Below, in pieces: positions 1 through 64,000 of a stretch of DNA of 64,000 nucleotides (positions are counted from its first letter, which is position 1; the number at the start of each line of letters is the position of its first letter). The stretch is from NCBI GenBank assembly GCA_027577595.1, contig JANBRJ010000059.1, forward strand, positions 1 to 64,000. The letters are read 5' to 3'. Source of the DNA: Coemansia sp. RSA 487. Taxonomy: Eukaryota; Kickxellomycota; Kickxellomycetes; Kickxellales; Kickxellaceae. The notes under the pieces are model-generated. The model did no database searches. It was not told the DNA's origin and was given only the letters and a program-made list of their open reading frames with translations. The translations under genes were made by a program, and so were the position numbers.

Positions 1-719
1 AGCACCTTTATTTGCATCAGCTGCGTCAGCCCAACAATCGGCAGACTAACAGCAGCTCCACGCACATAGTACTCGCTAGGCATTGTCTCTGGCTTGCAAA
101 TCCACTTGTACACATCGAGCCCATTGCAGTACAATTGAGACACCCTAGGATCCTTTGACTCTGCGTCCAGAAACTCTGACATCGATGCCAAATAGCTCTT
201 GACAATCGGACCATACACATCTAGCAACCACGATGCCTCGTGCATGTAATCAATGGAACCGCCGTGCTGGCCACCGAAAAGTGCCATGACATTGGATTTG
301 CTCTCAGCAGAAAACAGTGCAGGTAGAACTGGATATTGCCGATCTTGTGTAGTCCGGCGGTAGCTGTGAAAGCAAGCAGGATCATCCCACAAAAGATAAA
401 AGGCTCTTAGGACGAGACGAGCACCGGGTTCGTCTAGCTTGTGTTTGCTAACGACGCTGTGGATATCGTTGGTGTTGGGATCAATCGCAAAATAGTGAGC
501 AAAGGCGTTGAGAACAGCAGATGCACAAAATGACTTGCTTTTGACGCAGTGTTCAAGGAAGGCTGCATACACTTCAATTTCGGCTGACAGGGCAGAATCA
601 TCTGTGGGACTGAAGATCTTGGTTAAACCCTGCACAGTGTCATAAAATCCAGCTGGTAAATCCAGCCGGAGCTTGATAGATCCATGCTTGAGATAAATGG
701 CTGGGTCAGAAGCGGCCAT
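1..719 (-). CDS. FAS1: Fatty acid synthase subunit beta, N-terminal part (partial)
   Basis: The frame is open from an ATG at 719 to the window edge, giving the first 239 residues of a larger protein. Around residues 145-165 it carries a GGQ-x-GG motif followed by an acidic helix ending in LLDVYGPIVKSYL. Near residue 228 it has SLPIVGLTQLMQ, which matches the SLPLIGVIQLAHY-type segment of the fungal FAS beta-subunit N-terminus. That region is the acetyl-transferase (starter-loading) domain of the hexafunctional beta chain, which loads acetyl units for cytosolic de novo fatty acid synthesis. The catalytic serine of the acetyl-transferase and the later enoyl-reductase, dehydratase and malonyl/palmitoyl-transferase domains would lie beyond the left edge. 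A fused alpha-beta FAS cannot be excluded from this fragment. Confidence 0.8.
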   Translation of the reverse strand, partial: MAASDPAIYLKHGSIKLRLDLPAGFYDTVQGLTKIFSPTDDSALSAEIEVYAAFLEHCVKSKSFCASAVLNAFAHYFAIDPNTNDIHSVVSKHKLDEPGARLVLRAFYLLWDDPACFHSYRRTTQDRQYPVLPALFSAESKSNVMALFGGQHGGSIDYMHEASWLLDVYGPIVKSYLASMSEFLDAESKDPRVSQLYCNGLDVYKWICKPETMPSEYYVRGAAVSLPIVGLTQLMQIKV

Positions 720-2698
720 ATTTTATATAATGGCTTGATTCGAAGAATTTAAATATTTATACTTCAATTAATTAGCTTTTACGCTTTTTGGATGTAGAAG
801 GAAAAGATATATTGGTGTATTAACCGGAAACAAAATAGTCCTGGTTTGTCTGGCGAGGGATGGTATATAAATATTTTATATGACCTGAGGTTTTTGCTAG
901 TGCCATTTAGTTCCATTTAGTCCCATTCCGCTACACGAATATAGACCTGTTGAACTCTAAACTGTGCCACCCTAGCAGGTTTATTGGCTCAGCAGACAAA
1001 ATACATAAATATTCCTAAGTATGGAACAATTAAACTTGTTCTATCCTTTTTTATTGCCAGAAAAGCTCAATGTAGTGATTGGGAGAAAATCATTGTTGTA
1101 AATTATATTCAAATAAAAGTACAAACACAGTCTCACGCCTCACTTTATTGTTAGAATGTGTATGCAAGAGCGCAACAAGTGGTTTTTTGTTTTTCTGTGC
1201 CAGGAAGTACCGGCAAATTGGTTATATGGGTATAAGTTAGAATTAGCTATTTTTATCCCTGTTTTTCTTGAATTGTACATGAACATTAATAGGAATGGCT
1301 GCAAAGATAACACCAAACAATGAATAAACGAGCATTGGTCATGGATTACTAGGAAAACCTTATGTATTCATCCTCACATAGCAATAATGTATTTAACACG
1401 TAGCCAACATGTAGACAAGATGGAATAGATATGCTAAATTTATGACCTTGTATCATATTTCACAACAGGCTTTGGACATATATCTGTGTTCCTACGCTAG
1501 CAATATCAGGCGTTTATCTATAGCATAGATTTAAAAAATTTTGTTAACAACTCTCTCATCGTGTGAACTCCTAAAGCTGTGCTTATGCTCTAGATAAACA
1601 CTACTTTTGGAATGACCTGATTGTCTGACAATAAACCATTGTTGGTTTGGGAGCCAAAATAGCACGTGAAGATAGCAATGTGGCATGCCCATTATCGAGT
1701 GGTGGTGAAGAATATATTGCTGAGAACATGGTGTACTTGATTGTCATCAAGTTGTTGGCTATCTTCATAATATGTGTAGAATAGGTTGTTTTACAACCGT
1801 GACAAAGTTATGTTGAAAAGAAACAAAGCTATATCTTTAATAAGAGTCGTTCTTGGAAGAGAATTTTGATTGCATATCCCGAACAATATCAGCTTTAGCC
1901 ATACCAGAGTAATTATGTACATTTTCAAGTTAAAGTCTTTAAAAAATTCTGCGAATCGTGTGAAATGGTGGCGCTTCTTTTTCCTTTTTCATATTGTGAC
2001 TCCCATCTGCAAACAATTTTTAATCCTTCTTTTCTAGGCTGCTGGGGTTTTCAAGGTGATGACAGGGATTCGTAAACAGCCCCAATTTAACTGGGAAAAT
2101 GCATATGATCTGAGGGATTCTTTAGATTGTTTTCAGCTGCCTGTTTGCTCGAAGTCATGTTTTCAAGTTAAGTGACTATTTTCTTTATAACAAAACTGTA
2201 GCACAGCACTAAAATTGTGATTTCGTGAAAACAAAGACATTTTAAAACGGGAAGGAAGTAGTCATGCTATGGTTACCTTTCCTGGATGTGATGTCGCGTT
2301 TTTAGGCAAAACGTTAGGTTCTGATTAACAGCTGTTTACTTCCTAAGGAAAATAAATCTTACAATATGCCCTTTGCAAAAGTAACATATACTAGCATATG
2401 CGCTGATAGAAAAAGATAACACAAGGACTAAGAGGATTTTTGTAGTGCAGCTATTTATTTTAGTTCAAATTGCGGCAATTCGCTGGTTTCAATTTATACT
2501 CTCCTAAACTGCCAACCTTGACCTGGCTAAGCTGCTATGGCTAGTGTCATTACTCTCTTTAGCATCAAAGTTGATTTTGTTTAAATTATTTAATAAAGGG
2601 ACAAGCTAAATTCATGAGAGGGTTAAATAGACGTTTAGTATCTCAGGTCTATGCCAACACCTGGTAACCCATGCTTTTACAGCTTTGTTTATATAGCA
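720..2698. other. AT-rich intergenic stretch without recognisable gene
   Basis: Nearly 2 kb of AT-rich sequence upstream of the FAS gene. No frame of coding character was seen on either strand. The first few hundred bases presumably hold the FAS1 promoter. No clear repeat longer than short A/T runs was recognised. Confidence 0.6.
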
Positions 2699-2960
2699 TG
2701 TGAGAGATTTGCCATGGACCCAGAATAAAATAGCACAGAGTAATTTATAGATATTTTCTTATTGCTCTAATCTCGATAAAAGAAAAATTATGGATAAAAA
2801 TCCATGTCTCTTCTCAAAGGCAATAACCACGGAAAATGCTGCCCTTATATGTAACAGAGAGTTGTTACGTATAGTGCACTATTGCAGTGTTGACATTTAG
2901 TGACTGTGCAAACCCGTGAAAATGGATCAACCTTGCATACGACAACACGCTAACGCGACA
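2699..2960 (-). mobile_element. Solo LTR, family 1 (copy A)
   Basis: About 262 bases closely related to the copies at 4.1, 5.8, 6.6, 29.0 and 37.0 kb. Read on the minus strand it starts TGTCGCG and ends with TCACA-like termini, the TG...CA pattern of long terminal repeats. An internal palindromic block reads GTAACAGAGAGTTGTTACG. No internal retrotransposon coding region is attached, so it is a fossil solo LTR. Confidence 0.65.
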
Positions 2961-3025
2961 ATGCCGGTTTATCATAGGTGAAAAACGATCAATTAAAACA
3001 CCTCCGTTTTGAACATTTTTGAAAC

Positions 3026-3250
3026 CTACGAAATTGAGCTAACTGTTATCCTTACTTTATTTGCCTTTATTCGGGCTGTATTAAAAGAGTAGCCTTCTGC
3101 TTGAAGTTCTTCAACAATGATATTCACTGCTTTATCCTTTGCTGCCTGTGCAGCTGAATCAAAATCTAGAGTTGATTTGAACGTAAACGATTTACGTGCA
3201 TTTGTACCAGGATGTTTGAACGCCACCCTAAATTTTACTGTATTGCCCAT
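3026..3250 (-). CDS. Small lysine-rich protein, family K paralogue 1 (unknown function)
   Basis: A 74-residue basic protein that I do not recognise. It aligns over its whole length with the 77-residue product at 5128-5361. Both start M-x-x-T, have a basic beta-like stretch, then D-x-DSA-x-x-x-AK around residues 30-40, then a Y-x-x-x-T-x-x-I segment near residue 55-60. The C-terminal part also resembles the YEKK-MPNAT-x-x-QV region of the 143-residue protein at 44537-44968. A TATAAAAG box lies at 3323-3316, about 66 bases before the ATG, the same spacing as in paralogue 1's relative at 5128. It sits in an AT-rich island between solo LTRs. No signal peptide or membrane segment is present. Confidence 0.5.
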   Translation of the reverse strand: MGNTVKFRVAFKHPGTNARKSFTFKSTLDFDSAAQAAKDKAVNIIVEELQAEGYSFNTARIKANKVRITVSSIS

Positions 3251-3315
3251 TATAAAATATCAGACCTTAGGAAATATTCTGAGGTGAAGCAAACGAGGTT
3301 TGGATTAGTATTCAG

Positions 3316-3323
3316 CTTTTATA
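3316..3323 (-). promoter_or_regulatory. TATA box of the 3026-3250 gene
   Basis: TATAAAAG on the minus strand about 66 bases upstream of the start codon. Its position and sequence match the box before the related gene at 5128. Confidence 0.45.
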
Positions 3324-3817
3324 GCATTTTTCACTTTGTCATCAAAATTTTATGTAGCAAATGATTTCCACTACTGCTTGTTATTTATCCCATACATATA
3401 TCCATTTCCTTTCCTAGTTTCACATCTAATTGGCACATTATTATTTTCATTACAAGTAAAAACTGAATTCAATTATATTTTCAACATTTGCCTTTCTCAT
3501 TACGATTATTTCAGCCTATTTTTATAATCACTAGACTAACATTAATTTCAATGTTGCTATTTTTGCCAAAGAGCCCTTACTTGGATATGGAATTCTAGCC
3601 TTTTCTCTTTTCATCAATCATCTGCAAAATATTTTTGGATGTAGAAATTTTGAAAAGCAAACAGATGTGGAGACCTAGTGAAGGCTAATTTAGTAGCTGG
3701 TAGGCAGGTGAACACCAGTTTTACATGCAAATAAGTCTCTTAATGTAGCTTAGATGGATAGAAATTATATTGAAGATATTTTGTATATCATGTTCTATTA
3801 TTGTAAAACAGGGAATG

Positions 3818-4013
3818 GTGTCGGGTATTACATCATTGGTGCTAGGGCTGTTACATAGGAGTATTCAATATTATATTAAAAACAGAACTGAGGATAAAAT
3901 AACAAATATGGTATGAATATCAGGCTATTGTGGTGATCTGGAGCGATACTTTCGTAATTACTTATCTAAAGGAACCCGATACATGAAGACATAAAAATCG
4001 TGCCTGCCAAACA
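3818..4013 (-). mobile_element. Solo LTR, family 2 (degraded copy)
   Basis: Diverged relative of the 202-base LTRs at 28708 and 29166. The shared order is GCTAGGGCTGTTACATAGGAG, an AAAACAGAACTGAGGATAAAAT-like block (quoted here only in part), then GGTATGAATATCAGGCTAT. The ends are approximate because the copy is worn. It is an old fossil with no internal region. Confidence 0.5.
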
Positions 4014-4131
4014 ACCAAACTCTTTTCTCTTAGTTTTATTCTTTTTATCAAATCAATACATCACACTATTTTATAGCTGTAGAACCTAGAGTTGTGATAA
4101 TATTTCCTTAAATCACATGTCAAGGATATGA

Positions 4132-4400
4132 TGTGACGAATCGAGCATGGACCTGGGATGGATAACAAGGAGTATTCAGATGATGTTTTATCTTTTATTT
4201 CCTTTCCATAAAAACCAATGAAAATAAAAAATAAACCCATGCCATTTTCTCAAAGGCAATGTCCAAGGAATGTTGCCCTTTTATATGTAACAGAGAGAGC
4301 CGTTACATATAGTGCACTATTACAATGTCCACAACCAGTGGTTGCCCCAACCCATCTGTATGGAAATCAGCCCTGCATATGACAACACACTAGCGTGACA
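4132..4400 (-). mobile_element. Solo LTR, family 1 (copy B) with target duplication TATGA
   Basis: Bounded by TGTGACG at 4132 and GTGACA at 4400. It is flanked by the perfect 5-base direct repeat TATGA at 4127-4131 and 4401-4405. TG...CA termini plus a 5-base duplication are typical of LTR retrotransposon integration. It shares the internal GTAACAG...GTTAC block and the CATATGACAACACACTAGCG end with other copies. No coding region is attached. Confidence 0.75.
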
Positions 4401-4560
4401 TATGACATAATATATAATATGTGATAATGATCGGCATGCGAGTTGCATGGTGAGTCACAATCACAAGTTTAATTACTGTAGTGTTTTATATGGGTACAAA
4501 AGCCAGATTGTTCATGAAAAATAAAGATAAGGGACTTTAGTTCCGTCAAGGCTTTTATTT

Positions 4561-4625
4561 GTAACATAATATATCATATATCATATGCCGTATGTATTGT
4601 TGCTGTATGCAAAGTTGGCATGACA
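4561..4625 (-). repeat. Family 2-like LTR end fragment
   Basis: Read on the minus strand this begins TGTCATGCCAACTTTGCATA and continues into an ATATAT-rich stretch. It resembles the fragment at 28969-29027 and the start of family 2 LTRs. It looks like a truncated end. Confidence 0.4.
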
Positions 4626-5057
4626 TAGGAAAAGGACGCAGGCCCAAAAGCTTACGCTGTGGAGGATATCCCAAAATATAAAATATATCACCAGTGAGGA
4701 GGTTTTGGTGCAGAGGATACCTCCTATCTATTTTATTGACTTTTTAAGGCTTTTGGGTTAAACCTAATCTGCAGTGCTTAATTCATGCTATGCATTGCTC
4801 AGGGCAATGTTTGGCTTAGATTACCTAATTAATAATCATTTAATTAACTTGAAACGAAAAGCACATTTTATAGAAAATATTCAAGGAGAAAAGCAAGATA
4901 TACTGTGCATAGCAAACCCTGAATCCTATTTTATTAATATAAATTTTTATCCAAAGATAACTGCTTTGAAAATAGTTTTGGTAAGAGTGATAAATATAGG
5001 AAATAGAAATTTCCTTCTGCATTCTATTATTATAGCTTTCTATGGCAAGCTGTAGAG

Positions 5058-5065
5058 TATAAAAG
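5058..5065 (+). promoter_or_regulatory. TATA box of the 5128-5361 gene
   Basis: TATAAAAG about 62 bases upstream of the ATG, mirroring the box before the paralogue at 3026-3250. This supports both small frames as expressed genes. Confidence 0.45.
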
Positions 5066-5127
5066 TCAACTGAAATCCTTTATCCTTTCAAGTTTGGTGT
5101 AACAAATTACTTTTTTAGCAATCCAAG

Positions 5128-5361
5128 ATGTCAAAAACAGGGCTCAAAATTCACCTAAAGTTCATAGATCCAATAGCTGAAAAGCATCAGGAGAAATATA
5201 TAACTACACAAGTGGGTGACAGGGACTCTGCAATATGGGAAGCAAAGTCGCAATTACGCTTGAGATTCAAACCAAAGCTCAAGAATAAATACCCAAAATA
5301 TACCAAGAGTCAAATAGATAGTATATTATCAGAATTCATTACATATGCTGAGCCTGTATAA
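5128..5361 (+). CDS. Small lysine-rich protein, family K paralogue 2 (unknown function)
   Basis: A 77-residue basic protein, unrecognised. It shares layout with the 74-residue product at 3026-3250: M-x-x-T start, a shared D-x-DSA-x-x-x-AK motif (here DRDSAIWEAK at about 31-40), and a terminal helix. Its KNKYPKYTKSQI segment (about 52-63) matches the EKKMPNATQAQV segment of the 143-residue protein at 44537-44968. It is soluble, with no signal peptide. A TATA box lies about 62 bases upstream. It lies between solo LTRs in an AT-rich island, with AT-rich codon use unlike the housekeeping genes. A role in DNA or RNA binding would fit the charge but is speculation. Confidence 0.5.
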   Translation: MSKTGLKIHLKFIDPIAEKHQEKYITTQVGDRDSAIWEAKSQLRLRFKPKLKNKYPKYTKSQIDSILSEFITYAEPV

Positions 5362-5798
5362 TGATTACAACATTATTGCTGACAGGTATGGCAATTCCAA
5401 ATTAGGCACTTTCACATTGGAATTTCCACTAGCTGGATGAGACATAGCCAACACCTTACATTGGCAAATATCGATGTGGTTACAATTGGTTTCAACATAT
5501 AATTATTTCCATTTAGCTCCCTTTATTCATTCCATTTTCTACACCTTATGAAAATAAGAAGCTATGTAAAGTTTAATATGAATAAAAGTATATTATAAAA
5601 ACTGAAGGAGGAACCCAGAGGAGAAAAAGTCTATCTATCTGTGATGACATGGCATGCTGTTAAATAGTGGTAAACATACATCCGGTAATTAGATTTCGTA
5701 TCACATAAAGCGTGTCAAAAAGTAGTGTAATTACCAAATGTGTTTTATGTGAATATTGGTTCTGCATGTGTAGAAGCAAGAATCAGTTTATGTATGCC
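5362..5798. other. AT-rich intergenic stretch
   Basis: Between the small lysine-rich gene and the next solo LTR. No coding frame or repeat was recognised. Confidence 0.5.
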
Positions 5799-6049
5799 TG
5801 TCACGCTAGTGTGAGTGTCGTATGCAAGGCAAACCCATGACAATGGGTTTGCACAGCCACTAAACGCTAACAATGCAATAGTTCACTACATGTAACGGCT
5901 CCCTGTTACATATAAGGGCAGTGTTTCCCGTAGGTCATTGCCTTCGGGGGAAGGCAAGGATTATTTCTTCTTATATCTAGTTTGAGGAAGAAGATATCAA
6001 ATAATTACTCTGTGTTATTTTATCCTGGGCCCATGGCAAATCCGTCACA
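5799..6049 (+). mobile_element. Solo LTR, family 1 (copy C) with target duplication ATGCC
   Basis: Starts TGTCACGCTAGTGTG and ends AAATCCGTCACA. It is flanked by the 5-base direct repeat ATGCC at 5794-5798 and 6050-6054. An ACATATAAGGGCAG segment in the middle is a plausible LTR promoter TATA element, and a TTATTTTATCCTGGG block lies near the 3' end. It is one of the cleanest copies of the family. No internal region is attached. Confidence 0.75.
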
Positions 6050-6432
6050 ATGCCTATATGTTTTCAAAGTTAAATTGGGAATTCTATTCAGCAGGCTACA
6101 ACTTATTTGGGTTGATTGCTCACTCTATTTTTATTGTCTATTTTTAAACCCATTTCGGAGCCATTTAAAGAACATACTGGGATTTATTTCTTAGTCACAC
6201 TAGCAGTTTCCAAAGTGGAGGTCTCAGAAATAATGCAATGCCAAAATATCTATGGCTATGTTTTTACATTAAAAAGATTGGCCTTTTCTCTCATTATTAT
6301 CCCTTTCAAATAAATATATCACTATTTTATGAATTAATTGAGAAACGGCCTTTTTTGTCAAGAAAAGGAACTGCTTTTTATGCAGGGCTCTGTTTGGATA
6401 GTTTAAAAGAGAACAAATGTTGTTGAAATAGT

Positions 6433-6897
6433 GTCATGTCAGCTTTGCATACAATAACAAGATATATGGTGTCATATTCTTGATGGGTGGTTTTTGAATG
6501 GTGTCATTATTCTTGGTGCACGGCTATACAATAGCCTAAAACTCACATCATTTCTTCATATCATCCTTAGTTTCTGTTTGAAATAGATATTATACTCCTA
6601 CGTAGCAGTCCTAGCGTCTATGTCACGCTAGTGTGCTGTCATATGAAAGGACGATCCTTTCAGATGCTTGGGGCAACCACTGATCGTGAACATTGCAACA
6701 GTGCGGTTCTGTAACGGCTCTCCGTTACTTATAAAGGGCAGCATTGCCCGTGTGTCATTGCCTTTTGGAAGAAGGCAGGGGGTTTTCTTTTATCTAGTTT
6801 TTGGTAGAAAAATAGAGATCTATAAAATTACTCTGTATTATTTTATCCTGGGTCCATGGTAAATCCGTCAGTAAATCCGTCAGTCTATAGTGTAACA
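6433..6897 (+). mobile_element. Solo LTR, family 2, interrupted by a family 1 LTR
   Basis: The 5' part (6433-6620) starts TGTCATGTCAGCTTTGC and carries the family's CGGCTATA...TAGCC promoter-like block. The last ten bases (6888-6897, ending TGTAACA) lie beyond a family 1 LTR at 6621-6882. Without the insertion and one copy of its duplication the element is about 198 bases, close to the 202 of intact relatives. Imperfect flanking repeats AATAG and AAAAG (4 of 5 match) may be the original target duplication. Confidence 0.65.
6621..6882 (+). mobile_element. Solo LTR, family 1 (copy D), nested in family 2
   Basis: Starts TGTCACGCTAGTGTGC and ends AAATCCGTCA. It is flanked by the perfect 5-base direct repeat GTCTA at 6616-6620 and 6883-6887. 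The duplicated bases belong to the 3' end of a family 2 LTR, so this element landed inside an older one. A short AAATCCGTCAGT direct repeat is present at its 3' end. Confidence 0.75.
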
Positions 6898-6933
6898 AAA
6901 AGCTTGTACAAAGAGACTGCAAGAAAAATACAA

Positions 6934-7299
6934 TTACAATACCTTATACACATTAATTACAAGAAAGTATGATGAAAGAAAATTAAAAAAGCTGATCCAA
7001 CAGGGGACAAGCATATTTATTAGTGAATATGTAATATTTCCATTGTAATAATCAGATACAGTAGTACTTGTGCTATATTTACTTAATATATTAATAGGTG
7101 CGTATGATATTTTGGCTAGTCCCTCATTTTCAGATAAATTATGTGCATCCAAAAAAAAATTTATTTCCAAAAGTGGATCAGCTGGCTGGATATCAGCTTT
7201 AGAAATACAATTAAATGTATATTTTTGTTGCTCAATCTCTAATTTATTATTATACTTTCTCCACTTGTACAGAGCACGTATGTTAAAAATTGCATACAA
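6934..7299 (-). CDS. Doubtful 121-residue open frame
   Basis: An open frame in AT-rich sequence, with a hydrophilic first half and a hydrophobic C-terminal stretch. I do not recognise it. An overlapping frame exists on the other strand. It could be a lineage-specific gene or a chance frame. The AT bias makes long chance frames on this side of the window more likely than in the housekeeping block. Confidence 0.15.
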   Translation of the reverse strand: MYAIFNIRALYKWRKYNNKLEIEQQKYTFNCISKADIQPADPLLEINFFLDAHNLSENEGLAKISYAPINILSKYSTSTTVSDYYNGNITYSLINMLVPCWISFFNFLSSYFLVINVYKVL

Positions 7300-7358
7300 T
7301 GCTTCTACAACTATTGTCTCTACCGCACTAAATTCAATAGTTTAACCACATCAGAAAG

Positions 7359-7575
7359 ATGGCCCCAATTTTGAATAAAAATCACTGCCATTTATGCAAC
7401 TCTTTGGATTCATATGGGAGAAGGAGAACGTTGCTGAATAGCAAGTACAAGGATGTGATCCCTTGAGGAAAGAATACCTGAAAACAGAACTACGTAATAT
7501 AGCAAAATTACAGAATAGTATAAAAAGAAAAATGCGTGAACAAGATCCAGAAAACCACCAAAATATCACTTGATA
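7359..7575 (+). pseudogene. Possible decayed small gene (zinc-knuckle-like start)
   Basis: The frame opens MAPILNKNHCHLCNSL, with a CHLC pair, continues RRRTLLNSKYKDVIP, and stops at TGA (7465-7467 region). A second frame with strong charged, coiled-coil character (RKEYLKTELRNIAKLQNS) begins directly over that stop in another phase and runs to 7575. The join suggests one frameshift in a short host gene. It could also be chance in AT-rich DNA. No homology was recognised. Confidence 0.25.
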
Positions 7576-7700
7576 GATGCAGTATTTTTGATTTGTTCAA
7601 GTAGCATATATTCCTGCAGTATAAAATAAACTAGAGCTCTTTTTCATTTTCAACGGCAAGCAACAGTAAATACCATGGGTTTAAATTATATTGGACAATT

Positions 7701-8969
7701 TCACCGACATTCCCACAGACACACTTCTGTGTTTACAGATCCTGTGGCAACGACCGGGCTGACAATGCTAAAGTCGATGCATGTGGTAAAGTGGTCGGAT
7801 GCCTCGATGGTTTTGGCGCACCGGCCAGTAGCAAGGTCCCAAACACGCATAGTCTTGTCGTCAGACACGGAGATCAGTATCTTTCCGGACGGGTGGAACA
7901 CAAAGTCGCGCACCCAATCGTCATGGCCAACAAACGTATGGAGCAGCTGTGCCGATGCGGCATCCCAGAGCCGAAGTGTCTTGTCGCGCGAGCCGCTGAC
8001 AATAAACTGGCCTTCTGCAGCTGCAGTAGAAGCAGCCTGCAGGCCGGCCAGCCGGCGGAGAGCCATATAGGTGTTGATCGGCGCAAATTTTGCAATTTCG
8101 ACGACATTTCCGTGGCCACGCAAGTCGGCCTTGCACTCGCCAGTTGCTGGGTCCCACAGGCGCACGCTCTGGTCGTTTGATGCGGTGACCAGCAGACGCG
8201 CATCAGCCGACACGTCGACGCTACGCACCCATTCTGCATGGCCAGTCAGCGTTTTGACGCAGTAGCCTGTAGCAACCTCCCAAATCTTGACAGTCTTATC
8301 GCGAGACGCCGACACGATCTTATCTGGGCCCAGGAAGCAGACAGCAGACACGCAGTGGTCGTGGCCATGGAGCGTTCGCACGCACTTGTACTCGTCGGCA
8401 ATGTCCCAGATGCGCAGCGTCAGGTCAGCGGAGCACGTCACTAGTATGGCACCCTTGGAGTCATAGACAAGATCCTGAACGGCCTTTGTGTGGCCCTTCA
8501 GCGTGCGCTCAAAGTCGCCAGACTCCGAGTCCCATATCTTGACAGTCATATCCTCGGAAGCGGTGGCCAGCACGGTGTGTTGCGGGTGGAACCTGACGCG
8601 CGTGATAGGCGCACGGTGCTGCGCCAGGCGCGTTTTGGCCGGCGGTCGTGGCAGCCACTCTGTCTTTTGAGCGGCACCTGCTCCGCCGCCTCGCCGTGTC
8701 GCTACGGCGCCTGTGCGGATGTCTTCTTGCAGCTTTGACAGCTTCGACTCGAGCTCCATGATTTTCTTTTGCAGGCGGATAACCGATGTCCACTTTTTGG
8801 CCAATAGGTTATGGTGTCGGTCCTTGGCATCGGCGACAAAGCCCTCGTTGTCTGATTCGCGCGCAAAAGTTGCAGCACTGTCAGCGTAGCCTTGTGTTTG
8901 CATAAAGTCTAGCATTGCCTTTTGCAGCTCCTTCAGCTGCCGCTCGGGCAGAATGTGCTCCGACGACAT
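7701..8969 (-). CDS. PAC1: LIS1/PAC1/NudF dynein regulator
   Basis: A 422-residue protein. A LisH dimerisation motif lies at about residues 6-40 (LPERQLKELQKAMLDFMQTQ), followed by a short coiled coil (about 58-82). Seven WD40 repeats form a beta-propeller that ends SPVVATGS-VNTEVCLWECR, matching the C-terminus of animal LIS1. LIS1 homologues bind dynein's motor domain with NudE and are needed for nuclear migration and spindle positioning. An upstream in-frame ATG at 9011 exists, but the start at 8969 (MSSEHILPERQ) was chosen because it gives the family's usual distance to LisH and is not hydrophobic. It is head to head with the NUP49/58-like gene, 310 bases apart. The propeller has a low-complexity insert rich in alanine (about residue 305-325). 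Confidence 0.95.
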   Translation of the reverse strand: MSSEHILPERQLKELQKAMLDFMQTQGYADSAATFARESDNEGFVADAKDRHHNLLAKKWTSVIRLQKKIMELESKLSKLQEDIRTGAVATRRGGGAGAAQKTEWLPRPPAKTRLAQHRAPITRVRFHPQHTVLATASEDMTVKIWDSESGDFERTLKGHTKAVQDLVYDSKGAILVTCSADLTLRIWDIADEYKCVRTLHGHDHCVSAVCFLGPDKIVSASRDKTVKIWEVATGYCVKTLTGHAEWVRSVDVSADARLLVTASNDQSVRLWDPATGECKADLRGHGNVVEIAKFAPINTYMALRRLAGLQAASTAAAEGQFIVSGSRDKTLRLWDAASAQLLHTFVGHDDWVRDFVFHPSGKILISVSDDKTMRVWDLATGRCAKTIEASDHFTTCIDFSIVSPVVATGSVNTEVCLWECR

Positions 8970-9279
8970 TGCCCGCTTGATTATTTTGGATGTCAAGTAC
9001 AAGATGATCAAAATGAAAAAGAATGTAAATTAGCAAGGAATGCAAAGGGGAAAAAGACTGCAAAGCAAAAGAGAGCTTTTTTTTTCTTTTGCTACAAGCC
9101 TTTTTTTTTTTAAAAAAAAACAGAACACTAGAGATCAAAAGTGCGAGCCGGCAACTCTGCGAACCGAGTGATATTTGACTGCTTTTTGAATCAAAGTCAG
9201 CGCATTTATTTTTCTTTCTCTCCCCTTCTTTTTTGTTTTTATATAAATTTATCTCGTTTACTTTTCTCATTAGGACAAA
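8970..9279. promoter_or_regulatory. Shared intergenic promoter region PAC1 / NUP49-like
   Basis: 310 bases between two divergent starts. It contains long T and A runs (about 9078-9120) that would exclude nucleosomes, a common feature of fungal bidirectional promoters. No clear TATA box on the PAC1 side. Confidence 0.4.
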
Positions 9280-10122
9280 ATGCCTGAAATCACGCGAAAG
9301 ACAAAGTTCGTCGATCTTCCCGACGACATTCAAAAGATGCTCGAGTCCATTGAGCGGCAGAAGCAGGTGCAGATTCAAATTGGAAGCAGCATTATTGTCG
9401 ATGAGACCGAAAAGGAGGTCAAGAAAATGGCAAAGCGCGTGCAGGCGCTAGCGCAGGAGCTGGAGGTGGTCAAGATGACTCTTGCGGGCGACAGAGAGCG
9501 TGTTGACGATGCCAAGGCGCACGTGCAGTTTGCGGTGAAGCATGCTGAAAAGGGCGCGTCGCTGGTTGCGCATGCCACCGATGACGGGTCGTGGGCGCAG
9601 AGTGGGCTGACGCCGCTGCAAGTGGCCAACCGCCAGAAGGCGCTTTTGGCGCTGCAGTACCCTGACAGCGCAGCCCTTGAGGCTGCACAGAATGCTGCTG
9701 GCAGCAGCAACAACAACAGTAGTAGCGATCCGTTCGAGGCTGTGCGGCGCATTCAGTTTGCCAGCATGCACTATGACGTAGCCAGCGAGTACTATTGGGC
9801 GTGGCTGTCACGCGTCGAGTCCTCGGCGCAGCTGCTAGCTGAGCGCCTTGACCAGCTTGAGCGCCACGTCTCGGGCTCCCTGTCACGCACGCAGCTCGGC
9901 AATTCGGCAGCTTCGGCTGGGGATGAGGATGACCCGAATGACCAGGCAAAGGCGGCGGCAAACGCAGCAGCTGCGGCAAACTCTGCTGACTCGCGGATGT
10001 CGCCAAAGACCATAGCAGATGTCTTGCAGTATCAGAATGACTCGTTCATGGCCATTGCTGGTAAGGTGGCTGCTGTTGACGAAGACATTCGGCGTCTGTC
10101 AAAGAAGCTTGCAATTAAATAA
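9280..10122 (+). CDS. NUP49: Nucleoporin NUP49/NUP58 (p58/p45) coiled-coil protein without FG repeats
   Basis: A 280-residue, mostly helical protein. Three segments align with the structural part of animal NUP58: FVDLPDDIQKMLESIERQ (about 10-27; NUP58 has a LPANIQKELTELE-like stretch), AWLSRVESSAQLLAERLDQ before a coiled coil (about 172-190), and VLQYQNDSFMAIAGKVAAVD near the end (about 247-266). These helices form the Nsp1-Nup57-Nup49 channel trimer of the nuclear pore. Family members usually carry phenylalanine-glycine repeats before this region. Here the ATG is directly in front of the DLP motif and no FG-coding sequence lies upstream. A poly-Asn/Ser and an alanine-rich insert are present. 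Identification is by local similarity only. Confidence 0.7.
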   Translation: MPEITRKTKFVDLPDDIQKMLESIERQKQVQIQIGSSIIVDETEKEVKKMAKRVQALAQELEVVKMTLAGDRERVDDAKAHVQFAVKHAEKGASLVAHATDDGSWAQSGLTPLQVANRQKALLALQYPDSAALEAAQNAAGSSNNNSSSDPFEAVRRIQFASMHYDVASEYYWAWLSRVESSAQLLAERLDQLERHVSGSLSRTQLGNSAASAGDEDDPNDQAKAAANAAAAANSADSRMSPKTIADVLQYQNDSFMAIAGKVAAVDEDIRRLSKKLAIK

Positions 10123-10473
10123 ATTCCTCTCCTCCTCTCTCCTGGTGTTGGTGGTTGGTGACTTTAATGATTTTTTCCAGCAGTCACAGGGTTCATTATT
10201 ATTTTTATTTGCCATGGAAAGCAAAACACCAAGATTACCTGCTACCAGCCAACAGCCATGCACACGTGCGCTCTCCTATTTGCGATTTATTTTTATTTTT
10301 TTTCAATGTCTTATTTGTGAGAGTGGTGGCAGTGCACAAACAAAGCAGCGAGTGTTTAAATATTTTCACCTCTATCTCTGATCCTATTTTGTACGACTTT
10401 TTATTTTTCTCTCCCCACTTTTTTTATTTTATTTCCATATTCTATCAAGCTATTCAGTTGAATTTATTTTTAA
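10123..10473. other. Intergenic, T-rich
   Basis: 351 bases between two rightward genes. Long T-runs precede the endopolyphosphatase start. Nothing else was recognised. Confidence 0.5.
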
Positions 10474-12198
10474 ATGCACGAAACGACATCCTTGCTCTAC
10501 GGCAACCGACACAGCGGCTTCCGCAAGTATCCATGGTCCACATGGATCGTTGCCGGTCTGGCCTGCATTGCATCGCTGGGCATCATAGCCATGGCATTTA
10601 TTTCGTTTGAAGACACAGCCGATGTATCGGAAGTCGGCAAGTTCATCCACATAACAGATCTGCATATTGATCCAAATTACCGAGAAGGCTCTACCACATA
10701 CTCGCAATGCCATCGTCTGCCGCCGCTGCGAGCCGCAAAGGATGGCGATGGACACCGCAGCACAGGGCGGTTCGGAATTCCGCGCGCCAAGTGCGATTCG
10801 TCGTTGGCGCTGATCAACGCCACACGCGATTACCTGCGCCGCGAATGGGCCGACAAGGTCGACTTTGTTCTGTGGACCGGCGACAGCGGGCGCCACGACG
10901 GCGATGCCGAGATACCTCGCACCTTTGACGAGATCATCGAGCAGAACCGGATCGCATCCAAAGCCATGCATCGCGCGTTTCCTCCGAACGTGCCGATTGT
11001 TCCAAACATTGGCAACAACGATGTCAGTCCGCACAATGATCTGCCTGCCCCCGGCCATAAGCGAGCGCGAAGGACGTTCCGGGAGCTGGCAGCTGCATGG
11101 AAGCAGCTTGTGCCTGAAGATCAGCTAAGCACGTTTCTCTACGGCGGCTACTTTGCTAAAGACGTCATCAAGCCTGGCGATGGTAGTCGTGGGCTGACTG
11201 TACTTAGTCTTAATACAATGTACTGGTACAGAGCCAACGCCAAGGTTGGTGGGTGCAAGGCTGAGGATTCTCCTGGATTGGCGCAGATTGCTTGGATTCG
11301 GTACCAGATTCGCCGCGCACGCGAAAGGAACCACGACCTGACTCTCATTGGCCATGTTTCGCCAAATTTGGACAACTACCGGCCCTCGTGTTACGAAGGG
11401 TATGCGCGCACTGTTACTCAGCTTGTGCCGCCGCCGTCATTAGCAGAAACTGCCAGAAATTCTTCTTCCTCTTCTTCTTCGTCAGCTAGCGAAGCGCTGC
11501 CTTTGATCCACGCGCAGTTATATGGTCATAGCAACGTTGACTTGTGGTCATTTGTCGGCCAGGACTTGTCGATGCTCGAACAGCGAGGAGATGAAGAGGG
11601 GGGGCGTCTGTGGTGGGAGCGCCAAGTCGATGAGGAAACTGGTCGGTTCGGCAGGCTTATCCGCGAAGTGTGGGATGTTTCCGGAATTCCCGACCAAACC
11701 AACAGCGAGGAGCCTCCTCTGTTTTCCGGGTTGAACGAGTCGTTGTGGGAAGAAATGGCTGACGACGCCAGCTTTGCAGAAAGCAAATCGCTGCCAAGCG
11801 ACTTTGTGGACGGTCTTCTTAAGGAATTCGAACGTGTGCTGATGCTCAAGGAGCGCCACCCGCGACTGGGCGTCGCCACCATATCGCCGAGCATCATCCC
11901 AAAGTACATGCCTGCGTTTCGCGTTTTCTCCTACGCCCGATCGTCCACTGGAGGAAGAAGACGGCTGCCTTCAGGAACGCTGCTCGACTACGATGTCTAT
12001 TGGGCCGACATTGCCAAGCACAATAAGCTGGCTCCAAAGAGAGGAGAGTTTTTCCAACTTCTTTATAGATTCTCGACAGAGTACAAGCTACCGGACTTAT
12101 CGCCCGAGTCGTATTTGAAGTGGGCGCGCAAGCTGGTTCAGTCTAAAAATCTTCGCAAACGGTTTAGAGCCCTTGCATATCTGGAGCCTGCTCGGTAA
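10474..12198 (+). CDS. PPN1: Endopolyphosphatase-like vacuolar metallophosphatase
   Basis: A 574-residue type II membrane protein. A short cytosolic N-terminus is followed by a transmembrane segment (about 22-44). A calcineurin-like metallophosphatase domain then begins IHITDLHIDPNY (about 58-69; the D-x-H metal site). It continues with WTGDSGRHD (about 133-141), GNND (GN-[HN]-[ED] site), GHVSPNLDNYRP and YGHSNVD (GH-x-H-type sites). The order and the TSY-QCHR cysteine after the first motif match yeast Ppn1/Phm5, which cleaves long inorganic polyphosphate in the vacuole. A serine run (about 328-336) and acidic insert interrupt the domain. Ppn1 is matured by vacuolar proteases; no sequence evidence bears on that here. 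An acid sphingomyelinase-like enzyme is the main alternative. Confidence 0.85.
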   Translation: MHETTSLLYGNRHSGFRKYPWSTWIVAGLACIASLGIIAMAFISFEDTADVSEVGKFIHITDLHIDPNYREGSTTYSQCHRLPPLRAAKDGDGHRSTGRFGIPRAKCDSSLALINATRDYLRREWADKVDFVLWTGDSGRHDGDAEIPRTFDEIIEQNRIASKAMHRAFPPNVPIVPNIGNNDVSPHNDLPAPGHKRARRTFRELAAAWKQLVPEDQLSTFLYGGYFAKDVIKPGDGSRGLTVLSLNTMYWYRANAKVGGCKAEDSPGLAQIAWIRYQIRRARERNHDLTLIGHVSPNLDNYRPSCYEGYARTVTQLVPPPSLAETARNSSSSSSSSASEALPLIHAQLYGHSNVDLWSFVGQDLSMLEQRGDEEGGRLWWERQVDEETGRFGRLIREVWDVSGIPDQTNSEEPPLFSGLNESLWEEMADDASFAESKSLPSDFVDGLLKEFERVLMLKERHPRLGVATISPSIIPKYMPAFRVFSYARSSTGGRRRLPSGTLLDYDVYWADIAKHNKLAPKRGEFFQLLYRFSTEYKLPDLSPESYLKWARKLVQSKNLRKRFRALAYLEPAR

Positions 12199-12632
12199 TT
12201 TTAGAAAAGGGATTTTTTTGTATAATGAACAAAGAGAAAGAGAGAAAGGGGAGGTGAAGGATACATTTGCTTTCTACATTTTTCTTTTTGTTCTAGTCTT
12301 TTTTTTCACGCTAGACAGATACTTCCCTCCATTGTAAATGAAAAACGTCTGTCTAGCAGAAAGGGAGGGCAGTTTTCTAAGCTGCAGACGTCTTTCCATC
12401 TCTTTACAAAGTTCTTTATGTAGAACAAAAAGGGAAACATCCATACACGGTTTGTATTTCTTACAACAAGACTTTGGACACATGAATGAGAGGTTGGGGG
12501 GTTTTTTTTCTCTCTGGGCTATCTATATCATATATCTAGTTCTTTCTCTTGTTTCTTCAACATCTATTACTATTATCTCTTACAATTAATGTACATTAAG
12601 TTAAACCGCTCCACAAAATATTTTTCAAAGCA
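12199..12632. other. Intergenic
   Basis: 434 bases between two rightward genes. It contains an imperfect inverted repeat around CTAGACAGAT...GTCTGTCTAG (about 12312-12357) that may act in transcript 3' ends. No gene was recognised. Confidence 0.4.
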
Positions 12633-13245
12633 ATGAATACGGCCATTATCGTTTTTGTAGTTGTAGGGCTGGTGCTGCTTGTTATTATCGCATTTGTTAT
12701 GCAGCAATGGCGTAAAGGAAAGAAAGAAAAGCTCCAAGAGCAGGCGCAGAGTAAGAAGGAGGCGTCTACTCCAGTGTCTGCTGCACCCACAATTGTTATT
12801 GACCGCGGGGTCTCCGAGTACAATGCAGCAGCGACTGGCGTAGGCGAGAATACCTCGCTGTCCAGTGCCCCGGGCGCAAACAACAGGTACACGCTGTCTA
12901 TCAATGCCGATGCCGCAGACCCATGGGCGGCGCTTGGCGGCATTGACGCTCTAACTGGAACCAACACACAAGAGAACACAGATGAACAGGCTGCTGCACA
13001 GCGTCGGCGCCGCCGCCGGAGCAGACACGTATCGTTTTTGCCGCCCACCGACGATGACGACATTCCACCAGTGCCAGAAATGCCTTCCAGCCCAAGCAGG
13101 TCTTCAAGACCACGCGTATCCAGTAATCTGCGGCCATCAGCATCTACGCCTTCGATGGAGCGGATACAAATGCCCACGCCTGCCCACCACAGACCACCGC
13201 AACAACCGCGCGGAATATTGCGTCCATCCAACAGCTCTACTAATA

Positions 13246-13286
<41 letters not shown>

Positions 13287-13472
13287 GCGTCAAACAGGAG
13301 CAGCGTTTTCCCCATATTTCCTCAGTCTGCTGAAGACCCACTGGCAGCTATGCGTCGTCCAGATTCATACATGCCAAGCGAGGATGTGAGTGTTAATCGT
13401 CGAGATAGCACACGGTACAGCCAACCTCCCCCGTCATATGAGGCGGTCATGTCATCAAGCAGATATCGTTGA
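12633..13472 (+). CDS. Single-pass membrane protein with C-terminal PPxY motif
   Basis: A 279-residue protein. It starts with a transmembrane segment at about residues 4-26, followed by a basic run (RKGKKEK), which predicts N-out, C-in topology. The long cytosolic part is disordered, with an RRRRRR-like basic cluster (about 124-131) and a polyglutamine run encoded by CAG repeats at 13249-13285. Near the C-terminus it has QPPPSYEAVM, a canonical PPxY ligand for WW domains of Nedd4/Rsp5 ubiquitin ligases. Known yeast Rsp5 adaptors (Bsd2, Ssh4, Tre1 type) combine membrane anchors with PPxY, so an adaptor role in membrane protein sorting is a reasonable inference. The same layout occurs in the smaller product at 53855-54217. 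No homology to a named family was recognised. Confidence 0.7.
13249..13285 (+). repeat. CAG trinucleotide run (polyglutamine)
   Basis: About twelve consecutive CAG codons inside the PPxY membrane protein gene, a likely length-variable microsatellite. Confidence 0.85.
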
Positions 13473-14027
13473 TTGGGAGGTATAAAAAAGTAGAAAAAGA
13501 GCAACACACCTTTTACATCTTGTTTCAGATCTTTTTATTTTATGCACGTTTTTGTTTCTTCCCCCCCATAATACTAATCAGAACATGAATCTTTGCGAAT
13601 CCATTTATTATCATAAAACCTTGCGGGACCATCTATCAATGTTTCTGGTTTTCTTTACAGATTGACGGCCTGCTAATTCTACTCACAAGGTTTTTTCTTT
13701 GCTAAATATTACTCTGTAGCCATTTGTGAGAGGGAAGGCAGGCCCAGAACAAAGCAAAGGGTATTCAATACTTGTGTCTTTAGATAATTACCAGCGCCGT
13801 TGAGCATTATGTGAGATGGACGCTAAATGGCTGGGCATACATTACCGATTTTTAGAAAAGGGATATTAGTAAGCGTTAGTCCTTTTCTTTCATTGACTGA
13901 GTTTATGTGGAACAGAAAATAGCCGAAAAATGAGGCTATAAAAAGCAAGACTGATTTGCTTTTTCCTCTCGTTCTTTTTTAAACTACTCCCCCACCACCC
14001 TTCGCTATTTTATTTAAAAAAAAAACA
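13473..14027. promoter_or_regulatory. Upstream region of the arsenite methyltransferase gene
   Basis: 555 bases with a TATAAAAAG box at 13937-13945, about 83 bases before the ATG, and an A-run directly before the start codon. No gene recognised inside. Confidence 0.5.
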
Positions 14028-15122
14028 ATGGACAAGATATACTCTTCTGTCAAGGATTACTACGGCAAGGTCCTCTCTACCTCAAAGGACCTCAAGACAA
14101 GCGCCTGCACTGCTGGCTCTGCACCACACCCAATCGTCAGGGACATAATTGCCAAGCAGGTGCCTGAGGCAGTGAATGAAAAGTTCTATGGGTGCGGCAA
14201 CCCGATTCCGCTAGGCATCGGTGGGATGTCTGTCTTGGATCTGGGGTCAGGCAGCGGACGCGACTGCTACGTGGCGGCGGCTCTGGTTGGGCCCTCTGGC
14301 TTGGTCACGGGCGTCGACATGACTGACGAGCAGCTGGAAGTGGCACGCGCTAATATCCCAGACCTGGCCAAAGCGCTTGGGTTCCAGCCTCAGCTACGGT
14401 TCTTGACCGGATATATCGAGGACCTGGATGCAGCTGGCGTTGCACGTGCATCGATTGACCTGTGTATCTCCAACTGCGTCATCAACCTGTCTCCCGCCAA
14501 ACCAGCTGTGCTGCGCGGCGTCTTTGATAGCCTTCGCGATGGCGGTGAGTTGTATTTCTCCGACGTCTACGCGGATGCCGATTTGCCAGCCGATGTGCGC
14601 ACACACGATGTGTTGCTGGGCGAGTGTATTGGTGGCGCCCTGTATACTGAGGAGTTTGAGCAGATTTCCCGCACCGTCGGGTTTGCCCAGCCACGCGTGC
14701 TTTCGGTGGCGCACATCGAGATCAACGACCCCGAGCTCAAGGCGCTTGTCAAAGACACGCGCTTCTACTCGATCACGTACAGGTTGTTCAAGATCAGCAA
14801 AGCAGATGATGCGGCGGCGGCGGCAGCGGCTACCGCTGTTTACAAGGGCACTGTTCCTGGACACCCTGACAAGTACGAGCTCGATGTCGACCACGCTTTC
14901 GCAAAGGATGCGGCTGTTGCAGTCGACGGCACAACTGCTGCTATTCTGAAGCACTCGTGGCTATCAAAGTACTTTGATGTGCAAGCAGCGGGCGATGCTG
15001 CTGCTGCTACTACCACCCCTTCAACGACACCTACAGCTGCTCTGCTGCAAAAAGCGTATGACCAGGCCAAGAATGTTGCGGCAAACACCTCTGGGTGCTG
15101 CTCTGGCAAAAAGTGCTGCTAA
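14028..15122 (+). CDS. AS3MT: Arsenite methyltransferase
   Basis: A 364-residue class I SAM methyltransferase. The SAM motif VLDLGSGSGRDCYVAAALVG (about 69-88) and the acidic GVDMTDEQLE motif match AS3MT/ArsM. All four As(III)-related cysteines are visible: C27 (SACTAG), C56 (YGCGNP), the SNCVINLS cysteine (about 153) and the GECIGGALY cysteine (about 203). The enzyme methylates arsenite to methyl- and dimethyl-arsenicals using SAM and thiols, in the cytosol. The C-terminus is an alanine-rich spacer ending GCCSGKKCC, a cysteine-pair tail also common in eukaryotic ArsM and likely to bind As(III) or another soft metal. A TATA box lies about 83 bases upstream. It is convergent with the FHIP-like gene, with only 66 bases between stop codons. 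Confidence 0.95.
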   Translation: MDKIYSSVKDYYGKVLSTSKDLKTSACTAGSAPHPIVRDIIAKQVPEAVNEKFYGCGNPIPLGIGGMSVLDLGSGSGRDCYVAAALVGPSGLVTGVDMTDEQLEVARANIPDLAKALGFQPQLRFLTGYIEDLDAAGVARASIDLCISNCVINLSPAKPAVLRGVFDSLRDGGELYFSDVYADADLPADVRTHDVLLGECIGGALYTEEFEQISRTVGFAQPRVLSVAHIEINDPELKALVKDTRFYSITYRLFKISKADDAAAAAAATAVYKGTVPGHPDKYELDVDHAFAKDAAVAVDGTTAAILKHSWLSKYFDVQAAGDAAAATTTPSTTPTAALLQKAYDQAKNVAANTSGCCSGKKCC

Positions 15123-15188
15123 GAACCATACTTTTATATTTATTTCCTGCGTAACATTTGCTAATTAAAAAATAAAGGAAACCGTATT

Positions 15189-18100
15189 TCAGTTTGGCTC
15201 AGACCTGCTGGACCCAAGATCGATAATCGGGCGATTGCCAGCTTGCAGAGATTGCTGGACGGTCAATGCCTGCTTGTATGCCGGCTCCTCAGGGTCATAG
15301 TACTCCAGGACATCCGCATAGTCCTCAGCCATGGAGGGGATATTGCGATGCGCTACCACAGCACGGTCCATGTATCTATCCAAATCCAGCGTGTGCAAGG
15401 CAACCGCAGCAGCAGCCATTTCCTTTCCGAACTCATCGAGCACAATGTATCCATGGACGAAGCGCTTCACCGGAGTTCCCAAGAATTCTGCAGCTTTGGC
15501 CGCATCCTCATTGTTCCTGTCACGGTTGCCTGCTGGCTGGCGTAAAACGTCGGTTGATGAGGAGCCTGTAAGTGAGTTGCGCGCTTGGGGAAGCGCCGCA
15601 CCTACTTTGATGGCAGTCTCCACGCCCTCGCGCCGCTGACGTGCCAGACGCGCAGAAAACCGGGGCACGCGCTCGGACTTGACGTATGCTTCGGCCGAAG
15701 CACTTACATACGAGTCATAGAGAAACGAAGAGGACAGCGGCACCGTTGCGCTGTTGGCTAGAAACAGGTAAGCACACAACGCAGGGTCTGCGATGGCCAC
15801 TAGCTTGGCAGTCATCGACGTCAGTAGCAGGTTATAAGCCATGTGCCGCTTGATCACAATAGAAAACTGGTGCACAAGGGACCGGAGGAACGCACCTGGA
15901 TAAAACATAGCCATCAGTTGGTCCTCTTCTTCCCCTTCCTCTTTTTCCTCTTCCTCTTCTTCCTCCTCCTCTTCTTCCGTTTTCCACGCCTGCGACACCT
16001 TTGCTTGCGTTTTCTGCTTGACGAAGCGCCGCTTGTCCTGCCAGCACTGCCGCAAATAATTTTGGTTGAACCGCATGCGTTCGAGAGTATCCGCCACATA
16101 GTCGTCGCATCCGTGGTATTCGCGCATCACATGCGATGATTGTGAAGTGTGGAGCCCAAGCAGTTGCGGCGGCGTAGGGGACTTGCCAGGGTTACTTTCC
16201 ATATGGATAGCCGCGGCAACAACGGTTTCCGGCAGCGCATTGCATATGTTTCCGGGTGTTGCATCCAGGAACCGCTCGACTACAGCGCGAACAAGCTCCT
16301 GGTCCGCTGAAGCCGATTTACCAAGCCCGAGCGCCAGACCAGAGTAAAACTCGCCTCCGCTTTCGCTGCCAGACAAATCGCTTTCTTCCTCGATAAAGTT
16401 TCTCAGGACCAGACTGGTGTACGCAAACTGGTTCATCGTCGATAGGATCGCGTCAAATAGCCGCATTGTGCTTAGGGAGATATGGGAGTTGTTTTCAAGA
16501 GTCATCCATCCGATCAGCGTCGATCGCAGCGAGGTATGACTATCAGAAGACGACGGTCCATCCGCAGTATCTGCTGCTGTTGGATTACTACAAATCTTTG
16601 ACAAATCCCAACCTGGCGGCAGCAGCAGAGCTGCGGCTTCAGCGCGCAGGGCGTCGTCCTCGATCGAATCAAGCAGCTCCTGGTCCTCTGGCGAAAGTAC
16701 ATATTCCTCTACCTGCATCTTCCCGCCATCCTCTTCTACTTTTTCTCTTTCCTCTTCCTTTTCCTTCTGCTGCTGCTGCTGCTTCTGTTTTTCAGCAGCT
16801 GGCTGCTGTTTCTCTGGAGACAGATCCGCACCCAGCAGCACCGCAAACAATGTGTCAAGGATTGCCGTGCTATGCGTGACATTCACAAGATCCGTCAGAT
16901 ACGAAACCGTCGTGATTGCCTGGTTATTTGACGTCATTTGGGCCAAAAGAGCTGGCTCTATGTGTGTGCGCAAGAATCCGTTGCTAAGCTGACTTTGCAA
17001 AGCCGTCGTGATCCGGGGCTCTGATGCGCTGCTGATCACCGTGATCTCGTCGATCAGCTCCCAACAAAGGAAGAACGCATCGACATGCTCGAGGCTTACA
17101 CGCGCAGTCTTGAGGATCTCTGTCTCCCGATTATCTTGCTGCGCAGTCGAGCGTAGGATGCGGTCGCGTATGAGCAGCTCTTTGAGCCGGGGCTTCACAT
17201 CGTCCGTGTAGCCTAGAAGCGATTTGCCGGCTGCGTGGGCATCGCGGGAAAGGCGCCGGTCCAGCGGCGCAAGTAATCGTTTGCCCTTGTAGTCTGCGCA
17301 AAAGAGTCGTGCGGTGGGCGACCGCGACATGGGTCGGTAAACGGGCACTTGCGAGTACAGGTAGCTCATATGCTCGACCAGTATTTCGGCCATCCGTGCT
17401 TGATCCAGGAGGAAGATGACCTGGCGGTCCCTGTTCTCTGGTTCCAGCAGCAGCACTTGGACTATAAGCACAAGCGCTTCGCGTGCCAATTGGCCCGAAA
17501 CGCCGGGCGCCAACAGATATTGGATGACCACATTGAAGATGAAATTTTCATTGTCGCGCATGGGTCCGCTGGTTGAGCTACCGGTCCAGTCAAAGAAAAG
17601 ATACACCATCGAGCCGTGTGCTCGCACCAGGCGTCGGAACAATGTGACTACGAGGCGGAGCAAATCGTGGCACAGGATGACCACGCTCTTGTCGTTGTAG
17701 ATGCTATGGTACCCTTGGCCCAGCCGACACGCAGCGGTTGTTGTGGCCCTGGTCGGGTGCTTTACATCGTCAGTGGCTGGCTCCTGGTGCTTCAGCTGGC
17801 TAAGAGACGTTGTCGGGCTGGCTTCAACGATTTTCTGACACTGGTGCATAATAGCTACAAGCGGAAAACGAATAGCGCTCTCGGAAAGCAAACCCAGTGG
17901 GATCCCATCAATAAAGGAGGTAAAGAACTGGACCACGTATTTACGGATGCCACGGGGCATATCGACATCAGCAAAGTCAACAAGGTCGCTCAATACATGG
18001 TACTGCAGCAAGTACTCGATACATGCGCCAAACTCGAGCGGCTGCGAAAGAACCCCGCTATCTGTCTCGATCATCTCGTTTGCAAGGATCTTGAGCATTA

Positions 18101-18365
18101 TCTCCAGATGGTATGGGATTGTCGTATCTGTTACAGTCGTCTTGCGCAAGTCGTCTTGCCGCTGCGGCGTATAGTACTCTTGGATTCGCGCCCATGTCTC
18201 TACTAGTCGGTCCTTTCGTGTTGGCGTGGGCCCGTCAAACACCACTGCTACATTGTCTACTAGCGTGCGCACTCGGTCGAGCATCTCTGCTGCCGCATTC
18301 CGGTGGCCCTGGCGCCCGCTCTGCGAGTGATGATTAGTTGTGTGGCCTCTACGATTAGCATCCAT
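15189..18365 (-). CDS. FHIP (RAI16-like) family protein
   Basis: A 1058-residue protein. The N-terminal part includes RLVETWARIQEYYTPQ and, about residues 125-165, a stretch ending GIPLGLLSESAIRFPLVAIM, both in the style of the FTS/Hook-interacting protein (RAI16-like) family. That family links cargo such as early endosomes to dynein through Hook and FTS; it is known in animals and filamentous fungi (FhipA). Two low-complexity inserts occur: a Q/E/K-rich one (about 520-550) and an acidic E-run (about 785-805). The frame stays open further upstream to 18599. The start at 18365 (MDANRRGHT) was chosen because the upstream extension is hydrophobic, AT-rich and overlaps the promoter shared with ELP3. 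PAC1, another dynein factor, lies 6 kb away. Confidence 0.75.
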   Translation of the reverse strand: MDANRRGHTTNHHSQSGRQGHRNAAAEMLDRVRTLVDNVAVVFDGPTPTRKDRLVETWARIQEYYTPQRQDDLRKTTVTDTTIPYHLEIMLKILANEMIETDSGVLSQPLEFGACIEYLLQYHVLSDLVDFADVDMPRGIRKYVVQFFTSFIDGIPLGLLSESAIRFPLVAIMHQCQKIVEASPTTSLSQLKHQEPATDDVKHPTRATTTAACRLGQGYHSIYNDKSVVILCHDLLRLVVTLFRRLVRAHGSMVYLFFDWTGSSTSGPMRDNENFIFNVVIQYLLAPGVSGQLAREALVLIVQVLLLEPENRDRQVIFLLDQARMAEILVEHMSYLYSQVPVYRPMSRSPTARLFCADYKGKRLLAPLDRRLSRDAHAAGKSLLGYTDDVKPRLKELLIRDRILRSTAQQDNRETEILKTARVSLEHVDAFFLCWELIDEITVISSASEPRITTALQSQLSNGFLRTHIEPALLAQMTSNNQAITTVSYLTDLVNVTHSTAILDTLFAVLLGADLSPEKQQPAAEKQKQQQQQKEKEEEREKVEEDGGKMQVEEYVLSPEDQELLDSIEDDALRAEAAALLLPPGWDLSKICSNPTAADTADGPSSSDSHTSLRSTLIGWMTLENNSHISLSTMRLFDAILSTMNQFAYTSLVLRNFIEEESDLSGSESGGEFYSGLALGLGKSASADQELVRAVVERFLDATPGNICNALPETVVAAAIHMESNPGKSPTPPQLLGLHTSQSSHVMREYHGCDDYVADTLERMRFNQNYLRQCWQDKRRFVKQKTQAKVSQAWKTEEEEEEEEEEEKEEGEEEDQLMAMFYPGAFLRSLVHQFSIVIKRHMAYNLLLTSMTAKLVAIADPALCAYLFLANSATVPLSSSFLYDSYVSASAEAYVKSERVPRFSARLARQRREGVETAIKVGAALPQARNSLTGSSSTDVLRQPAGNRDRNNEDAAKAAEFLGTPVKRFVHGYIVLDEFGKEMAAAAVALHTLDLDRYMDRAVVAHRNIPSMAEDYADVLEYYDPEEPAYKQALTVQQSLQAGNRPIIDLGSSRSEPN

Positions 18366-18715
18366 CGAGTACAAAAGTAGTATACAGTCCTTGAAAAAAA
18401 AAAATATATATATATAATAGATGAACAAATTAACATACAAACAAACAAAAAAATGATTTGTTTCCCTTCCACTATTTTCTTTAAGGGTAATAATATGCAT
18501 GGCATGGTCGTTTATCAAAATACAATTCACACGAGTCGACTCTGTGAATATCGTCGGCTCGGTTGCACAAATAAAATACTCGCAAAAAGAAGCAGACACA
18601 CCCGTTTAGGAGCGCGAGTGGTTGGAAAAGTTTACTTTTTCTCTACTTTGATTCCCCTCCCCCTTCAAGCAATTCAAACTCTATTTCTACTTTTATTTCT
18701 AAATAAATCGCCAAA
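18366..18715. promoter_or_regulatory. Shared promoter region FHIP-like / ELP3
   Basis: 350 bases between divergent starts. It contains a poly-A stretch followed by ATATATATATA (about 18391-18418). Nothing else was recognised. Confidence 0.4.
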
Positions 18716-20365
18716 ATGAAGAAAAAGGCACCGCAGACATCGCACGCCGAGCGCCTAGTCAAGACATGCGCCGAGATCGTTGCCGAGCTTATAGACGCAC
18801 ACGGAAGTGGCGAAAGCGTCAACCTCAACACGCTCAAATCAAAGTACTCGCGCATTAACCGCTTGTCGTCACAGCCACGGCTAGTCGACATTATTGCAGC
18901 AATTCCCGAGCAATACAAGAAGCAGCTCTTGCCAAACCTCAAGGCCAAGCCTGTGCGCACAGCCTCTGGGATTGCCGTGGTTGCTGTTATGTGCAAGCCC
19001 CATAGGTGTCCGCACATTGCGATGACAGGAAACATTTGCGTGTACTGTCCGGGAGGCCCGGATTCGGATTTCGAGTACTCGACGCAATCGTATACGGGGT
19101 ACGAGCCAACCAGCATGCGTGCGATTAGGGCGCGGTACGATCCATACGAGCAGGCGCGCGGGCGTGTCGACCAGCTCAAATCGCTGGGGCATAGCGTCGA
19201 CAAGGTGGAGTTTATCATCATGGGCGGGACATTCATGTCGCTCAACGAGGAATACCGGAACTGGTTCATCATGAACTTGCATGATGCGCTTTCAGGCCAC
19301 CGAAGCAACGATATCGATGAAGCTGTGCGGATGTCCGAGCAAAGCGAAACCAAGTGCATCGGGATCACTATAGAGACACGACCTGACGCTGCGCTCAAGC
19401 CACACTTGAGCCATATGCTGCGGTACGGGTGCACACGACTTGAGCTTGGAGTGCAAAGCGTCTACGAGGACGTTGCGCGCGACACTAACCGCGGACACAC
19501 CGTGCGCGCCGTTTGCGAATCGTTCCACTTGGCCAAGGATGCCGGATACAAGGTTGTTGCACATATGATGCCCGACTTGCCCAACGTGGGAATGGAACGA
19601 GATATCGAACAATTCAAGGAGTACTTTGAGAACCCGCTGTTCCGGTCCGATGGCCTGAAGCTGTACCCAACGCTTGTTATTCGCGGAACTGGGCTCTACG
19701 AGCTGTGGCGGACCGGTCGGTACCGCAACTACACGCCCAATGCGCTGGTCGATCTGGTGGCACGCATCCTAGCACTCGTTCCGCCATGGACTCGCGTGTA
19801 CCGTGTGCAGCGCGATATCCCGATGCCTCTGGTGAGCTCTGGCGTTGAGTATGGCAACCTGCGCGAACTTGCGCTCCAGCGGATGCGCGATCTAGGCACA
19901 GAGTGTCGCGACGTACGGACAAGGGAAGTGGGAATCGTCGACATCCACACCAAAGTACAGCCAGACCAGGTGGAGATGATCCGGCGCGACTACACAGCGA
20001 ATGGCGGGTGGGAGACGTTCCTCTCGTACGAGGATCCGGACCAAGATATCCTCATTGGGCTTTTGCGGTTGCGCAAATGCTCGCCCGAGACGTTCAGACC
20101 TGAGCTGACCCAATGCGGCGGCCAGTGCTCGATTGTGCGCGAGTTGCATGTTTATGGGAGCGTCGTGCCCGTGCATTCGCGGGATCCCAAAAAGTTCCAG
20201 CACCAAGGGTTCGGCACGCTGCTGATGGAGGAGGCTGAGCGTATTGCCCGCGAAGAGCATGGCTCTGTCAAGTTGGCTGTCATCAGCGGAGTTGGAACCC
20301 GCCACTACTACCGCAAGCTTGGGTATGAGCTAGATGGCCCTTACATGTCCAAATGGCTCTCATAA
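18716..20365 (+). CDS. ELP3: Elongator complex catalytic subunit Elp3
   Basis: A 549-residue protein. The radical-SAM iron-sulfur motif is C98-x9-C108-x2-C111 within [18 protein letters not shown], followed by the conserved [14 protein letters not shown] stretch. A C-terminal GNAT acetyltransferase domain (about 395-549) includes [16 protein letters not shown], the acetyl-CoA loop, and ends [14 protein letters not shown]. Elp3 with Elp1-6 modifies wobble uridine (U34) of tRNAs to cm5U derivatives in the cytosol. Length and domain order are those of the family and no key residue is missing. There are no introns. Confidence 0.97.
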
Positions 20366-20945
20366 GATCATTTTGGTTACCTTTTCTTGTCCACGGATAT
20401 TTGCTGATGGAGTCACAGGCTTTTCTGCAACGTAAATTGAGATTGGCATTTCCAGAAACAGGTTGGGCGACAGAAATAAAATTGAATGATTGACACAAAG
20501 GCATATCCTGGATATTGTGCATTCGTCACTACAACAGGGTTTTTTCTTCTTCTCATATTCCATTGTCTGAAAAGTCTATTCGTTCTTTGGCTTTTTTTTT
20601 TCATTTTTTTAGCTGCTCGCAAAACGCAGTCTTCCCACCCATCATCACCCACCACCGCCCCCCATTTTCTTCCCACTCTTCAAGACTTGCTTTCTCTGTA
20701 GACTTTCTTTCTATCATAAAGCTTTTTTTTGTTTCTCTTTATTCTTTTTGTTCAAGCTTATTCACCAAAGAAGCTTTTTAAGGATGATACGACGGAAAGA
20801 CACGATGTTAGAAGTAAGCACAAGTCGTATTTCTTCCCTCAATTACCACGAGAATGCTGAATGGAGAGAGAGCATACACTGCTAACCTTTTTTTTTTAAA
20901 TCTGCTACTGCTTTCACAACACCACTCTATTGATAATAGGATATA
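20366..20945. other. Intergenic, pyrimidine-rich
   Basis: 580 bases between ELP3 and the DysF gene. Several T- and C-rich tracts are present; no gene or repeat recognised. Confidence 0.5.
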
Positions 20946-23901
20946 ATGCCAAGCATACTGCCGTCCAAAACAAAGGCGTTTGCGTACCGACCATACATGA
21001 CTACGTCAGAGGCAACGCATCTGAATAGCCAGTACGACTGGGACAACAATGACTCTGACGATTCGAATGACAAAACACCAAATGCACGGATAGTCGGCAG
21101 ACCCCCTATAGCAGTACAAACGGCACAGTCGCTTGATAATGATCGTGCGCAAATGGCACAGCTGCATGCAGGTGCCATGACTGCACGCATTCGTGAGGCT
21201 AAGCGGATTCTTGACGACGTTAAATTCGAATATTCTTGTGACGTGCTCTACGAATGCCAAAGAGGGTAAGGGTGAATGCCGTGGATTTTTCTTCTCTCCT
21301 CTTCTCTTCTCTTTCCACGGAGGGAGAGAACAATAAGACTGACAGAGGATTTGTTTACTACGTGCATGTTATCTCCTGCCCATCTATCCATTGCTATATA
21401 CAGCAACTAACTGCATGTTCTGTTCTACTCGGTTCTACTTTTCTAGGTTCAACTTTCTTGGCAAGGCGAATTTCAGCGCCAAACTGTAAGTATATGTATA
21501 TACTCTCCCTGATTTAACATGTGAAAAATATGCATGGTTAGCCACGTGTCTCTAACTGAAGAGAAGCTTGATTATTTTATTCCTATTGTTCCGTTTGCAA
21601 GGAGAAACTCCGCTGACTTTTTTTTTTAATTTAACACTATTTACCAATGCAAGGAATAGATTGCATCCAATGGATCCGCCGCCGTGGTGCGACTCGTCGA
21701 TGAAGCTGACGCTACCCAACGTGCACTCGTTTCAGCTCCCGGACCCGTCGTGGCAATGGGTATCGCCGCGGTGGCTCATTGACATGACTCTAGATGTGGA
21801 TGACGATGGATGGCAGTACTCGTCGCGGTTCGGACAGCCTGTGTGGCATGGGCGGCACTCAGCGACCCGGTCGTTCGTACGGCGTAGGCGATGGCTGCGA
21901 CTCCGCCGTCGCCCACGGACAACGCAGACAGTGGATGCAGTGAACGCACCGGGCGCCAGCCTAGTAGTCGAATTGCAGCCCACCCTGAATGAATCCAAAA
22001 GACGTTCCAAGAAACCGATACTTATTGCAAACAAGTTCAAGAATAAGGTTTCGGGCGGATACGTCGGCACTTGTCCCAAATCGCCCACTAAGCCTGAAGC
22101 CAAGCCGCTGGCATATACACTGAAGGATGGGAGATACCGGTCACATCACCTCAAGGCCGTCGATAGCTATGCGATGGAAGTGGCTGCACGTGTGCTTTCG
22201 TGTCCAGCTTCTCCAGTCAACCAGAGTTCGCCAGCTTCGCCTACAACATCAAGCAGGAAGAATGTGGGGCCTGCTAAAGCTTTGTCGTTTCTTGCGCCCT
22301 CCTCACTCCTCAAGCTGTCCAAGCTTGAGGATGGCAATATCCCGGGAACTCGTATCCCGTACAGTCGTATATCCAACATTGGAGCCATTGCTGAAGAAGC
22401 CCCAAGCGACGATGACAAGGATAATATAGACAGCGACGATGAAGAAGAGGAAGAAGCGAGCGAAGGTGGGTTTCTGACGATGAAGCCGACTGTTCCATCC
22501 TTCAACATCATTGGCTCGTCGCCCAGCACCCAAGACCACCGCGATGCTGGAGGAGACCAGTCCGATACTATCCAGCAGCTGAAGCGCTGTTTATCTGAGA
22601 ACTGGCAAAAGCGAGACCTCCGGCGCACTCCAGCCTCAAGCCTTCGCCTCTGCGTGCAGCGGGATGACAGCGATTCCAGCGATAATGAAGACGATAGCAG
22701 CAAATCTGGGACCGGCTCTTGGGCACCCGGCAATAGGCTCCCGCTCCCTACTATAATAGATAAACACACTGGGAATGCGGTGAGTATGTGTGTTCCAAAG
22801 CTCACTCCGCTGGCCTCGCCCGAACCAACTTCGCCTAGATCGCCTTCCGACGCTTGTGGGGCGGACGATAGTTTGGAGCTTGTCCGCAGACATGAGAGTA
22901 TTATTGCGCGCAAGCTGAGCCAGCAGACAAAGCGGAGGGCTGGCGGCAGAAGCCTCTTGCGCATCGCGTCGTTTATAGGCTCCGGTGGATCACGCAGGCC
23001 GTCGATCTCACATTCAATGCATTCGATGCTGGTGCCCAGTACCAACACTGAAGACCCAGCATTGCCTCAACCACATAAGAACCAGAAATACAAGCACTCG
23101 CAGAAAGAAGATGCAGATGGGGACGAGGATGAGGATGAGGATGAGGACGAGGACGAGGGGCTGTCTATAGCATCAAAAACATCAATCTCCACAGCCGTTG
23201 ACTCAACCTCTGATCTATCCTCCACCACTGGCGCACTAGAGTTTTATTCCGGAAACAGTAACGGATTGCATCCAGTGGATCCCTACGTCGACCCGTACAC
23301 AAACAACCGCATCCCTGATATGTCGACAAGGCAACCGCAGACACCGCCAGCAAATACGCATGTGCTTGACAAGAGCCTGCTCACGATGGCCGGCGACTCG
23401 CTTAAATCCATGATCGGCGAGATTCTGCTGGACCGCGAGCGGCTCGAGTTTCTGCGCGAAGGGTTGGCATCGGGTGGAATAACAGCCGCCACTATATGGT
23501 ACTCGTTTCCATGGCTACATCTGGAGCTCTTGCAATTCGACGCGTCGCGCCAGAGACTGATATCCATGCTCCTTTCGAATTCACATACGTGCCCACCAGA
23601 TTCATTGCGTGTTTTTGCATCATCCCTCAGTAATAGCGGCTCCACCGTGGGTGCTGACGAATATGAACAGGCTTTTATAGAGTCCCTTGATTCTCGAGAT
23701 CGCGACGAGTACTTGCATATTCAGGAATCAGTTGGCTCAAATACCTTTGCTTCGCTGTCGCCTTCGCAAGTTTGGAGGTTTATCATTCGTCCGGTGGTTG
23801 CGCATGACTCGGATTTATTTTACTCTGACTACAAAATGATGGCCATGGGAATTGCCCGGTTGAGTATGGTGACGTCAAGGAAGCAACATGTACAACATTA
23901 G
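20946..23901 (+). CDS. DysF-domain protein (Pex23/Spo73/Mug65-like), three exons
   Basis: Proposed splice: 20946-21265, 21447-21485, 21660-23901, giving 866 residues. Donors are GG|GTAAGG and CT|GTAAGT; acceptors are TTCTAG and GGAATAG. The spliced junction reads CQRG-FNFLGKANFSAK-LLHPMDPPPW, which restores the VLYENQRG...FFG...FSxKxLLxxDPPPW pattern of DysF proteins that neither open frame shows alone. The DysF core follows (about 120-200): LPDPSWQWVSPRWLIDM, DVDDDGWQYS and SFVRRRRWLRLRR. DysF proteins act at peroxisome/ER contact sites (Pex23, Pex30 families) or in prospore-membrane shaping (Spo73). No transmembrane segment is present, so it is closer to Spo73/Mug65. A long disordered serine- and acid-rich tail includes an EDEDEDEDEDE run near residue 605. 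Confidence 0.85.
21447..21485 (+). other. 39-base micro-exon of the DysF gene
   Basis: Encodes thirteen residues, FNFLGKANFSAK with split codons at both ends, between two introns of 181 and 174 bases. The family's aromatic-GxxxFSxK pattern supports it. Confidence 0.8.
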
Positions 23902-24065
23902 ATTTTTATTTTTCGTGTACAACACATTTGTAATAATATTGCCCGAATTACTAATCGCTATATATACCTTTCTGCGTGTTACACTTTGTGCACATAGCAG
24001 ATGTAGCTTGGAGTCATACTAACACACTCTCGCCCCCTACCCTGCTCCAAAAATAATGACCAAGG

Positions 24066-24073
24066 TATAAAAG
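24066..24073 (+). promoter_or_regulatory. TATA box of the catalase gene
   Basis: TATAAAAG about 90 bases upstream of the catalase ATG, at the usual fungal spacing. Confidence 0.5.
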
Positions 24074-24162
24074 AGACTTGAATCTATGAAACCAAAGAAA
24101 AGAACAATGACACTTATTTCGCCTTTGAGATTATCCCCCACTACCACAAATACAAACAAAGA

Positions 24163-25683
24163 ATGATTCCGCCTCCAAAGAACACCAAGCAAGATCCCAA
24201 TACCATGACTAGCACACGGGTTCCGCACAATGCGGATATGGGTGTTATGACCACAGGTGCTGGAATCCCTGTGACGGACAACCAAACATCCCAAACGGCT
24301 GGGTACTATGGGCCTGTTCTGATCCAAGATTTCCACCTGATCGACAAGCTGGCGCACTTTGACCGCGAGCGCATCCCTGAGCGCGTAGTGCATGCCAAGG
24401 GTGCTGGCGCGCACGGGTACTTTGAGGTAACCAAGGACATTTCGCATCTGACATGCGCAAAATTCCTCAGCGAGGTCAGCAAACGCACACCACTATTTGC
24501 TCGCTTTTCAACGGTTGGTGGTGAATCTGGATCGGCGGATACTGCAAGAGACCCGCGTGGATTTTCAGTGAAATTTTACACCGAGGAAGGCAATTGGGAC
24601 ATGGTTGGCAATAACACGCCCATTTTCTTCATCCGCGATCCCAGCAAATTCCCTGACTTTATCCATACGCAGAAGCGCGACCCAAGGACACATCTAAAGA
24701 ACCCTGACATGCAGTGGGACTTTTGGTCGCATGTGCCAGAGTCGCTGCACCAGGTTATGATCCTCTTTAGCAACCGCGGCACCCCCAATGGCTTCCGCCA
24801 TATGCACGGATACTCGAGCCACACGCTCAAGCTCGTCAAGGAGGACGGGTCCTTCCACTACGTCAAGTGGCACTTCCGCACCAACCAAGGAATCAAGAAC
24901 TTCAAGGCTGGCGAGGCTGCCGCGCTTGAGGGCACTAATCCGGATTACGCTACCCAGGATCTATTCGAGGCAATCGAGCGCGGAGACCATCCATCGTGGA
25001 CGGTGTACATCCAGGTTTTCACCGAGGAAGAGGCCATGAAGATGAAGTACAACCCATTCGATGTCACCAAAGTGGTCAGCCAAAAGGAGTATCCCCTGCA
25101 CGAGGTTGGACGCATGGTGCTGGACCGCAACCCCGAAAACTATTTCGCCGAAGTCGAGCAAGCTGCGTTTTCGCCGTCGCACATGGTCCCTGGCATTGCT
25201 CCGTCTCCCGACCGAATGCTGCAGGGCAGACTGTTCAGCTACCCCGATACGCACCGCCACCGCCTGGGCGCCAACTACCTGCAGCTGCCCATCAACCGCC
25301 CCATCAACAAGGTCCTCAATCACCAGCGCGATGGACCCATGTGTACAACCGATAATGGAGGGCGGCTTCCCAACTACGAGCCCAATACGTTCGGCGGACC
25401 ACACGACGACCATAAAGCGCTGGATGTCGTACCAGTTAAGGTCAATGGTTCTGAAGGCCACCATACCTACAAGCTGGCAGATCTGGATTTCGACCAACCT
25501 AGGGCGCTATACAATTTGCTCAGTCCCGAAGAGCGGCAGAATTTGGTTGAAAATATCGCTGCTAGTATTGGAGCAGCGCAGATTAGGATCCAACATAATG
25601 TGGTTCCCCACCTCAAACGTATTGACCCTGATTACGGTTCCCGCGTTGAAGCCATTTTGAAAGAGAACAACCCCGAGTACTAA
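24163..25683 (+). CDS. Monofunctional haem catalase
   Basis: A 506-residue small-subunit catalase that dismutates hydrogen peroxide. The distal histidine H77 lies in [16 protein letters not shown], the distal asparagine in [14 protein letters not shown] (about 148), and the proximal haem-ligand tyrosine in [14 protein letters not shown] (about 360). The first methionine was kept; a second at residue 15 is possible. The C-terminus (ENNPEY) has no SKL-like peroxisomal signal, and there is no signal peptide, so the enzyme is predicted cytosolic like yeast Ctt1 unless an internal signal exists. A TATA box lies about 90 bases upstream. No introns and GC-rich third positions. Confidence 0.97.
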
Positions 25684-26267
25684 GAGAGTGTAGTGTCGCA
25701 TTTCTTGATGCAGCAAATTTCCTCTAAAAATAAACAATGTGTATCAAAGCCTTTCTTTTCCGTATATCATAATTTGCAAGCCATGCGTTTTTCTTCTTTC
25801 ACCCATGATTTTCTAAAAATGTCAGACTACAAAAAAAACAGCGCAAAAAAAACAGCTCGCTGCGTATCTAATAATACATGTGAATTCACACACAAAATGT
25901 CCCAAAAAGAGGGGGGAAACAATATGAAAGTCATTAGATTGTTGGTGGCTTATGATGCACACAATCGTCACATCCACACAAATAACAAGAACAGGTCTTG
26001 AAATGCGCCAAGCATTGTCTGTGCACACGCCATGGCTCATTATTCTTCTCTATCAAGAATTTCAAAATGTGACCATCTTCCATTTTTTTCCACACCCCAT
26101 TCCAGGGTGGGATATAAACGAGAGTACACGGAGGCAAAAAAATAGGGGTCCTGGAACTACCATTGATCCCTTTCATTGCAGGCAGAGTTCCTATCCGCTT
26201 CTTGCTATTCTCTCCTCTTCACTACAAGCGACTGAACACCAAAGCTTTTCTTCCTCAAACATCCACA
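25684..26267. promoter_or_regulatory. Intergenic and promoter of multicopper oxidase 1
   Basis: 584 bases. A TATAAA box at 26113-26118 lies about 150 bases before the oxidase start. AT-rich without recognised gene. Confidence 0.45.
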
Positions 26268-27917
26268 ATGCTACATCGTCAGCTACTGCTTCTGCTAAGC
26301 GCAGCCATTGGCATCTCTTGGGCCAAGATTGTAGATGTCAACTGGAATGTCGAGCAGCTCACGGTCAATCGCGATGGCTACAACACCCGAAAGGCCGTCG
26401 GCGTCAACGGCAAGTTGCCCATCCCACCGGTTTACATAAATAAGGGCGACACTGTTGCGCTGCATGTGCACAACTCGCTTACGGTGCCCACGACCGTGCA
26501 CTTCCACGGGATGTTCCAGAACAACACCGCCTACAACGACGGCGCAGGCATGGTGTCGCAGTGCGGGATTCCGCCAGGCTCCAACTTTACTTATGTTGTT
26601 ACTCCGGACCAGCAAGAAGGCACGTACTGGATGCACGGCCACTATCATGACCAGAACGCCGATGGGTTGCGCACACCTTTCATCATCCGCGATAGCGATG
26701 AGCCAACAACCGAATATGATGACGAGTACCTGTTCTTCCTGGAGGACTGGTACTCGACGCCGTTTGCAGAGCGGATGAACGAGGTGCTGGATCCAAAGGG
26801 CACGTTCCCGCCCCCATCCTCGTTTCCCTATGGGCTAATCAACGGATACAGCGGCAACGACACAAAGCCCATTCGGTTCGAGCCAGGCAAGAAGTATCGC
26901 ATCCGTGTCATCAATATGTCGCTGACCGAGTGGTTCCGGTTCAGTATTCCAGGACACCGGCTCCAGGTGATCGAGGTCGAGGGTGTGCGGTCCGAACCGT
27001 ACGAGGTAGACGGGCTCGACTTGGGCCCTGCGCAGCGGTACTCGGCTATAGTCGAAGCCAAAGAAACCGACGAGTTCAACTACATGTACAACGTAACTCT
27101 GTACGCCAACTTTGTTCCTTTCCTCCGGGGAATGAACCCGCGCGTGTACCTGGGACTCATCGACTATGGCCGTCCCAAGGCGACTACAAAGATCTACTCT
27201 CGCACCAGCGATGCCAACATTGAATGGGCTGACGATATCAAGATGAGCGCCAAAGACCAGGAGCCGCTATTGGAGCCCGTCAATACGTATGTCAAGCTCA
27301 AGGCCACAAGTGCAAAGTTCTCTGACGGCGTTGTGCGTGCCATCCTCGATACTATGCCTTATAATGCTACTTCGCTAGCTGTCCCTACGTTGTTTTCTGC
27401 TATGACAATGGGCAAATTAGCCACCAATCCTGCCATATACAGTGTGCAAGCACAGCCTCATGTGGTGAATCATTTGGACGTTGTCGAGATCGAGATCCAG
27501 AACCCCACAGATATCGACCATTCGTTCCATTTGCATGGCCATACATTCCAGATCGTCGAGTATGGCCCTGGCACTGGTGCCAATCCAAATAAAACACACG
27601 TTTCCCCGGTGGTGCGCCATTCAAGCCGTACTCCAATTAGACGCGATACGTTGGTTGTCAGGACAGGCGAGTATATCAAGATCAGGTTCCGTGCAGATAA
27701 CCCTGGCGTTTGGCTGTTCCATTGCCATATGGATATTCATTTCGCCATGGGACTGGCTATCACTTTTATCGAGGCTCCTACGGTACTTCAGGAGAGAATG
27801 ACCATTCCTTCATCATTGGTCCAAATGTGTCGTCAGCAGGGAGTGAATCCATCTGGTAATGCTGCTGGCAACCAAGGGCTCGATCTCACTGGACTACCTG
27901 CTGGTCCAACCTTGTAA
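26268..27917 (+). CDS. Secreted multicopper oxidase 1 (Fet3/laccase family)
   Basis: A 549-residue protein starting with a signal peptide (MLHRQLLLLLSAAIGISWA). Three cupredoxin domains are present. All four copper motifs are visible: HFHGMFQ, HGHYHDQ, HSFHLHGHTFQ and HCHMDIHFAMGL. The last places leucine at the axial type 1 position. The TVNRDGYN and TVPTTVHFHG context is closer to Fet3-type ferroxidases than to plant laccases. Fet3 proteins have a C-terminal membrane anchor; this one ends in LTGLPAGPTL without a hydrophobic segment, so it should be secreted or wall-bound. The substrate (Fe(II) or phenols) cannot be decided here. The frame extends to 26163 but the ATG at 26268 puts the signal peptide first. 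A paralogue lies at 59629. Confidence 0.9.
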   Translation: MLHRQLLLLLSAAIGISWAKIVDVNWNVEQLTVNRDGYNTRKAVGVNGKLPIPPVYINKGDTVALHVHNSLTVPTTVHFHGMFQNNTAYNDGAGMVSQCGIPPGSNFTYVVTPDQQEGTYWMHGHYHDQNADGLRTPFIIRDSDEPTTEYDDEYLFFLEDWYSTPFAERMNEVLDPKGTFPPPSSFPYGLINGYSGNDTKPIRFEPGKKYRIRVINMSLTEWFRFSIPGHRLQVIEVEGVRSEPYEVDGLDLGPAQRYSAIVEAKETDEFNYMYNVTLYANFVPFLRGMNPRVYLGLIDYGRPKATTKIYSRTSDANIEWADDIKMSAKDQEPLLEPVNTYVKLKATSAKFSDGVVRAILDTMPYNATSLAVPTLFSAMTMGKLATNPAIYSVQAQPHVVNHLDVVEIEIQNPTDIDHSFHLHGHTFQIVEYGPGTGANPNKTHVSPVVRHSSRTPIRRDTLVVRTGEYIKIRFRADNPGVWLFHCHMDIHFAMGLAITFIEAPTVLQERMTIPSSLVQMCRQQGVNPSGNAAGNQGLDLTGLPAGPTL

Positions 27918-28707
27918 TCAGGTACAAAGCTTTTTTTTATAATTAATTTATAAACCTTATATATTTGCACAATGCCACTTTTCCTTTTTCCTCTCTATTA
28001 ATTGCCTTTATTCGGTTTTATTTGTCACTGCAAATGATAAAAAAATGTGTATTTACCCAAGTAACTATCTGATATGCCTTTATTGCCGGACCATTATAAT
28101 TCGCCATATATGTGCATCTTATTACTATGTCACAAAGTCGAACTTCTTTTCTCCCCATTTCATCAATATTGTAATTATCCTGGTATTATCTTCCCATTTA
28201 CAAATGTTACAGGCAACTTGGGTTTAACAGTACTTGCAGATGTTGGAGGTGCACTGCCAAATGTAAGCACTCTGGTAGAGTTAGTATTACTGGTTTGAGT
28301 GGATGGCTTACTAGACATTTTTCAAACTGTGAATCTTGTAATTTACGTTGTGATATTGAATTGTGCTTTTGTGCGACGAGTTAAACTAAAGAAAAATAGA
28401 TGTATGTGTGCCATTCTGCTTTCCATTTAAATACACACCCACCAATATCCATTGTGTCTAATAAATACCCCTATATAGACACTCTTAAAGTATCAAATAA
28501 GAAAGCTGAAAAATGTATTTTTAAATTGAAAATTCCATACCCAGATTTGTTTCTAAACTATGAAACTCTATTATTACCCAATACTAAAATACAACCATTT
28601 CTTTATTCAGATTAATGTGTAAAAATATCCCTATTATTTAAACATTGATATTCGTCATCTATATGCACTTTCTTAAGCTATAAATGTAAATTCTCCAAAT
28701 GTCCCAT
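27918..28707. other. AT-rich intergenic stretch
   Basis: About 790 bases after multicopper oxidase 1 with no recognised gene. Confidence 0.5.
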
Positions 28708-28909
28708 TGTCATGCCAGCTTTGAATAAAATATCACGGTATATGGTGTCATATTTTTGATGGGTAATTCCTGAATGGTGTCATGATTCTTGGTGGTTCAC
28801 GGCTATAAAATAGCCTAACACTCATACCATTTCTTCATGTCATTCTTAGTCTCTGTTGAAAATATATACTATACTCCTACGTAACAGTCTTAGCGTCTAT
28901 AACGTAACA
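28708..28909 (+). mobile_element. Solo LTR, family 2 (202 bases)
   Basis: Starts TGTCATGCCAGCTTTGAAT and ends GTCTATAACGTAACA. The central block ACGGCTATAAAATAGCCTAA holds a TATA box inside a short palindrome, as expected of an LTR promoter. Flanks are CCCAT and CCCAG (4 of 5 match). The length equals that of the nested copy at 29166-29367. Confidence 0.7.
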
Positions 28910-28968
28910 CCCAGAAACTTAAATTTTTAGAGGAAAACCAGTGTATTTTAAAAAACAAACTATTCATG

Positions 28969-29027
28969 TACCATGCCAGCTTTGCATACAGAAACAAGAC
29001 ATACAACATATAATATATTACATATTA
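28969..29027 (+). repeat. Family 2-like LTR end fragment
   Basis: ACCATGCCAGCTTTGCATAC followed by an AT-rich run, directly abutting the family 1 LTR at 29028. It resembles the fragment at 4561-4625. Confidence 0.4.
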
Positions 29028-29495
29028 TGTGACGGATTTGTGATGGATCCAGGATAAAATAACACAGAGTAACTTATAGATGTTTTCTTATTCCTCTAAT
29101 CTCGATAAAAATAAATAAATGAAGATCCATGACTTTTTCTCTGAAGGGCAATGGCTATGAGGAATTGTTATACTATAGACGCTAGGACTGTTACGTAGGA
29201 GTATAGTATATATTTAAAACAGAAACTAAGGATGACATGAGGAAATGGTATGGGTGTTAGGCTATTTTATAGCCGTACTCCACCAAGGATCATAACAACG
29301 TTCAGGAATCACTTATCAAGAATATGATATCATAGTTCTGTGATAGATACTCAAAACTGGCATAACAGGAATGTTGCCCTTATATGTAACAGGGTGCTGT
29401 TACGTATAGGACGCTATTGCAGTGTTAGCATTTAGTGGTTGTGCAGACCCATGGAAATGGGCCAACCTTGCATACGACAACACACTAGCGTAACG
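29028..29495 (-). mobile_element. Solo LTR, family 1 (copy E), interrupted by a family 2 LTR
   Basis: Family 1 sequence from TGTGACGGATTTGTG at 29028 to about 29495 (...CACACTAGCGTAAC), split by a family 2 LTR at 29166-29367. Without the insertion it is about 261 bases, the family length. No internal coding region is attached. Confidence 0.7.
29166..29367 (-). mobile_element. Solo LTR, family 2, nested in family 1, target duplication GGAAT
   Basis: 202 bases from TGTTATACTATAGACGC to GGCATAACA, with the perfect 5-base direct repeat GGAAT at 29161-29165 and 29368-29372. The duplicated bases belong to the host family 1 LTR. Confidence 0.8.
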
Positions 29496-29722
29496 TATAT
29501 CATATACCATATCCATGTTGAATTATGATGGAAGCTAACAACCACATATCATAATATCCCAGCATCCTGTGTCAAAACAAGCACAAAGCCCAGATACATT
29601 TCCTTGTACAAGTGGACAAAAACACATTTCCGCCTGTTTCTATGCCAATCCAAATCTTGCCACATCCATTTCTTTTTACCAAAAAGGGAGTATTTGAAGC
29701 CGCCCTAATACACATTTATCCT

Positions 29723-31531
29723 CTATGAAGTGATTACTTTCACTTCCTTGAATTGTGGATGTGGATGTGGATGTGGATGTCCTGAGCGCTTCAAAAGAAG
29801 CTTAAGATACTCTGCAAACCGGCTAGATTTCAAATGTATACTCTCTAGGTTTTGCATACGCAGAATTATAAAGTGCAAAATGTTGCATACAAAGTGCGTA
29901 GTATAGTTTGTAAAGCTGCCAGCTATTCCAATTCCAGTAATATTCGTTTCTAATGGCACAGTTAGAAGCTTTTTCCATTGTGGAGATCCAATGTATCCAA
30001 TGTCCTCCATAAAGGCATCAAATAAGAAATCTTCAGCAGTGAATACTTCAAGCTTTGGAAGTCTGGTAAGTATCTGAATAATGGTAGCAAGCTCCATGCC
30101 ATCTGGGATGTAGAGGGATGTTAGATTATCCCAATGCAGTTTGTAAGGATCAATAAGGAATGGGAGTGGAACCATCATTTGGAATGAAGCACTACTTTCA
30201 ATCTTAAGATTTCCAAACAATTCGTTTGTAACATCATAGAATAAATCTTTATTTGTAGCTTTTATCGTGTCAAGATAAATGACCAGATCCTTTACTGAAT
30301 CAATATCCAGTTGCTTTACTTGGGCAAGCAAATATATTGGTCCAGAAAGGTGAAGGTTTTCCAGTGTTTTGCTCATATCTGTGGCAAAAAATATTGGACA
30401 GCCAGGGGGGCAGTACTGTAGGTGTATCTCTTTCAGCTTTGGCGCACTAACCTTTCCCTTCCAGTAATTATTTGCATTAACCAAATAATTCTCATACATT
30501 TCAAGCAAAGGGTCTTCTACTTCAAGTGAAGTTGTTCGTGGGGATGCAAAAACCAGCGAAAAGTACTCAAGATTAGCAAAATCAACCGTTCCCATCAGAG
30601 AGGAAGAAGAACTGTCTTGCCAAATATGCCATGGAAACTCCAACGGGGCATCGAGCACAACAATTGTTTTCAGCAATGTGGTGGGGATTTTAACAGAACC
30701 AAAGGGTGCATTTTTATCAACAGCAAGATTAATGCGGTGGATTCTATGGGACATGGTGGATTCAGTAAATTTCATTGGGATATAGCACAGCAAAGCATCA
30801 AGCTGCTTTGTATACAAGTTTGTCAATTTAGTGGCAAATGCCTTGCTAACCAAACTATGCCTATGAGACATGTGTCCATTTACTGTCAACTCGCGTACAT
30901 TTTGTATACTCTGCGATATCATACATGCAATATCCTGAGCTCTAGAACAGAGTGTTTTGTCGTCGTCATAATCAAATACATTGTCATCAACTTCAGCGGC
31001 TATTGAAAAGATGTTGAAGGTTAGCGCATTTATACCAGACCATTCTATTGTGCCCAGCTGTAGAATACTGGCGGATTTGAGCAGAAAATGCAAAAGATGA
31101 ACTGGGCTGTCCAAATACAGTTCCAGCCGTCTAACCATATGTGGAGATCCAAACTTACGATGGAACTCAATGTTTGACATCCATATAGCGCCCTGTGATT
31201 GGCCCACGCTTTCTGGGGAATTCGTCACAGCAATCTCGTGGCTGCTATCCGGCTCATTGGCAAGGTCGCCACTGTTGGCAGATATTATGCTCAGATTAGG
31301 CGATGAGTTGGGCAAACACAGATCCTTATCATATGGCTCGTCCTCAAGCGACTCATAGCACTCGATGAAAGCCCAGTAATTCACCCATGGACTGGCCACT
31401 TGTCTCCATTTTCTGCATACACCGAGCAGCTGGATAGTGTGTTTCCAGTTTTTTGTGCTTTGAGCTTGCATGCCTACCGTGTATTTGAGCAGCAGAGAAA
31501 GAATATCAAAGGGCAATTCGTTGATATGCAT
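29723..31531 (-). CDS. F-box-like protein
   Basis: A 602-residue protein. The N-terminus MHINELPFDILSLLLKY followed by LLGVCRKWRQVASPWVNY (about 35-52) has the LP...I...V-x-[KR]-x-W layout of F-box motifs. F-box proteins are substrate receptors of SCF ubiquitin ligases through Skp1. The remainder is a leucine-rich, degenerate repeat region of the kind that follows fungal F-boxes, with phrases such as KLKEIHLQYCPPG and NLESIHLKSSRF. A GTGGAT repeat (29757-29780) encodes a His-Pro run (HPHPHPHPQ) near the C-terminus. Codon use is AT-rich compared with neighbouring housekeeping genes and the gene lies beside a LTR island. Start is the only ATG before the F-box. Confidence 0.75.
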   Translation of the reverse strand: MHINELPFDILSLLLKYTVGMQAQSTKNWKHTIQLLGVCRKWRQVASPWVNYWAFIECYESLEDEPYDKDLCLPNSSPNLSIISANSGDLANEPDSSHEIAVTNSPESVGQSQGAIWMSNIEFHRKFGSPHMVRRLELYLDSPVHLLHFLLKSASILQLGTIEWSGINALTFNIFSIAAEVDDNVFDYDDDKTLCSRAQDIACMISQSIQNVRELTVNGHMSHRHSLVSKAFATKLTNLYTKQLDALLCYIPMKFTESTMSHRIHRINLAVDKNAPFGSVKIPTTLLKTIVVLDAPLEFPWHIWQDSSSSSLMGTVDFANLEYFSLVFASPRTTSLEVEDPLLEMYENYLVNANNYWKGKVSAPKLKEIHLQYCPPGCPIFFATDMSKTLENLHLSGPIYLLAQVKQLDIDSVKDLVIYLDTIKATNKDLFYDVTNELFGNLKIESSASFQMMVPLPFLIDPYKLHWDNLTSLYIPDGMELATIIQILTRLPKLEVFTAEDFLFDAFMEDIGYIGSPQWKKLLTVPLETNITGIGIAGSFTNYTTHFVCNILHFIILRMQNLESIHLKSSRFAEYLKLLLKRSGHPHPHPHPQFKEVKVITS

Positions 31532-31999
31532 CTTTATTAGAATAGTAGGATACGTATGGAAATAAACAAAAAGGAAAAATGTCCAAAATAAGCAAGTTTA
31601 GTTTAACAGATACAAGGAAATAGACAAGTAAAAAGGAAAAGAGATTTGTGAAAAGGACTGTAGTCCTTATTAACATACGGGAGCATTTGAAACAGCTGCC
31701 TCTATTCGTTCTTTGTAAATTTGATGAAAAGACTTTCGAATGTAGAACAGGCAGGATCTATGACAGTGGGGGGGGAGCATTTTCTGTATATGTTTCGCAC
31801 TAAAGGCAGCAGAGCTAGCGTCACATGCAATGCTATGCCTATAAAGCCATAAACGAAACGTGTTTCCAGATACACTAAGGAGCTAGCAAAAGTGCAAAAA
31901 AGAAAAAGAAAGGAATTTTTGGTGAGTTGTGGAGACTGCCAATGATATGAATTTCTAGCCTTTTTTTATGTATTTACTACGTGTACTATTTCTTACGTA
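31532..31999. other. Divergent intergenic region
   Basis: 468 bases between the F-box-like gene and the CorA-type gene. It contains a G8 run near 31768. No gene recognised. Confidence 0.5.
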
Positions 32000-33154
32000 A
32001 TGGACACAAATGAATGGGATTCCAACGCATTGCGCGAGCTTGCTGAGACCGGGCGAGTAGCTAGTGCACTACCATCCTCTTTGTCATCTAGCAGCAACAA
32101 AACACGTCAGATAAATAACAATGACAGCGATGATTCGGTGGCAAGCTCGAAAGGAAGGAGGTTTACGCTCCACTTCCTGCAGCAAGGGACAAGCCAAAGC
32201 ATGGCGAGTGTGGAGGAGGCAATAGACGAAACGCAAAAGACAAAGAGCAGCTTCTGGCTGGATACCACCGATCCAACCGTTGAGGACATGGACCTGCTTG
32301 CGCGTGCATTCGGCATCCATCCGCTGACGGTGGAGGATATTCTGGCCGACGCAGGCGACACAGATAAGCTGGAGGCTGTCGACGACTACGCGATGCTTGT
32401 GTATCGCACGACAGCCGACGAGGAGGGCGATATGGGGTTTTCAGTGGTTCTCAAGCAAGGCTACGTGCTGTCATTCCATAGCGCAAGCGCCCTGGCGCAC
32501 GTACACGGAGCGTTGGATCGACTAGCAAGCCACGAGACAAGTACCGTGTATGTGGTGTATGCACTGGTGGATGACATCACCGACTCTCTGGGCCTTGTGA
32601 TGCGCACAATTGAGCGAGAAGTCAGTAAAGTTGACGAATTGGTGATGGCGCTTGCATCTTCTAACGATAAAGGTGCGACGCTGCAGCGGATCGGGCTGCT
32701 ACGGCGCCGCATCCTCAGCATTTGGCGCCTGCTTTTGGGCAAGCCCGACATTGTGCGTGCGCTGACCCGGCTATTCGCACAGTCACACGAAGACATTGAG
32801 CATTACTTGCAGGACATTTGCGACCACCTTGCTACGCTAACCAGTGCGTGTGCGCATAGTGAGATGGTTTTATCCCGCGCACACGCCAACTATATGGCAC
32901 GGCTGTCGTTGGATCTAAGCGGTGCTTCCGTTGATGTTGGGCTATTCTCGAATCGATGGCTTGTTCTTGTGGGGATTATGTTGCCGCTCCAAGTGAGCGT
33001 CTCGTACTTTGGCCAGAACGTAAAGGTGCCTTGGGAGACGGATCCTGACGCGGGGCTCCACGTCAACCTCTATGCGTGGTATGGTATCTTTGGCATGGTT
33101 GCTGGAATGTTTGTCGTTGCTGTTGGGTTGGCTCGCCTCAAGCAAATGCTTTGA
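32000..33154 (+). CDS. CorA/Mnr2-type divalent cation transporter with GQN signature
   Basis: A 384-residue protein. A hydrophilic serine-rich N-terminus is followed by the CorA cytosolic domain (FWLDTTDPTVEDMDLLARAF, HPLTVEDIL; about 85-120), a long helical region, and two C-terminal membrane segments (about 320-338 and 357-378). This is the two-helix CorA layout of Alr/Mnr2 Mg2+ channels. The signature at the end of the first helix is YFGQNVKVPW, so residue 339 is Gln where nearly all CorA proteins have Met in the Gly-Met-Asn filter. The codons are GGC CAG AAC. Selectivity may therefore differ from Mg2+. Membrane location (plasma or vacuole) cannot be told. The GQN reading is direct; functional change is inference. 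Confidence 0.88.
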   Translation: MDTNEWDSNALRELAETGRVASALPSSLSSSSNKTRQINNNDSDDSVASSKGRRFTLHFLQQGTSQSMASVEEAIDETQKTKSSFWLDTTDPTVEDMDLLARAFGIHPLTVEDILADAGDTDKLEAVDDYAMLVYRTTADEEGDMGFSVVLKQGYVLSFHSASALAHVHGALDRLASHETSTVYVVYALVDDITDSLGLVMRTIEREVSKVDELVMALASSNDKGATLQRIGLLRRRILSIWRLLLGKPDIVRALTRLFAQSHEDIEHYLQDICDHLATLTSACAHSEMVLSRAHANYMARLSLDLSGASVDVGLFSNRWLVLVGIMLPLQVSVSYFGQNVKVPWETDPDAGLHVNLYAWYGIFGMVAGMFVVAVGLARLKQML

Positions 33155-33261
33155 TCGTAAAGGATGAGCTGAATTTTGCTTGATTGCGGTTTTTTTTTCC
33201 CACATCCCCCTCTTATCTTTTTTCCTTACTTGTTCATGAAAAATAAAGCTAATTTGTATTG

Positions 33262-33281
33262 TTATTATTATTATTATTATC
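33262..33281 (+). repeat. ATT trinucleotide microsatellite
   Basis: About six ATT units just upstream of the PEX8-like start codon. Confidence 0.7.
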
Positions 33282-33296
33282 ATCCGCTCTTCAAAT

Positions 33297-35192
33297 ATGA
33301 ATTCAGAATATCGGACCGCGGCACGCATTCTATCGACCAGCTCTTCGCCAGCGATAGTTTCCGAAACTACACACGATCTTCTCATACGTTCAGCACCAGC
33401 TACCCAAGCACAGTGCCAATCTCTATTGCATTTGGCTCAGTACGTAACAACCCTACGTGTCCGGTCAGCGCGAGAGGAATGTGAGAGAGAGAGGGAAAGA
33501 GCTCGTACAAGGCGCAATTTCGTGGACAATGCAGCGCATTGGGCGGTCACTGGAATAGTCGGTCGCAGTGGACCAAATGTGCCAGACAAACAAACTGTTG
33601 CATGCATCGAGGCGATTCTTGTTGCCGCTGACAACCAAACAAAATGCACGGGTGCTGAGTTGATCCTTGTTTGCGGCGTTGCGCTGGCGCTACTGAATGA
33701 ATCGGTTGAGGAGCCCTTGCTGGTTGATCGCTGCATCGCACTCTTTGTCCAGCTGGCACACAGGTTGTGTGAGCATAGCAATAGAAACAGAGCAAGTGGT
33801 GTTGCTCTTCTAACGGCATGCTCAGAAGCTGTGCCGGTGCTAAACTCCCTAGACCATCTTCGCAAGTACATTAACCCGCTTGTGTTGGCAGATGGAGTGG
33901 TGGACTGTGTGGTCGAGATGTTGCCTGCCGTGGCTAGAACCCAAGCGTACGCGGACACTGAAAAGGCCACACGCTTGTTATGCACGCTTATTAGTGCACC
34001 CGCAACGATCTTTGATAATGCATTGCAAATTGTGCAATCACTCCACGATAACGCACTCTCCATTCTTCTTGACCAAGAAAAGGGCAGCGCTTGGAACAGG
34101 CGAGATGGTGCTGTGCAGCCGTTTGCACTTGCCATCTTGCATTGCGCCGAAGCTGTTTTTCAACGGTTCTTCCTTGAGGACGCAAGCCAGCGAGTGTCCA
34201 AAGAAAGCTTGTACCACGTATGGATCACGGTTATTGACACGATGGCTGTACTACACTTTGCCACATTAAAGTTCGGTGGAGGCGGCAGGGAAGGCAGCGA
34301 GGTGTTCCGTCGCGCCAGCACACTTGGCATGCAGTTTATTACCACCCGGCCCGCCAGCGACATTGATACGATGGTTAAGCGGATTTTCGCCATGCAGCCG
34401 TGCTTGACATTCATGGCAACTCGTCCAGTCTCGTATATATCGGGCGCGCGGTCCTGCTTAGTTCTATTCTACATTGATTTGTTTGAGCATCTTGTGCCTT
34501 ACGCAAGTACCCATACTCTGTCGCAATTGGTCGTGCCATTGGCATCACGGTACGTAGGAGTTGAGGCGCTAGAGGTTGCGGGTCCCGAATGGTTCGAGTC
34601 CGCACATGCCCTCATTTTGGCAGTTTTGGAACTGGTGGCCCATGACGACACAAGCAATGAAGAGACGGCTGGACAGCAGGACCGTGCTGCCTTTGTTTTA
34701 GAAATCGTCCCATGGTACGCTGACCTTGTTCTCGATCTGTATCCGGATAAGGGTATTTCCGCTGAGCTTCTGCGCATCGCATATGCGGCAGCCGTGCGTG
34801 CGACAACGACAAATAACTGGCAGAGCAAGATTCAAATGGGGGCAATGGATCTGGGCCAGACGCTTTCATGGACTCTGGTATGCAAGCTTCTCATCCGATT
34901 AGATGGACTATCCGCTTACGATGCAAGCGCTGTGCGCAGGGCGGTGGAGTCTGTGCGCCGCCGCGAGCTGCTACTCGTGCTGGCCGACTTGCTGGCCGCC
35001 GTACCGTTCGAGCTTCTTCCCAAACTGATGCCCGAAATGCGGTGCAGACTACTTGCTGAAAGGGACCCGGCCAATCGCAAGGCCGTCGATGACGAGATCC
35101 AAAATGTCGTTCTTGGTAAAGCTGATATTACTCGCAAGTTTGCGCTTTCAACATGGGCATGGCAACTGCATGCAGACACTTCGAAACTATAG
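33297..35192 (+). CDS. PEX8: Peroxisomal biogenesis factor Pex8-like
   Basis: A 631-residue, all-helical, HEAT-like protein whose last residues are TSKL, a canonical type 1 peroxisomal targeting signal. Pex8 is an intraperoxisomal peripheral membrane protein of about 590-700 residues that carries its own PTS1, helps Pex5 release cargo and bridges the docking and RING complexes. Matching internal features are LFEHLVPYAST (about 397-407), WFESAHALILAVLELV (about 430-445) and a YPDKGISAELLRIAYAAAVR-type segment (about 482-500). A (TTA)n microsatellite lies just before the ATG. The alternative is another SKL-bearing helical-repeat protein. Confidence 0.72.
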   Translation: MNSEYRTAARILSTSSSPAIVSETTHDLLIRSAPATQAQCQSLLHLAQYVTTLRVRSAREECERERERARTRRNFVDNAAHWAVTGIVGRSGPNVPDKQTVACIEAILVAADNQTKCTGAELILVCGVALALLNESVEEPLLVDRCIALFVQLAHRLCEHSNRNRASGVALLTACSEAVPVLNSLDHLRKYINPLVLADGVVDCVVEMLPAVARTQAYADTEKATRLLCTLISAPATIFDNALQIVQSLHDNALSILLDQEKGSAWNRRDGAVQPFALAILHCAEAVFQRFFLEDASQRVSKESLYHVWITVIDTMAVLHFATLKFGGGGREGSEVFRRASTLGMQFITTRPASDIDTMVKRIFAMQPCLTFMATRPVSYISGARSCLVLFYIDLFEHLVPYASTHTLSQLVVPLASRYVGVEALEVAGPEWFESAHALILAVLELVAHDDTSNEETAGQQDRAAFVLEIVPWYADLVLDLYPDKGISAELLRIAYAAAVRATTTNNWQSKIQMGAMDLGQTLSWTLVCKLLIRLDGLSAYDASAVRRAVESVRRRELLLVLADLLAAVPFELLPKLMPEMRCRLLAERDPANRKAVDDEIQNVVLGKADITRKFALSTWAWQLHADTSKL

Positions 35193-35222
35193 ATCTGTTA
35201 ACAAGAGCTACCTAAAAAAAAC

Positions 35223-35900
35223 CTAAGATTCGTCTACTGTTACCACAATCGAGCCGTCATCGTTTTTACTTGATACAGTGACTTTGGTCATATCACTGAC
35301 CGTGTACTGGGCACCAGCCTCCTTAAGCTGTGCATCCGTCAGGTGCGTCCTAATACCAACGACCACGGCGCCAGACTGGGTGCCAGCCTTGATCCCGGCC
35401 CTTGCATCCTCAAACACAATACAATGCGCAGGATCAACACCCAGTCTTTTAGCCGCCAGCACATATCCCTCAGGGTGTGGTTTTCCGTTAGTAATGTCTA
35501 CAGGCGTCACAAACACGCTTGGTATATGCATACCCAAATGTTTCATCCTTGGCTGAGCCAAGAACGGCATCCCCGATGTAAATATCGCCCACTTATCGCG
35601 AGGCATGCTTTCCACAAGGCCTATGGCGCCCGGAATCGCGCAAAGTCCATCGGTATCTACTGCTGCCTCCAATTCCATCGCATCGGCGTACTCCTTTGTA
35701 TGTGTACTGGCGGGGAAGAACTTCTGTAGTATTTGAAGTGTGGGTATACCATGACAAAAATTGATAATCGGCGTAGGGTCGATTTTATGCGCATGTGCGT
35801 GCTCTGTGTATATGCGTTCGGTGGTTCCTAGTGTGCTTATAAGCGTGCCGTCTAGGTCGAACAAAAGCCCTTGGGCAGTGAGCTGTCTTACAGAGGCCAT
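35223..35900 (-). CDS. HAD-superfamily sugar/glycerol phosphatase (Gpp/Dog-like)
   Basis: A 225-residue haloacid dehalogenase phosphatase. Motif I is LLFDLDGTLIST (nucleophile D15, acid D17). A helical cap contains FCHGIPTLQIL. Motif II is AIFTSG, the lysine motif is NGKPHPEGYVLAAKRLG, and motif IV is CIVFEDARAG. This pattern matches yeast Gpp1/Gpp2 glycerol-3-phosphatases and Dog1/2 2-deoxyglucose-6-phosphatases; the cap does not let me choose. It is cytosolic, with no targeting signal. It is convergent with the PEX8-like gene, with 30 bases between stops. Confidence 0.9.
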   Translation of the reverse strand: MASVRQLTAQGLLFDLDGTLISTLGTTERIYTEHAHAHKIDPTPIINFCHGIPTLQILQKFFPASTHTKEYADAMELEAAVDTDGLCAIPGAIGLVESMPRDKWAIFTSGMPFLAQPRMKHLGMHIPSVFVTPVDITNGKPHPEGYVLAAKRLGVDPAHCIVFEDARAGIKAGTQSGAVVVGIRTHLTDAQLKEAGAQYTVSDMTKVTVSSKNDDGSIVVTVDES

Positions 35901-36396
35901 ACTGTTGGAAAACAGCTAAATACTTATCAATCACTAGTAGAGGAAAAAAAAAAAAAAGCAAACGTGCGGAACTGAGAAAATGCGATTAGAAGCGGACAAC
36001 GGATATTTGCTGGCTTTGATTGCAGTTCAACACCTGCCAAACTCGCATTAACGTGATTTGCTGATCGTTTCTGTGGTTTTTTATTTGGTTTAATTAGCAT
36101 TGATTCAATCCGCTGTGGTGCCAGCAAAAGCAGCATCTACCTTGATAGAAAGAGTTTCTTTTTTATAAAGAAAGTGCAATATGATTAAAGTCTTTTAGGT
36201 TTCCGCTTTCAAAGAAAAGAAGTAGGCGAGTATCAACGGGAGGAGATGGGACATGGATTATTTCAACAAACTAAAAGGAAAGAGCAATTCATTCTTTTGC
36301 TTTCCTTTTGTTATTCAGTATAGCTCACTGTCATCTACCATTACTATACCAAAACTTCTTTTGTTTGAAGCATATTATTTATTAAACTAGCGAAGT
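35901..36396. other. Intergenic
   Basis: 496 bases with a long A-run near 35944. No gene was recognised. Confidence 0.5.
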
Positions 36397-36933
36397 ATGC
36401 ATACTAGTCTTAAAGTAGGAAATATCCAAGCACCGAGCACCAGAAAGAATGACCATTCCCAGTCTGATAGCGAAATCCTGGTTACGGACGATCCATTAGT
36501 TGTGTCCTTTAACTTGACCGATGACAGCAAGGAACGACTAACCATAAAAATATCCTCACGCAAAGGTGCATTGAATCCTCTAATAATGCTTTTACGTGAT
36601 TTACCGATCCACCATCAAACATTACAAAATGTTCGCAAATTGTATTTGGAAATTGATACCAGAGGGGCACGTGCCAGCCCATGGGCCATGTTCAAGAGCC
36701 ACAAGAAAGCCGAATACCTGGCCCTATGGTTTGCAAAGACATTTCAGCTCCTTAATAAGCTGACTATTACAACCTATGGCAAGGACAGAGATTCGTGGGT
36801 GTTTGTCAAAACACTGATAAATGCCAAGAGAAAATATCTGTTATCTATTGATGTTACAATACTCGACGCAATTCCTTACACTAGACTGTGGTTCCTTTCC
36901 AAAACCTTGTATAAATTTGCTCGAGGAAAGTAA
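36397..36933 (+). CDS. Truncated F-box-like paralogue lacking the F-box
   Basis: A 178-residue protein of AT-rich codon use. Its second half aligns with the C-terminal half of the 253-residue F-box-like protein at 38123: KLTITTYGKDRDSWVFVKTL here, LTIQCWSKDIATRKFVKTLV there, each followed by a short loop and a hydrophobic helix (VTILDAIPY; TNSVGYFL). The LPIHH segment (about 70) matches LPVHK of the paralogue. No F-box precedes this; the N-terminus is a disordered serine-rich stretch. It may be a decayed duplicate that kept an open frame, or a substrate-recognition module without Skp1 binding. A LTR fossil lies directly downstream. Confidence 0.5.
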   Translation: MHTSLKVGNIQAPSTRKNDHSQSDSEILVTDDPLVVSFNLTDDSKERLTIKISSRKGALNPLIMLLRDLPIHHQTLQNVRKLYLEIDTRGARASPWAMFKSHKKAEYLALWFAKTFQLLNKLTITTYGKDRDSWVFVKTLINAKRKYLLSIDVTILDAIPYTRLWFLSKTLYKFARGK

Positions 36934-37048
36934 ATAAATTACACATAGCAAGGTACATTTTACTTGTATGTACGATGAGATGGAAGGGCTTTGATAGTCA
37001 ATGTTATAGGCAATGCTGGTAAACAAGTGTTTTTTTAGCAACCGTCAT
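36934..37048. other. Short spacer
   Basis: AT-rich spacer between the truncated F-box-like gene and the solo LTR. Nothing was seen in it. Confidence 0.4.
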
Positions 37049-37304
37049 CGTGACAGATTTACCACGGACCCAGGATAAAATAAAAGAGTAATTTTTAACT
37101 TTTATAGTTCTTAGTTCCTTCAAACTGGATATAAGGAAAAACTCCTGCCTTTTTTCTCAAAGGCAATAACCACGGGAAATGCCACCTTTATATGTAACAG
37201 CTCTCTGTTACATATGGTGCACTATTGCAGTGTTAACATTTAGTGGCTGTGCGGGCCCGTGACAATGGGTCAGCCTTGCATACGACAAACACACTAGCGT
37301 GGCA
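37049..37304 (-). mobile_element. Solo LTR, family 1 (copy F)
   Basis: About 256 bases with family order intact: GACAGATTTACC...CCCAGGATAAAATAA, ATATGTAACAGCTCTCTGTT palindrome, then GCATACGACAAACACACTAG. No clear target duplication. It is a fossil without an internal region. Confidence 0.7.
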
Positions 37305-38122
37305 GCCATGGACTCGAAATTTCCATGACAATGTCCCAGATAAGCTTTTTTATATTATCTTTTTAACCATATCGTCACCACGATTTCCATAAAAAAATTA
37401 ATATCACTTGAAAATGATTTACTTTTCAAGCATGGATGGTTTTTACTTTTTGGAATAAAGCACTGTTTATATCTATCCTGTAGGGTGGAAACAAATATAT
37501 TAGGACATTGTTTGAGTATTTCTTCATTTACATCTCTGCATTATCCCCAACCAGCCACTGACAACCACAGCTGTGTAGGCCAGGCCATCGATGCGTGTAA
37601 TTAAAAGCTCTAGCTAAAAGAACCATAAAATGTAATCATTTTCAGTGTTGCGTATGACATGGTGAAGAGTAGTCCATTTAAACGCTTTGGCAGGTAGCCT
37701 GTATCGTTTTTATTTGCTTTCAAAAGTAACCCCACCCTCTTTTCGTGCAAACTTGCAAAGTAGAAAAGAGTAGGTTTATTTTAGCGACACTGAAATTTGG
37801 TTCCGTAAAAAACACTATGAAAGGAGCTTTCAGCTTATTTTTTGTTTTTTTTTGTTTTCTACACTATTCACTAATAATTAATTTTCATAATAAGCGTTGG
37901 AGTATGAAAACGACACAACCTCTTTGCTGGACTCTTCTAAAGACCTTACACTTTATTGGATGTGGATGTGTGGGTTTACAAAAATATGCCAGGAAGCTAC
38001 AAAGAACCAAGGTGACTTTACTTGTTTTACAGCTGATGCTACATAAATAATGCTGCTTCTTCTTTTCCTCTCTTCCTTCCTTCTCCTATTTTTATTATAA
38101 TTGCTTTTATAACTATTTCAAC
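37305..38122. other. AT-rich intergenic stretch
   Basis: About 0.8 kb between the solo LTR and the F-box-like gene. A 101-residue frame at 37745-38050 has no coding character. No gene recognised. Confidence 0.5.
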
Positions 38123-38884
38123 ATGAATGCTACATTTGACAAACTTCCAGACAACGTTCTAAGCAAGATCTTTGCTTATACCACGGCCACTGCCAATGAA
38201 GATAAACCTGTAACTCTTAAACAGTGGCGTAATAGTCACTTGCCGCTAGCCCATGTCTGCCAGAAATGGAGATCTGCTGATATTCCCTTTGCGTTTGATA
38301 GCCTGTACCTTTATCTCAATGGAAAAGATCCTACGACAAAAGTACTAGATGGGAAGGTGGTTTCTGAGCGAACAGCCATTGTCACCGGGAATCTTAATGC
38401 AATCCTGCATCATTTACCTGTGCATAAACCAACCCAAATCAATATAAGCATTTGCTCAGACAAGGATCTTGCAGAGTACCTACATAGCATGCTCTTCATA
38501 CTTGAAGGTAATAAAGAAGCCTTTTCAAGCGCAACATATTTGAATGTCAGAGTTGCTAGCACGGGTATTGGCTACTATGGCCGGCCAGCATCAAGCGATA
38601 TTGACAAGGCTAAAAAATATGCACATAGGATACGCTCCTGTATGCCCAACGTTCGAGTACTGACAATCCAATGCTGGAGTAAAGACATTGCCACCAGGAA
38701 GTTTGTTAAAACATTGGTGAATGCTTACCACAAGCAAATTCACTATTTCTACATTCATACAAATTCCGTGGGCTATTTTCTAAGTTATCTACCGGTAATG
38801 GGGAAAATGTTTTGTCGTCTATGCTGCGGAACCGTATTCAAAGGCAAACGGGCTCGGCCAGGTGAAGAGTTGAAAAAAAACTAA
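38123..38884 (+). CDS. F-box-like protein, short paralogue
   Basis: A 253-residue protein. The N-terminus FDKLPDNVLSKIFAYTT (about 5-21) and LAHVCQKWRSADIPFAFDSL (about 46-65) give a clear F-box. The rest resembles the 178-residue protein at 36397. It is much shorter than the 602-residue F-box-like protein at 29723, and has no further repeats. It probably binds Skp1; the target is unknown. The last residues are basic (GKRARPGEELKKN). The gene ends 27 bases from the convergent GPI-protein gene. AT-rich codon use. Confidence 0.7.
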   Translation: MNATFDKLPDNVLSKIFAYTTATANEDKPVTLKQWRNSHLPLAHVCQKWRSADIPFAFDSLYLYLNGKDPTTKVLDGKVVSERTAIVTGNLNAILHHLPVHKPTQINISICSDKDLAEYLHSMLFILEGNKEAFSSATYLNVRVASTGIGYYGRPASSDIDKAKKYAHRIRSCMPNVRVLTIQCWSKDIATRKFVKTLVNAYHKQIHYFYIHTNSVGYFLSYLPVMGKMFCRLCCGTVFKGKRARPGEELKKN

Positions 38885-38911
38885 ATTTATTTGAATAATA
38901 TATAATATCCC

Positions 38912-39655
38912 TCACATGAATGCAGTTACAAGAGCAAGCATGATGGCCAAGAGCGCATTAAGGTGGGTAGCAGTAGCGTTGCTGGTTGCCATTGTTTTGG
39001 CACTGTTGTTTAAGGGATCAGTATTGTCCCTTGCGTTGTCTGTAGCAACGTTATCGCTCGGGGTGTCAGAGCCGGTTGGCGTGGATCCAGCAACGCCAGC
39101 TGATGCAGATGGCTGAGCCTGGCCGGGGAACGTTATTCCAAGGAATCCTGGCAGATCATCGAATATGGTAGAGGGAATTGACTGGGTCTGAGTATCAGAT
39201 CCACTTGCAGTCGGCTCTGCACTGCCTGTTTGATGCTGCTGCTGCTGTTGCTGCTGTTCTGGCTGTGCTGCTGTTTCCGGAGCACCCGTTTGGTGTGGAG
39301 TCATTCCGTTGCCTTGCTGCGGCATCATTCCGTTGCCTTGTTGTGGCACCATTCCATTGCCTTGTTGCGGCATTATCCCATTGCCTTGTTGCGGAATCGT
39401 TCCGTCGCTGGTGGGCGAGGCAATTGCGCCGTTTTGGGAAGGAATTTGCATTCCATTGTCAAAATTGCCCATGCTATTAGCCGGCGATCCGCCATCGTTG
39501 CCAATATTTGCTACAGGGGACGGAGCAGCATCTTGCTGCTGTACTCCAGGGAACGTACCTGTGTTCTGGCGCCTATACAAATGACACTGGTTTTGCATAT
39601 CAGCAGAGACAGCAACAGCAGCAACGGTAAGGAAAAAACAATTGTAAACGTGCAT
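38912..39655 (-). CDS. Secreted, probably GPI-anchored repeat protein
   Basis: A 247-residue surface protein. A signal peptide (about 1-18, ending AVSA) is followed by a Pro/Gln/Gly/Asn-rich region with four tandem copies of the heptad PQQGNGM (about 88-118). A polyglutamine run (about 133-141), a Ser/Thr-rich stretch and a hydrophobic C-terminus (HLNALLAIMLALVTAFM) with small residues in front come next. The hydrophobic tail with no basic residues after it is a GPI-anchor signal. This architecture is typical of fungal cell-wall proteins. The TATAAAAG at 39785-39778 lies about 123 bases upstream. Repeat number may vary between strains. Unrecognised otherwise. Confidence 0.7.
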   Translation of the reverse strand: MHVYNCFFLTVAAVAVSADMQNQCHLYRRQNTGTFPGVQQQDAAPSPVANIGNDGGSPANSMGNFDNGMQIPSQNGAIASPTSDGTIPQQGNGIMPQQGNGMVPQQGNGMMPQQGNGMTPHQTGAPETAAQPEQQQQQQQHQTGSAEPTASGSDTQTQSIPSTIFDDLPGFLGITFPGQAQPSASAGVAGSTPTGSDTPSDNVATDNARDNTDPLNNSAKTMATSNATATHLNALLAIMLALVTAFM

Positions 39656-40541
39656 TTTTCTAATATATTTTCTTTATTCTCTTTTCTAATATTATGACAC
39701 GGCGAAGAAGGTGTAGTAGCTCTGCTATAAGGGATTGGTAGTTTACGGATATTGAACAACCCAACCGATTTGGCTTGCTTTTATATCCGGTAAACATAGC
39801 CTAAACACACATTAAAACAAACAGAGCCAATCGGAGCAATGACGATTGAGGATATGCAACAAGGATGTTGGATCGCCTGCAGCATGCATATGTTCCCAGT
39901 CATGTGATGTTCTAACGATAAAGAGATGCATCAGAGGAAGCAGGTGATGAAACAGGGAAGACGAGGGGAAATTTTGAGTTGGGTGCATTTTGTGTTGTGC
40001 CACATCAAAAGCTGCAGATGATGCAACGCAGCAGACGAGGAAACAAGAGAAGAGCAGGCCCGCACAGATCGCAAAGCATTATTTCGACAAGCTTGGAAAG
40101 TGCAGGCAACTTGGAACGAAGAAAGAAGGGAGAAAGGGCCGTTATAAGGAGGCAATATTGTTCTGAACAGCCAAGCAGAGGCGTTGCCTCTTTCTTTTTT
40201 TTCACACATTCATTATGAACGGAAACAAAAAGCTGGCAACAATAATAAACAAAGGAAGAAAAGGAGGAAAATGAGGCTCAGCTGACTTTGAAAAGGAAAG
40301 GACGCAGGAACTGAGACTGACAAGCTGAAAAGGGGGTTAGGGCGATCCAATTGGTTGAAAGAAAATGGGCCAAAACAACAAAAAATTAAAACACGAATGA
40401 ACAATAACAAAAAACAGGCCAGATTCTCTTTCCGCCTTCCCCTTTTCCGTCTTTTCTCTTTGACCAAGATATTTGCACTATTTATTAACAAGTAAACAAA
40501 TTCCGCCCTTTTTCCTGTTCCTGTACATTAAACACACACTT
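39656..40541. other. Divergent intergenic region
   Basis: 886 bases between the GPI-protein gene and BUB2. Apart from the TATA box at 39778-39785 no feature was recognised. Confidence 0.5.
39778..39785 (-). promoter_or_regulatory. TATA box of the GPI-protein gene
   Basis: TATAAAAG on the minus strand about 123 bases upstream of the start codon. Confidence 0.45.
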
Positions 40542-42644
40542 ATGCATACCCATCGAACCAGACAACTGCAACAACAAAGCAGTGCTGGCGGAGCAGGAGG
40601 AGGAGGAGCAGGGGGAGGAGCGCGGCGAGGCTTGACCCCACGGATGCTAGAACTCAGCAGGCGGCTGGGCGACATAGAGTTTGAAGAGTACAGGATAGCC
40701 ACATCAGACCCGCGCTGCGAAATGCAGCACCCAGCACCACACTCGTCGCCAGCATGCGAAATACCGATACGCGAAGAAGAAGACGAAGATGAAAGGGAGG
40801 AAAGCAGCGGCGGGCAGGCAAGCACGGCAAGCGGCTCAGAAATTCTGGGTGTGCGGGTACGAGAGCGGCTACGCGACAGGCTGCGTGTACCAGCGAGCGA
40901 GCCATCAAAGCTGGGTGGGCTAGACCTGGTGGAGCCGGCCAAAGTCGACACGATGTATGAAGAGGATGTTGAGACGTCGGAGTACCGGCGGCGGCGGCGG
41001 GCGCGCGAATCGCTAGGGTCGAGCGACGGGTTTGCGGTTGATATAGCTTTGCGCGGGCGCACGCGGTCCGGGTCTGGCTCGCAGCAACAGCACCAGCACC
41101 AGCACCAGCAAGACGCGGCGATGGCACTGACAAGCATGGCGGCAGCGCGCGAGAGGCAGCGGCTGGTTGCGCTGACACGCAGGATCCACGAGGACTGGGA
41201 GGAGGTCAGCAACACGATGCGCGAGCTGCGCGTGCTGATAGCCACCAGCGGCGGGCTGCCTGTGAGCGCAAGCGATGGACGGCTGCGGCGCACGCTATGG
41301 CTGGCAATGCTCGAGGTGCGTGACATCAACGTCGACGGATATGCGCGCGCGCTGCAGTGCTGCCCGTCTACAAGCGCCGACAAAATCGACAACGACGCTT
41401 TCCGCACGCTGGCAGCCGACGGCGAGTTCCGGCGGCGCGTATCCACAGACTCCATCGTACGTGTGCTCAATGCGCTGCTTAGCGCGCCGGATCGCGCCAC
41501 AAGCGACCCGCCGCGTTACGTGCAAGGCATGAACACGCTGGCTGCCCCGTTTCTCTACGTTATGGGCGAGGGCGCTGGGTTCTTTGCGTTCCGCCAGTTC
41601 TTGCGCAAGGAATGCCCCCTGTACGCGCGCCCCTCGCTCCCAGGCGTCCATGCATGCGTGCAGCTGGTTGACGAGTGCCTGGCGCACGTGGATCCGCGAC
41701 TGTTTTCGCATCTGCGGCGGCATGGCGCCGTAGCCAAGATCTATGCGTTTCCGGCAGCCATGACGCTGAGCGCAAGCGTGGGGCCCCTGCGGCAGGTCGT
41801 TCGCCTGTGGGACTTTCTGCTGGCGTTTGGCGTGCACCTCAATGTTGTCTGCATCGTTGCGCAGCTGCTGTCGATGCGTGAGCTGCTGCTGACCACGCCC
41901 TCGCCCATGGCCTTTCTGCGCTCGTGGCCGCCGCTGCGCGCCGACTCGGTTATCCGCAGAACACGCGAGATCTACGACCTCTTGCCGGATTCGTTGCGCC
42001 GCCGCATCAAGTTCCACGCGCATGACCCGCATCTGGCCGAGACGCTGGCGTCAGCCCCGCAAATCGGCGACCCTTTGGCGTCGCCCATACTGCCTTCTCC
42101 ACAGCACCAAAACCAACCGCAGCACCCGCAACCGTCACTGTCGCTTAAGCGCGACCTGCCCCTGAGCCCAACATCCAATCCGCCCAACCACGGCTTTCTG
42201 TCGCCACGTAACGCCAGCTCCACACGCCCGCGCGCGCGCACCTTCTCTGGCATGGCAAAGCGCCTGCGCACTGCGCCGTCCGCCCACTTGCCACCGCTTA
42301 GTCTTATGGGCCTGACCAATGTGCCGCTGACCGATGCATATGGTTCCAGCGGTGGCGGCGGCCTGGCGCTGTCGCCCAGCTACGGAGCCGTTGGCTTGGG
42401 ATTGCATGTGGCGGGTGCGCCAGCACCATCGCCTACAACTCCACAGATGCGCGAGTTTTCCCCTCGTTATTACCAGCAACCAGTTCAGCAGCAGGATCCA
42501 TCAGCACAACAACGTATTCCGTCAAATACCGCAATTCAATCGCCTAGAAGACAACAGCTACTACCTATGCGTGGGTTGCGGCTACCTGCCGGAAGCGAAG
42601 CTATGTGGCTTATTGAAAGGAAACTCTCCCCCGAGTCGAACTGA
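40542..42644 (+). CDS. BUB2: TBC-domain Rab-GAP-like protein, Bub2/Cdc16 family
   Basis: A 700-residue protein. The TBC domain (about 246-495) begins LRRTLWLAMLEV and contains KIDNDAFRTL, RYVQGMNTLAAPFLYVM (the YxQGM motif), CPLYARPSLPGVH and VVRLWDFLLAFG. This pattern matches Bub2 (Cdc16 in fission yeast), the GAP scaffold that with Bfa1/Byr4 holds Tem1/Spg1 inactive in the spindle-position checkpoint. Bub2 is usually 300-400 residues. Here a Gly/Gln-rich, charged N-terminal extension of about 245 residues (with an acidic EEEDEDEREESS block and a QHQHQHQ run) and a C-terminal proline-rich tail of about 200 residues are added. The canonical arginine-finger motif (IxxDxxR) is not obvious; KIDNDAFR fills that position, as in Bub2. 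Start at 40542 removes a hydrophobic upstream stretch that lacks family similarity. Confidence 0.83.
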   Translation: MHTHRTRQLQQQSSAGGAGGGGAGGGARRGLTPRMLELSRRLGDIEFEEYRIATSDPRCEMQHPAPHSSPACEIPIREEEDEDEREESSGGQASTASGSEILGVRVRERLRDRLRVPASEPSKLGGLDLVEPAKVDTMYEEDVETSEYRRRRRARESLGSSDGFAVDIALRGRTRSGSGSQQQHQHQHQQDAAMALTSMAAARERQRLVALTRRIHEDWEEVSNTMRELRVLIATSGGLPVSASDGRLRRTLWLAMLEVRDINVDGYARALQCCPSTSADKIDNDAFRTLAADGEFRRRVSTDSIVRVLNALLSAPDRATSDPPRYVQGMNTLAAPFLYVMGEGAGFFAFRQFLRKECPLYARPSLPGVHACVQLVDECLAHVDPRLFSHLRRHGAVAKIYAFPAAMTLSASVGPLRQVVRLWDFLLAFGVHLNVVCIVAQLLSMRELLLTTPSPMAFLRSWPPLRADSVIRRTREIYDLLPDSLRRRIKFHAHDPHLAETLASAPQIGDPLASPILPSPQHQNQPQHPQPSLSLKRDLPLSPTSNPPNHGFLSPRNASSTRPRARTFSGMAKRLRTAPSAHLPPLSLMGLTNVPLTDAYGSSGGGGLALSPSYGAVGLGLHVAGAPAPSPTTPQMREFSPRYYQQPVQQQDPSAQQRIPSNTAIQSPRRQQLLPMRGLRLPAGSEAMWLIERKLSPESN

Positions 42645-42886
42645 CTCTTCTGTTTGTTGTTATTTTGGCTTGTCTTGCATGAAAAGTTAATTAAAATATA
42701 AAGCACATTATTAGCCTTTTTTTCTATGCCCTCAACGGAAGGGGCTGCCGTATTTTTACGAAACTCTCCAGCTGTTTGGATGGATCAAGATCTTTTATTT
42801 TTCTTTTATTTTTCATTCTTAAAGGAAATGGGGCCAGCGAATAGCGAAGCACGAAGGGTGCTTGAAACCACTTTAGATAGCAGCCA

Positions 42887-43603
42887 TCAGCTGGAATCGA
42901 TGTCTGAATCGGATCCAGCAAACTGACCCCATTTAGATGCACCCTCTTCTATCACTGGCACATTCGATGCTACCAGTACTTTTGATAGCACTGGTACTTT
43001 CGCTTTTGGTAATAGTGGTGCTGCTGCTGCTGCTGCTGCTGCTGATGGCGTATTTTTGGGCGGCGACTGTTCCCTCCGAAGCGCAGGCTTTGCAGCAGTA
43101 GTCTTTGGATAAGGCGAGTAGCGGGCTGGTGCTTCCGCTTGCACTTTGTGCACGGAGTTTACTGGCTGACGTCCAAAGGCTTTGCGCTTCTGCTGCTTCT
43201 CTACCTGGCCAACCACTATACGATTATACTTATCCTGTGGCAGATCGTCATCTACCGCATTGTCTACCTCGGAACCTTTTGATTCATCATCGAATCTCGT
43301 CCATCTGGACGCTTCCCTTTCAGCGGTGTTATCATCAATAGAGTAAACGGAAGCTGGAAACGGCTGCTGCTCTGCAGCTTGCTTTATCTGCTCTCTTGCT
43401 ACTTGCGCTTTGCCTCGCTGCATATTGAGCTCCATCACTGTTTGTCTGCACTCCTTGGGCGTCGTCGATTCAAAGTACACGCGCTTGAGACTCTGTTTAA
43501 GCCCACATACCACGCAGCTCCATTTGTTTGCTTTCTTTTGTTGCTGCGATTGGAACTTTGCACACTGGTCGTTGGCGCACCGGACTACCTGATAGTTTGG
43601 CAT
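42887..43603 (-). CDS. MRN complex-interacting protein (MRNIP)-like
   Basis: A 238-residue protein. The N-terminal zinc-binding unit VVRCANDQCAKFQ...WSCVVCGLKQSLKRVYF (about 6-45) has C-x4-C and C-x2-C pairs in the style of MRNIP. The next section (CRQTVMELN) matches the CRRHVQKLN-type helix. Further on two short tryptophan motifs occur, SRWTRF (about 99) and SKWGQF (about 225), which MRNIP proteins also carry. Vertebrate MRNIP protects replication forks with MRE11-RAD50-NBS1 and is nuclear. An alanine run (about 190) and low-complexity linkers separate these. Convergent with BUB2. Confidence 0.75.
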   Translation of the reverse strand: MPNYQVVRCANDQCAKFQSQQQKKANKWSCVVCGLKQSLKRVYFESTTPKECRQTVMELNMQRGKAQVAREQIKQAAEQQPFPASVYSIDDNTAEREASRWTRFDDESKGSEVDNAVDDDLPQDKYNRIVVGQVEKQQKRKAFGRQPVNSVHKVQAEAPARYSPYPKTTAAKPALRREQSPPKNTPSAAAAAAAAPLLPKAKVPVLSKVLVASNVPVIEEGASKWGQFAGSDSDIDSS

Positions 43604-43849
43604 TTTTTTTAGAAATTATAATGATTATAAGCAGGAATATATCATTAGCATTTCATTTAATACAATTTTGCTGCCGTATTATTTTGATTTGGACATTTAA
43701 TGTAAATGGACTGTTTAGTATATCCATGTTATGGATCATGTCCCTCCTTTCAATCCAGTCTGGCTTGAAAATAGAATAACCAGTCCCCCTATGTAGAACT
43801 ACTATTGAACAAAACTGGGTTTGAACCCGTAAAAAAATCCCAACCCAGG

Positions 43850-44073
43850 AAACCTAAACTCAATGTATTGGTAAACGTTTGGAACAAAAGCCAAAAAAAT
43901 TTTACCAACAATCTTCTTTTTCGATGTAATGACAACTTGCTCACGAGATGCATTGGGCATAGCTTTCTCATAGTCATTTAAAAAAGCTTTGCTGTAGCAG
44001 TAAGTCTATTCTGGTACTTTTTTGGAAGGATACCAAAAGTGAATTCATAAAGACTGAACTTCCATACTTTACC
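43850..44073 (-). pseudogene. Decayed relative of the 143-residue lysine-rich protein
   Basis: On the minus strand GKVWKFSLYEFTFGILPKKY followed by NRLTATAKLF aligns with DKHEYNMYALTFSELP...LINQAKLYL of the gene at 44537. After one frameshift in a T-run near 43980, LNDYEKAMPNASREQV and SKKKIVGK follow, matching NHYEKKMPNATQAQV and TKKKVVDGKK. The copy lacks the N-terminal third. It lies 460 bases downstream of its relative, so it is probably a local duplicate of a host gene. Confidence 0.6.
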
Positions 44074-44536
44074 TTGCGTGAGTCAAGGAAATCATGGAGC
44101 TAATAGTAGAATGTATCTTGGTTATCAGTGCTGCACTATATATAGAAAAATAAAGCACGTATATAGAAGCTTTTAAAATAGATCCAGCTGTCGCATTCAT
44201 ATTCCAAATATGATTTATGGCCAGTTCTGCGGTTGCTGTTGACTGTTGAAAGCGCTACGTTTAATCTATTTATGGATTACGACAACCAAAACTTCAACAT
44301 GACCCTTTCGAGACCACTGATATTTATATACTGAAATATTCTAGGCTGACGTGTACATTCAAATTTTACATTCAAAAGCAATACAGGTGCAATAAATATT
44401 TAATCAAAGTTACAAATCAAGATACTTTTCTTGGCTAACAGCGATATCAATGAATTGAAAAGCTATAGAATATAACCATGTTTAAACTAATAAAAACAAG
44501 TCAAAAATGCTAAAGTAAAGAAAGTAGAGAAAACAT
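44074..44536. other. AT-rich intergenic stretch
   Basis: 463 bases between the decayed copy and its relative. Nothing was recognised. Confidence 0.5.
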
Positions 44537-44968
44537 CTATGAATAAACTATTTGTTTAGCTTTGGTAAGTGAATCGAACAAAACCCAGAGTTTCTTTTTA
44601 CCATCCACAACTTTCTTTTTTGTTTCATCGAGGACTTGCGCTTGTGTAGCATTGGGCATCTTTTTCTCATAATGGTTCAAGTACAGTTTTGCCTGGTTGA
44701 TTAATATTCTCCTTATTCCACTTGGAAGCTCACTAAACGTAAGTGCATACATGTTATACTCGTGTTTGTCTTTCTTAATGCAACGATATCCTTTTGGATG
44801 GTTCTTATGCTTATTGATCCATTCTTTATCATTGACATTATTCAGTGCTACCCACTTTGCCTTCGATATGTTATTTTTTGTCTGTCTGGCCACATGTTCT
44901 CTGAACAGGCAGCTTGCTACTTCCTTTGCTTGTTTATCTGAAAAGTTACACTTTATTGGCCCAGGCAT
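44537..44968 (-). CDS. Small lysine-rich protein, family K long member (unknown function)
   Basis: A 143-residue, strongly basic protein (about one residue in five is Lys). No signal peptide or membrane span. The last third (NHYEKKMPNATQAQVLDETK, about 97-116) matches the KNKYPKYTKSQI region of the 77-residue protein at 5128 and a decayed copy at 43850-44073. A TATAAAAAG box on the minus strand at 45067-45059 lies about 91 bases upstream. I do not recognise the family; a nuclear role would fit the charge but is not shown. Confidence 0.55.
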   Translation of the reverse strand: MPGPIKCNFSDKQAKEVASCLFREHVARQTKNNISKAKWVALNNVNDKEWINKHKNHPKGYRCIKKDKHEYNMYALTFSELPSGIRRILINQAKLYLNHYEKKMPNATQAQVLDETKKKVVDGKKKLWVLFDSLTKAKQIVYS

Positions 44969-45907
44969 ATTGGCCCAGGCATGTTTGATAAAAAAGAAAT
45001 TACGAAAAGAATAATTTGAAAAAGAAAACGAAATTTTATGTTCAGTATTGTTGGCTTTCTTTTTATATGCCAGTCACAGTATTAGTTAGCTTTTGCCTTT
45101 TGGTTCTTTCTCTTTGTCATTACAAATATAGCTATCCTTTTTATAGTATTGGAAATAGAGCTAGACGTTGGATGTGTATTTACACTACTATTTCTATTCG
45201 CAAGCATTCGTTTAAAGGTATTTATTTATAGAGCTGTTTGATTATATTAGATTTCATACGAGGCAATATAAACGGGATATATACCGTGTGTATCCCTATG
45301 CGCAGACACAAACAAAGAGCGTTACTCCTGCTGAAGTGCATACTGCCTACCTTTTAATCAGTCATGCAAACCAACACGTTTTTTCAGGCAGTGCGCACAA
45401 AGCACTTAAAAAGCCAAGACTGAAACTCTAAATCTTAATTACCAAAGCGGCGTTCGTGTAACGAAAGAAAAGGGAAAAGTGATCACTTTATTGTTTTTCT
45501 GGTGCAGTAACATCTCATTTTGTCACATGATGCCATTTGCTGGCTTTCTTTCGAATACCGCAATGCTGGGAGTAAAAACACAGTAGAATAGCAGTAACAA
45601 CGGACTCTGAAAGATGGGCACGCGTGCTTACAAAACACAAACGAAAGTGGCCTTTATGTCTATTACGAACTCCACATGAAAAAGGAGCTCCAATAAGAAG
45701 CACATGGGCGTGTTGCTTTTTTCTGGAAGAGAAAACTATTGTGTTGATAGTCAATCTTTTTTTTTTGCCTTGCCTTCACACGAAAAGGAAGACATCAAAA
45801 ACTGGATTTCTCCTCTTTCATTTTCTTTTGTTTACACTTTTGCAATCCTTTTTTTTATCTTCCAATTATTATTTTCATTCGGCGTCACCAACTTTATTTC
45901 ATTAATA
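44969..45907. other. Intergenic
   Basis: 939 bases between divergent genes. It contains the TATA box at 45059-45067 for the leftward gene. Frames at 45016-45231 and 45515-45754 have no coding character. Confidence 0.5.
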
Positions 45908-48900
45908 ATGCTTGAGGAGCGTACACTGGTGTCGTCCACGATACCAGCACCAACAATAGTTTCAAATGGTAGGCACTTTTTTTCTTTCCAAAGACACTTT
46001 TTGTTTTCTCAATGCATTATTAGCTCACTACTAATTATTTGTTTAGATTTAGAGAGCGGTAACGACAGCGCCAGCTCATTAACCATATCCGAGTATGAGC
46101 ACGACAGTTCGTTGAGCGAGATGGACGAGGAGGACGAGGTATTCTTTGGCCCCATGAGCAGAGCGGAGCTGAAGCGGCTTCACGAAGGCAGAGATATCCA
46201 CCGGCGCAGTACCGAGATGCTTACACTGACTCCTCTATGCGAAGACGATGATGATAGCGAGCGTAGCGGGAACTCTAATCCTCCAGAGGTAAAGGTTTTA
46301 AAATGCTCTCTACTCTATTCTTCCCTCTTTTACCACATGGCTCATTTAGCATCATTTTTACACACGCTCTCTTCTCTTTCTCTCTCTCCACATACATGCC
46401 ATGCATACGAGCGCGTGTTTACAAAACACCCTTCTGCACTATGTTTTCTGTGCGGGGAGGGGGAGAAGAGAGGGGGACAATTAATTTATCATGATTGTTT
46501 TACCTTGTTCTCGCTCACACGCACACAGTCTTTATGTATTAAAGCAACGCTCCCCCAGACTGTGAATTTTTAAAGCATGTAGCCACATACAGAGCACCAG
46601 CACCAGCACCAGAGCCAGGACCAGGACCAGAACCAGAACCAAAGCCAGGACCAGGCTCCAAAACCCGAAGTACCCCAGACTTTACAAGTGCCCACGCAAT
46701 GCGCAACACCCGAGCTCTCACCTATGGGCGGCATAGCGCAGCAGGCCAAGCACGACGAAACAGCAGCAGCGGTAGTGATCCAGAGCTATTTCCGACGTGC
46801 CCTTGCCAAGGACACATGCAAACGCAGACGCAACGATTTGCGGTTTCTTGCTATGAAGGGTTCCCTCAGCGTCGAGAGGCGCAGAAGACCAACCACGGCT
46901 TCTTCGCAAAGGGGGCCAGTCAATGAGGCGAACCAGCTGCCGAGAATGCCCAGGGCCCCCCCTCCCATGCTTCCGATTGCTCCTAAGGCTCGTTCGGCGC
47001 TCCACCCCAAAGTGCCATTGCCAGCCCTGCCCATCACAAAGGACTCTGGCGCATCTGGCTGGCAGGAAGTGGTTCCCGCGCCCTTGCTCTCTGCATCGAT
47101 AATGCGCGAAAAGAAGCAGCCGCAGTCCGCCGGAATAGTAGCGTCGTCGCCTCTCCGACGCGGGCTGAGTATCCGCAACTGGTTCCACCGCCAGCCCACG
47201 CAGCAGGAAACAATCAGCCAGGCAACAGGGATTCCGCTTCCCTCACGGCCATCCACCGCAACCACACTTCCAGCAAAGGTAACTACCACATCCAATAAGC
47301 CCCAAGGGAACACCAGTAAGGCTCGAGCATACCTGGCTCGCATGGTCTCCCATTGGCGCTACCACCAGCAGACTAAACAGACTACTACTACTACTGTACA
47401 CAAGCCTGAACCACGAATAATCCACCAGAGATTTCGCAGTCGTCGGCAGTACAGCCGCATTATGAACTCATCTGTCCACCATCTGCCACACACCACTACT
47501 AATGCATACTCTGAACTATGCGCCTCCCACATTTTACTTGTTCCTCTTGATGACTCCAATTGCCAACCACAGAGCAAACAGCAGACAGCTGATTTGATGC
47601 GTGTGGACTCTGACAACACCAGCGATTCATCGACATTGCCATCCGCGCCCAGTAGATTCCACAGAGATGGAGGACAGCCAGGCAGCAGCGCAGTGGGCAC
47701 AAAGCTCAATATGTTTAAAAGCAGTCTCGGGTCGCTTTTGACACGGTCGTCGTCAACTCTACGGTTCAATGAGCCGCCCAGCAATACGCGCAAGCCTGTC
47801 GGAGGAGAGCCGTTGGTTTCGCCAGGCGTTTTCGGAGATGTAGCCGCTCCTATGCACACAGCGCCGATCAAGCAGCGAGCCATGATGGAGGAGGTCATGT
47901 TTGTTGACATGTTGGCCGAATCCACAAGCACTGCTGCAGCCACAGCCAACCAGCAGCCCCCCTCTTCCAATCCAACACATATCCCTAAACCACCGCACCA
48001 CCACGTCTCTTCCTCTAACACCCCGTACAGCCGCTCGATGATCCCACGGGTACCACGGTTGGCTTCGGCGCCAAGCGTGGGTAGATCCGCTACCGCCGGA
48101 GCATCTTCGAATAAACGAGCCGTACCGCCAAGAGTTGGATCGGGCAAGCGAGATTCTTCATCCACGGACACTGATGAGGATCTGGGCATAGCCGCCGCGG
48201 TATCCAAGCTGACCAACGGAAGCGTTTCATCTATTGCAGTCGACGGCGAAGAAGAAGCAGATGCACATTCGTTTGTAGTGATGCCTACGAGCGCAATGGC
48301 TGTGCCAACCGAGCTTACAGCAGCATCACAGTCCACTGACGAAATCTTGCCTTCTCCTCCGCTGGCAGCCGCCCGTGACCACTATTCGGTCGCTACCAGC
48401 AGCGACGTATCGATGATTGAGGTGCCATCAGGCGCAGAAGACCAACCTTGCAGCGGCGAAGAAAGCGACCCTGAATTGGTGCATGTGGCGGATACGTCCA
48501 ATGCAAAGGACCTGGATAACGCCTTTGGCGTGCCGACGACAAAGGAGCCGGATTCATCGATGCTGGGTATCGGTTCAATGACCAACATATCGCCACGACT
48601 GTCGCTGCGCTTATCGTCCGATGCCTCGACCTTTAGCTTTGGTCTTTCGGCCCTGGCTTCGCTTATCAATAGCGAGGAAAACGGCGGAATCAAGTCTGAA
48701 GAAGATAGCGCGGCATGCCCATCAGACGACCATATCTCAGAGAGCGATAAAGCCGGCAATGCCCCCGAGGAGAGCAGTGAGAATCAACCGTTAGAAGAAA
48801 GGAAAGATGACATCCAGTCACCTGAAGAGACCAAGGACACCAATGACACCAATGACATCAAGGATAGCGAACAGCCCGAGGAGCCTGACCAGAGCCATAA

Positions 48901-50170
48901 TAGCCCGCCCCCCGCCCCAGCTGAGGAACATTCCGAGAGCAAAACCACTGACGCACCTGTGGAAGAGGACATGGACAACCCAATACACGCTCGTCTACGG
49001 TCGCTCCGTTCCCGTCGTCTGCAAGACAAACCACACGCCGCCCCTATTACGCCGAACAACACAATGGAGTACTCGTCTGGTAAGAGCAAGAAGGCCACGG
49101 ACTCTAAAACGAAACCGTTATCCAAGATGGGACCGCTTCAGCTGGACCGGCTGACCAAGCTCAACACGAGGCGCAACTCGACGTACATGACTTGCAAAAT
49201 CGAGTTCTTTGTGGTCCAAAAGGACGGCGATCGGCCGCCGTCGCCTTCGCTGCTTATGCAAGAAAAGGCACTGTTAAGACGCGCTCTAAAGAACCCCGGC
49301 GGGGATTCGCAAGAGGAGGAAGCGGGCGACTCGGAATACCATTCGATTTACTCGAATCCAAGTGGCGACGACGAGGAGGAGGATGAAAACGATGTCGAGT
49401 CCCTGGTGGATGACACGTATCCGCTGTCGCCCTATGCATCTTCAGACGAGTTCGAGCCCGTCAAAGAGCTTAGCAGTGCCAACGAACCAGAGGTTATGGG
49501 CTCTACTTCTGACGTCAAACGCAAATCCATTGAACTCGAGGCGGAACCCACGACACGGCGGGGCACGGCTTCAAGGATCCAGAAACAGGAACCGTGCTCG
49601 AACAAGAAGCAGTGCCGGCGACCTCGCGTTCACTGGGGCTCCCGGTCCGTTCTCCAGAACACGTGGCTTCTAGGAAATAGACGCAAGACGCTTGCTCGGG
49701 AGGGCGACAATGGGCGGGAGTCGGGCTCAGAGAACTGTAATGTTCCTGGAAAGTCAATACTTGTCCGCAGTGCCGAACCGCCTGTCGCCAGCACCGAAGA
49801 GGCGAAACCCAAAGAAGCTGGTGGCAGTGGGTTTTTGGCATCGCGTGCAGCCAAGCGCTCGTCCAAAGCAGCGCCCCCTGATCTGAATCTTATCCGTGTT
49901 TCGTGTATAGAGTACCCTGATAGCTTGCAAGATATCGAGGACCTTTATTCTGACGATGGCGAAAAGTCCATCGAGAGCGATAGCAGCGATGAGTACATGG
50001 AGCCTCGACCCAAAAAGAACGGGAAAAAGAACAAAAATAATAGTATCAAAAAGACCAAGGAACGCGCACCACCAACCATGGCTACTAAACAAGAGGACCT
50101 AGATAGCGATGTGTTTATTCCACGGCGATCAGCGAGAAACACCACGGGAGCGTTAAATATTTCCAAATGA
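45908..50170 (+). CDS. Large IQ-motif protein, three exons (unknown function)
   Basis: Proposed splice: 45908-45968, 46047-46288, 46595-50170, giving 1292 residues. Donors are G|GTAGGC and GAG|GTAAAG; acceptors are TTTAG and a CAGAG near 46594. An alternative acceptor two bases earlier breaks the phase. Exon 2 encodes an acidic segment with EVFFGPMSRAELKRL, which looks like a short conserved module. Exon 3 starts with a (CACCAG)n repeat coding a Gln/His/Asp-rich run, then AAVVIQSYFRRALAKDTCKR, a calmodulin-binding IQ motif (about 160-180). Long disordered Ser/acidic stretches follow. One ordered patch, LNTRRNSTYMTCKIEFF (about 960), is well structured. The tail has basic clusters and IPRRSARNTTGALNISK. 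The protein is probably cytosolic or nuclear. I cannot name the family. Confidence 0.65.
46595..46660 (+). repeat. CACCAG hexanucleotide-like coding repeat
   Basis: Degenerate CACCAG/GACCAG/AACCAG units at the start of exon 3 of the IQ-motif gene. Confidence 0.7.
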
Positions 50171-50437
50171 TAAACAGAGATTCAGTTTAGCTTCAAAATT
50201 TTAGAAACAAATGATTTAGAGGTGTTTCCTACAGTGGTCAAGATATGTTTTTTCCCTTTTAGTGCAGGGAGTGAGCCAATGTTTGTTCTGTCCAGCCTTT
50301 AAATGTCTGTTCATTCTCTCTAGTTCCATTTATTTTATAAAACAATAAAAGACAACAACGCATACTTGTTGTTTCTACAAGCGCATCATATTTTGGTGTC
50401 ATGCCAATGTATTGAAGGCAAAAATAGCATTGGCTCA
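50171..50437. other. Convergent 3' region
   Basis: 267 bases between convergent genes; it contains several AATAAA-like signals (near 50342). No gene recognised. Confidence 0.4.
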
Positions 50438-50716
50438 CCACTGTATTTCTTGTAGCTCCTTGGCATCTTCTTGTGTTTCGTCTATACGTGTGCGGGCGTC
50501 GATGACCTCGTCCGTTGTTGCGCGTATTTTTCTTACAGAGTCAACGAGTCGAGCGATTGCTTCCAGCGAAGCGTCGTTCAGATCTTTGGTGGTTTCTAGG
50601 TGCTCTTTGGCCAGCGGCGCATTTGTCGATGGGCCACTGGATAAAGGTTCTTTGGGCTTTCCAGCGACGTGGCCCGATTGCTGGTCCTGTAAAAGCTGGC
50701 GAAGTGTCAACGTCAT
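50438..50716 (-). CDS. Small coiled-coil protein (unknown function)
   Basis: A 92-93-residue protein. The first 35 residues are flexible (PKEPLSSGPSTNAPLAK). Residues about 38-93 form a continuous amphipathic helix with heptad spacing (LEAIARLVDSVRKI, DARTRIDETQEDAKELQ). The size and a single helix suggest a subunit of a small helical bundle complex (BLOC-1, DASH or Mis12 type), but I cannot assign one. The frame extends to 50824, but the start MTLTLRQLLQ at 50716 avoids a hydrophobic extension. Confidence 0.6.
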
Positions 50717-50924
50717 GGCTAGGCTTTTTTTTAAAAAAAGAAATGCATAGAAGTATGAGTGGGCTTTTCTATCGGTTATTTTTGTCTCGTAAAACGGCCA
50801 TAAGGAGGGGGATAAAAAGGGCATTAAATCATATTGAACAAATCAAGTGTAAAATATGGGCAACAATTTCTTTTTCTGAAAAAGGAGCTACGGAGTTTCA
50901 AAACCGAAATGAGATATTTTCCAT

Positions 50925-52034
50925 TTAGACCTTGATATGGATGTACTTGAAAGTGCTCCTAGGCACAGTACGAGTGCTGTACTTATGGGCATTGACATAG
51001 TTGTACTCTTCAATAGTAACAGTGGTGCTGGAGACCTTTGTGACCCATGCAACGTGTCCCTTGCTACCGGCGTCCGTTTGCGCAATGCATCCAGGCACTG
51101 GCTTTTTGTTAATGGGTACCTTGGTTTCACGCGCAGCACCGTCCCAGGTGTTGGCATTGCCCCAGTTGGGTCCCTTGTAATGGTTGGCGAACTTGACTCC
51201 CAACCTGCTGTTGATACGCCAGGCCACAAAGCTCGTGCACTCGCACTTGTAGTACAGCCACGGGTCCACTTCGCCACACTCGTCGGGGTATGGGTAATCG
51301 TCCTTGACTGGCCCGGGGATTTTGCTGCCACTGCCACCATCATTGTTATCGTCGCCATTGCTCGACGAGCTTTCTTCGGCGGCGGGGCTGCTGGTGCTAT
51401 CGGCTTCAGCATCGGTGGTGTTGTCAGTGTCAGTCGGAGTGTTAGCATCAGTATCAGTAGGGGTGTTGTTGCCAGTGTCAGTTGGGGTGTTAACATAAGT
51501 ATCAGTCGGAGTGTTAACATCAGTGTCGGTGGGTGCAACTTGGCTGTCATCAGCGGTAGTGGTATAACGGACTCTGCACTTGCTATTGCTGGGGCTGGCT
51601 GTATCGCTGCTGCCATCGCTGCTGCTTGGCCCATCGCCACTGTTATCGCTAGAGCCGCTGTTATCGCCAGAGCCGCTGTCAGCATTGCTGCTGCTACCAC
51701 CGTCATTGCTCGGTTCGGCATCGTCGGTGCTGGCTGGCTCGGCGGTCGTGTCGTCGCACTTCTTCGCCACATAGCCATTGGAGCCGGTGTGGATGTAGTA
51801 GTCGGAAACGTAGCACCCATCGACAGTCTTGTCCCAGATCGTGTTGCCTTGAACCGTTTCACCCGACGTCTGGCAAACCAGCGAGACATCATCCGTCGGC
51901 TTGTACGAATGAACTACTTGGCTGTTCGTGTTTGGTCCGGTGCGGCAGTTGAGGGAATCGGCATGCTGGATGTTGTATCCCTCGGTAAAGGATACAAGCC
52001 CAACGCAAAGGGCAAGAGAAATGGTGAGCTTCAT
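50925..52034 (-). CDS. Secreted SH3b-CHAP protein (bacterial-type peptidoglycan hydrolase architecture)
   Basis: A 369-residue protein. A signal peptide (about 1-19) is followed by an SH3b-like domain (about 20-92; SLNCRTGPNTNSQVVHSY and a paired-cysteine arrangement). A long Ser/Thr/Asp linker (about 95-235) holds tandem NTPTDTD repeats. A CHAP domain (about 245-369) has the nucleophile cysteine in CECTSFVAWRINSRLG (about 263), histidine in KGHVAWVTKV (about 326), and the third polar residue in EEYNY. CHAP domains cleave peptidoglycan peptide or glycan-peptide bonds, and SH3b domains bind bacterial walls. Fungi have no peptidoglycan, so the target is probably bacteria outside the cell. Six or more cysteines are present, fitting secretion. 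A TATAAAA at 52197-52191 lies about 160 bases upstream. No introns. Confidence 0.85.
   Translation of the reverse strand: MKLTISLALCVGLVSFTEGYNIQHADSLNCRTGPNTNSQVVHSYKPTDDVSLVCQTSGETVQGNTIWDKTVDGCYVSDYYIHTGSNGYVAKKCDDTTAEPASTDDAEPSNDGGSSSNADSGSGDNSGSSDNSGDGPSSSDGSSDTASPSNSKCRVRYTTTADDSQVAPTDTDVNTPTDTYVNTPTDTGNNTPTDTDANTPTDTDNTTDAEADSTSSPAAEESSSSNGDDNNDGGSGSKIPGPVKDDYPYPDECGEVDPWLYYKCECTSFVAWRINSRLGVKFANHYKGPNWGNANTWDGAARETKVPINKKPVPGCIAQTDAGSKGHVAWVTKVSSTTVTIEEYNYVNAHKYSTRTVPRSTFKYIHIKV
51416..51540 (-). repeat. NTPTDTD coding repeat
   Basis: About five 21-24-base units on the minus strand encode NTPTDT[DGY]x repeats in the linker of the SH3b-CHAP gene. Serine/threonine repeats of this type are normally O-glycosylated, which extends the two domains from each other. 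Confidence 0.75.
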
Positions 52035-53388
52035 TTTTGTTGCTGCAACTCACAAAAAAGGAGAGGGGGGAAGATATCGCGGAGTATAAGGAAATTAGGG
52101 TAAAGGGAGGAATATACGAAGAGCTTCTTAATTATCTGGAAATGCTTTTAAGCTTTTCCGTTTTCAGTGAAATGAGGGATCATGCTCGTTTTTTATACAA
52201 GTTCTTTTTTTAACCATCCTCCACTTTTCCCTGAAATCTTTTATTTGTTTACACATCTTTTTTACGTGCTTTTCGCTGTCAAACCTGTTTGTTTTTAGCC
52301 AATAGACCAATAGAAGACGGTCTTCCATGCATACATTACATGTGCAGCAATGATTTTCACAAATGAAACACTCAGGAAAATCAACAAAAGGTTGTCTTCA
52401 AAAGACATCCTTCCTCTAAATGCCGATCCAAGCCGATAATACCTCGCTTAGTTCAAGCTAACACATGATTCAGATCACAGAAATACCTGATAATTTTCCA
52501 GTTTTTATTAAACTGGCTGGATCAACCTGTTCAAACCTGTTCACATGTTTGTGGAAAAAGCCTGGCACATCCCTGCCTGCTCGCCCGATGCAAGATCATC
52601 ATCGAGAGAAGATAATCCTTCCTCTCTGCCAAGCCCCACCGTACATCAAGCACTGCCACACAGTAAAGCGCGTAACCATACTCGAGTTGTAACGAATGCT
52701 TTACTCTTTAACAAGGGAGGAGGTTTTTTTTTATAATTTAAACAACCAAGAGACAGACCAAACACTCTTTGTAGTAAGCAGATCGGCCCAGAGCATAATC
52801 AGTGTGGCCCAAATAATACACATCCTTGTCCTCGTAGCTCCTTTGTTTCATGCCCAGTGCTCAGTTGGGATGTATCGCATACGCCACTTCTTTAATCAGA
52901 ACAAAGCCTATCAATTGGAAACAGTCGCTGTGGACAATGAAAAGAAACTGGCGGACCACAAATCAAAATATCATTCAAAGAAAAAAAATTAAAGTCCGTT
53001 ATACATTTCTATTAATCTTATAATGAGAGTTTCTTTGCTCTTTATGCCTTTTTTGTTTAATTCATTTGGCAAATTAGAGCTACAAAGGTTCACCATCATG
53101 TGTAGGTTTTCTTCTGAAATATACATAAAAGCAGTAGTATATGGAAAGAAATAGAGAGGAGGGAGCGAGGCTCATTCACAAAGGAAGGGAGGAGTATTGG
53201 TTTGCTTATTCTCTTGGATTTTGTTTTATAAAAAGGCTACTGTCATTCAAGAGATTTAAATATCGGGAGCTGGTCTTTCCACTTTCCCGTCTTGGTTTCT
53301 TTACATCTTCACCTTCCTGCTCCAACTTCGTTTTTACCACATATCTGCTTGTAATTTATTACTTTTTTGTTTTTGTTAAATAGCAACA
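52035..53388. other. 1.35 kb intergenic stretch with doubtful frames
   Basis: It holds the SH3b-CHAP promoter (TATAAAA at 52191-52197, minus strand). A 98-residue frame at 52696-52992 contains a hydrophobic segment (IISVAQIIHILVLVAPLFHA) and a lysine-rich tail. A frame at 52545-52736 has polar, disordered composition (SPDARSSSREDNPSSLPSP) and could be an upstream exon of the same gene. I see no homology and no certain splice sites. Confidence 0.3.
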
Positions 53389-53748
53389 ATGATGAGCGCA
53401 AAACCTGTTATCGTCCAAGCGTTTGTGCTTTTCCTTTTCACAGCATTTTGTGATGCTCTTCCAGCTATGCACGATAATGCGGGCCAGCTAAGCAGCGAGC
53501 CACAGCAATTTCCAGGCTGTGAAAACGCTTTTGCGTTGGTAGCACGGATGCACGACTTTAGCCAGCTCCAAATGTACTACAACGCCTACAATGCACTAGT
53601 ATGGCTGACGGCTGGCTGCATCATCGGTGCCCTCCTTACATACTCGCTTTTCCAGGAGCGGATAGAGCGCGAGCTCACCAGCAACGCCCCGACAGAGAAG
53701 ACCAGCAGTGGGCTACTCCCTATTTCCGAAAAAACATCTGCACACTAA
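53389..53748 (+). CDS. Small type I membrane protein (unknown function)
   Basis: A 119-residue protein. A signal peptide (about 1-23, ending CDA) is followed by a 44-residue outside part with two cysteines (one in FPGCENAF), a transmembrane segment (about 69-88, containing GCIIGALLTYSLF) and a short cytosolic tail with acid and Ser/Thr residues. I do not recognise it. It resembles in layout the 104-residue protein at 58554. Convergent with the PPxY protein at 53855; 106 bases between stops. Confidence 0.65.
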   Translation: MMSAKPVIVQAFVLFLFTAFCDALPAMHDNAGQLSSEPQQFPGCENAFALVARMHDFSQLQMYYNAYNALVWLTAGCIIGALLTYSLFQERIERELTSNAPTEKTSSGLLPISEKTSAH

Positions 53749-53854
53749 AGACTGTTTGATGCTCTTCATTTTATATTATTAAGCGAAGCATAACATTGTT
53801 TTTATAAATACAGCTCAGCAATGACACTAGGGGTTGTTGTTGTTGTTATTCTGG

Positions 53855-54217
53855 TCACCGAGGAGGAGAGGGAAGGGAATGCGTGGCATTATTGATGTAA
53901 GGAGGCGGGTCATTTACGCTTCCCGGTAGATCCACCCGAGGCCGATACGGTGGAAGGTCCTCTGGCTTGTCCAGCTCTTCATCGTGCATCGACCTTACTG
54001 GCATAGCCACGTATATTCGGGGCGGAAACATTGGTTGATTTCCTAAACTATTTGTAGCATTAAGCCGTTCTACGATATTGCTTTCAAGCTGTGCACTGGC
54101 CAGCTGCTGGCGTTGTTGTCTTCTTTTTCTTCTGTGCCATTGTCGGAACCACGCAAGTATTATTAACACCACGACGGCTACTATTCCATACGCTACATAC
54201 GAAGCAGACGAATCCAT
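53855..54217 (-). CDS. Mini membrane protein with two PPxY motifs
   Basis: A 120-residue protein. A short outside N-terminus is followed by a transmembrane segment (about 8-26), a very basic run (HRRKRRQQRQQ), and a proline-rich cytosolic part with LPPYRP (about 89) and PPPYIN (about 105). These PPxY motifs can bind WW domains of Nedd4/Rsp5 ligases. The layout equals that of the 279-residue product at 12633, but the sequences are otherwise unrelated. A role as a ubiquitin-ligase adaptor is inference. Confidence 0.65.
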   Translation of the reverse strand: MDSSASYVAYGIVAVVVLIILAWFRQWHRRKRRQQRQQLASAQLESNIVERLNATNSLGNQPMFPPRIYVAMPVRSMHDEELDKPEDLPPYRPRVDLPGSVNDPPPYINNATHSLPSPPR

Positions 54218-54996
54218 TTATAGTGAATTTAAGCAAATAAAGCGAATTAAAAGTTTCTTTCTACAATAAATGCAAAAGAGTACAGAAAAAGGGAGTTAAA
54301 ATGCTTGGCGAAATGGAAAAAAGAAACTTTCCCTTGCATTGTCAGTTGCCAAATCTTCCTTTTTGAAGTATGAAAGAAAATGAGGCACACTCATTCTTTT
54401 TCTTTTTCTTTTTTTGACAATAGAGTCCGCTGATCCTCCAAAAGCTCCCCAATCATTTTGATTATAGCCCATGCATGGAATTCAATTCTGTGTCAGCGCT
54501 GCAGCTTCAGCGTTTCTGGATATATAGCTTGCAAACCGCAAATCAAAACATAGTTTGCATTTGGTCTCGCAATGAAACAAACCAAAAGAGATACTGGACG
54601 ATATGTTGTCTACTTCTATGGCACCAAAGTCTAAAACAAAAGAACATATCGAGAAAAAGCCATGCAATCTTCTATGCTTTTAGAGGTTGGAATGCTTTTA
54701 GGATACATGTGGAAACAAACAGCAATAAGGGCACATTGATTTCCCCATCGCCGGGAAGCCAAACGGGATTTAATTTGCAACACACATACATGTATAAAAA
54801 CAGCATTGCTATATAAACTAACTAGATTTGCATCTGTTTCGCACATGCTTGGAGATTATAGCTATGCGGACTGTGGCCTTGTCACAGTGTTTTCTTGGTA
54901 AAGCGGAAAATCTTTGGGCCGATTTGCATCATCATCTTGTGTATGCACAGGCATTATTACTACCATCGGCGCATATACTCTAGATGGCCGTGTGGG
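54218..54996. other. Intergenic
   Basis: 779 bases; a 113-residue frame at 54475-54816 has no coding character. Nothing else recognised. Confidence 0.5.
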
Positions 54997-55204
54997 CTAG
55001 TGATTGTTTTCCTCGCTTGAACGGTTCGCTGTATCTGCATTTTCGCTGTTGCTACTCTCCAATTGCGCTTCATCTGATCGACAATATTTCCTTGCCATAC
55101 ACCAGTAGCAGAGACAAAATTAAAAGCATCAGCCATAGCACGGCGAACGCTATAAACCCCAAATACACCAATGGCGTGCTCCCCCATCCTGCGAACGCTT
55201 GCAT
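54997..55204 (-). CDS. Tiny membrane protein, apparently frameshifted
   Basis: From the ATG at 55204 a 44-residue frame encodes MQAFAGWGSTPLVYLGF and a strong transmembrane segment (about 12-37), stopping at TGA 55072-55070. Just past the segment another phase continues with a hydrophilic, acidic tail (DEAQLESSNSENADTANRSS) to TAG at 54997. One base fewer in the AAGGAAATAT stretch near 55088 would join the two. This could be a sequence error, a real frameshift or a short true gene of 44 residues. The layout (TM, basic, acidic tail) fits the other mini membrane proteins nearby. No name can be given. Confidence 0.35.
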
Positions 55205-55743
55205 AAAAATATTAATTATGTAATTTACAAAATAAAAGCTAATTGGGAAAACGTGAAAACAAAAACAGAATACAGTGTTCCAGCAATTTCAAGGCGGAAA
55301 AGCCGTTATATTCATATGAAAATGATAATAGCTAGTACACTATTTTATATGTGGGACGACACACTTGTATGATGATGTAAAAATCTGGTTATGATCCCCT
55401 TGATTTGTCCTTATATGTTATGCCTTATGCTTTCTTGGCACTCGTTGGAAATGCATGCAAAGAGAGGGCCTGGCTTCAGAATTCTGTCCCACCAAGTGCA
55501 GACAAAACTGGCATGACTAACAAGGCCATGCTCGCTTCCATAGGATACCTTATAAACAAGCCTTGAACAGCATGTGTTGTCTATTTATTTATCTATTTCA
55601 ATTGGTCGCGGCTAAGCAGACAGACCACATCATATACTGGGATTATGCATAACAAATCGATTTCCTGAAACGACTCTCTCCCCTTTTTGTGCCACACAAC
55701 TTTCCTTGACCATTTCAAAAACATTTATTCAGCTACAGAACCA
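55205..55743. other. Intergenic
   Basis: 539 bases between the tiny membrane gene and the acyltransferase gene. Nothing recognised. Confidence 0.5.
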
Positions 55744-57216
55744 CTAGTAGATGAGCGTGGCAATGTTCTGCCAATACTCGTTGGCCACGATTTTCTCCAA
55801 CACAGCAGCCTTCATGATAATGTTGACGACAATGTCGATTCCCGGCGGCGGGCTCGGCATGATGGCCACAAAGTTGGCAACAAAAGAAGGCACTGCGCAC
55901 GCCCACTCTGGGCGTCCATAGCCAAAGTCGACGTCATAGATGGCAAATTCCATCTCATTGGTGACAACCACTGCCTTTGGGTTGTTTTGCAAAAACAGCA
56001 TTGGGCGCGTAAAGCAGTACGGATTCTTCGTAAGCATATCAACGAACGAGCCGATCAGCGGTGGGTCTGTGCTTGTGTACGTGCGCGTGACGGCGCGTGC
56101 CGCATGCGCAAGCGTCTCGGGGCCGATCGGAGCCTCCAGCACCGCCACGGGGCATGGCGCATTGAACGGGAGAAGAACGTTGCCTGTGTAGTTCTTGTGC
56201 TCAAGATGCAGACCCTTGCGCAAATCTGATAGCATACATACCGGGCGGTGCGTTGGTTCAGGAATAACCAGGGATTTCAAAAGCCCCGTGACGCCCCCTA
56301 TGGCGCTAGCCACTAGCCCTTTGCGTTGGTTGTTCTGTTCCTCGCATTCCCTGTGCGCATGCGCCGCCATCATCGCAACCAGAGTCGCCAGGATGCATGC
56401 ATCGTCGACTTTTGCGCTCTCCTCCGCATCCATATGTTGTCCAACCTTTGCGCGCAGGTCGTCCAGGCGCGTGCGTGAGACGCGGAATGTGCTTGACGAG
56501 ACGCCGTCGCTGAACTGTGCCTTGCTCAGCACCCAGCCACGGGTCTTTGGCGACAGCCACGCCAACCAGTCGGCCAGCGGATTGAACCCGGTGTATATGG
56601 CGGTAGTTTCCTTATTCAGCGGCTTGCGCTCGTCTGGGATGTTCTGGGAAATGATGGAGCGGTCAAAGCAGAACTGACGCGCGGAACGGCCCCCGGTGCG
56701 GCACATTTCGCCCCACAGGCCAGCAAACGCAAAGTACCCGACGCCGTCCACTACGTAGTGCGGGATATTGACAAACAAAACAAGCCCACTGTTTGCTTGC
56801 ATCCGCACAACATGTACGTTGATCAGCTTGATTATGCCCTCAGAGTTGGCTGTGGTGATGCCGCTCACCGTGGCAAGCCCCTCAGGCCATGCTGACCAGT
56901 GGAAGTTGCTTTTGCGCATTGTCTCGTAATGCACGGAGCTCTGGGACTCCAGGTACTCGGGCATGTTGAGGTTATCGCGATCCACCACCACGTGCGTCTT
57001 GCCTTCCTTGTCTGGCTGCAAGTGCCCGACAAGTATCGGGAAACGTGAAAGCGCCTTGTAGAACCCTACCTTTAGCACATCACTGGGCATAAAATCTTCT
57101 GATCCACTGGTGTTGGGGAAAAAGAACTGGATCGGGATGTTGAGAAACGCTGACTGCGTGTCCACTGGATGCAGCTGGAACGACTGGTTCTCGACGCTAT
57201 TGACAAATTCTTCCAT
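55744..57216 (-). CDS. BAHD-like acyltransferase
   Basis: A 490-residue protein. The catalytic HxxxD motif is HYVVDG (about 153-158) and the structural DFGWG-type motif is DFGYGRPEWA (about 429), the two hallmarks of the BAHD/transferase family. BAHD enzymes move acyl groups from acyl-CoA to alcohols or amines; fungal members act in secondary metabolism (trichothecene 3-O-acetyltransferase type). The donor and acceptor cannot be deduced. A second domain boundary (DDACILATLVAMMAAHAH, about 290) matches the TxxxxxWxxxxRA area. The frame extends to 57291, but the start MEEFVNSVEN at 57216 is preferred. No metabolite gene cluster is visible beside it. Confidence 0.85.
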   Translation of the reverse strand: MEEFVNSVENQSFQLHPVDTQSAFLNIPIQFFFPNTSGSEDFMPSDVLKVGFYKALSRFPILVGHLQPDKEGKTHVVVDRDNLNMPEYLESQSSVHYETMRKSNFHWSAWPEGLATVSGITTANSEGIIKLINVHVVRMQANSGLVLFVNIPHYVVDGVGYFAFAGLWGEMCRTGGRSARQFCFDRSIISQNIPDERKPLNKETTAIYTGFNPLADWLAWLSPKTRGWVLSKAQFSDGVSSSTFRVSRTRLDDLRAKVGQHMDAEESAKVDDACILATLVAMMAAHAHRECEEQNNQRKGLVASAIGGVTGLLKSLVIPEPTHRPVCMLSDLRKGLHLEHKNYTGNVLLPFNAPCPVAVLEAPIGPETLAHAARAVTRTYTSTDPPLIGSFVDMLTKNPYCFTRPMLFLQNNPKAVVVTNEMEFAIYDVDFGYGRPEWACAVPSFVANFVAIMPSPPPGIDIVVNIIMKAAVLEKIVANEYWQNIATLIY

Positions 57217-57657
57217 TTTTTCTTTTACTTTTTGAAACTTTATGATAAACGAAAGGTGTTTTTTAGTGGAAAGTAAAGAGAGTGGTGGCACTTTGAGCGG
57301 CTTTTTGTGCTGTTATATTCTTGGGATCCATTCTGCTGAACTCGTTCTTTTTTTTCACTCCCACCGTTGGACAATGGTTCATACGCCATGGGAAAAATTA
57401 TTATCCTCTTTTTGGAACAAGTACATGTTATCCTTAGCCACATTCGTATTGTTGTGAAGTATAGGTATAGTTCAAAAATTTAGGCATTTTCTCACAGATC
57501 ACTATCGATCAAGCCATAAGCAGACTAAAGCGCTATGAACATACAAATACCAAGATCAAAAAACTAGGCTTTGTCGCCTTCCGTGCTATTTTCGCAACAT
57601 ATGTAATCAGATTACCTTTCGTATAATTCCAACTACTTTAGAAATCGATAAAGAGCC
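57217..57657. other. Divergent intergenic region
   Basis: 441 bases between the BAHD-like gene and NSE1. No feature recognised. Confidence 0.5.
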
Positions 57658-58473
57658 ATGTGCGCTTCTCAAACTACAGGAAATACTAACCGGAGGGCGC
57701 TTATTCAGTGGTGCATGTCGTCGCAGCTATTTACTGAAGCGTCACTTAAAGAAGCACTAGCACGCATATACACCGAGGAAGCAGCTGCCGACCTAGAATT
57801 GCCAGCTGAAATCGAGCAAATAAACACCACACTTGCGTTGCTTTCGCTCCAAATTCGCAGCGCCATGGACCAGCATACTGGTGACCGGTTGTATGCGCTA
57901 GTCAATACGAATGCAGACAAAATATCCACAGGAGCCACACCGTATACCGCCACCGAGCTCAGCATGCTCAAACACCTGATCGAGCTGATATTCACAAGCA
58001 CGGACGGCAACTATGCGGTAGACTTGCATACGGCCACCCGCGCAATATCCTCGCTGGGCGCTGCAACTTTTGCACGACGCGATGCGCAAGACCTTATTGA
58101 CCGTATGTGCACTGATGGGTGGCTGGAAAAGACAGAGGAGTCCGGGTACGTTGTTGTTGGCCAGAGGGCGCTTATCGAGTTGCAAAGCTACTTTAACGAC
58201 GGGTTTGGCGACTACGTGAGGTTTTGTTCGCTGTGCAAGGAAATGGCCACGTGCGGTCTTGTGTGCAACCAGTGCGAAGAGCCCGTGCATCCCTTCTGCG
58301 CCGACCAAATCCTCAAATCTGTTGGCAGCCTGTCGTGCCCCAAATGCCATCAGCCCATGTCCGATGCTGTGAGGTTTGGCGCCAGCGAAAATGGTGTGTC
58401 ACATAATCTTGTGGATACGCCTCAAGCAGTCAGAGACAGAGAAATGACTTCTGAACTAGCTGAAACAATTTAA
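57658..58473 (+). CDS. NSE1: Smc5-Smc6 complex subunit Nse1
   Basis: A 271-residue protein. Tandem winged-helix parts (about 10-180; LIQWCMSSQLFTEASLKEAL, then GWLEKTEESGYVVVGQRALI) are followed by a variant RING (about 190-235): FCSLCKEMATCGLVCNQC, EEPVHPFCAD, LSCPKCHQPM. This is the Nse1 layout. Nse1 with Nse3 and Nse4 forms a ubiquitin-ligase module of the Smc5-Smc6 DNA repair complex in the nucleus. Zinc ligands are all present. Convergent with the small membrane gene at 58554. Confidence 0.93.
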   Translation: MCASQTTGNTNRRALIQWCMSSQLFTEASLKEALARIYTEEAAADLELPAEIEQINTTLALLSLQIRSAMDQHTGDRLYALVNTNADKISTGATPYTATELSMLKHLIELIFTSTDGNYAVDLHTATRAISSLGAATFARRDAQDLIDRMCTDGWLEKTEESGYVVVGQRALIELQSYFNDGFGDYVRFCSLCKEMATCGLVCNQCEEPVHPFCADQILKSVGSLSCPKCHQPMSDAVRFGASENGVSHNLVDTPQAVRDREMTSELAETI

Positions 58474-58553
58474 CAGGCATGCTAGAGGGGATCCTCCTTG
58501 TGTTTATTTGGAAGAAAAGTTGCAAAATAATAAAAAAAATGTTAAATATTGGT

Positions 58554-58868
58554 TTATACTTCCTCTGGCTTGGAAAGCTCGTAATCGTGGACTTTATTCT
58601 CCTTGATGAAGCGGGTATAGCAGACCCAGCTCAGAAGAAGGAAAACCACAATACCTACGATAATGCAAGCCGCCATTGGTGGGATGCGCGCAGAGCCGTC
58701 CATGTACATTTGCTGCTGTCTTCGAAGCAACGTTTCCTTAAACACCTTGTTGAGTGTGTTTGCAGGTATTGCTTCTGCAGGAGCTTGGCTTACTTCGAAA
58801 TCAGAATCGGCGTTGGCGAGCTGCATATACCCAACAGCAAGCGTCAAAAAGGCATTAACAAGTTGCAT
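58554..58868 (-). CDS. Small type I membrane protein (unknown function)
   Basis: A 104-residue protein. Signal peptide about 1-20, a 45-residue outside part rich in Gln/Ala with PAEAIPANTLNKVF, a transmembrane segment (about 66-87, ACIIVGIVVFLLLSWVCY), then a charged tail (KENKVHDYELSKPEEV). The start at 58868 (MQLVNAFLTL) puts the signal peptide first; the frame is open to 58964. Layout as in the 119-residue product at 53389, without obvious sequence similarity. Unrecognised. Confidence 0.65.
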   Translation of the reverse strand: MQLVNAFLTLAVGYMQLANADSDFEVSQAPAEAIPANTLNKVFKETLLRRQQQMYMDGSARIPPMAACIIVGIVVFLLLSWVCYTRFIKENKVHDYELSKPEEV

Positions 58869-59628
58869 TGTTTGTCGATAGAACACTAATATTAACTGGC
58901 TAATTGAAAGAATAAATGAACAGAACAATGAATGGTATTGGCATGCCTGATGTGCAAGTGGCATACTAAATGCAGAAAAGAAGGTTTATTATTTTTTATT
59001 TCGCTTGGCACATGGACTCGCTGGGACTCTTTACGCGTTCTTTTTTAAACATACAAAGTAGTTTCCTTTTAATATCTCTTTCATTCTGGCCTTTCTCTTT
59101 ACTTTGCGCCCAAGTGACATTAGAGAACTTCAAAGTCTCGCATGATTTAAACACGATGCTTGATCTGATTATACGTCATTTGTAACGATTCTCAAAAGCA
59201 GGCAATCAAATACATGCCAGCATGTGCCCGTTTCAATTAACGTCTTGCGCCTGTATTTTTTTGTTTTATCCAAAGTAAGCATTGTTCATACAGACCAGCG
59301 GCCTTACACAGGCACTTGCTCATTGATTCAGACAAGTTCAAAAGATCAAGTGAAAACAGCATGTGTCGAAAGCATGAAAAATACAGTATGGATGTAAAAC
59401 ATGGCCAAACCGGGAGTGGAGAGATGTACCGAAAGTGTGGGTAGAGTCATTTTTATTCTGCCACTTGCTTCCACAATACATGGGCCTTTTCATACAAACC
59501 TTGCCCCCTTTCTTTCTCCGCGACCACACATGGCTAAAAACAACTGCTTTTACGTTCTTTAGCTATTATTCACAAGCTCTTTACTTTTGCTTTTCATCGC
59601 TTTGTTAACGAATATTGCTGTTGCCATT
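58869..59628. promoter_or_regulatory. Intergenic, promoter of multicopper oxidase 2
   Basis: 760 bases; no obvious TATA box close to the oxidase start and no gene recognised. Confidence 0.4.
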
Positions 59629-61293
59629 ATGACACTCACTACTTGTCTGGCGTTGTTAGCTTTTATTGCCCAGGTTGCTCTGGGCGCTGATGTGCTTGTC
59701 GACTGGAATATTGGCTACATCACTGTGAATCGTGACGGATACAACATCCGCCGAGCAATCGGCGTCAACGGAGCACAGCCTATTCCACCGATTATAGCTA
59801 CCAAAGGAGACACAGTGTTTCTTAAAGTCCACAATTCGCTAGACGTATCAACCACCCTCCATGCGCACGGGCTTTATCAAAACGGTACAAACTACATGGA
59901 CGGGCCAGCAATGATAACACAATGTGGAATCCCGCCAGGAGGGTCCTTCACGTATATTTACAACCTGACACAGTCGGGGACATACTGGATCCATGCCCAC
60001 GACCATCACCAGAATTCAGATGGACTGCGCACGTCTTTTGTCATATACGACAACGACAAGCCACCATACGACTACGACGAAGACATTCTTTTAACATTTG
60101 AAGACTGGTTTCGCGAAGAGTTTGCCGAGCGTGAGGCACAGACACTTAACCCGGATGGCCCCTTCCCTCCGCCTCACGGATACGGGTTCGGACTAATCGA
60201 TGGCATAAATGGAAACTACACAAAGCCTCTTTATTTTAAACCAGGTAGAAAGTACAGAATCCGCTTGTCAAACATTGGCGCGCTCAACTGGTTCAAGTTC
60301 AGGGTTCCAGGCCATCGTATGCAAGTGATTGAGGTCGACGGCGTGTATACAGAGCCCTTGGAAGTCGATGCCATTGATGTTGGCCCAGCACAGAGATACT
60401 CTGTTCTCGTCACGGCTCGTGAAACTGACATATTCAACTACCGGTATAATGCCACCCTCCACGCCAACTTTATTCCGGCAACACAGGGTCTTTCTCCAAT
60501 AGTGTATCAGGGCAGCATTATCTACAGGAAGAACGCGCCGTTCAAGCAAATTCCAATCGTCGACGAGTCAAGCCTTGTAACGCTTAACGATATTAACTTG
60601 ACTCCGCTTGACAGAGAACCGGAGCTCCCAGTCGACCGCACTGTTACCTACACTTTAGGAAATGCACTGTACTCGACTGGCCAACATCTCGATTACCTCA
60701 ACAACATTACGTTTAGAATGCCAAATGTGCCGACGCTCTACTCAGCACTAACCATGGAGGGCCTGGCTATGGATCCACAAATCTACGGACCACAGACAAA
60801 TGCACTGGTGCTGCAACATAACGAAGTTGTTGAACTACTTATCCACAACCCAAGCAATCTTCCACACCCGTTCCATATGCATGGCCACGTGTTCCAGATC
60901 ACCGAGTACGGGCCAGCTAGCTTGTTATTCGACGATCCGGAGGCGCCAAAAAACATTTCCACGGTTCGTGCCACTGGTCCGCCTGTGAAACGCGATACTA
61001 TGGTGCTTCCAGAGTTCAATTATATCAAAGTGCGTGTGCGTGCAGATAATCCGGGTATCTGGATGTTTCATTGTCATCTGGACATACATTTTGCAATGGG
61101 CATGGCGTTTGCCATTGTCGAAGCACCGGATGTACTGCAGCAAAGAATGACTGTACCTCCAGAGATGTACGAGCTATGTAGTCAACAAGGCATTTCTATC
61201 TCGGGAAATGCCGCTGGTAATAATGGGCTGAATCTTACTGGGCTTCCCAACCCGCCAATCCTTATTCCAAGAAATATAACAACTACTCTTTAA
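59629..61293 (+). CDS. Secreted multicopper oxidase 2
   Basis: A 554-residue protein beginning with a signal peptide (MTLTTCLALLAFIAQVALGA). Copper motifs: HAHGLYQ, HAHDHHQ, HPFHMHGHVFQ and HCHLDIHFAMGM. The axial type 1 position is methionine, unlike leucine in oxidase 1, which usually lowers redox potential. Overall it is clearly paralogous to oxidase 1 (TVNRDGYNIRRAIGVNGAQP, GNAAGNNGLNLTGLP) and lacks a C-terminal membrane anchor. No introns. The frame opens at 59587 but the chosen start gives a proper signal peptide. A broken copy follows about 1 kb downstream. Confidence 0.9.
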   Translation: MTLTTCLALLAFIAQVALGADVLVDWNIGYITVNRDGYNIRRAIGVNGAQPIPPIIATKGDTVFLKVHNSLDVSTTLHAHGLYQNGTNYMDGPAMITQCGIPPGGSFTYIYNLTQSGTYWIHAHDHHQNSDGLRTSFVIYDNDKPPYDYDEDILLTFEDWFREEFAEREAQTLNPDGPFPPPHGYGFGLIDGINGNYTKPLYFKPGRKYRIRLSNIGALNWFKFRVPGHRMQVIEVDGVYTEPLEVDAIDVGPAQRYSVLVTARETDIFNYRYNATLHANFIPATQGLSPIVYQGSIIYRKNAPFKQIPIVDESSLVTLNDINLTPLDREPELPVDRTVTYTLGNALYSTGQHLDYLNNITFRMPNVPTLYSALTMEGLAMDPQIYGPQTNALVLQHNEVVELLIHNPSNLPHPFHMHGHVFQITEYGPASLLFDDPEAPKNISTVRATGPPVKRDTMVLPEFNYIKVRVRADNPGIWMFHCHLDIHFAMGMAFAIVEAPDVLQQRMTVPPEMYELCSQQGISISGNAAGNNGLNLTGLPNPPILIPRNITTTL

Positions 61294-62346
61294 GATACCT
61301 TCACCCAAAATATCATGTTTATACTGTTTATACATTTCAATCAGAGTTCGTTAAGCATTTTCTTAAGATTATAACACTTTAGCCCTTAGTGTCTTATTTT
61401 TTTTACAGCAGTTACGTTTGCTCACATATTCCATTTTAGTTTCTAGTGGCTACCATTGGAATGTTATCTTAATATTTACAGATGTACCTAAACATTTTCC
61501 AACTTTTTATCTGCTCCAAAATGTCGAGCTCGACGTAGAATAATAAAATTAAAGAGACAACGCATTTTTAATTGCAAAGGGAATTGAGGCTCCTTCTCGT
61601 TGTGTCAAATACCTTTCAGCTATTTCTTTTAAGGATCTATCTCAGCAAAAATTGTATCACGAGCTTCAGGAGGAAGATATATACCGGTCCTTGGTTCATT
61701 GTCATAACCTTTGGATCCTGGGGGGTCCCTTTCCATGCTTGGTAGCCTTCTTGTTCCAGCTGCTTGCTATTTTCAATTAAGCTGGTAATGTTAGTGAACT
61801 TAATTTGTTGTTGTTATTATTAATTGGTTGATGATGGGGAAAAGGCAATCTGAAGGACTTGCAGGCCATGCTAGTTTCCATTTTATGCCTCTTTGGTGAG
61901 ATGTCAATCAAAGAGTAAAAATACGATTTTGCTAGTTTAATGAATAGGTACTTTTCTCTACTTTTTACATATTTTGCTTGGGATTTGACTGGGAATAAGG
62001 TGGCATCTGCAACAAGCCCACTCAGTTTTGTGATTCCGTGAAATCAAACACGTAGCATCCAATCTAAGCAGATGTATAAAGTCCACAACTCGGCTTATTG
62101 AAATCCACACTTTAGCTTTCTTAAACCAGGAAGCCTCTGCACTGCCTATTGCCTTTTCCTTTTCAAGCATTGTATTTATCTGTTTATCAGCATTAACGTC
62201 TATAATTCAGGTACTCTAATAATGGAAATTGGTTGGATTAACGAAAACAAAAAATGAAAAGAGAAATCGAAATTGAACGTAGCCCTTATAGAAGCTGTAT
62301 TGCAAGAAGAAAAAGAGAATGGCAAAGTAAATTGCACTAGAAAGCC
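61294..62346. other. Intergenic with possible gene remnants
   Basis: 1.05 kb. On the minus strand about 61640-61795 a frame reading SLIENSKQLEQEGYQAWKG, then in another phase SKGYDNEPRTGIYLPPEARD and TIFAEIDP followed by a stop, looks coding, with a break at a C6 run near 61720. A 70-residue minus-strand frame at 61958-62170 has four cysteines (ACCRCH). I recognise neither; they could be a decayed host gene. Confidence 0.25.
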
Positions 62347-63789
62347 TTGGAAGTGGATCATACACATGGCCTTTTCCAAAACGGTACAAACCACATGGAC
62401 GGAGCGGCAATGTTAACTCAGCGCGGAATTCCACCCGGAAAGTCCTTTACATATGTGTATAACCTGACGCAATCAGGAACATACTGGATACACGGGCACG
62501 ACCATCACCAGAATTCAGACGGATTACGCACACCTTTTGTTATATATGACAACAACAAACCACCGTATAACTACGACGGAGATATTCTTTTGACCTTGGA
62601 AGACCGGTTCCGTCAAGAGTTTCCTGAGCACGCAGCAGCGGCACTCGATCCATTCAATGCCTTTCCATCCCCACACGGATATGGATTTGGACCAATTAAC
62701 GGAATTAATGGCAACTATTCGCACCCATTGCAGTTTATTTCTGGGAAAAAGTACAGAATCCGTTTAATTAACATGGGTAGAGTCAATTGGTTCAATTTTA
62801 GGCTTCCTGGCCACCACATGCAAGTGATTGAGGCCGATGGCGTGTACACTGAGCCCTTGGAAGTCGATGGAACTGATATGGGTCTAGCACAAAGGTACTC
62901 TGTCCTTGTGTCCGCTCACAACTCTAGCCAATTCAGTTACAGATTTAACACTACTCTTCACGCTGATTTTATTCCTGCTGCATAGGGGCTAATACCACGG
63001 ATGTATTTAGGCGACATTATATATCGGAAGAATGCTCCATTCAAACATATCCCAAGCGTTGATGAGTCAAAGCTTGACTGGATTAGCGACATCAGATTGA
63101 ACCCACTGGATAAAGAGCCAGCGCTGCCAGGCAACCGTGTTGTCAAGTATAATGTAGGAAACGCAGTCGTCTCAACAGGTTAACACCTCGATTTCTTCAA
63201 CAGCATTACGTTTGCTGTGCCAAAGGCGCCGACGTTGTACACTGCGCTAAAAATGGGCGACTTGGCCATGGACCCGCGTGTATATGGGCCACGGACAAAT
63301 GCACTTGTGCTAAAGCATAATGAAGTTGTAGAATTCATTTTTAATAACAGGGAATGGCTTCCGCATCCGTTCCATATGCACGGCCACGTGTTCCAGATCA
63401 TCGAGTACGGACCAGCGAGCTTGTTATTCGAAGATCCGGAGGCGCCAAAGAACATTCCTACAGTTCGTGCCAGTGGTTCACCAATGAGGCGCGATACAAT
63501 ACTGGTTCCTGCATACCATTATATCAAGTTTCGTGTACGTGCGGACAATCCAGGAGTTTGGTTATTCGATTGTCATTTGGATAGCCATTTCGTATTGGGA
63601 ATGGGAATGGCTATTATCGAGGCGCCGGATGTGTTGCAAAAGAGACAAATGGTTCCGCCAGAGATGCACCAGTTTTGTCGTCTGCAAGGTTTTCCAGTTT
63701 CTGGGAACGCCGCAGGAAACGGTGGTCTGGACTTTACCGGTCTTCCAAAGCAACCGGCCATTATCACAAAAAATACTACGTCGGCTTAG
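62347..63789 (+). pseudogene. Multicopper oxidase pseudogene, 5'-truncated
   Basis: A single reading frame homologous to oxidase 2 from its first copper motif onward; about 95 N-terminal codons, including the signal peptide, are missing. It has in-frame stops TAG at 62983-62985 and TAA at 63181-63183. Both stand where oxidase 2 has glutamine (ATQGLSP and STGQHLD). The first copper motif has lost a histidine (DHTHGL still has HxH), and the last reads DCHLDSHFVLGM, losing two copper-binding histidines. QCGIPPG became QRGIPPG. No frameshift is present, so decay is recent. A local duplicate of oxidase 2. Confidence 0.85.
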
Positions 63790-64000
63790 ATGTCAATCAT
63801 TTTAAAGACAAGAGATTAGGAAAATGACCCTTTACCAATACTATAGTCTAATTAACAGGCATCTTTTCTAACTTTAGTCAACCACATAATGTAATTTTTC
63901 TTTATATACTTTTTACTCGAATAAATTCTTGTTCTATTTAAAATGAAAATATCTCATAAACTCTCACAAAAGTTATTGCGTGAAAACAGATATAATTCAG
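63790..64000. other. 3' flank
   Basis: 211 AT-rich bases to the window edge. No gene recognised. Confidence 0.4.

Follow-up and report, generated by a model that had tools for sequence, protein, structure and literature searches.

A secreted protein with SH3-like and CHAP domains in Coemansia: a probable peptidoglycan hydrolase of proposed actinomycete-like ancestry

The locus and the encoded protein

The window considered here is the whole stretch of DNA that was analysed, 64,000 nucleotides of Coemansia sp. RSA 487 lying on a 105-kb contig of a 17.8-Mb genome. It contains an open reading frame (ORF) for a protein of 369 amino acids (Table 1), identical to EV178_004474, a hypothetical protein from the Kickxellomycotina fungus Coemansia sp. 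RSA 1646. Because a protein database search with this ORF also gave 684 matches at E<=1e-3, a chance ORF is excluded. Two long ORFs in other frames overlap it; since homology selects the 369-residue frame, these are compositional shadows. A preliminary description had placed a secreted SH3b-CHAP protein here, and its exact coordinates, domains and domain order are borne out; the minus strand is an addition to it. Pfam matches (E<=1e-3) were found in 12 of the 20 other window ORFs scanned; these include two multicopper oxidases, a catalase, a CorA-type transporter and proteins of TBC and Elp3 type. The scan gave no Pfam match at this threshold for the five ORFs that adjoin the gene (45704-50713 and 53389-54217).

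Table 1. Features of the gene, with positions in the window
Feature	Position	Strand	Basis
Coding sequence, 369 aa, single exon	50925..52034	(-)	ORF list and database identity
Predicted signal peptide, aa 1-19, putative cleavage site	51978..52034	(-)	Hydropathy, low model confidence at aa 1-16, SH3 chain starts
SH3-like domain, aa 20-94	51753..51977	(-)	Solved fungal muramidase domains, alignment, structure matches
Disordered S/T/D/N-rich linker, aa 95-240; lone Cys C153; sequons N189 and N205	51315..51752	(-)	AF2 model, composition
24-bp tandem repeat encoding 8-aa NTPTDTD-type units	51424..51527	(-)	Repeat analysis
CHAP catalytic domain region, aa 241-369; Pfam match aa 259-345	50928..51314	(-)	Pfam, alignments, structure matches
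Codon of Cys266, predicted nucleophile	51237..51239	(-)	Alignments
Codon of active-site His327	51054..51056	(-)	Alignments
Codon of Glu343, which aligns to the Glu in the S-E-x-N motif of CHAP domains with known structure	51006..51008	(-)	Alignments
Codon of Asn345, unchanged throughout the alignments made	51000..51002	(-)	Alignments

The N-terminus carries a hydrophobic stretch (peak 11-residue mean hydropathy 2.43), and Tyr20 corresponds to the first residue of fungal SH3 chains with solved structures (residue 1 of 8b2g aligns to residue 20 of the model). Together these are consistent with a cleaved signal peptide, a signal peptide having been noted in the preliminary description. The SH3b module proposed at the same time scores below the Pfam cut-off (SH3_3, 14.3 bits against 27), but matches solved fungal muramidase domains strongly (E 6e-23 to 2e-17). 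All four cysteines of the fungal muramidase SH3-like module have counterparts at matching positions in the window protein. Pfam gives only CHAP and the weak SH3_3 match, with no GH24 or GH184 glycosidase catalytic domain.

The CHAP domain (PF05257) scores 58.6 bits against a cut-off of 26. CHAP active sites consist of a Cys-His pair with a polar Glu or Asn. The two catalytic residues noted previously, C266 and H327, are present in the alignments and E343 and N345 are also retained; all four are conserved and align to solved CHAP domains, the cysteine in the phi812 alignments only. In an AF2 model built on 41 sequences, pLDDT in the two domains is mostly 88-96 by block, falling to 67-80 at some ends and to 72 in one block inside CHAP, and linker blocks score 29-51. 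The modelled catalytic domain has a papain-like CHAP fold, and the nearest structures to both predicted domains are peptidoglycan-enzyme folds, with CHAP closest to cell-wall amidases and phage enzymes. The fold match, together with the alignment of the active-site residues, supports a predicted Cys-His-polar triad geometry. The fold is shared with the Staphylococcus aureus N-acetylmuramoyl-L-alanine amidase 5t1q, the S. saprophyticus CHAP domain 2k3a and pneumococcal PcsB, at 26-34% identity over aligned residues, and the His, Glu and Asn align with those of 2k3a and PcsB. These proteins carry other accessory domains than the window protein.

Relatives, ancestry and later changes

Among the 120 best of the 684 matches, all those with an organism name are fungi of the Kickxellomycotina or Pezizomycotina. 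The Kickxellomycotina genera among the 120 are Coemansia, Linderina, Martensiomyces and Dipsacomyces (Linderina pennispora being one of the Kickxellomycotina). Many of the fungal relatives are already named 'CHAP domain-containing', and two among the matches listed are named 'N-acetylmuramoyl-L-alanine amidase'. The protein belongs to an old multi-copy fungal family and is no one-off. The preliminary description had named as evidence against its own proposal a place in an ancient eukaryotic clade whose role lies away from peptidoglycan; an old fungal clade was found, and no evidence for a non-peptidoglycan role.

A search with a bacterial CHAP domain gave 401 matches, and most of the named ones among the 120 listed were again fungal. 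A search with bacterial protein P0149 gave 976 matches at E<=1e-10, the 120 listed including bacterial SH3b-CHAP proteins, mostly from Actinomycetota (e.g. Actinomadura P0207, Actinoallomurus P0208, Pedococcus P0185 and P0149 itself). These share the signal-SH3b-CHAP order and the active-site residues of the window protein, but not its long linker. The order is seen in P0149, P0207 and P0238 and is reversed in Brevibacillus P0246. Trichoderma P0044 is 51% identical to P0149 over both domains.

A full-length tree of 64 rows and 231 columns separates 44 fungal-type rows as one branch from 20 bacterial rows (10 named Actinomycetota, 9 without an organism name and 1 Brevibacillus) with support of 100/100. 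The fungal branch stands against mostly Actinomycetota-type rows with the same domain order, and therefore both domains probably crossed together, long ago. Within it the Kickxellomycotina are held together as a clade with support of 88/57 (not starred); the closest partner of the window protein there is that of Coemansia RSA 2559, at 99/97. The Kickxellomycotina group with the two Pezizomycetes rows at 97/82. A single Ascomycota clade beside them is not rejected on the full-length rows (p-AU 0.362), so that transfer between fungi is not demonstrated despite this grouping.

Trees of the CHAP domain are less informative. One of 94 rows, including the first 7 of 73 contig-scan loci and three plasmid or phage loci, splits the outgroup across branches, needs 8 changes for the Kickxellomycotina and resolves little; L013, L014 and P0124 are placed among fungi. 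After removal of nine rows (eight distant bacterial or phage rows and the long-branched paralogue L005), neither one fungal clade (p-AU 0.441) nor fungi with L013 and P0124 (0.378) is rejected. In this reduced tree the last Saccharibacteria row joins a mostly Kickxellomycotina set at 95/88, probably a long-branch error. The CHAP-only trees are too short and misrooted, and therefore too weak to name a donor. None of the 73 loci from the contig scan lies in a record with an actinomycete title; the patterns for the scan were built from fungal rows, and the result is hence neutral.

The full-length tree is unrooted, and a bacteria-to-fungi direction is preferred because the family is spread more widely among bacteria, their plasmids and phages. 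An old transfer of the whole two-domain unit from bacteria to fungi is on this comparison the likelier history. The transfer from bacteria proposed at the outset thus stands as the likelier ancestry on the full-length tree, as an old event shared across fungi, with the CHAP-only trees indecisive. Capture from a phage was considered and rejected: among the best 20 of 538 phage records, identity reaches at most 41.7% and most are annotated as tape-measure or tail proteins. Plasmid records matched in 38 cases, with up to 41.4% identity among the 20 listed.

One bacterial relative stands apart. L013, from an uncultured rumen Erysipelotrichaceae MAG (RUG11122, 82-3555), is a multi-domain surface-type protein with an N-terminal CHAP domain that is 53% identical to the window CHAP and 66% identical to that of the fungus Trichothecium. 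Relatives occur in 2 of 145 Erysipelotrichaceae genomes (E<=1e-10), its source genome and one at 42% over part, and because of this rarity L013 may itself have been acquired; transfer in either direction is possible.

The preliminary description had taken the linker and the secretion signal as marks of domestication, and neither is supported in that role. Signal-like N-termini are also found in bacterial P0149, P0207 and P0238, and the linker is ruled out by the short linkers of fungal relatives: two that were measured have 18 and 20 residues, the latter in Trichoderma, and the linkers of the other non-Coemansia rows in the alignment are also short. Across ten Coemansia proteins measured, the linker ranges from 18 to 225 residues, and in the nearest relative it has 94 residues and is His-rich (13 His). 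Of the 146 linker residues of the window protein, 53 are Ser/Thr and 30 Asp/Glu; this linker also has two N-glycosylation sequons and a single cysteine, and on composition it is probably O-glycosylated. Its NTPTDTD part is a 24-bp tandem repeat of 4.3 copies with 73% matches. The long linker is, as far as these comparisons indicate, a late elaboration within Coemansia.

Linkers in P0003 (Coemansia RSA 2559) and P0004 (RSA 2399) are His-rich (13 and 10 His) and free of NTPTDTD repeats, and the linker therefore differs in kind among close relatives. A lone K-C site lies inside the linker in 8 of the 9 long-linker proteins measured; in the ninth, P0009, K-C follows immediately after the SH3 domain.

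A better mark of domestication is two added pairs of cysteines, C30 with C74 in the SH3 domain and C253 with C264 in CHAP. All 45 fungal-type rows (18 Kickxellomycotina including three of the genome's own, 19 Ascomycota and 8 without an organism name) have these residues and none of 20 bacterial rows selected from the P0149 match list does, whereas C54 and C93 occur in 17 and 19 of those 20. As the cysteines were gained in pairs, two extra disulfides are suggested. L013, which stands outside this count, has the C264 equivalent and lacks C253.

Related loci in the same genome

The genome holds five CHAP loci (six candidates scored), and the binding domain alone was found in seven places (eight candidates), comprising the five CHAP genes, a CWBD-GH24 lysozyme (L008; Pfam Phage_lysozyme, 134 bits) and a locus with the CWBD only (L009). 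The CHAP gene L001 and L008 lie back to back on contig C10 (~123274-126020), about 1.2 kb apart and divergently transcribed, and could possibly be a co-regulated wall-digesting pair. L009 (contig C74, near 2947-3150; ORF 1159-1764 on the minus strand) begins with a signal-like stretch, followed by the same SH3-like module, a stalk rich in Ser and, at the C-terminus, a hydrophobic tail resembling a GPI-anchor signal, with no catalytic domain in Pfam; it may be a protein of the fungal surface that attaches to bacterial walls.

Among the other CHAP paralogues, L005 (contig C93, 11984-12253; ORF 1411-2133, minus strand) is fast-evolving and has Gln in place of the active-site Glu343. In L002 and L004 (contigs C90 and C93) the contig ends at one and the same SH3 codon; the two share their first 34 residues beyond the cut and then diverge, as would be expected if the assembly had broken within sequence common to both. 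Linderina pennispora is listed among the genomes richest in GH24 lysozymes in a survey of early-diverging fungi (PMC8778642).

Activity, role and significance

Taken jointly, a secreted fungal peptidoglycan hydrolase with an intact active site, SH3 targeting and actinomycete-like ancestry is the best explanation of the locus, with a probability of about 0.8. After export, the SH3-like module would bind the peptide part of bacterial peptidoglycan, and the disordered, probably O-glycosylated linker would provide reach. Cys266, activated by His327 with Glu343/Asn345, would cleave an amide bond in the stem or cross-bridge peptide, acting as an N-acetylmuramoyl-L-alanine amidase or a peptide endopeptidase. 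Both domains would have been passed as a unit from an actinomycete-like bacterium to an early ancestor of the fungi; the C30-C74 and C253-C264 disulfides, suited to the secretory pathway, would then have been gained, and the long linker would have arisen afterwards within Coemansia. Judged by its sequence, the protein is most likely a secreted peptidoglycan amidase or endopeptidase steered to bacterial walls by its SH3 module.

The closest known system is that of the fungal muramidases. They share the SH3-like module and its four cysteines, with the module placed N-terminally as it is in 8b2s, and it is likewise proposed to target bacterial walls (Moroz 2023, PMC10394673). Their catalytic domain is a glycosidase, whereas that of the window protein is a CHAP domain acting on an amide bond. 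Partners named there for the module include amidase, C40, M23, GH24, GH73 and GH184, and the word CHAP has a count of 0 in the main text; binding is described there only with triglycine, for the T. saccata domain (PMC10394673).

What the enzyme would be used for can be read in two ways, which sequence does not separate, as the enzymology of killing bacteria and of feeding on them would be identical. That it is a nutritional enzyme, which breaks down the walls of bacteria already dead for food and does not kill live competitors, comes close to an even chance. Feeding has been suggested for the fungal muramidases with the same binding domain (Moroz 2023, PMC10394673), and several family members in the genome, including the CWBD-GH24 muramidase, are as in a digestive set. 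An antibacterial lysin used in competition, as originally proposed, is a serious possibility that falls short of even odds. Its architecture is lysin-like, the structures closest to its CHAP fold come from cell-wall amidases and phage enzymes, and in an archaeon a GH25 muramidase acquired from bacteria has antibacterial activity (Metcalf 2014). A more elaborate version we consider unlikely: an actinomycete two-domain weapon, re-engineered by two disulfides, that gained in a Coemansia lineage a long, hypervariable and probably glycosylated stalk with an unpaired cysteine and became a disulfide-linked or surface-held lysin, with the divergent CHAP/GH24 pair and the GPI-anchor-like binder as its partners.

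A CHAP domain re-purposed for a fungal substrate, be it a wall protein of its own, a chitin-linked peptide or a small amide, is very improbable. The fold is common to non-wall amidases such as glutathionylspermidine amidase, but the attached module is that of fungal peptidoglycan enzymes, including the genome's own GH24 lysozyme, and the active-site residues are the same as in bacterial relatives. Bacterial contamination or a recent acquisition specific to Coemansia deserves practically no credence: the adjoining ORFs without a Pfam match mean that the nearest neighbours alone are no proof of a fungal setting, but the 105-kb contig holds genes typical of eukaryotes, namely those for the TBC and Elp3-type proteins, the catalase and the multicopper oxidases, there are five CHAP loci in the genome, relatives occur in many fungi and the Kickxellomycotina group inside one fungal branch of the tree.

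It is already known that fungi have wall enzymes of bacterial origin and secreted peptidoglycan enzymes sharing an SH3-like binding module; 20 transferred lysozyme genes are reported in fungi, with Actinobacteria as 36% of donors (mBio 2024, PMC11708051). By term counts, 'CHAP domain' and 'peptidoglycan' are absent from the text of a study, published in 2026, of effectors with antimicrobial action from plant-associated fungi (PMC13127573). No fungal CHAP-SH3 protein was found among the titles and abstract openings listed from an open-licence library. The additions made here, CHAP as the catalytic part and the history of the paired cysteines, are modest. They would add an amide-cutting arm to a fungal set of peptidoglycan enzymes built on one common binding module. 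The gene would also be an inter-kingdom one whose architecture probably crossed whole, with a later paired-cysteine change that is readable and testable residue by residue, and secreted fungal lysins of this kind are possible leads for enzymes acting on bacterial walls.
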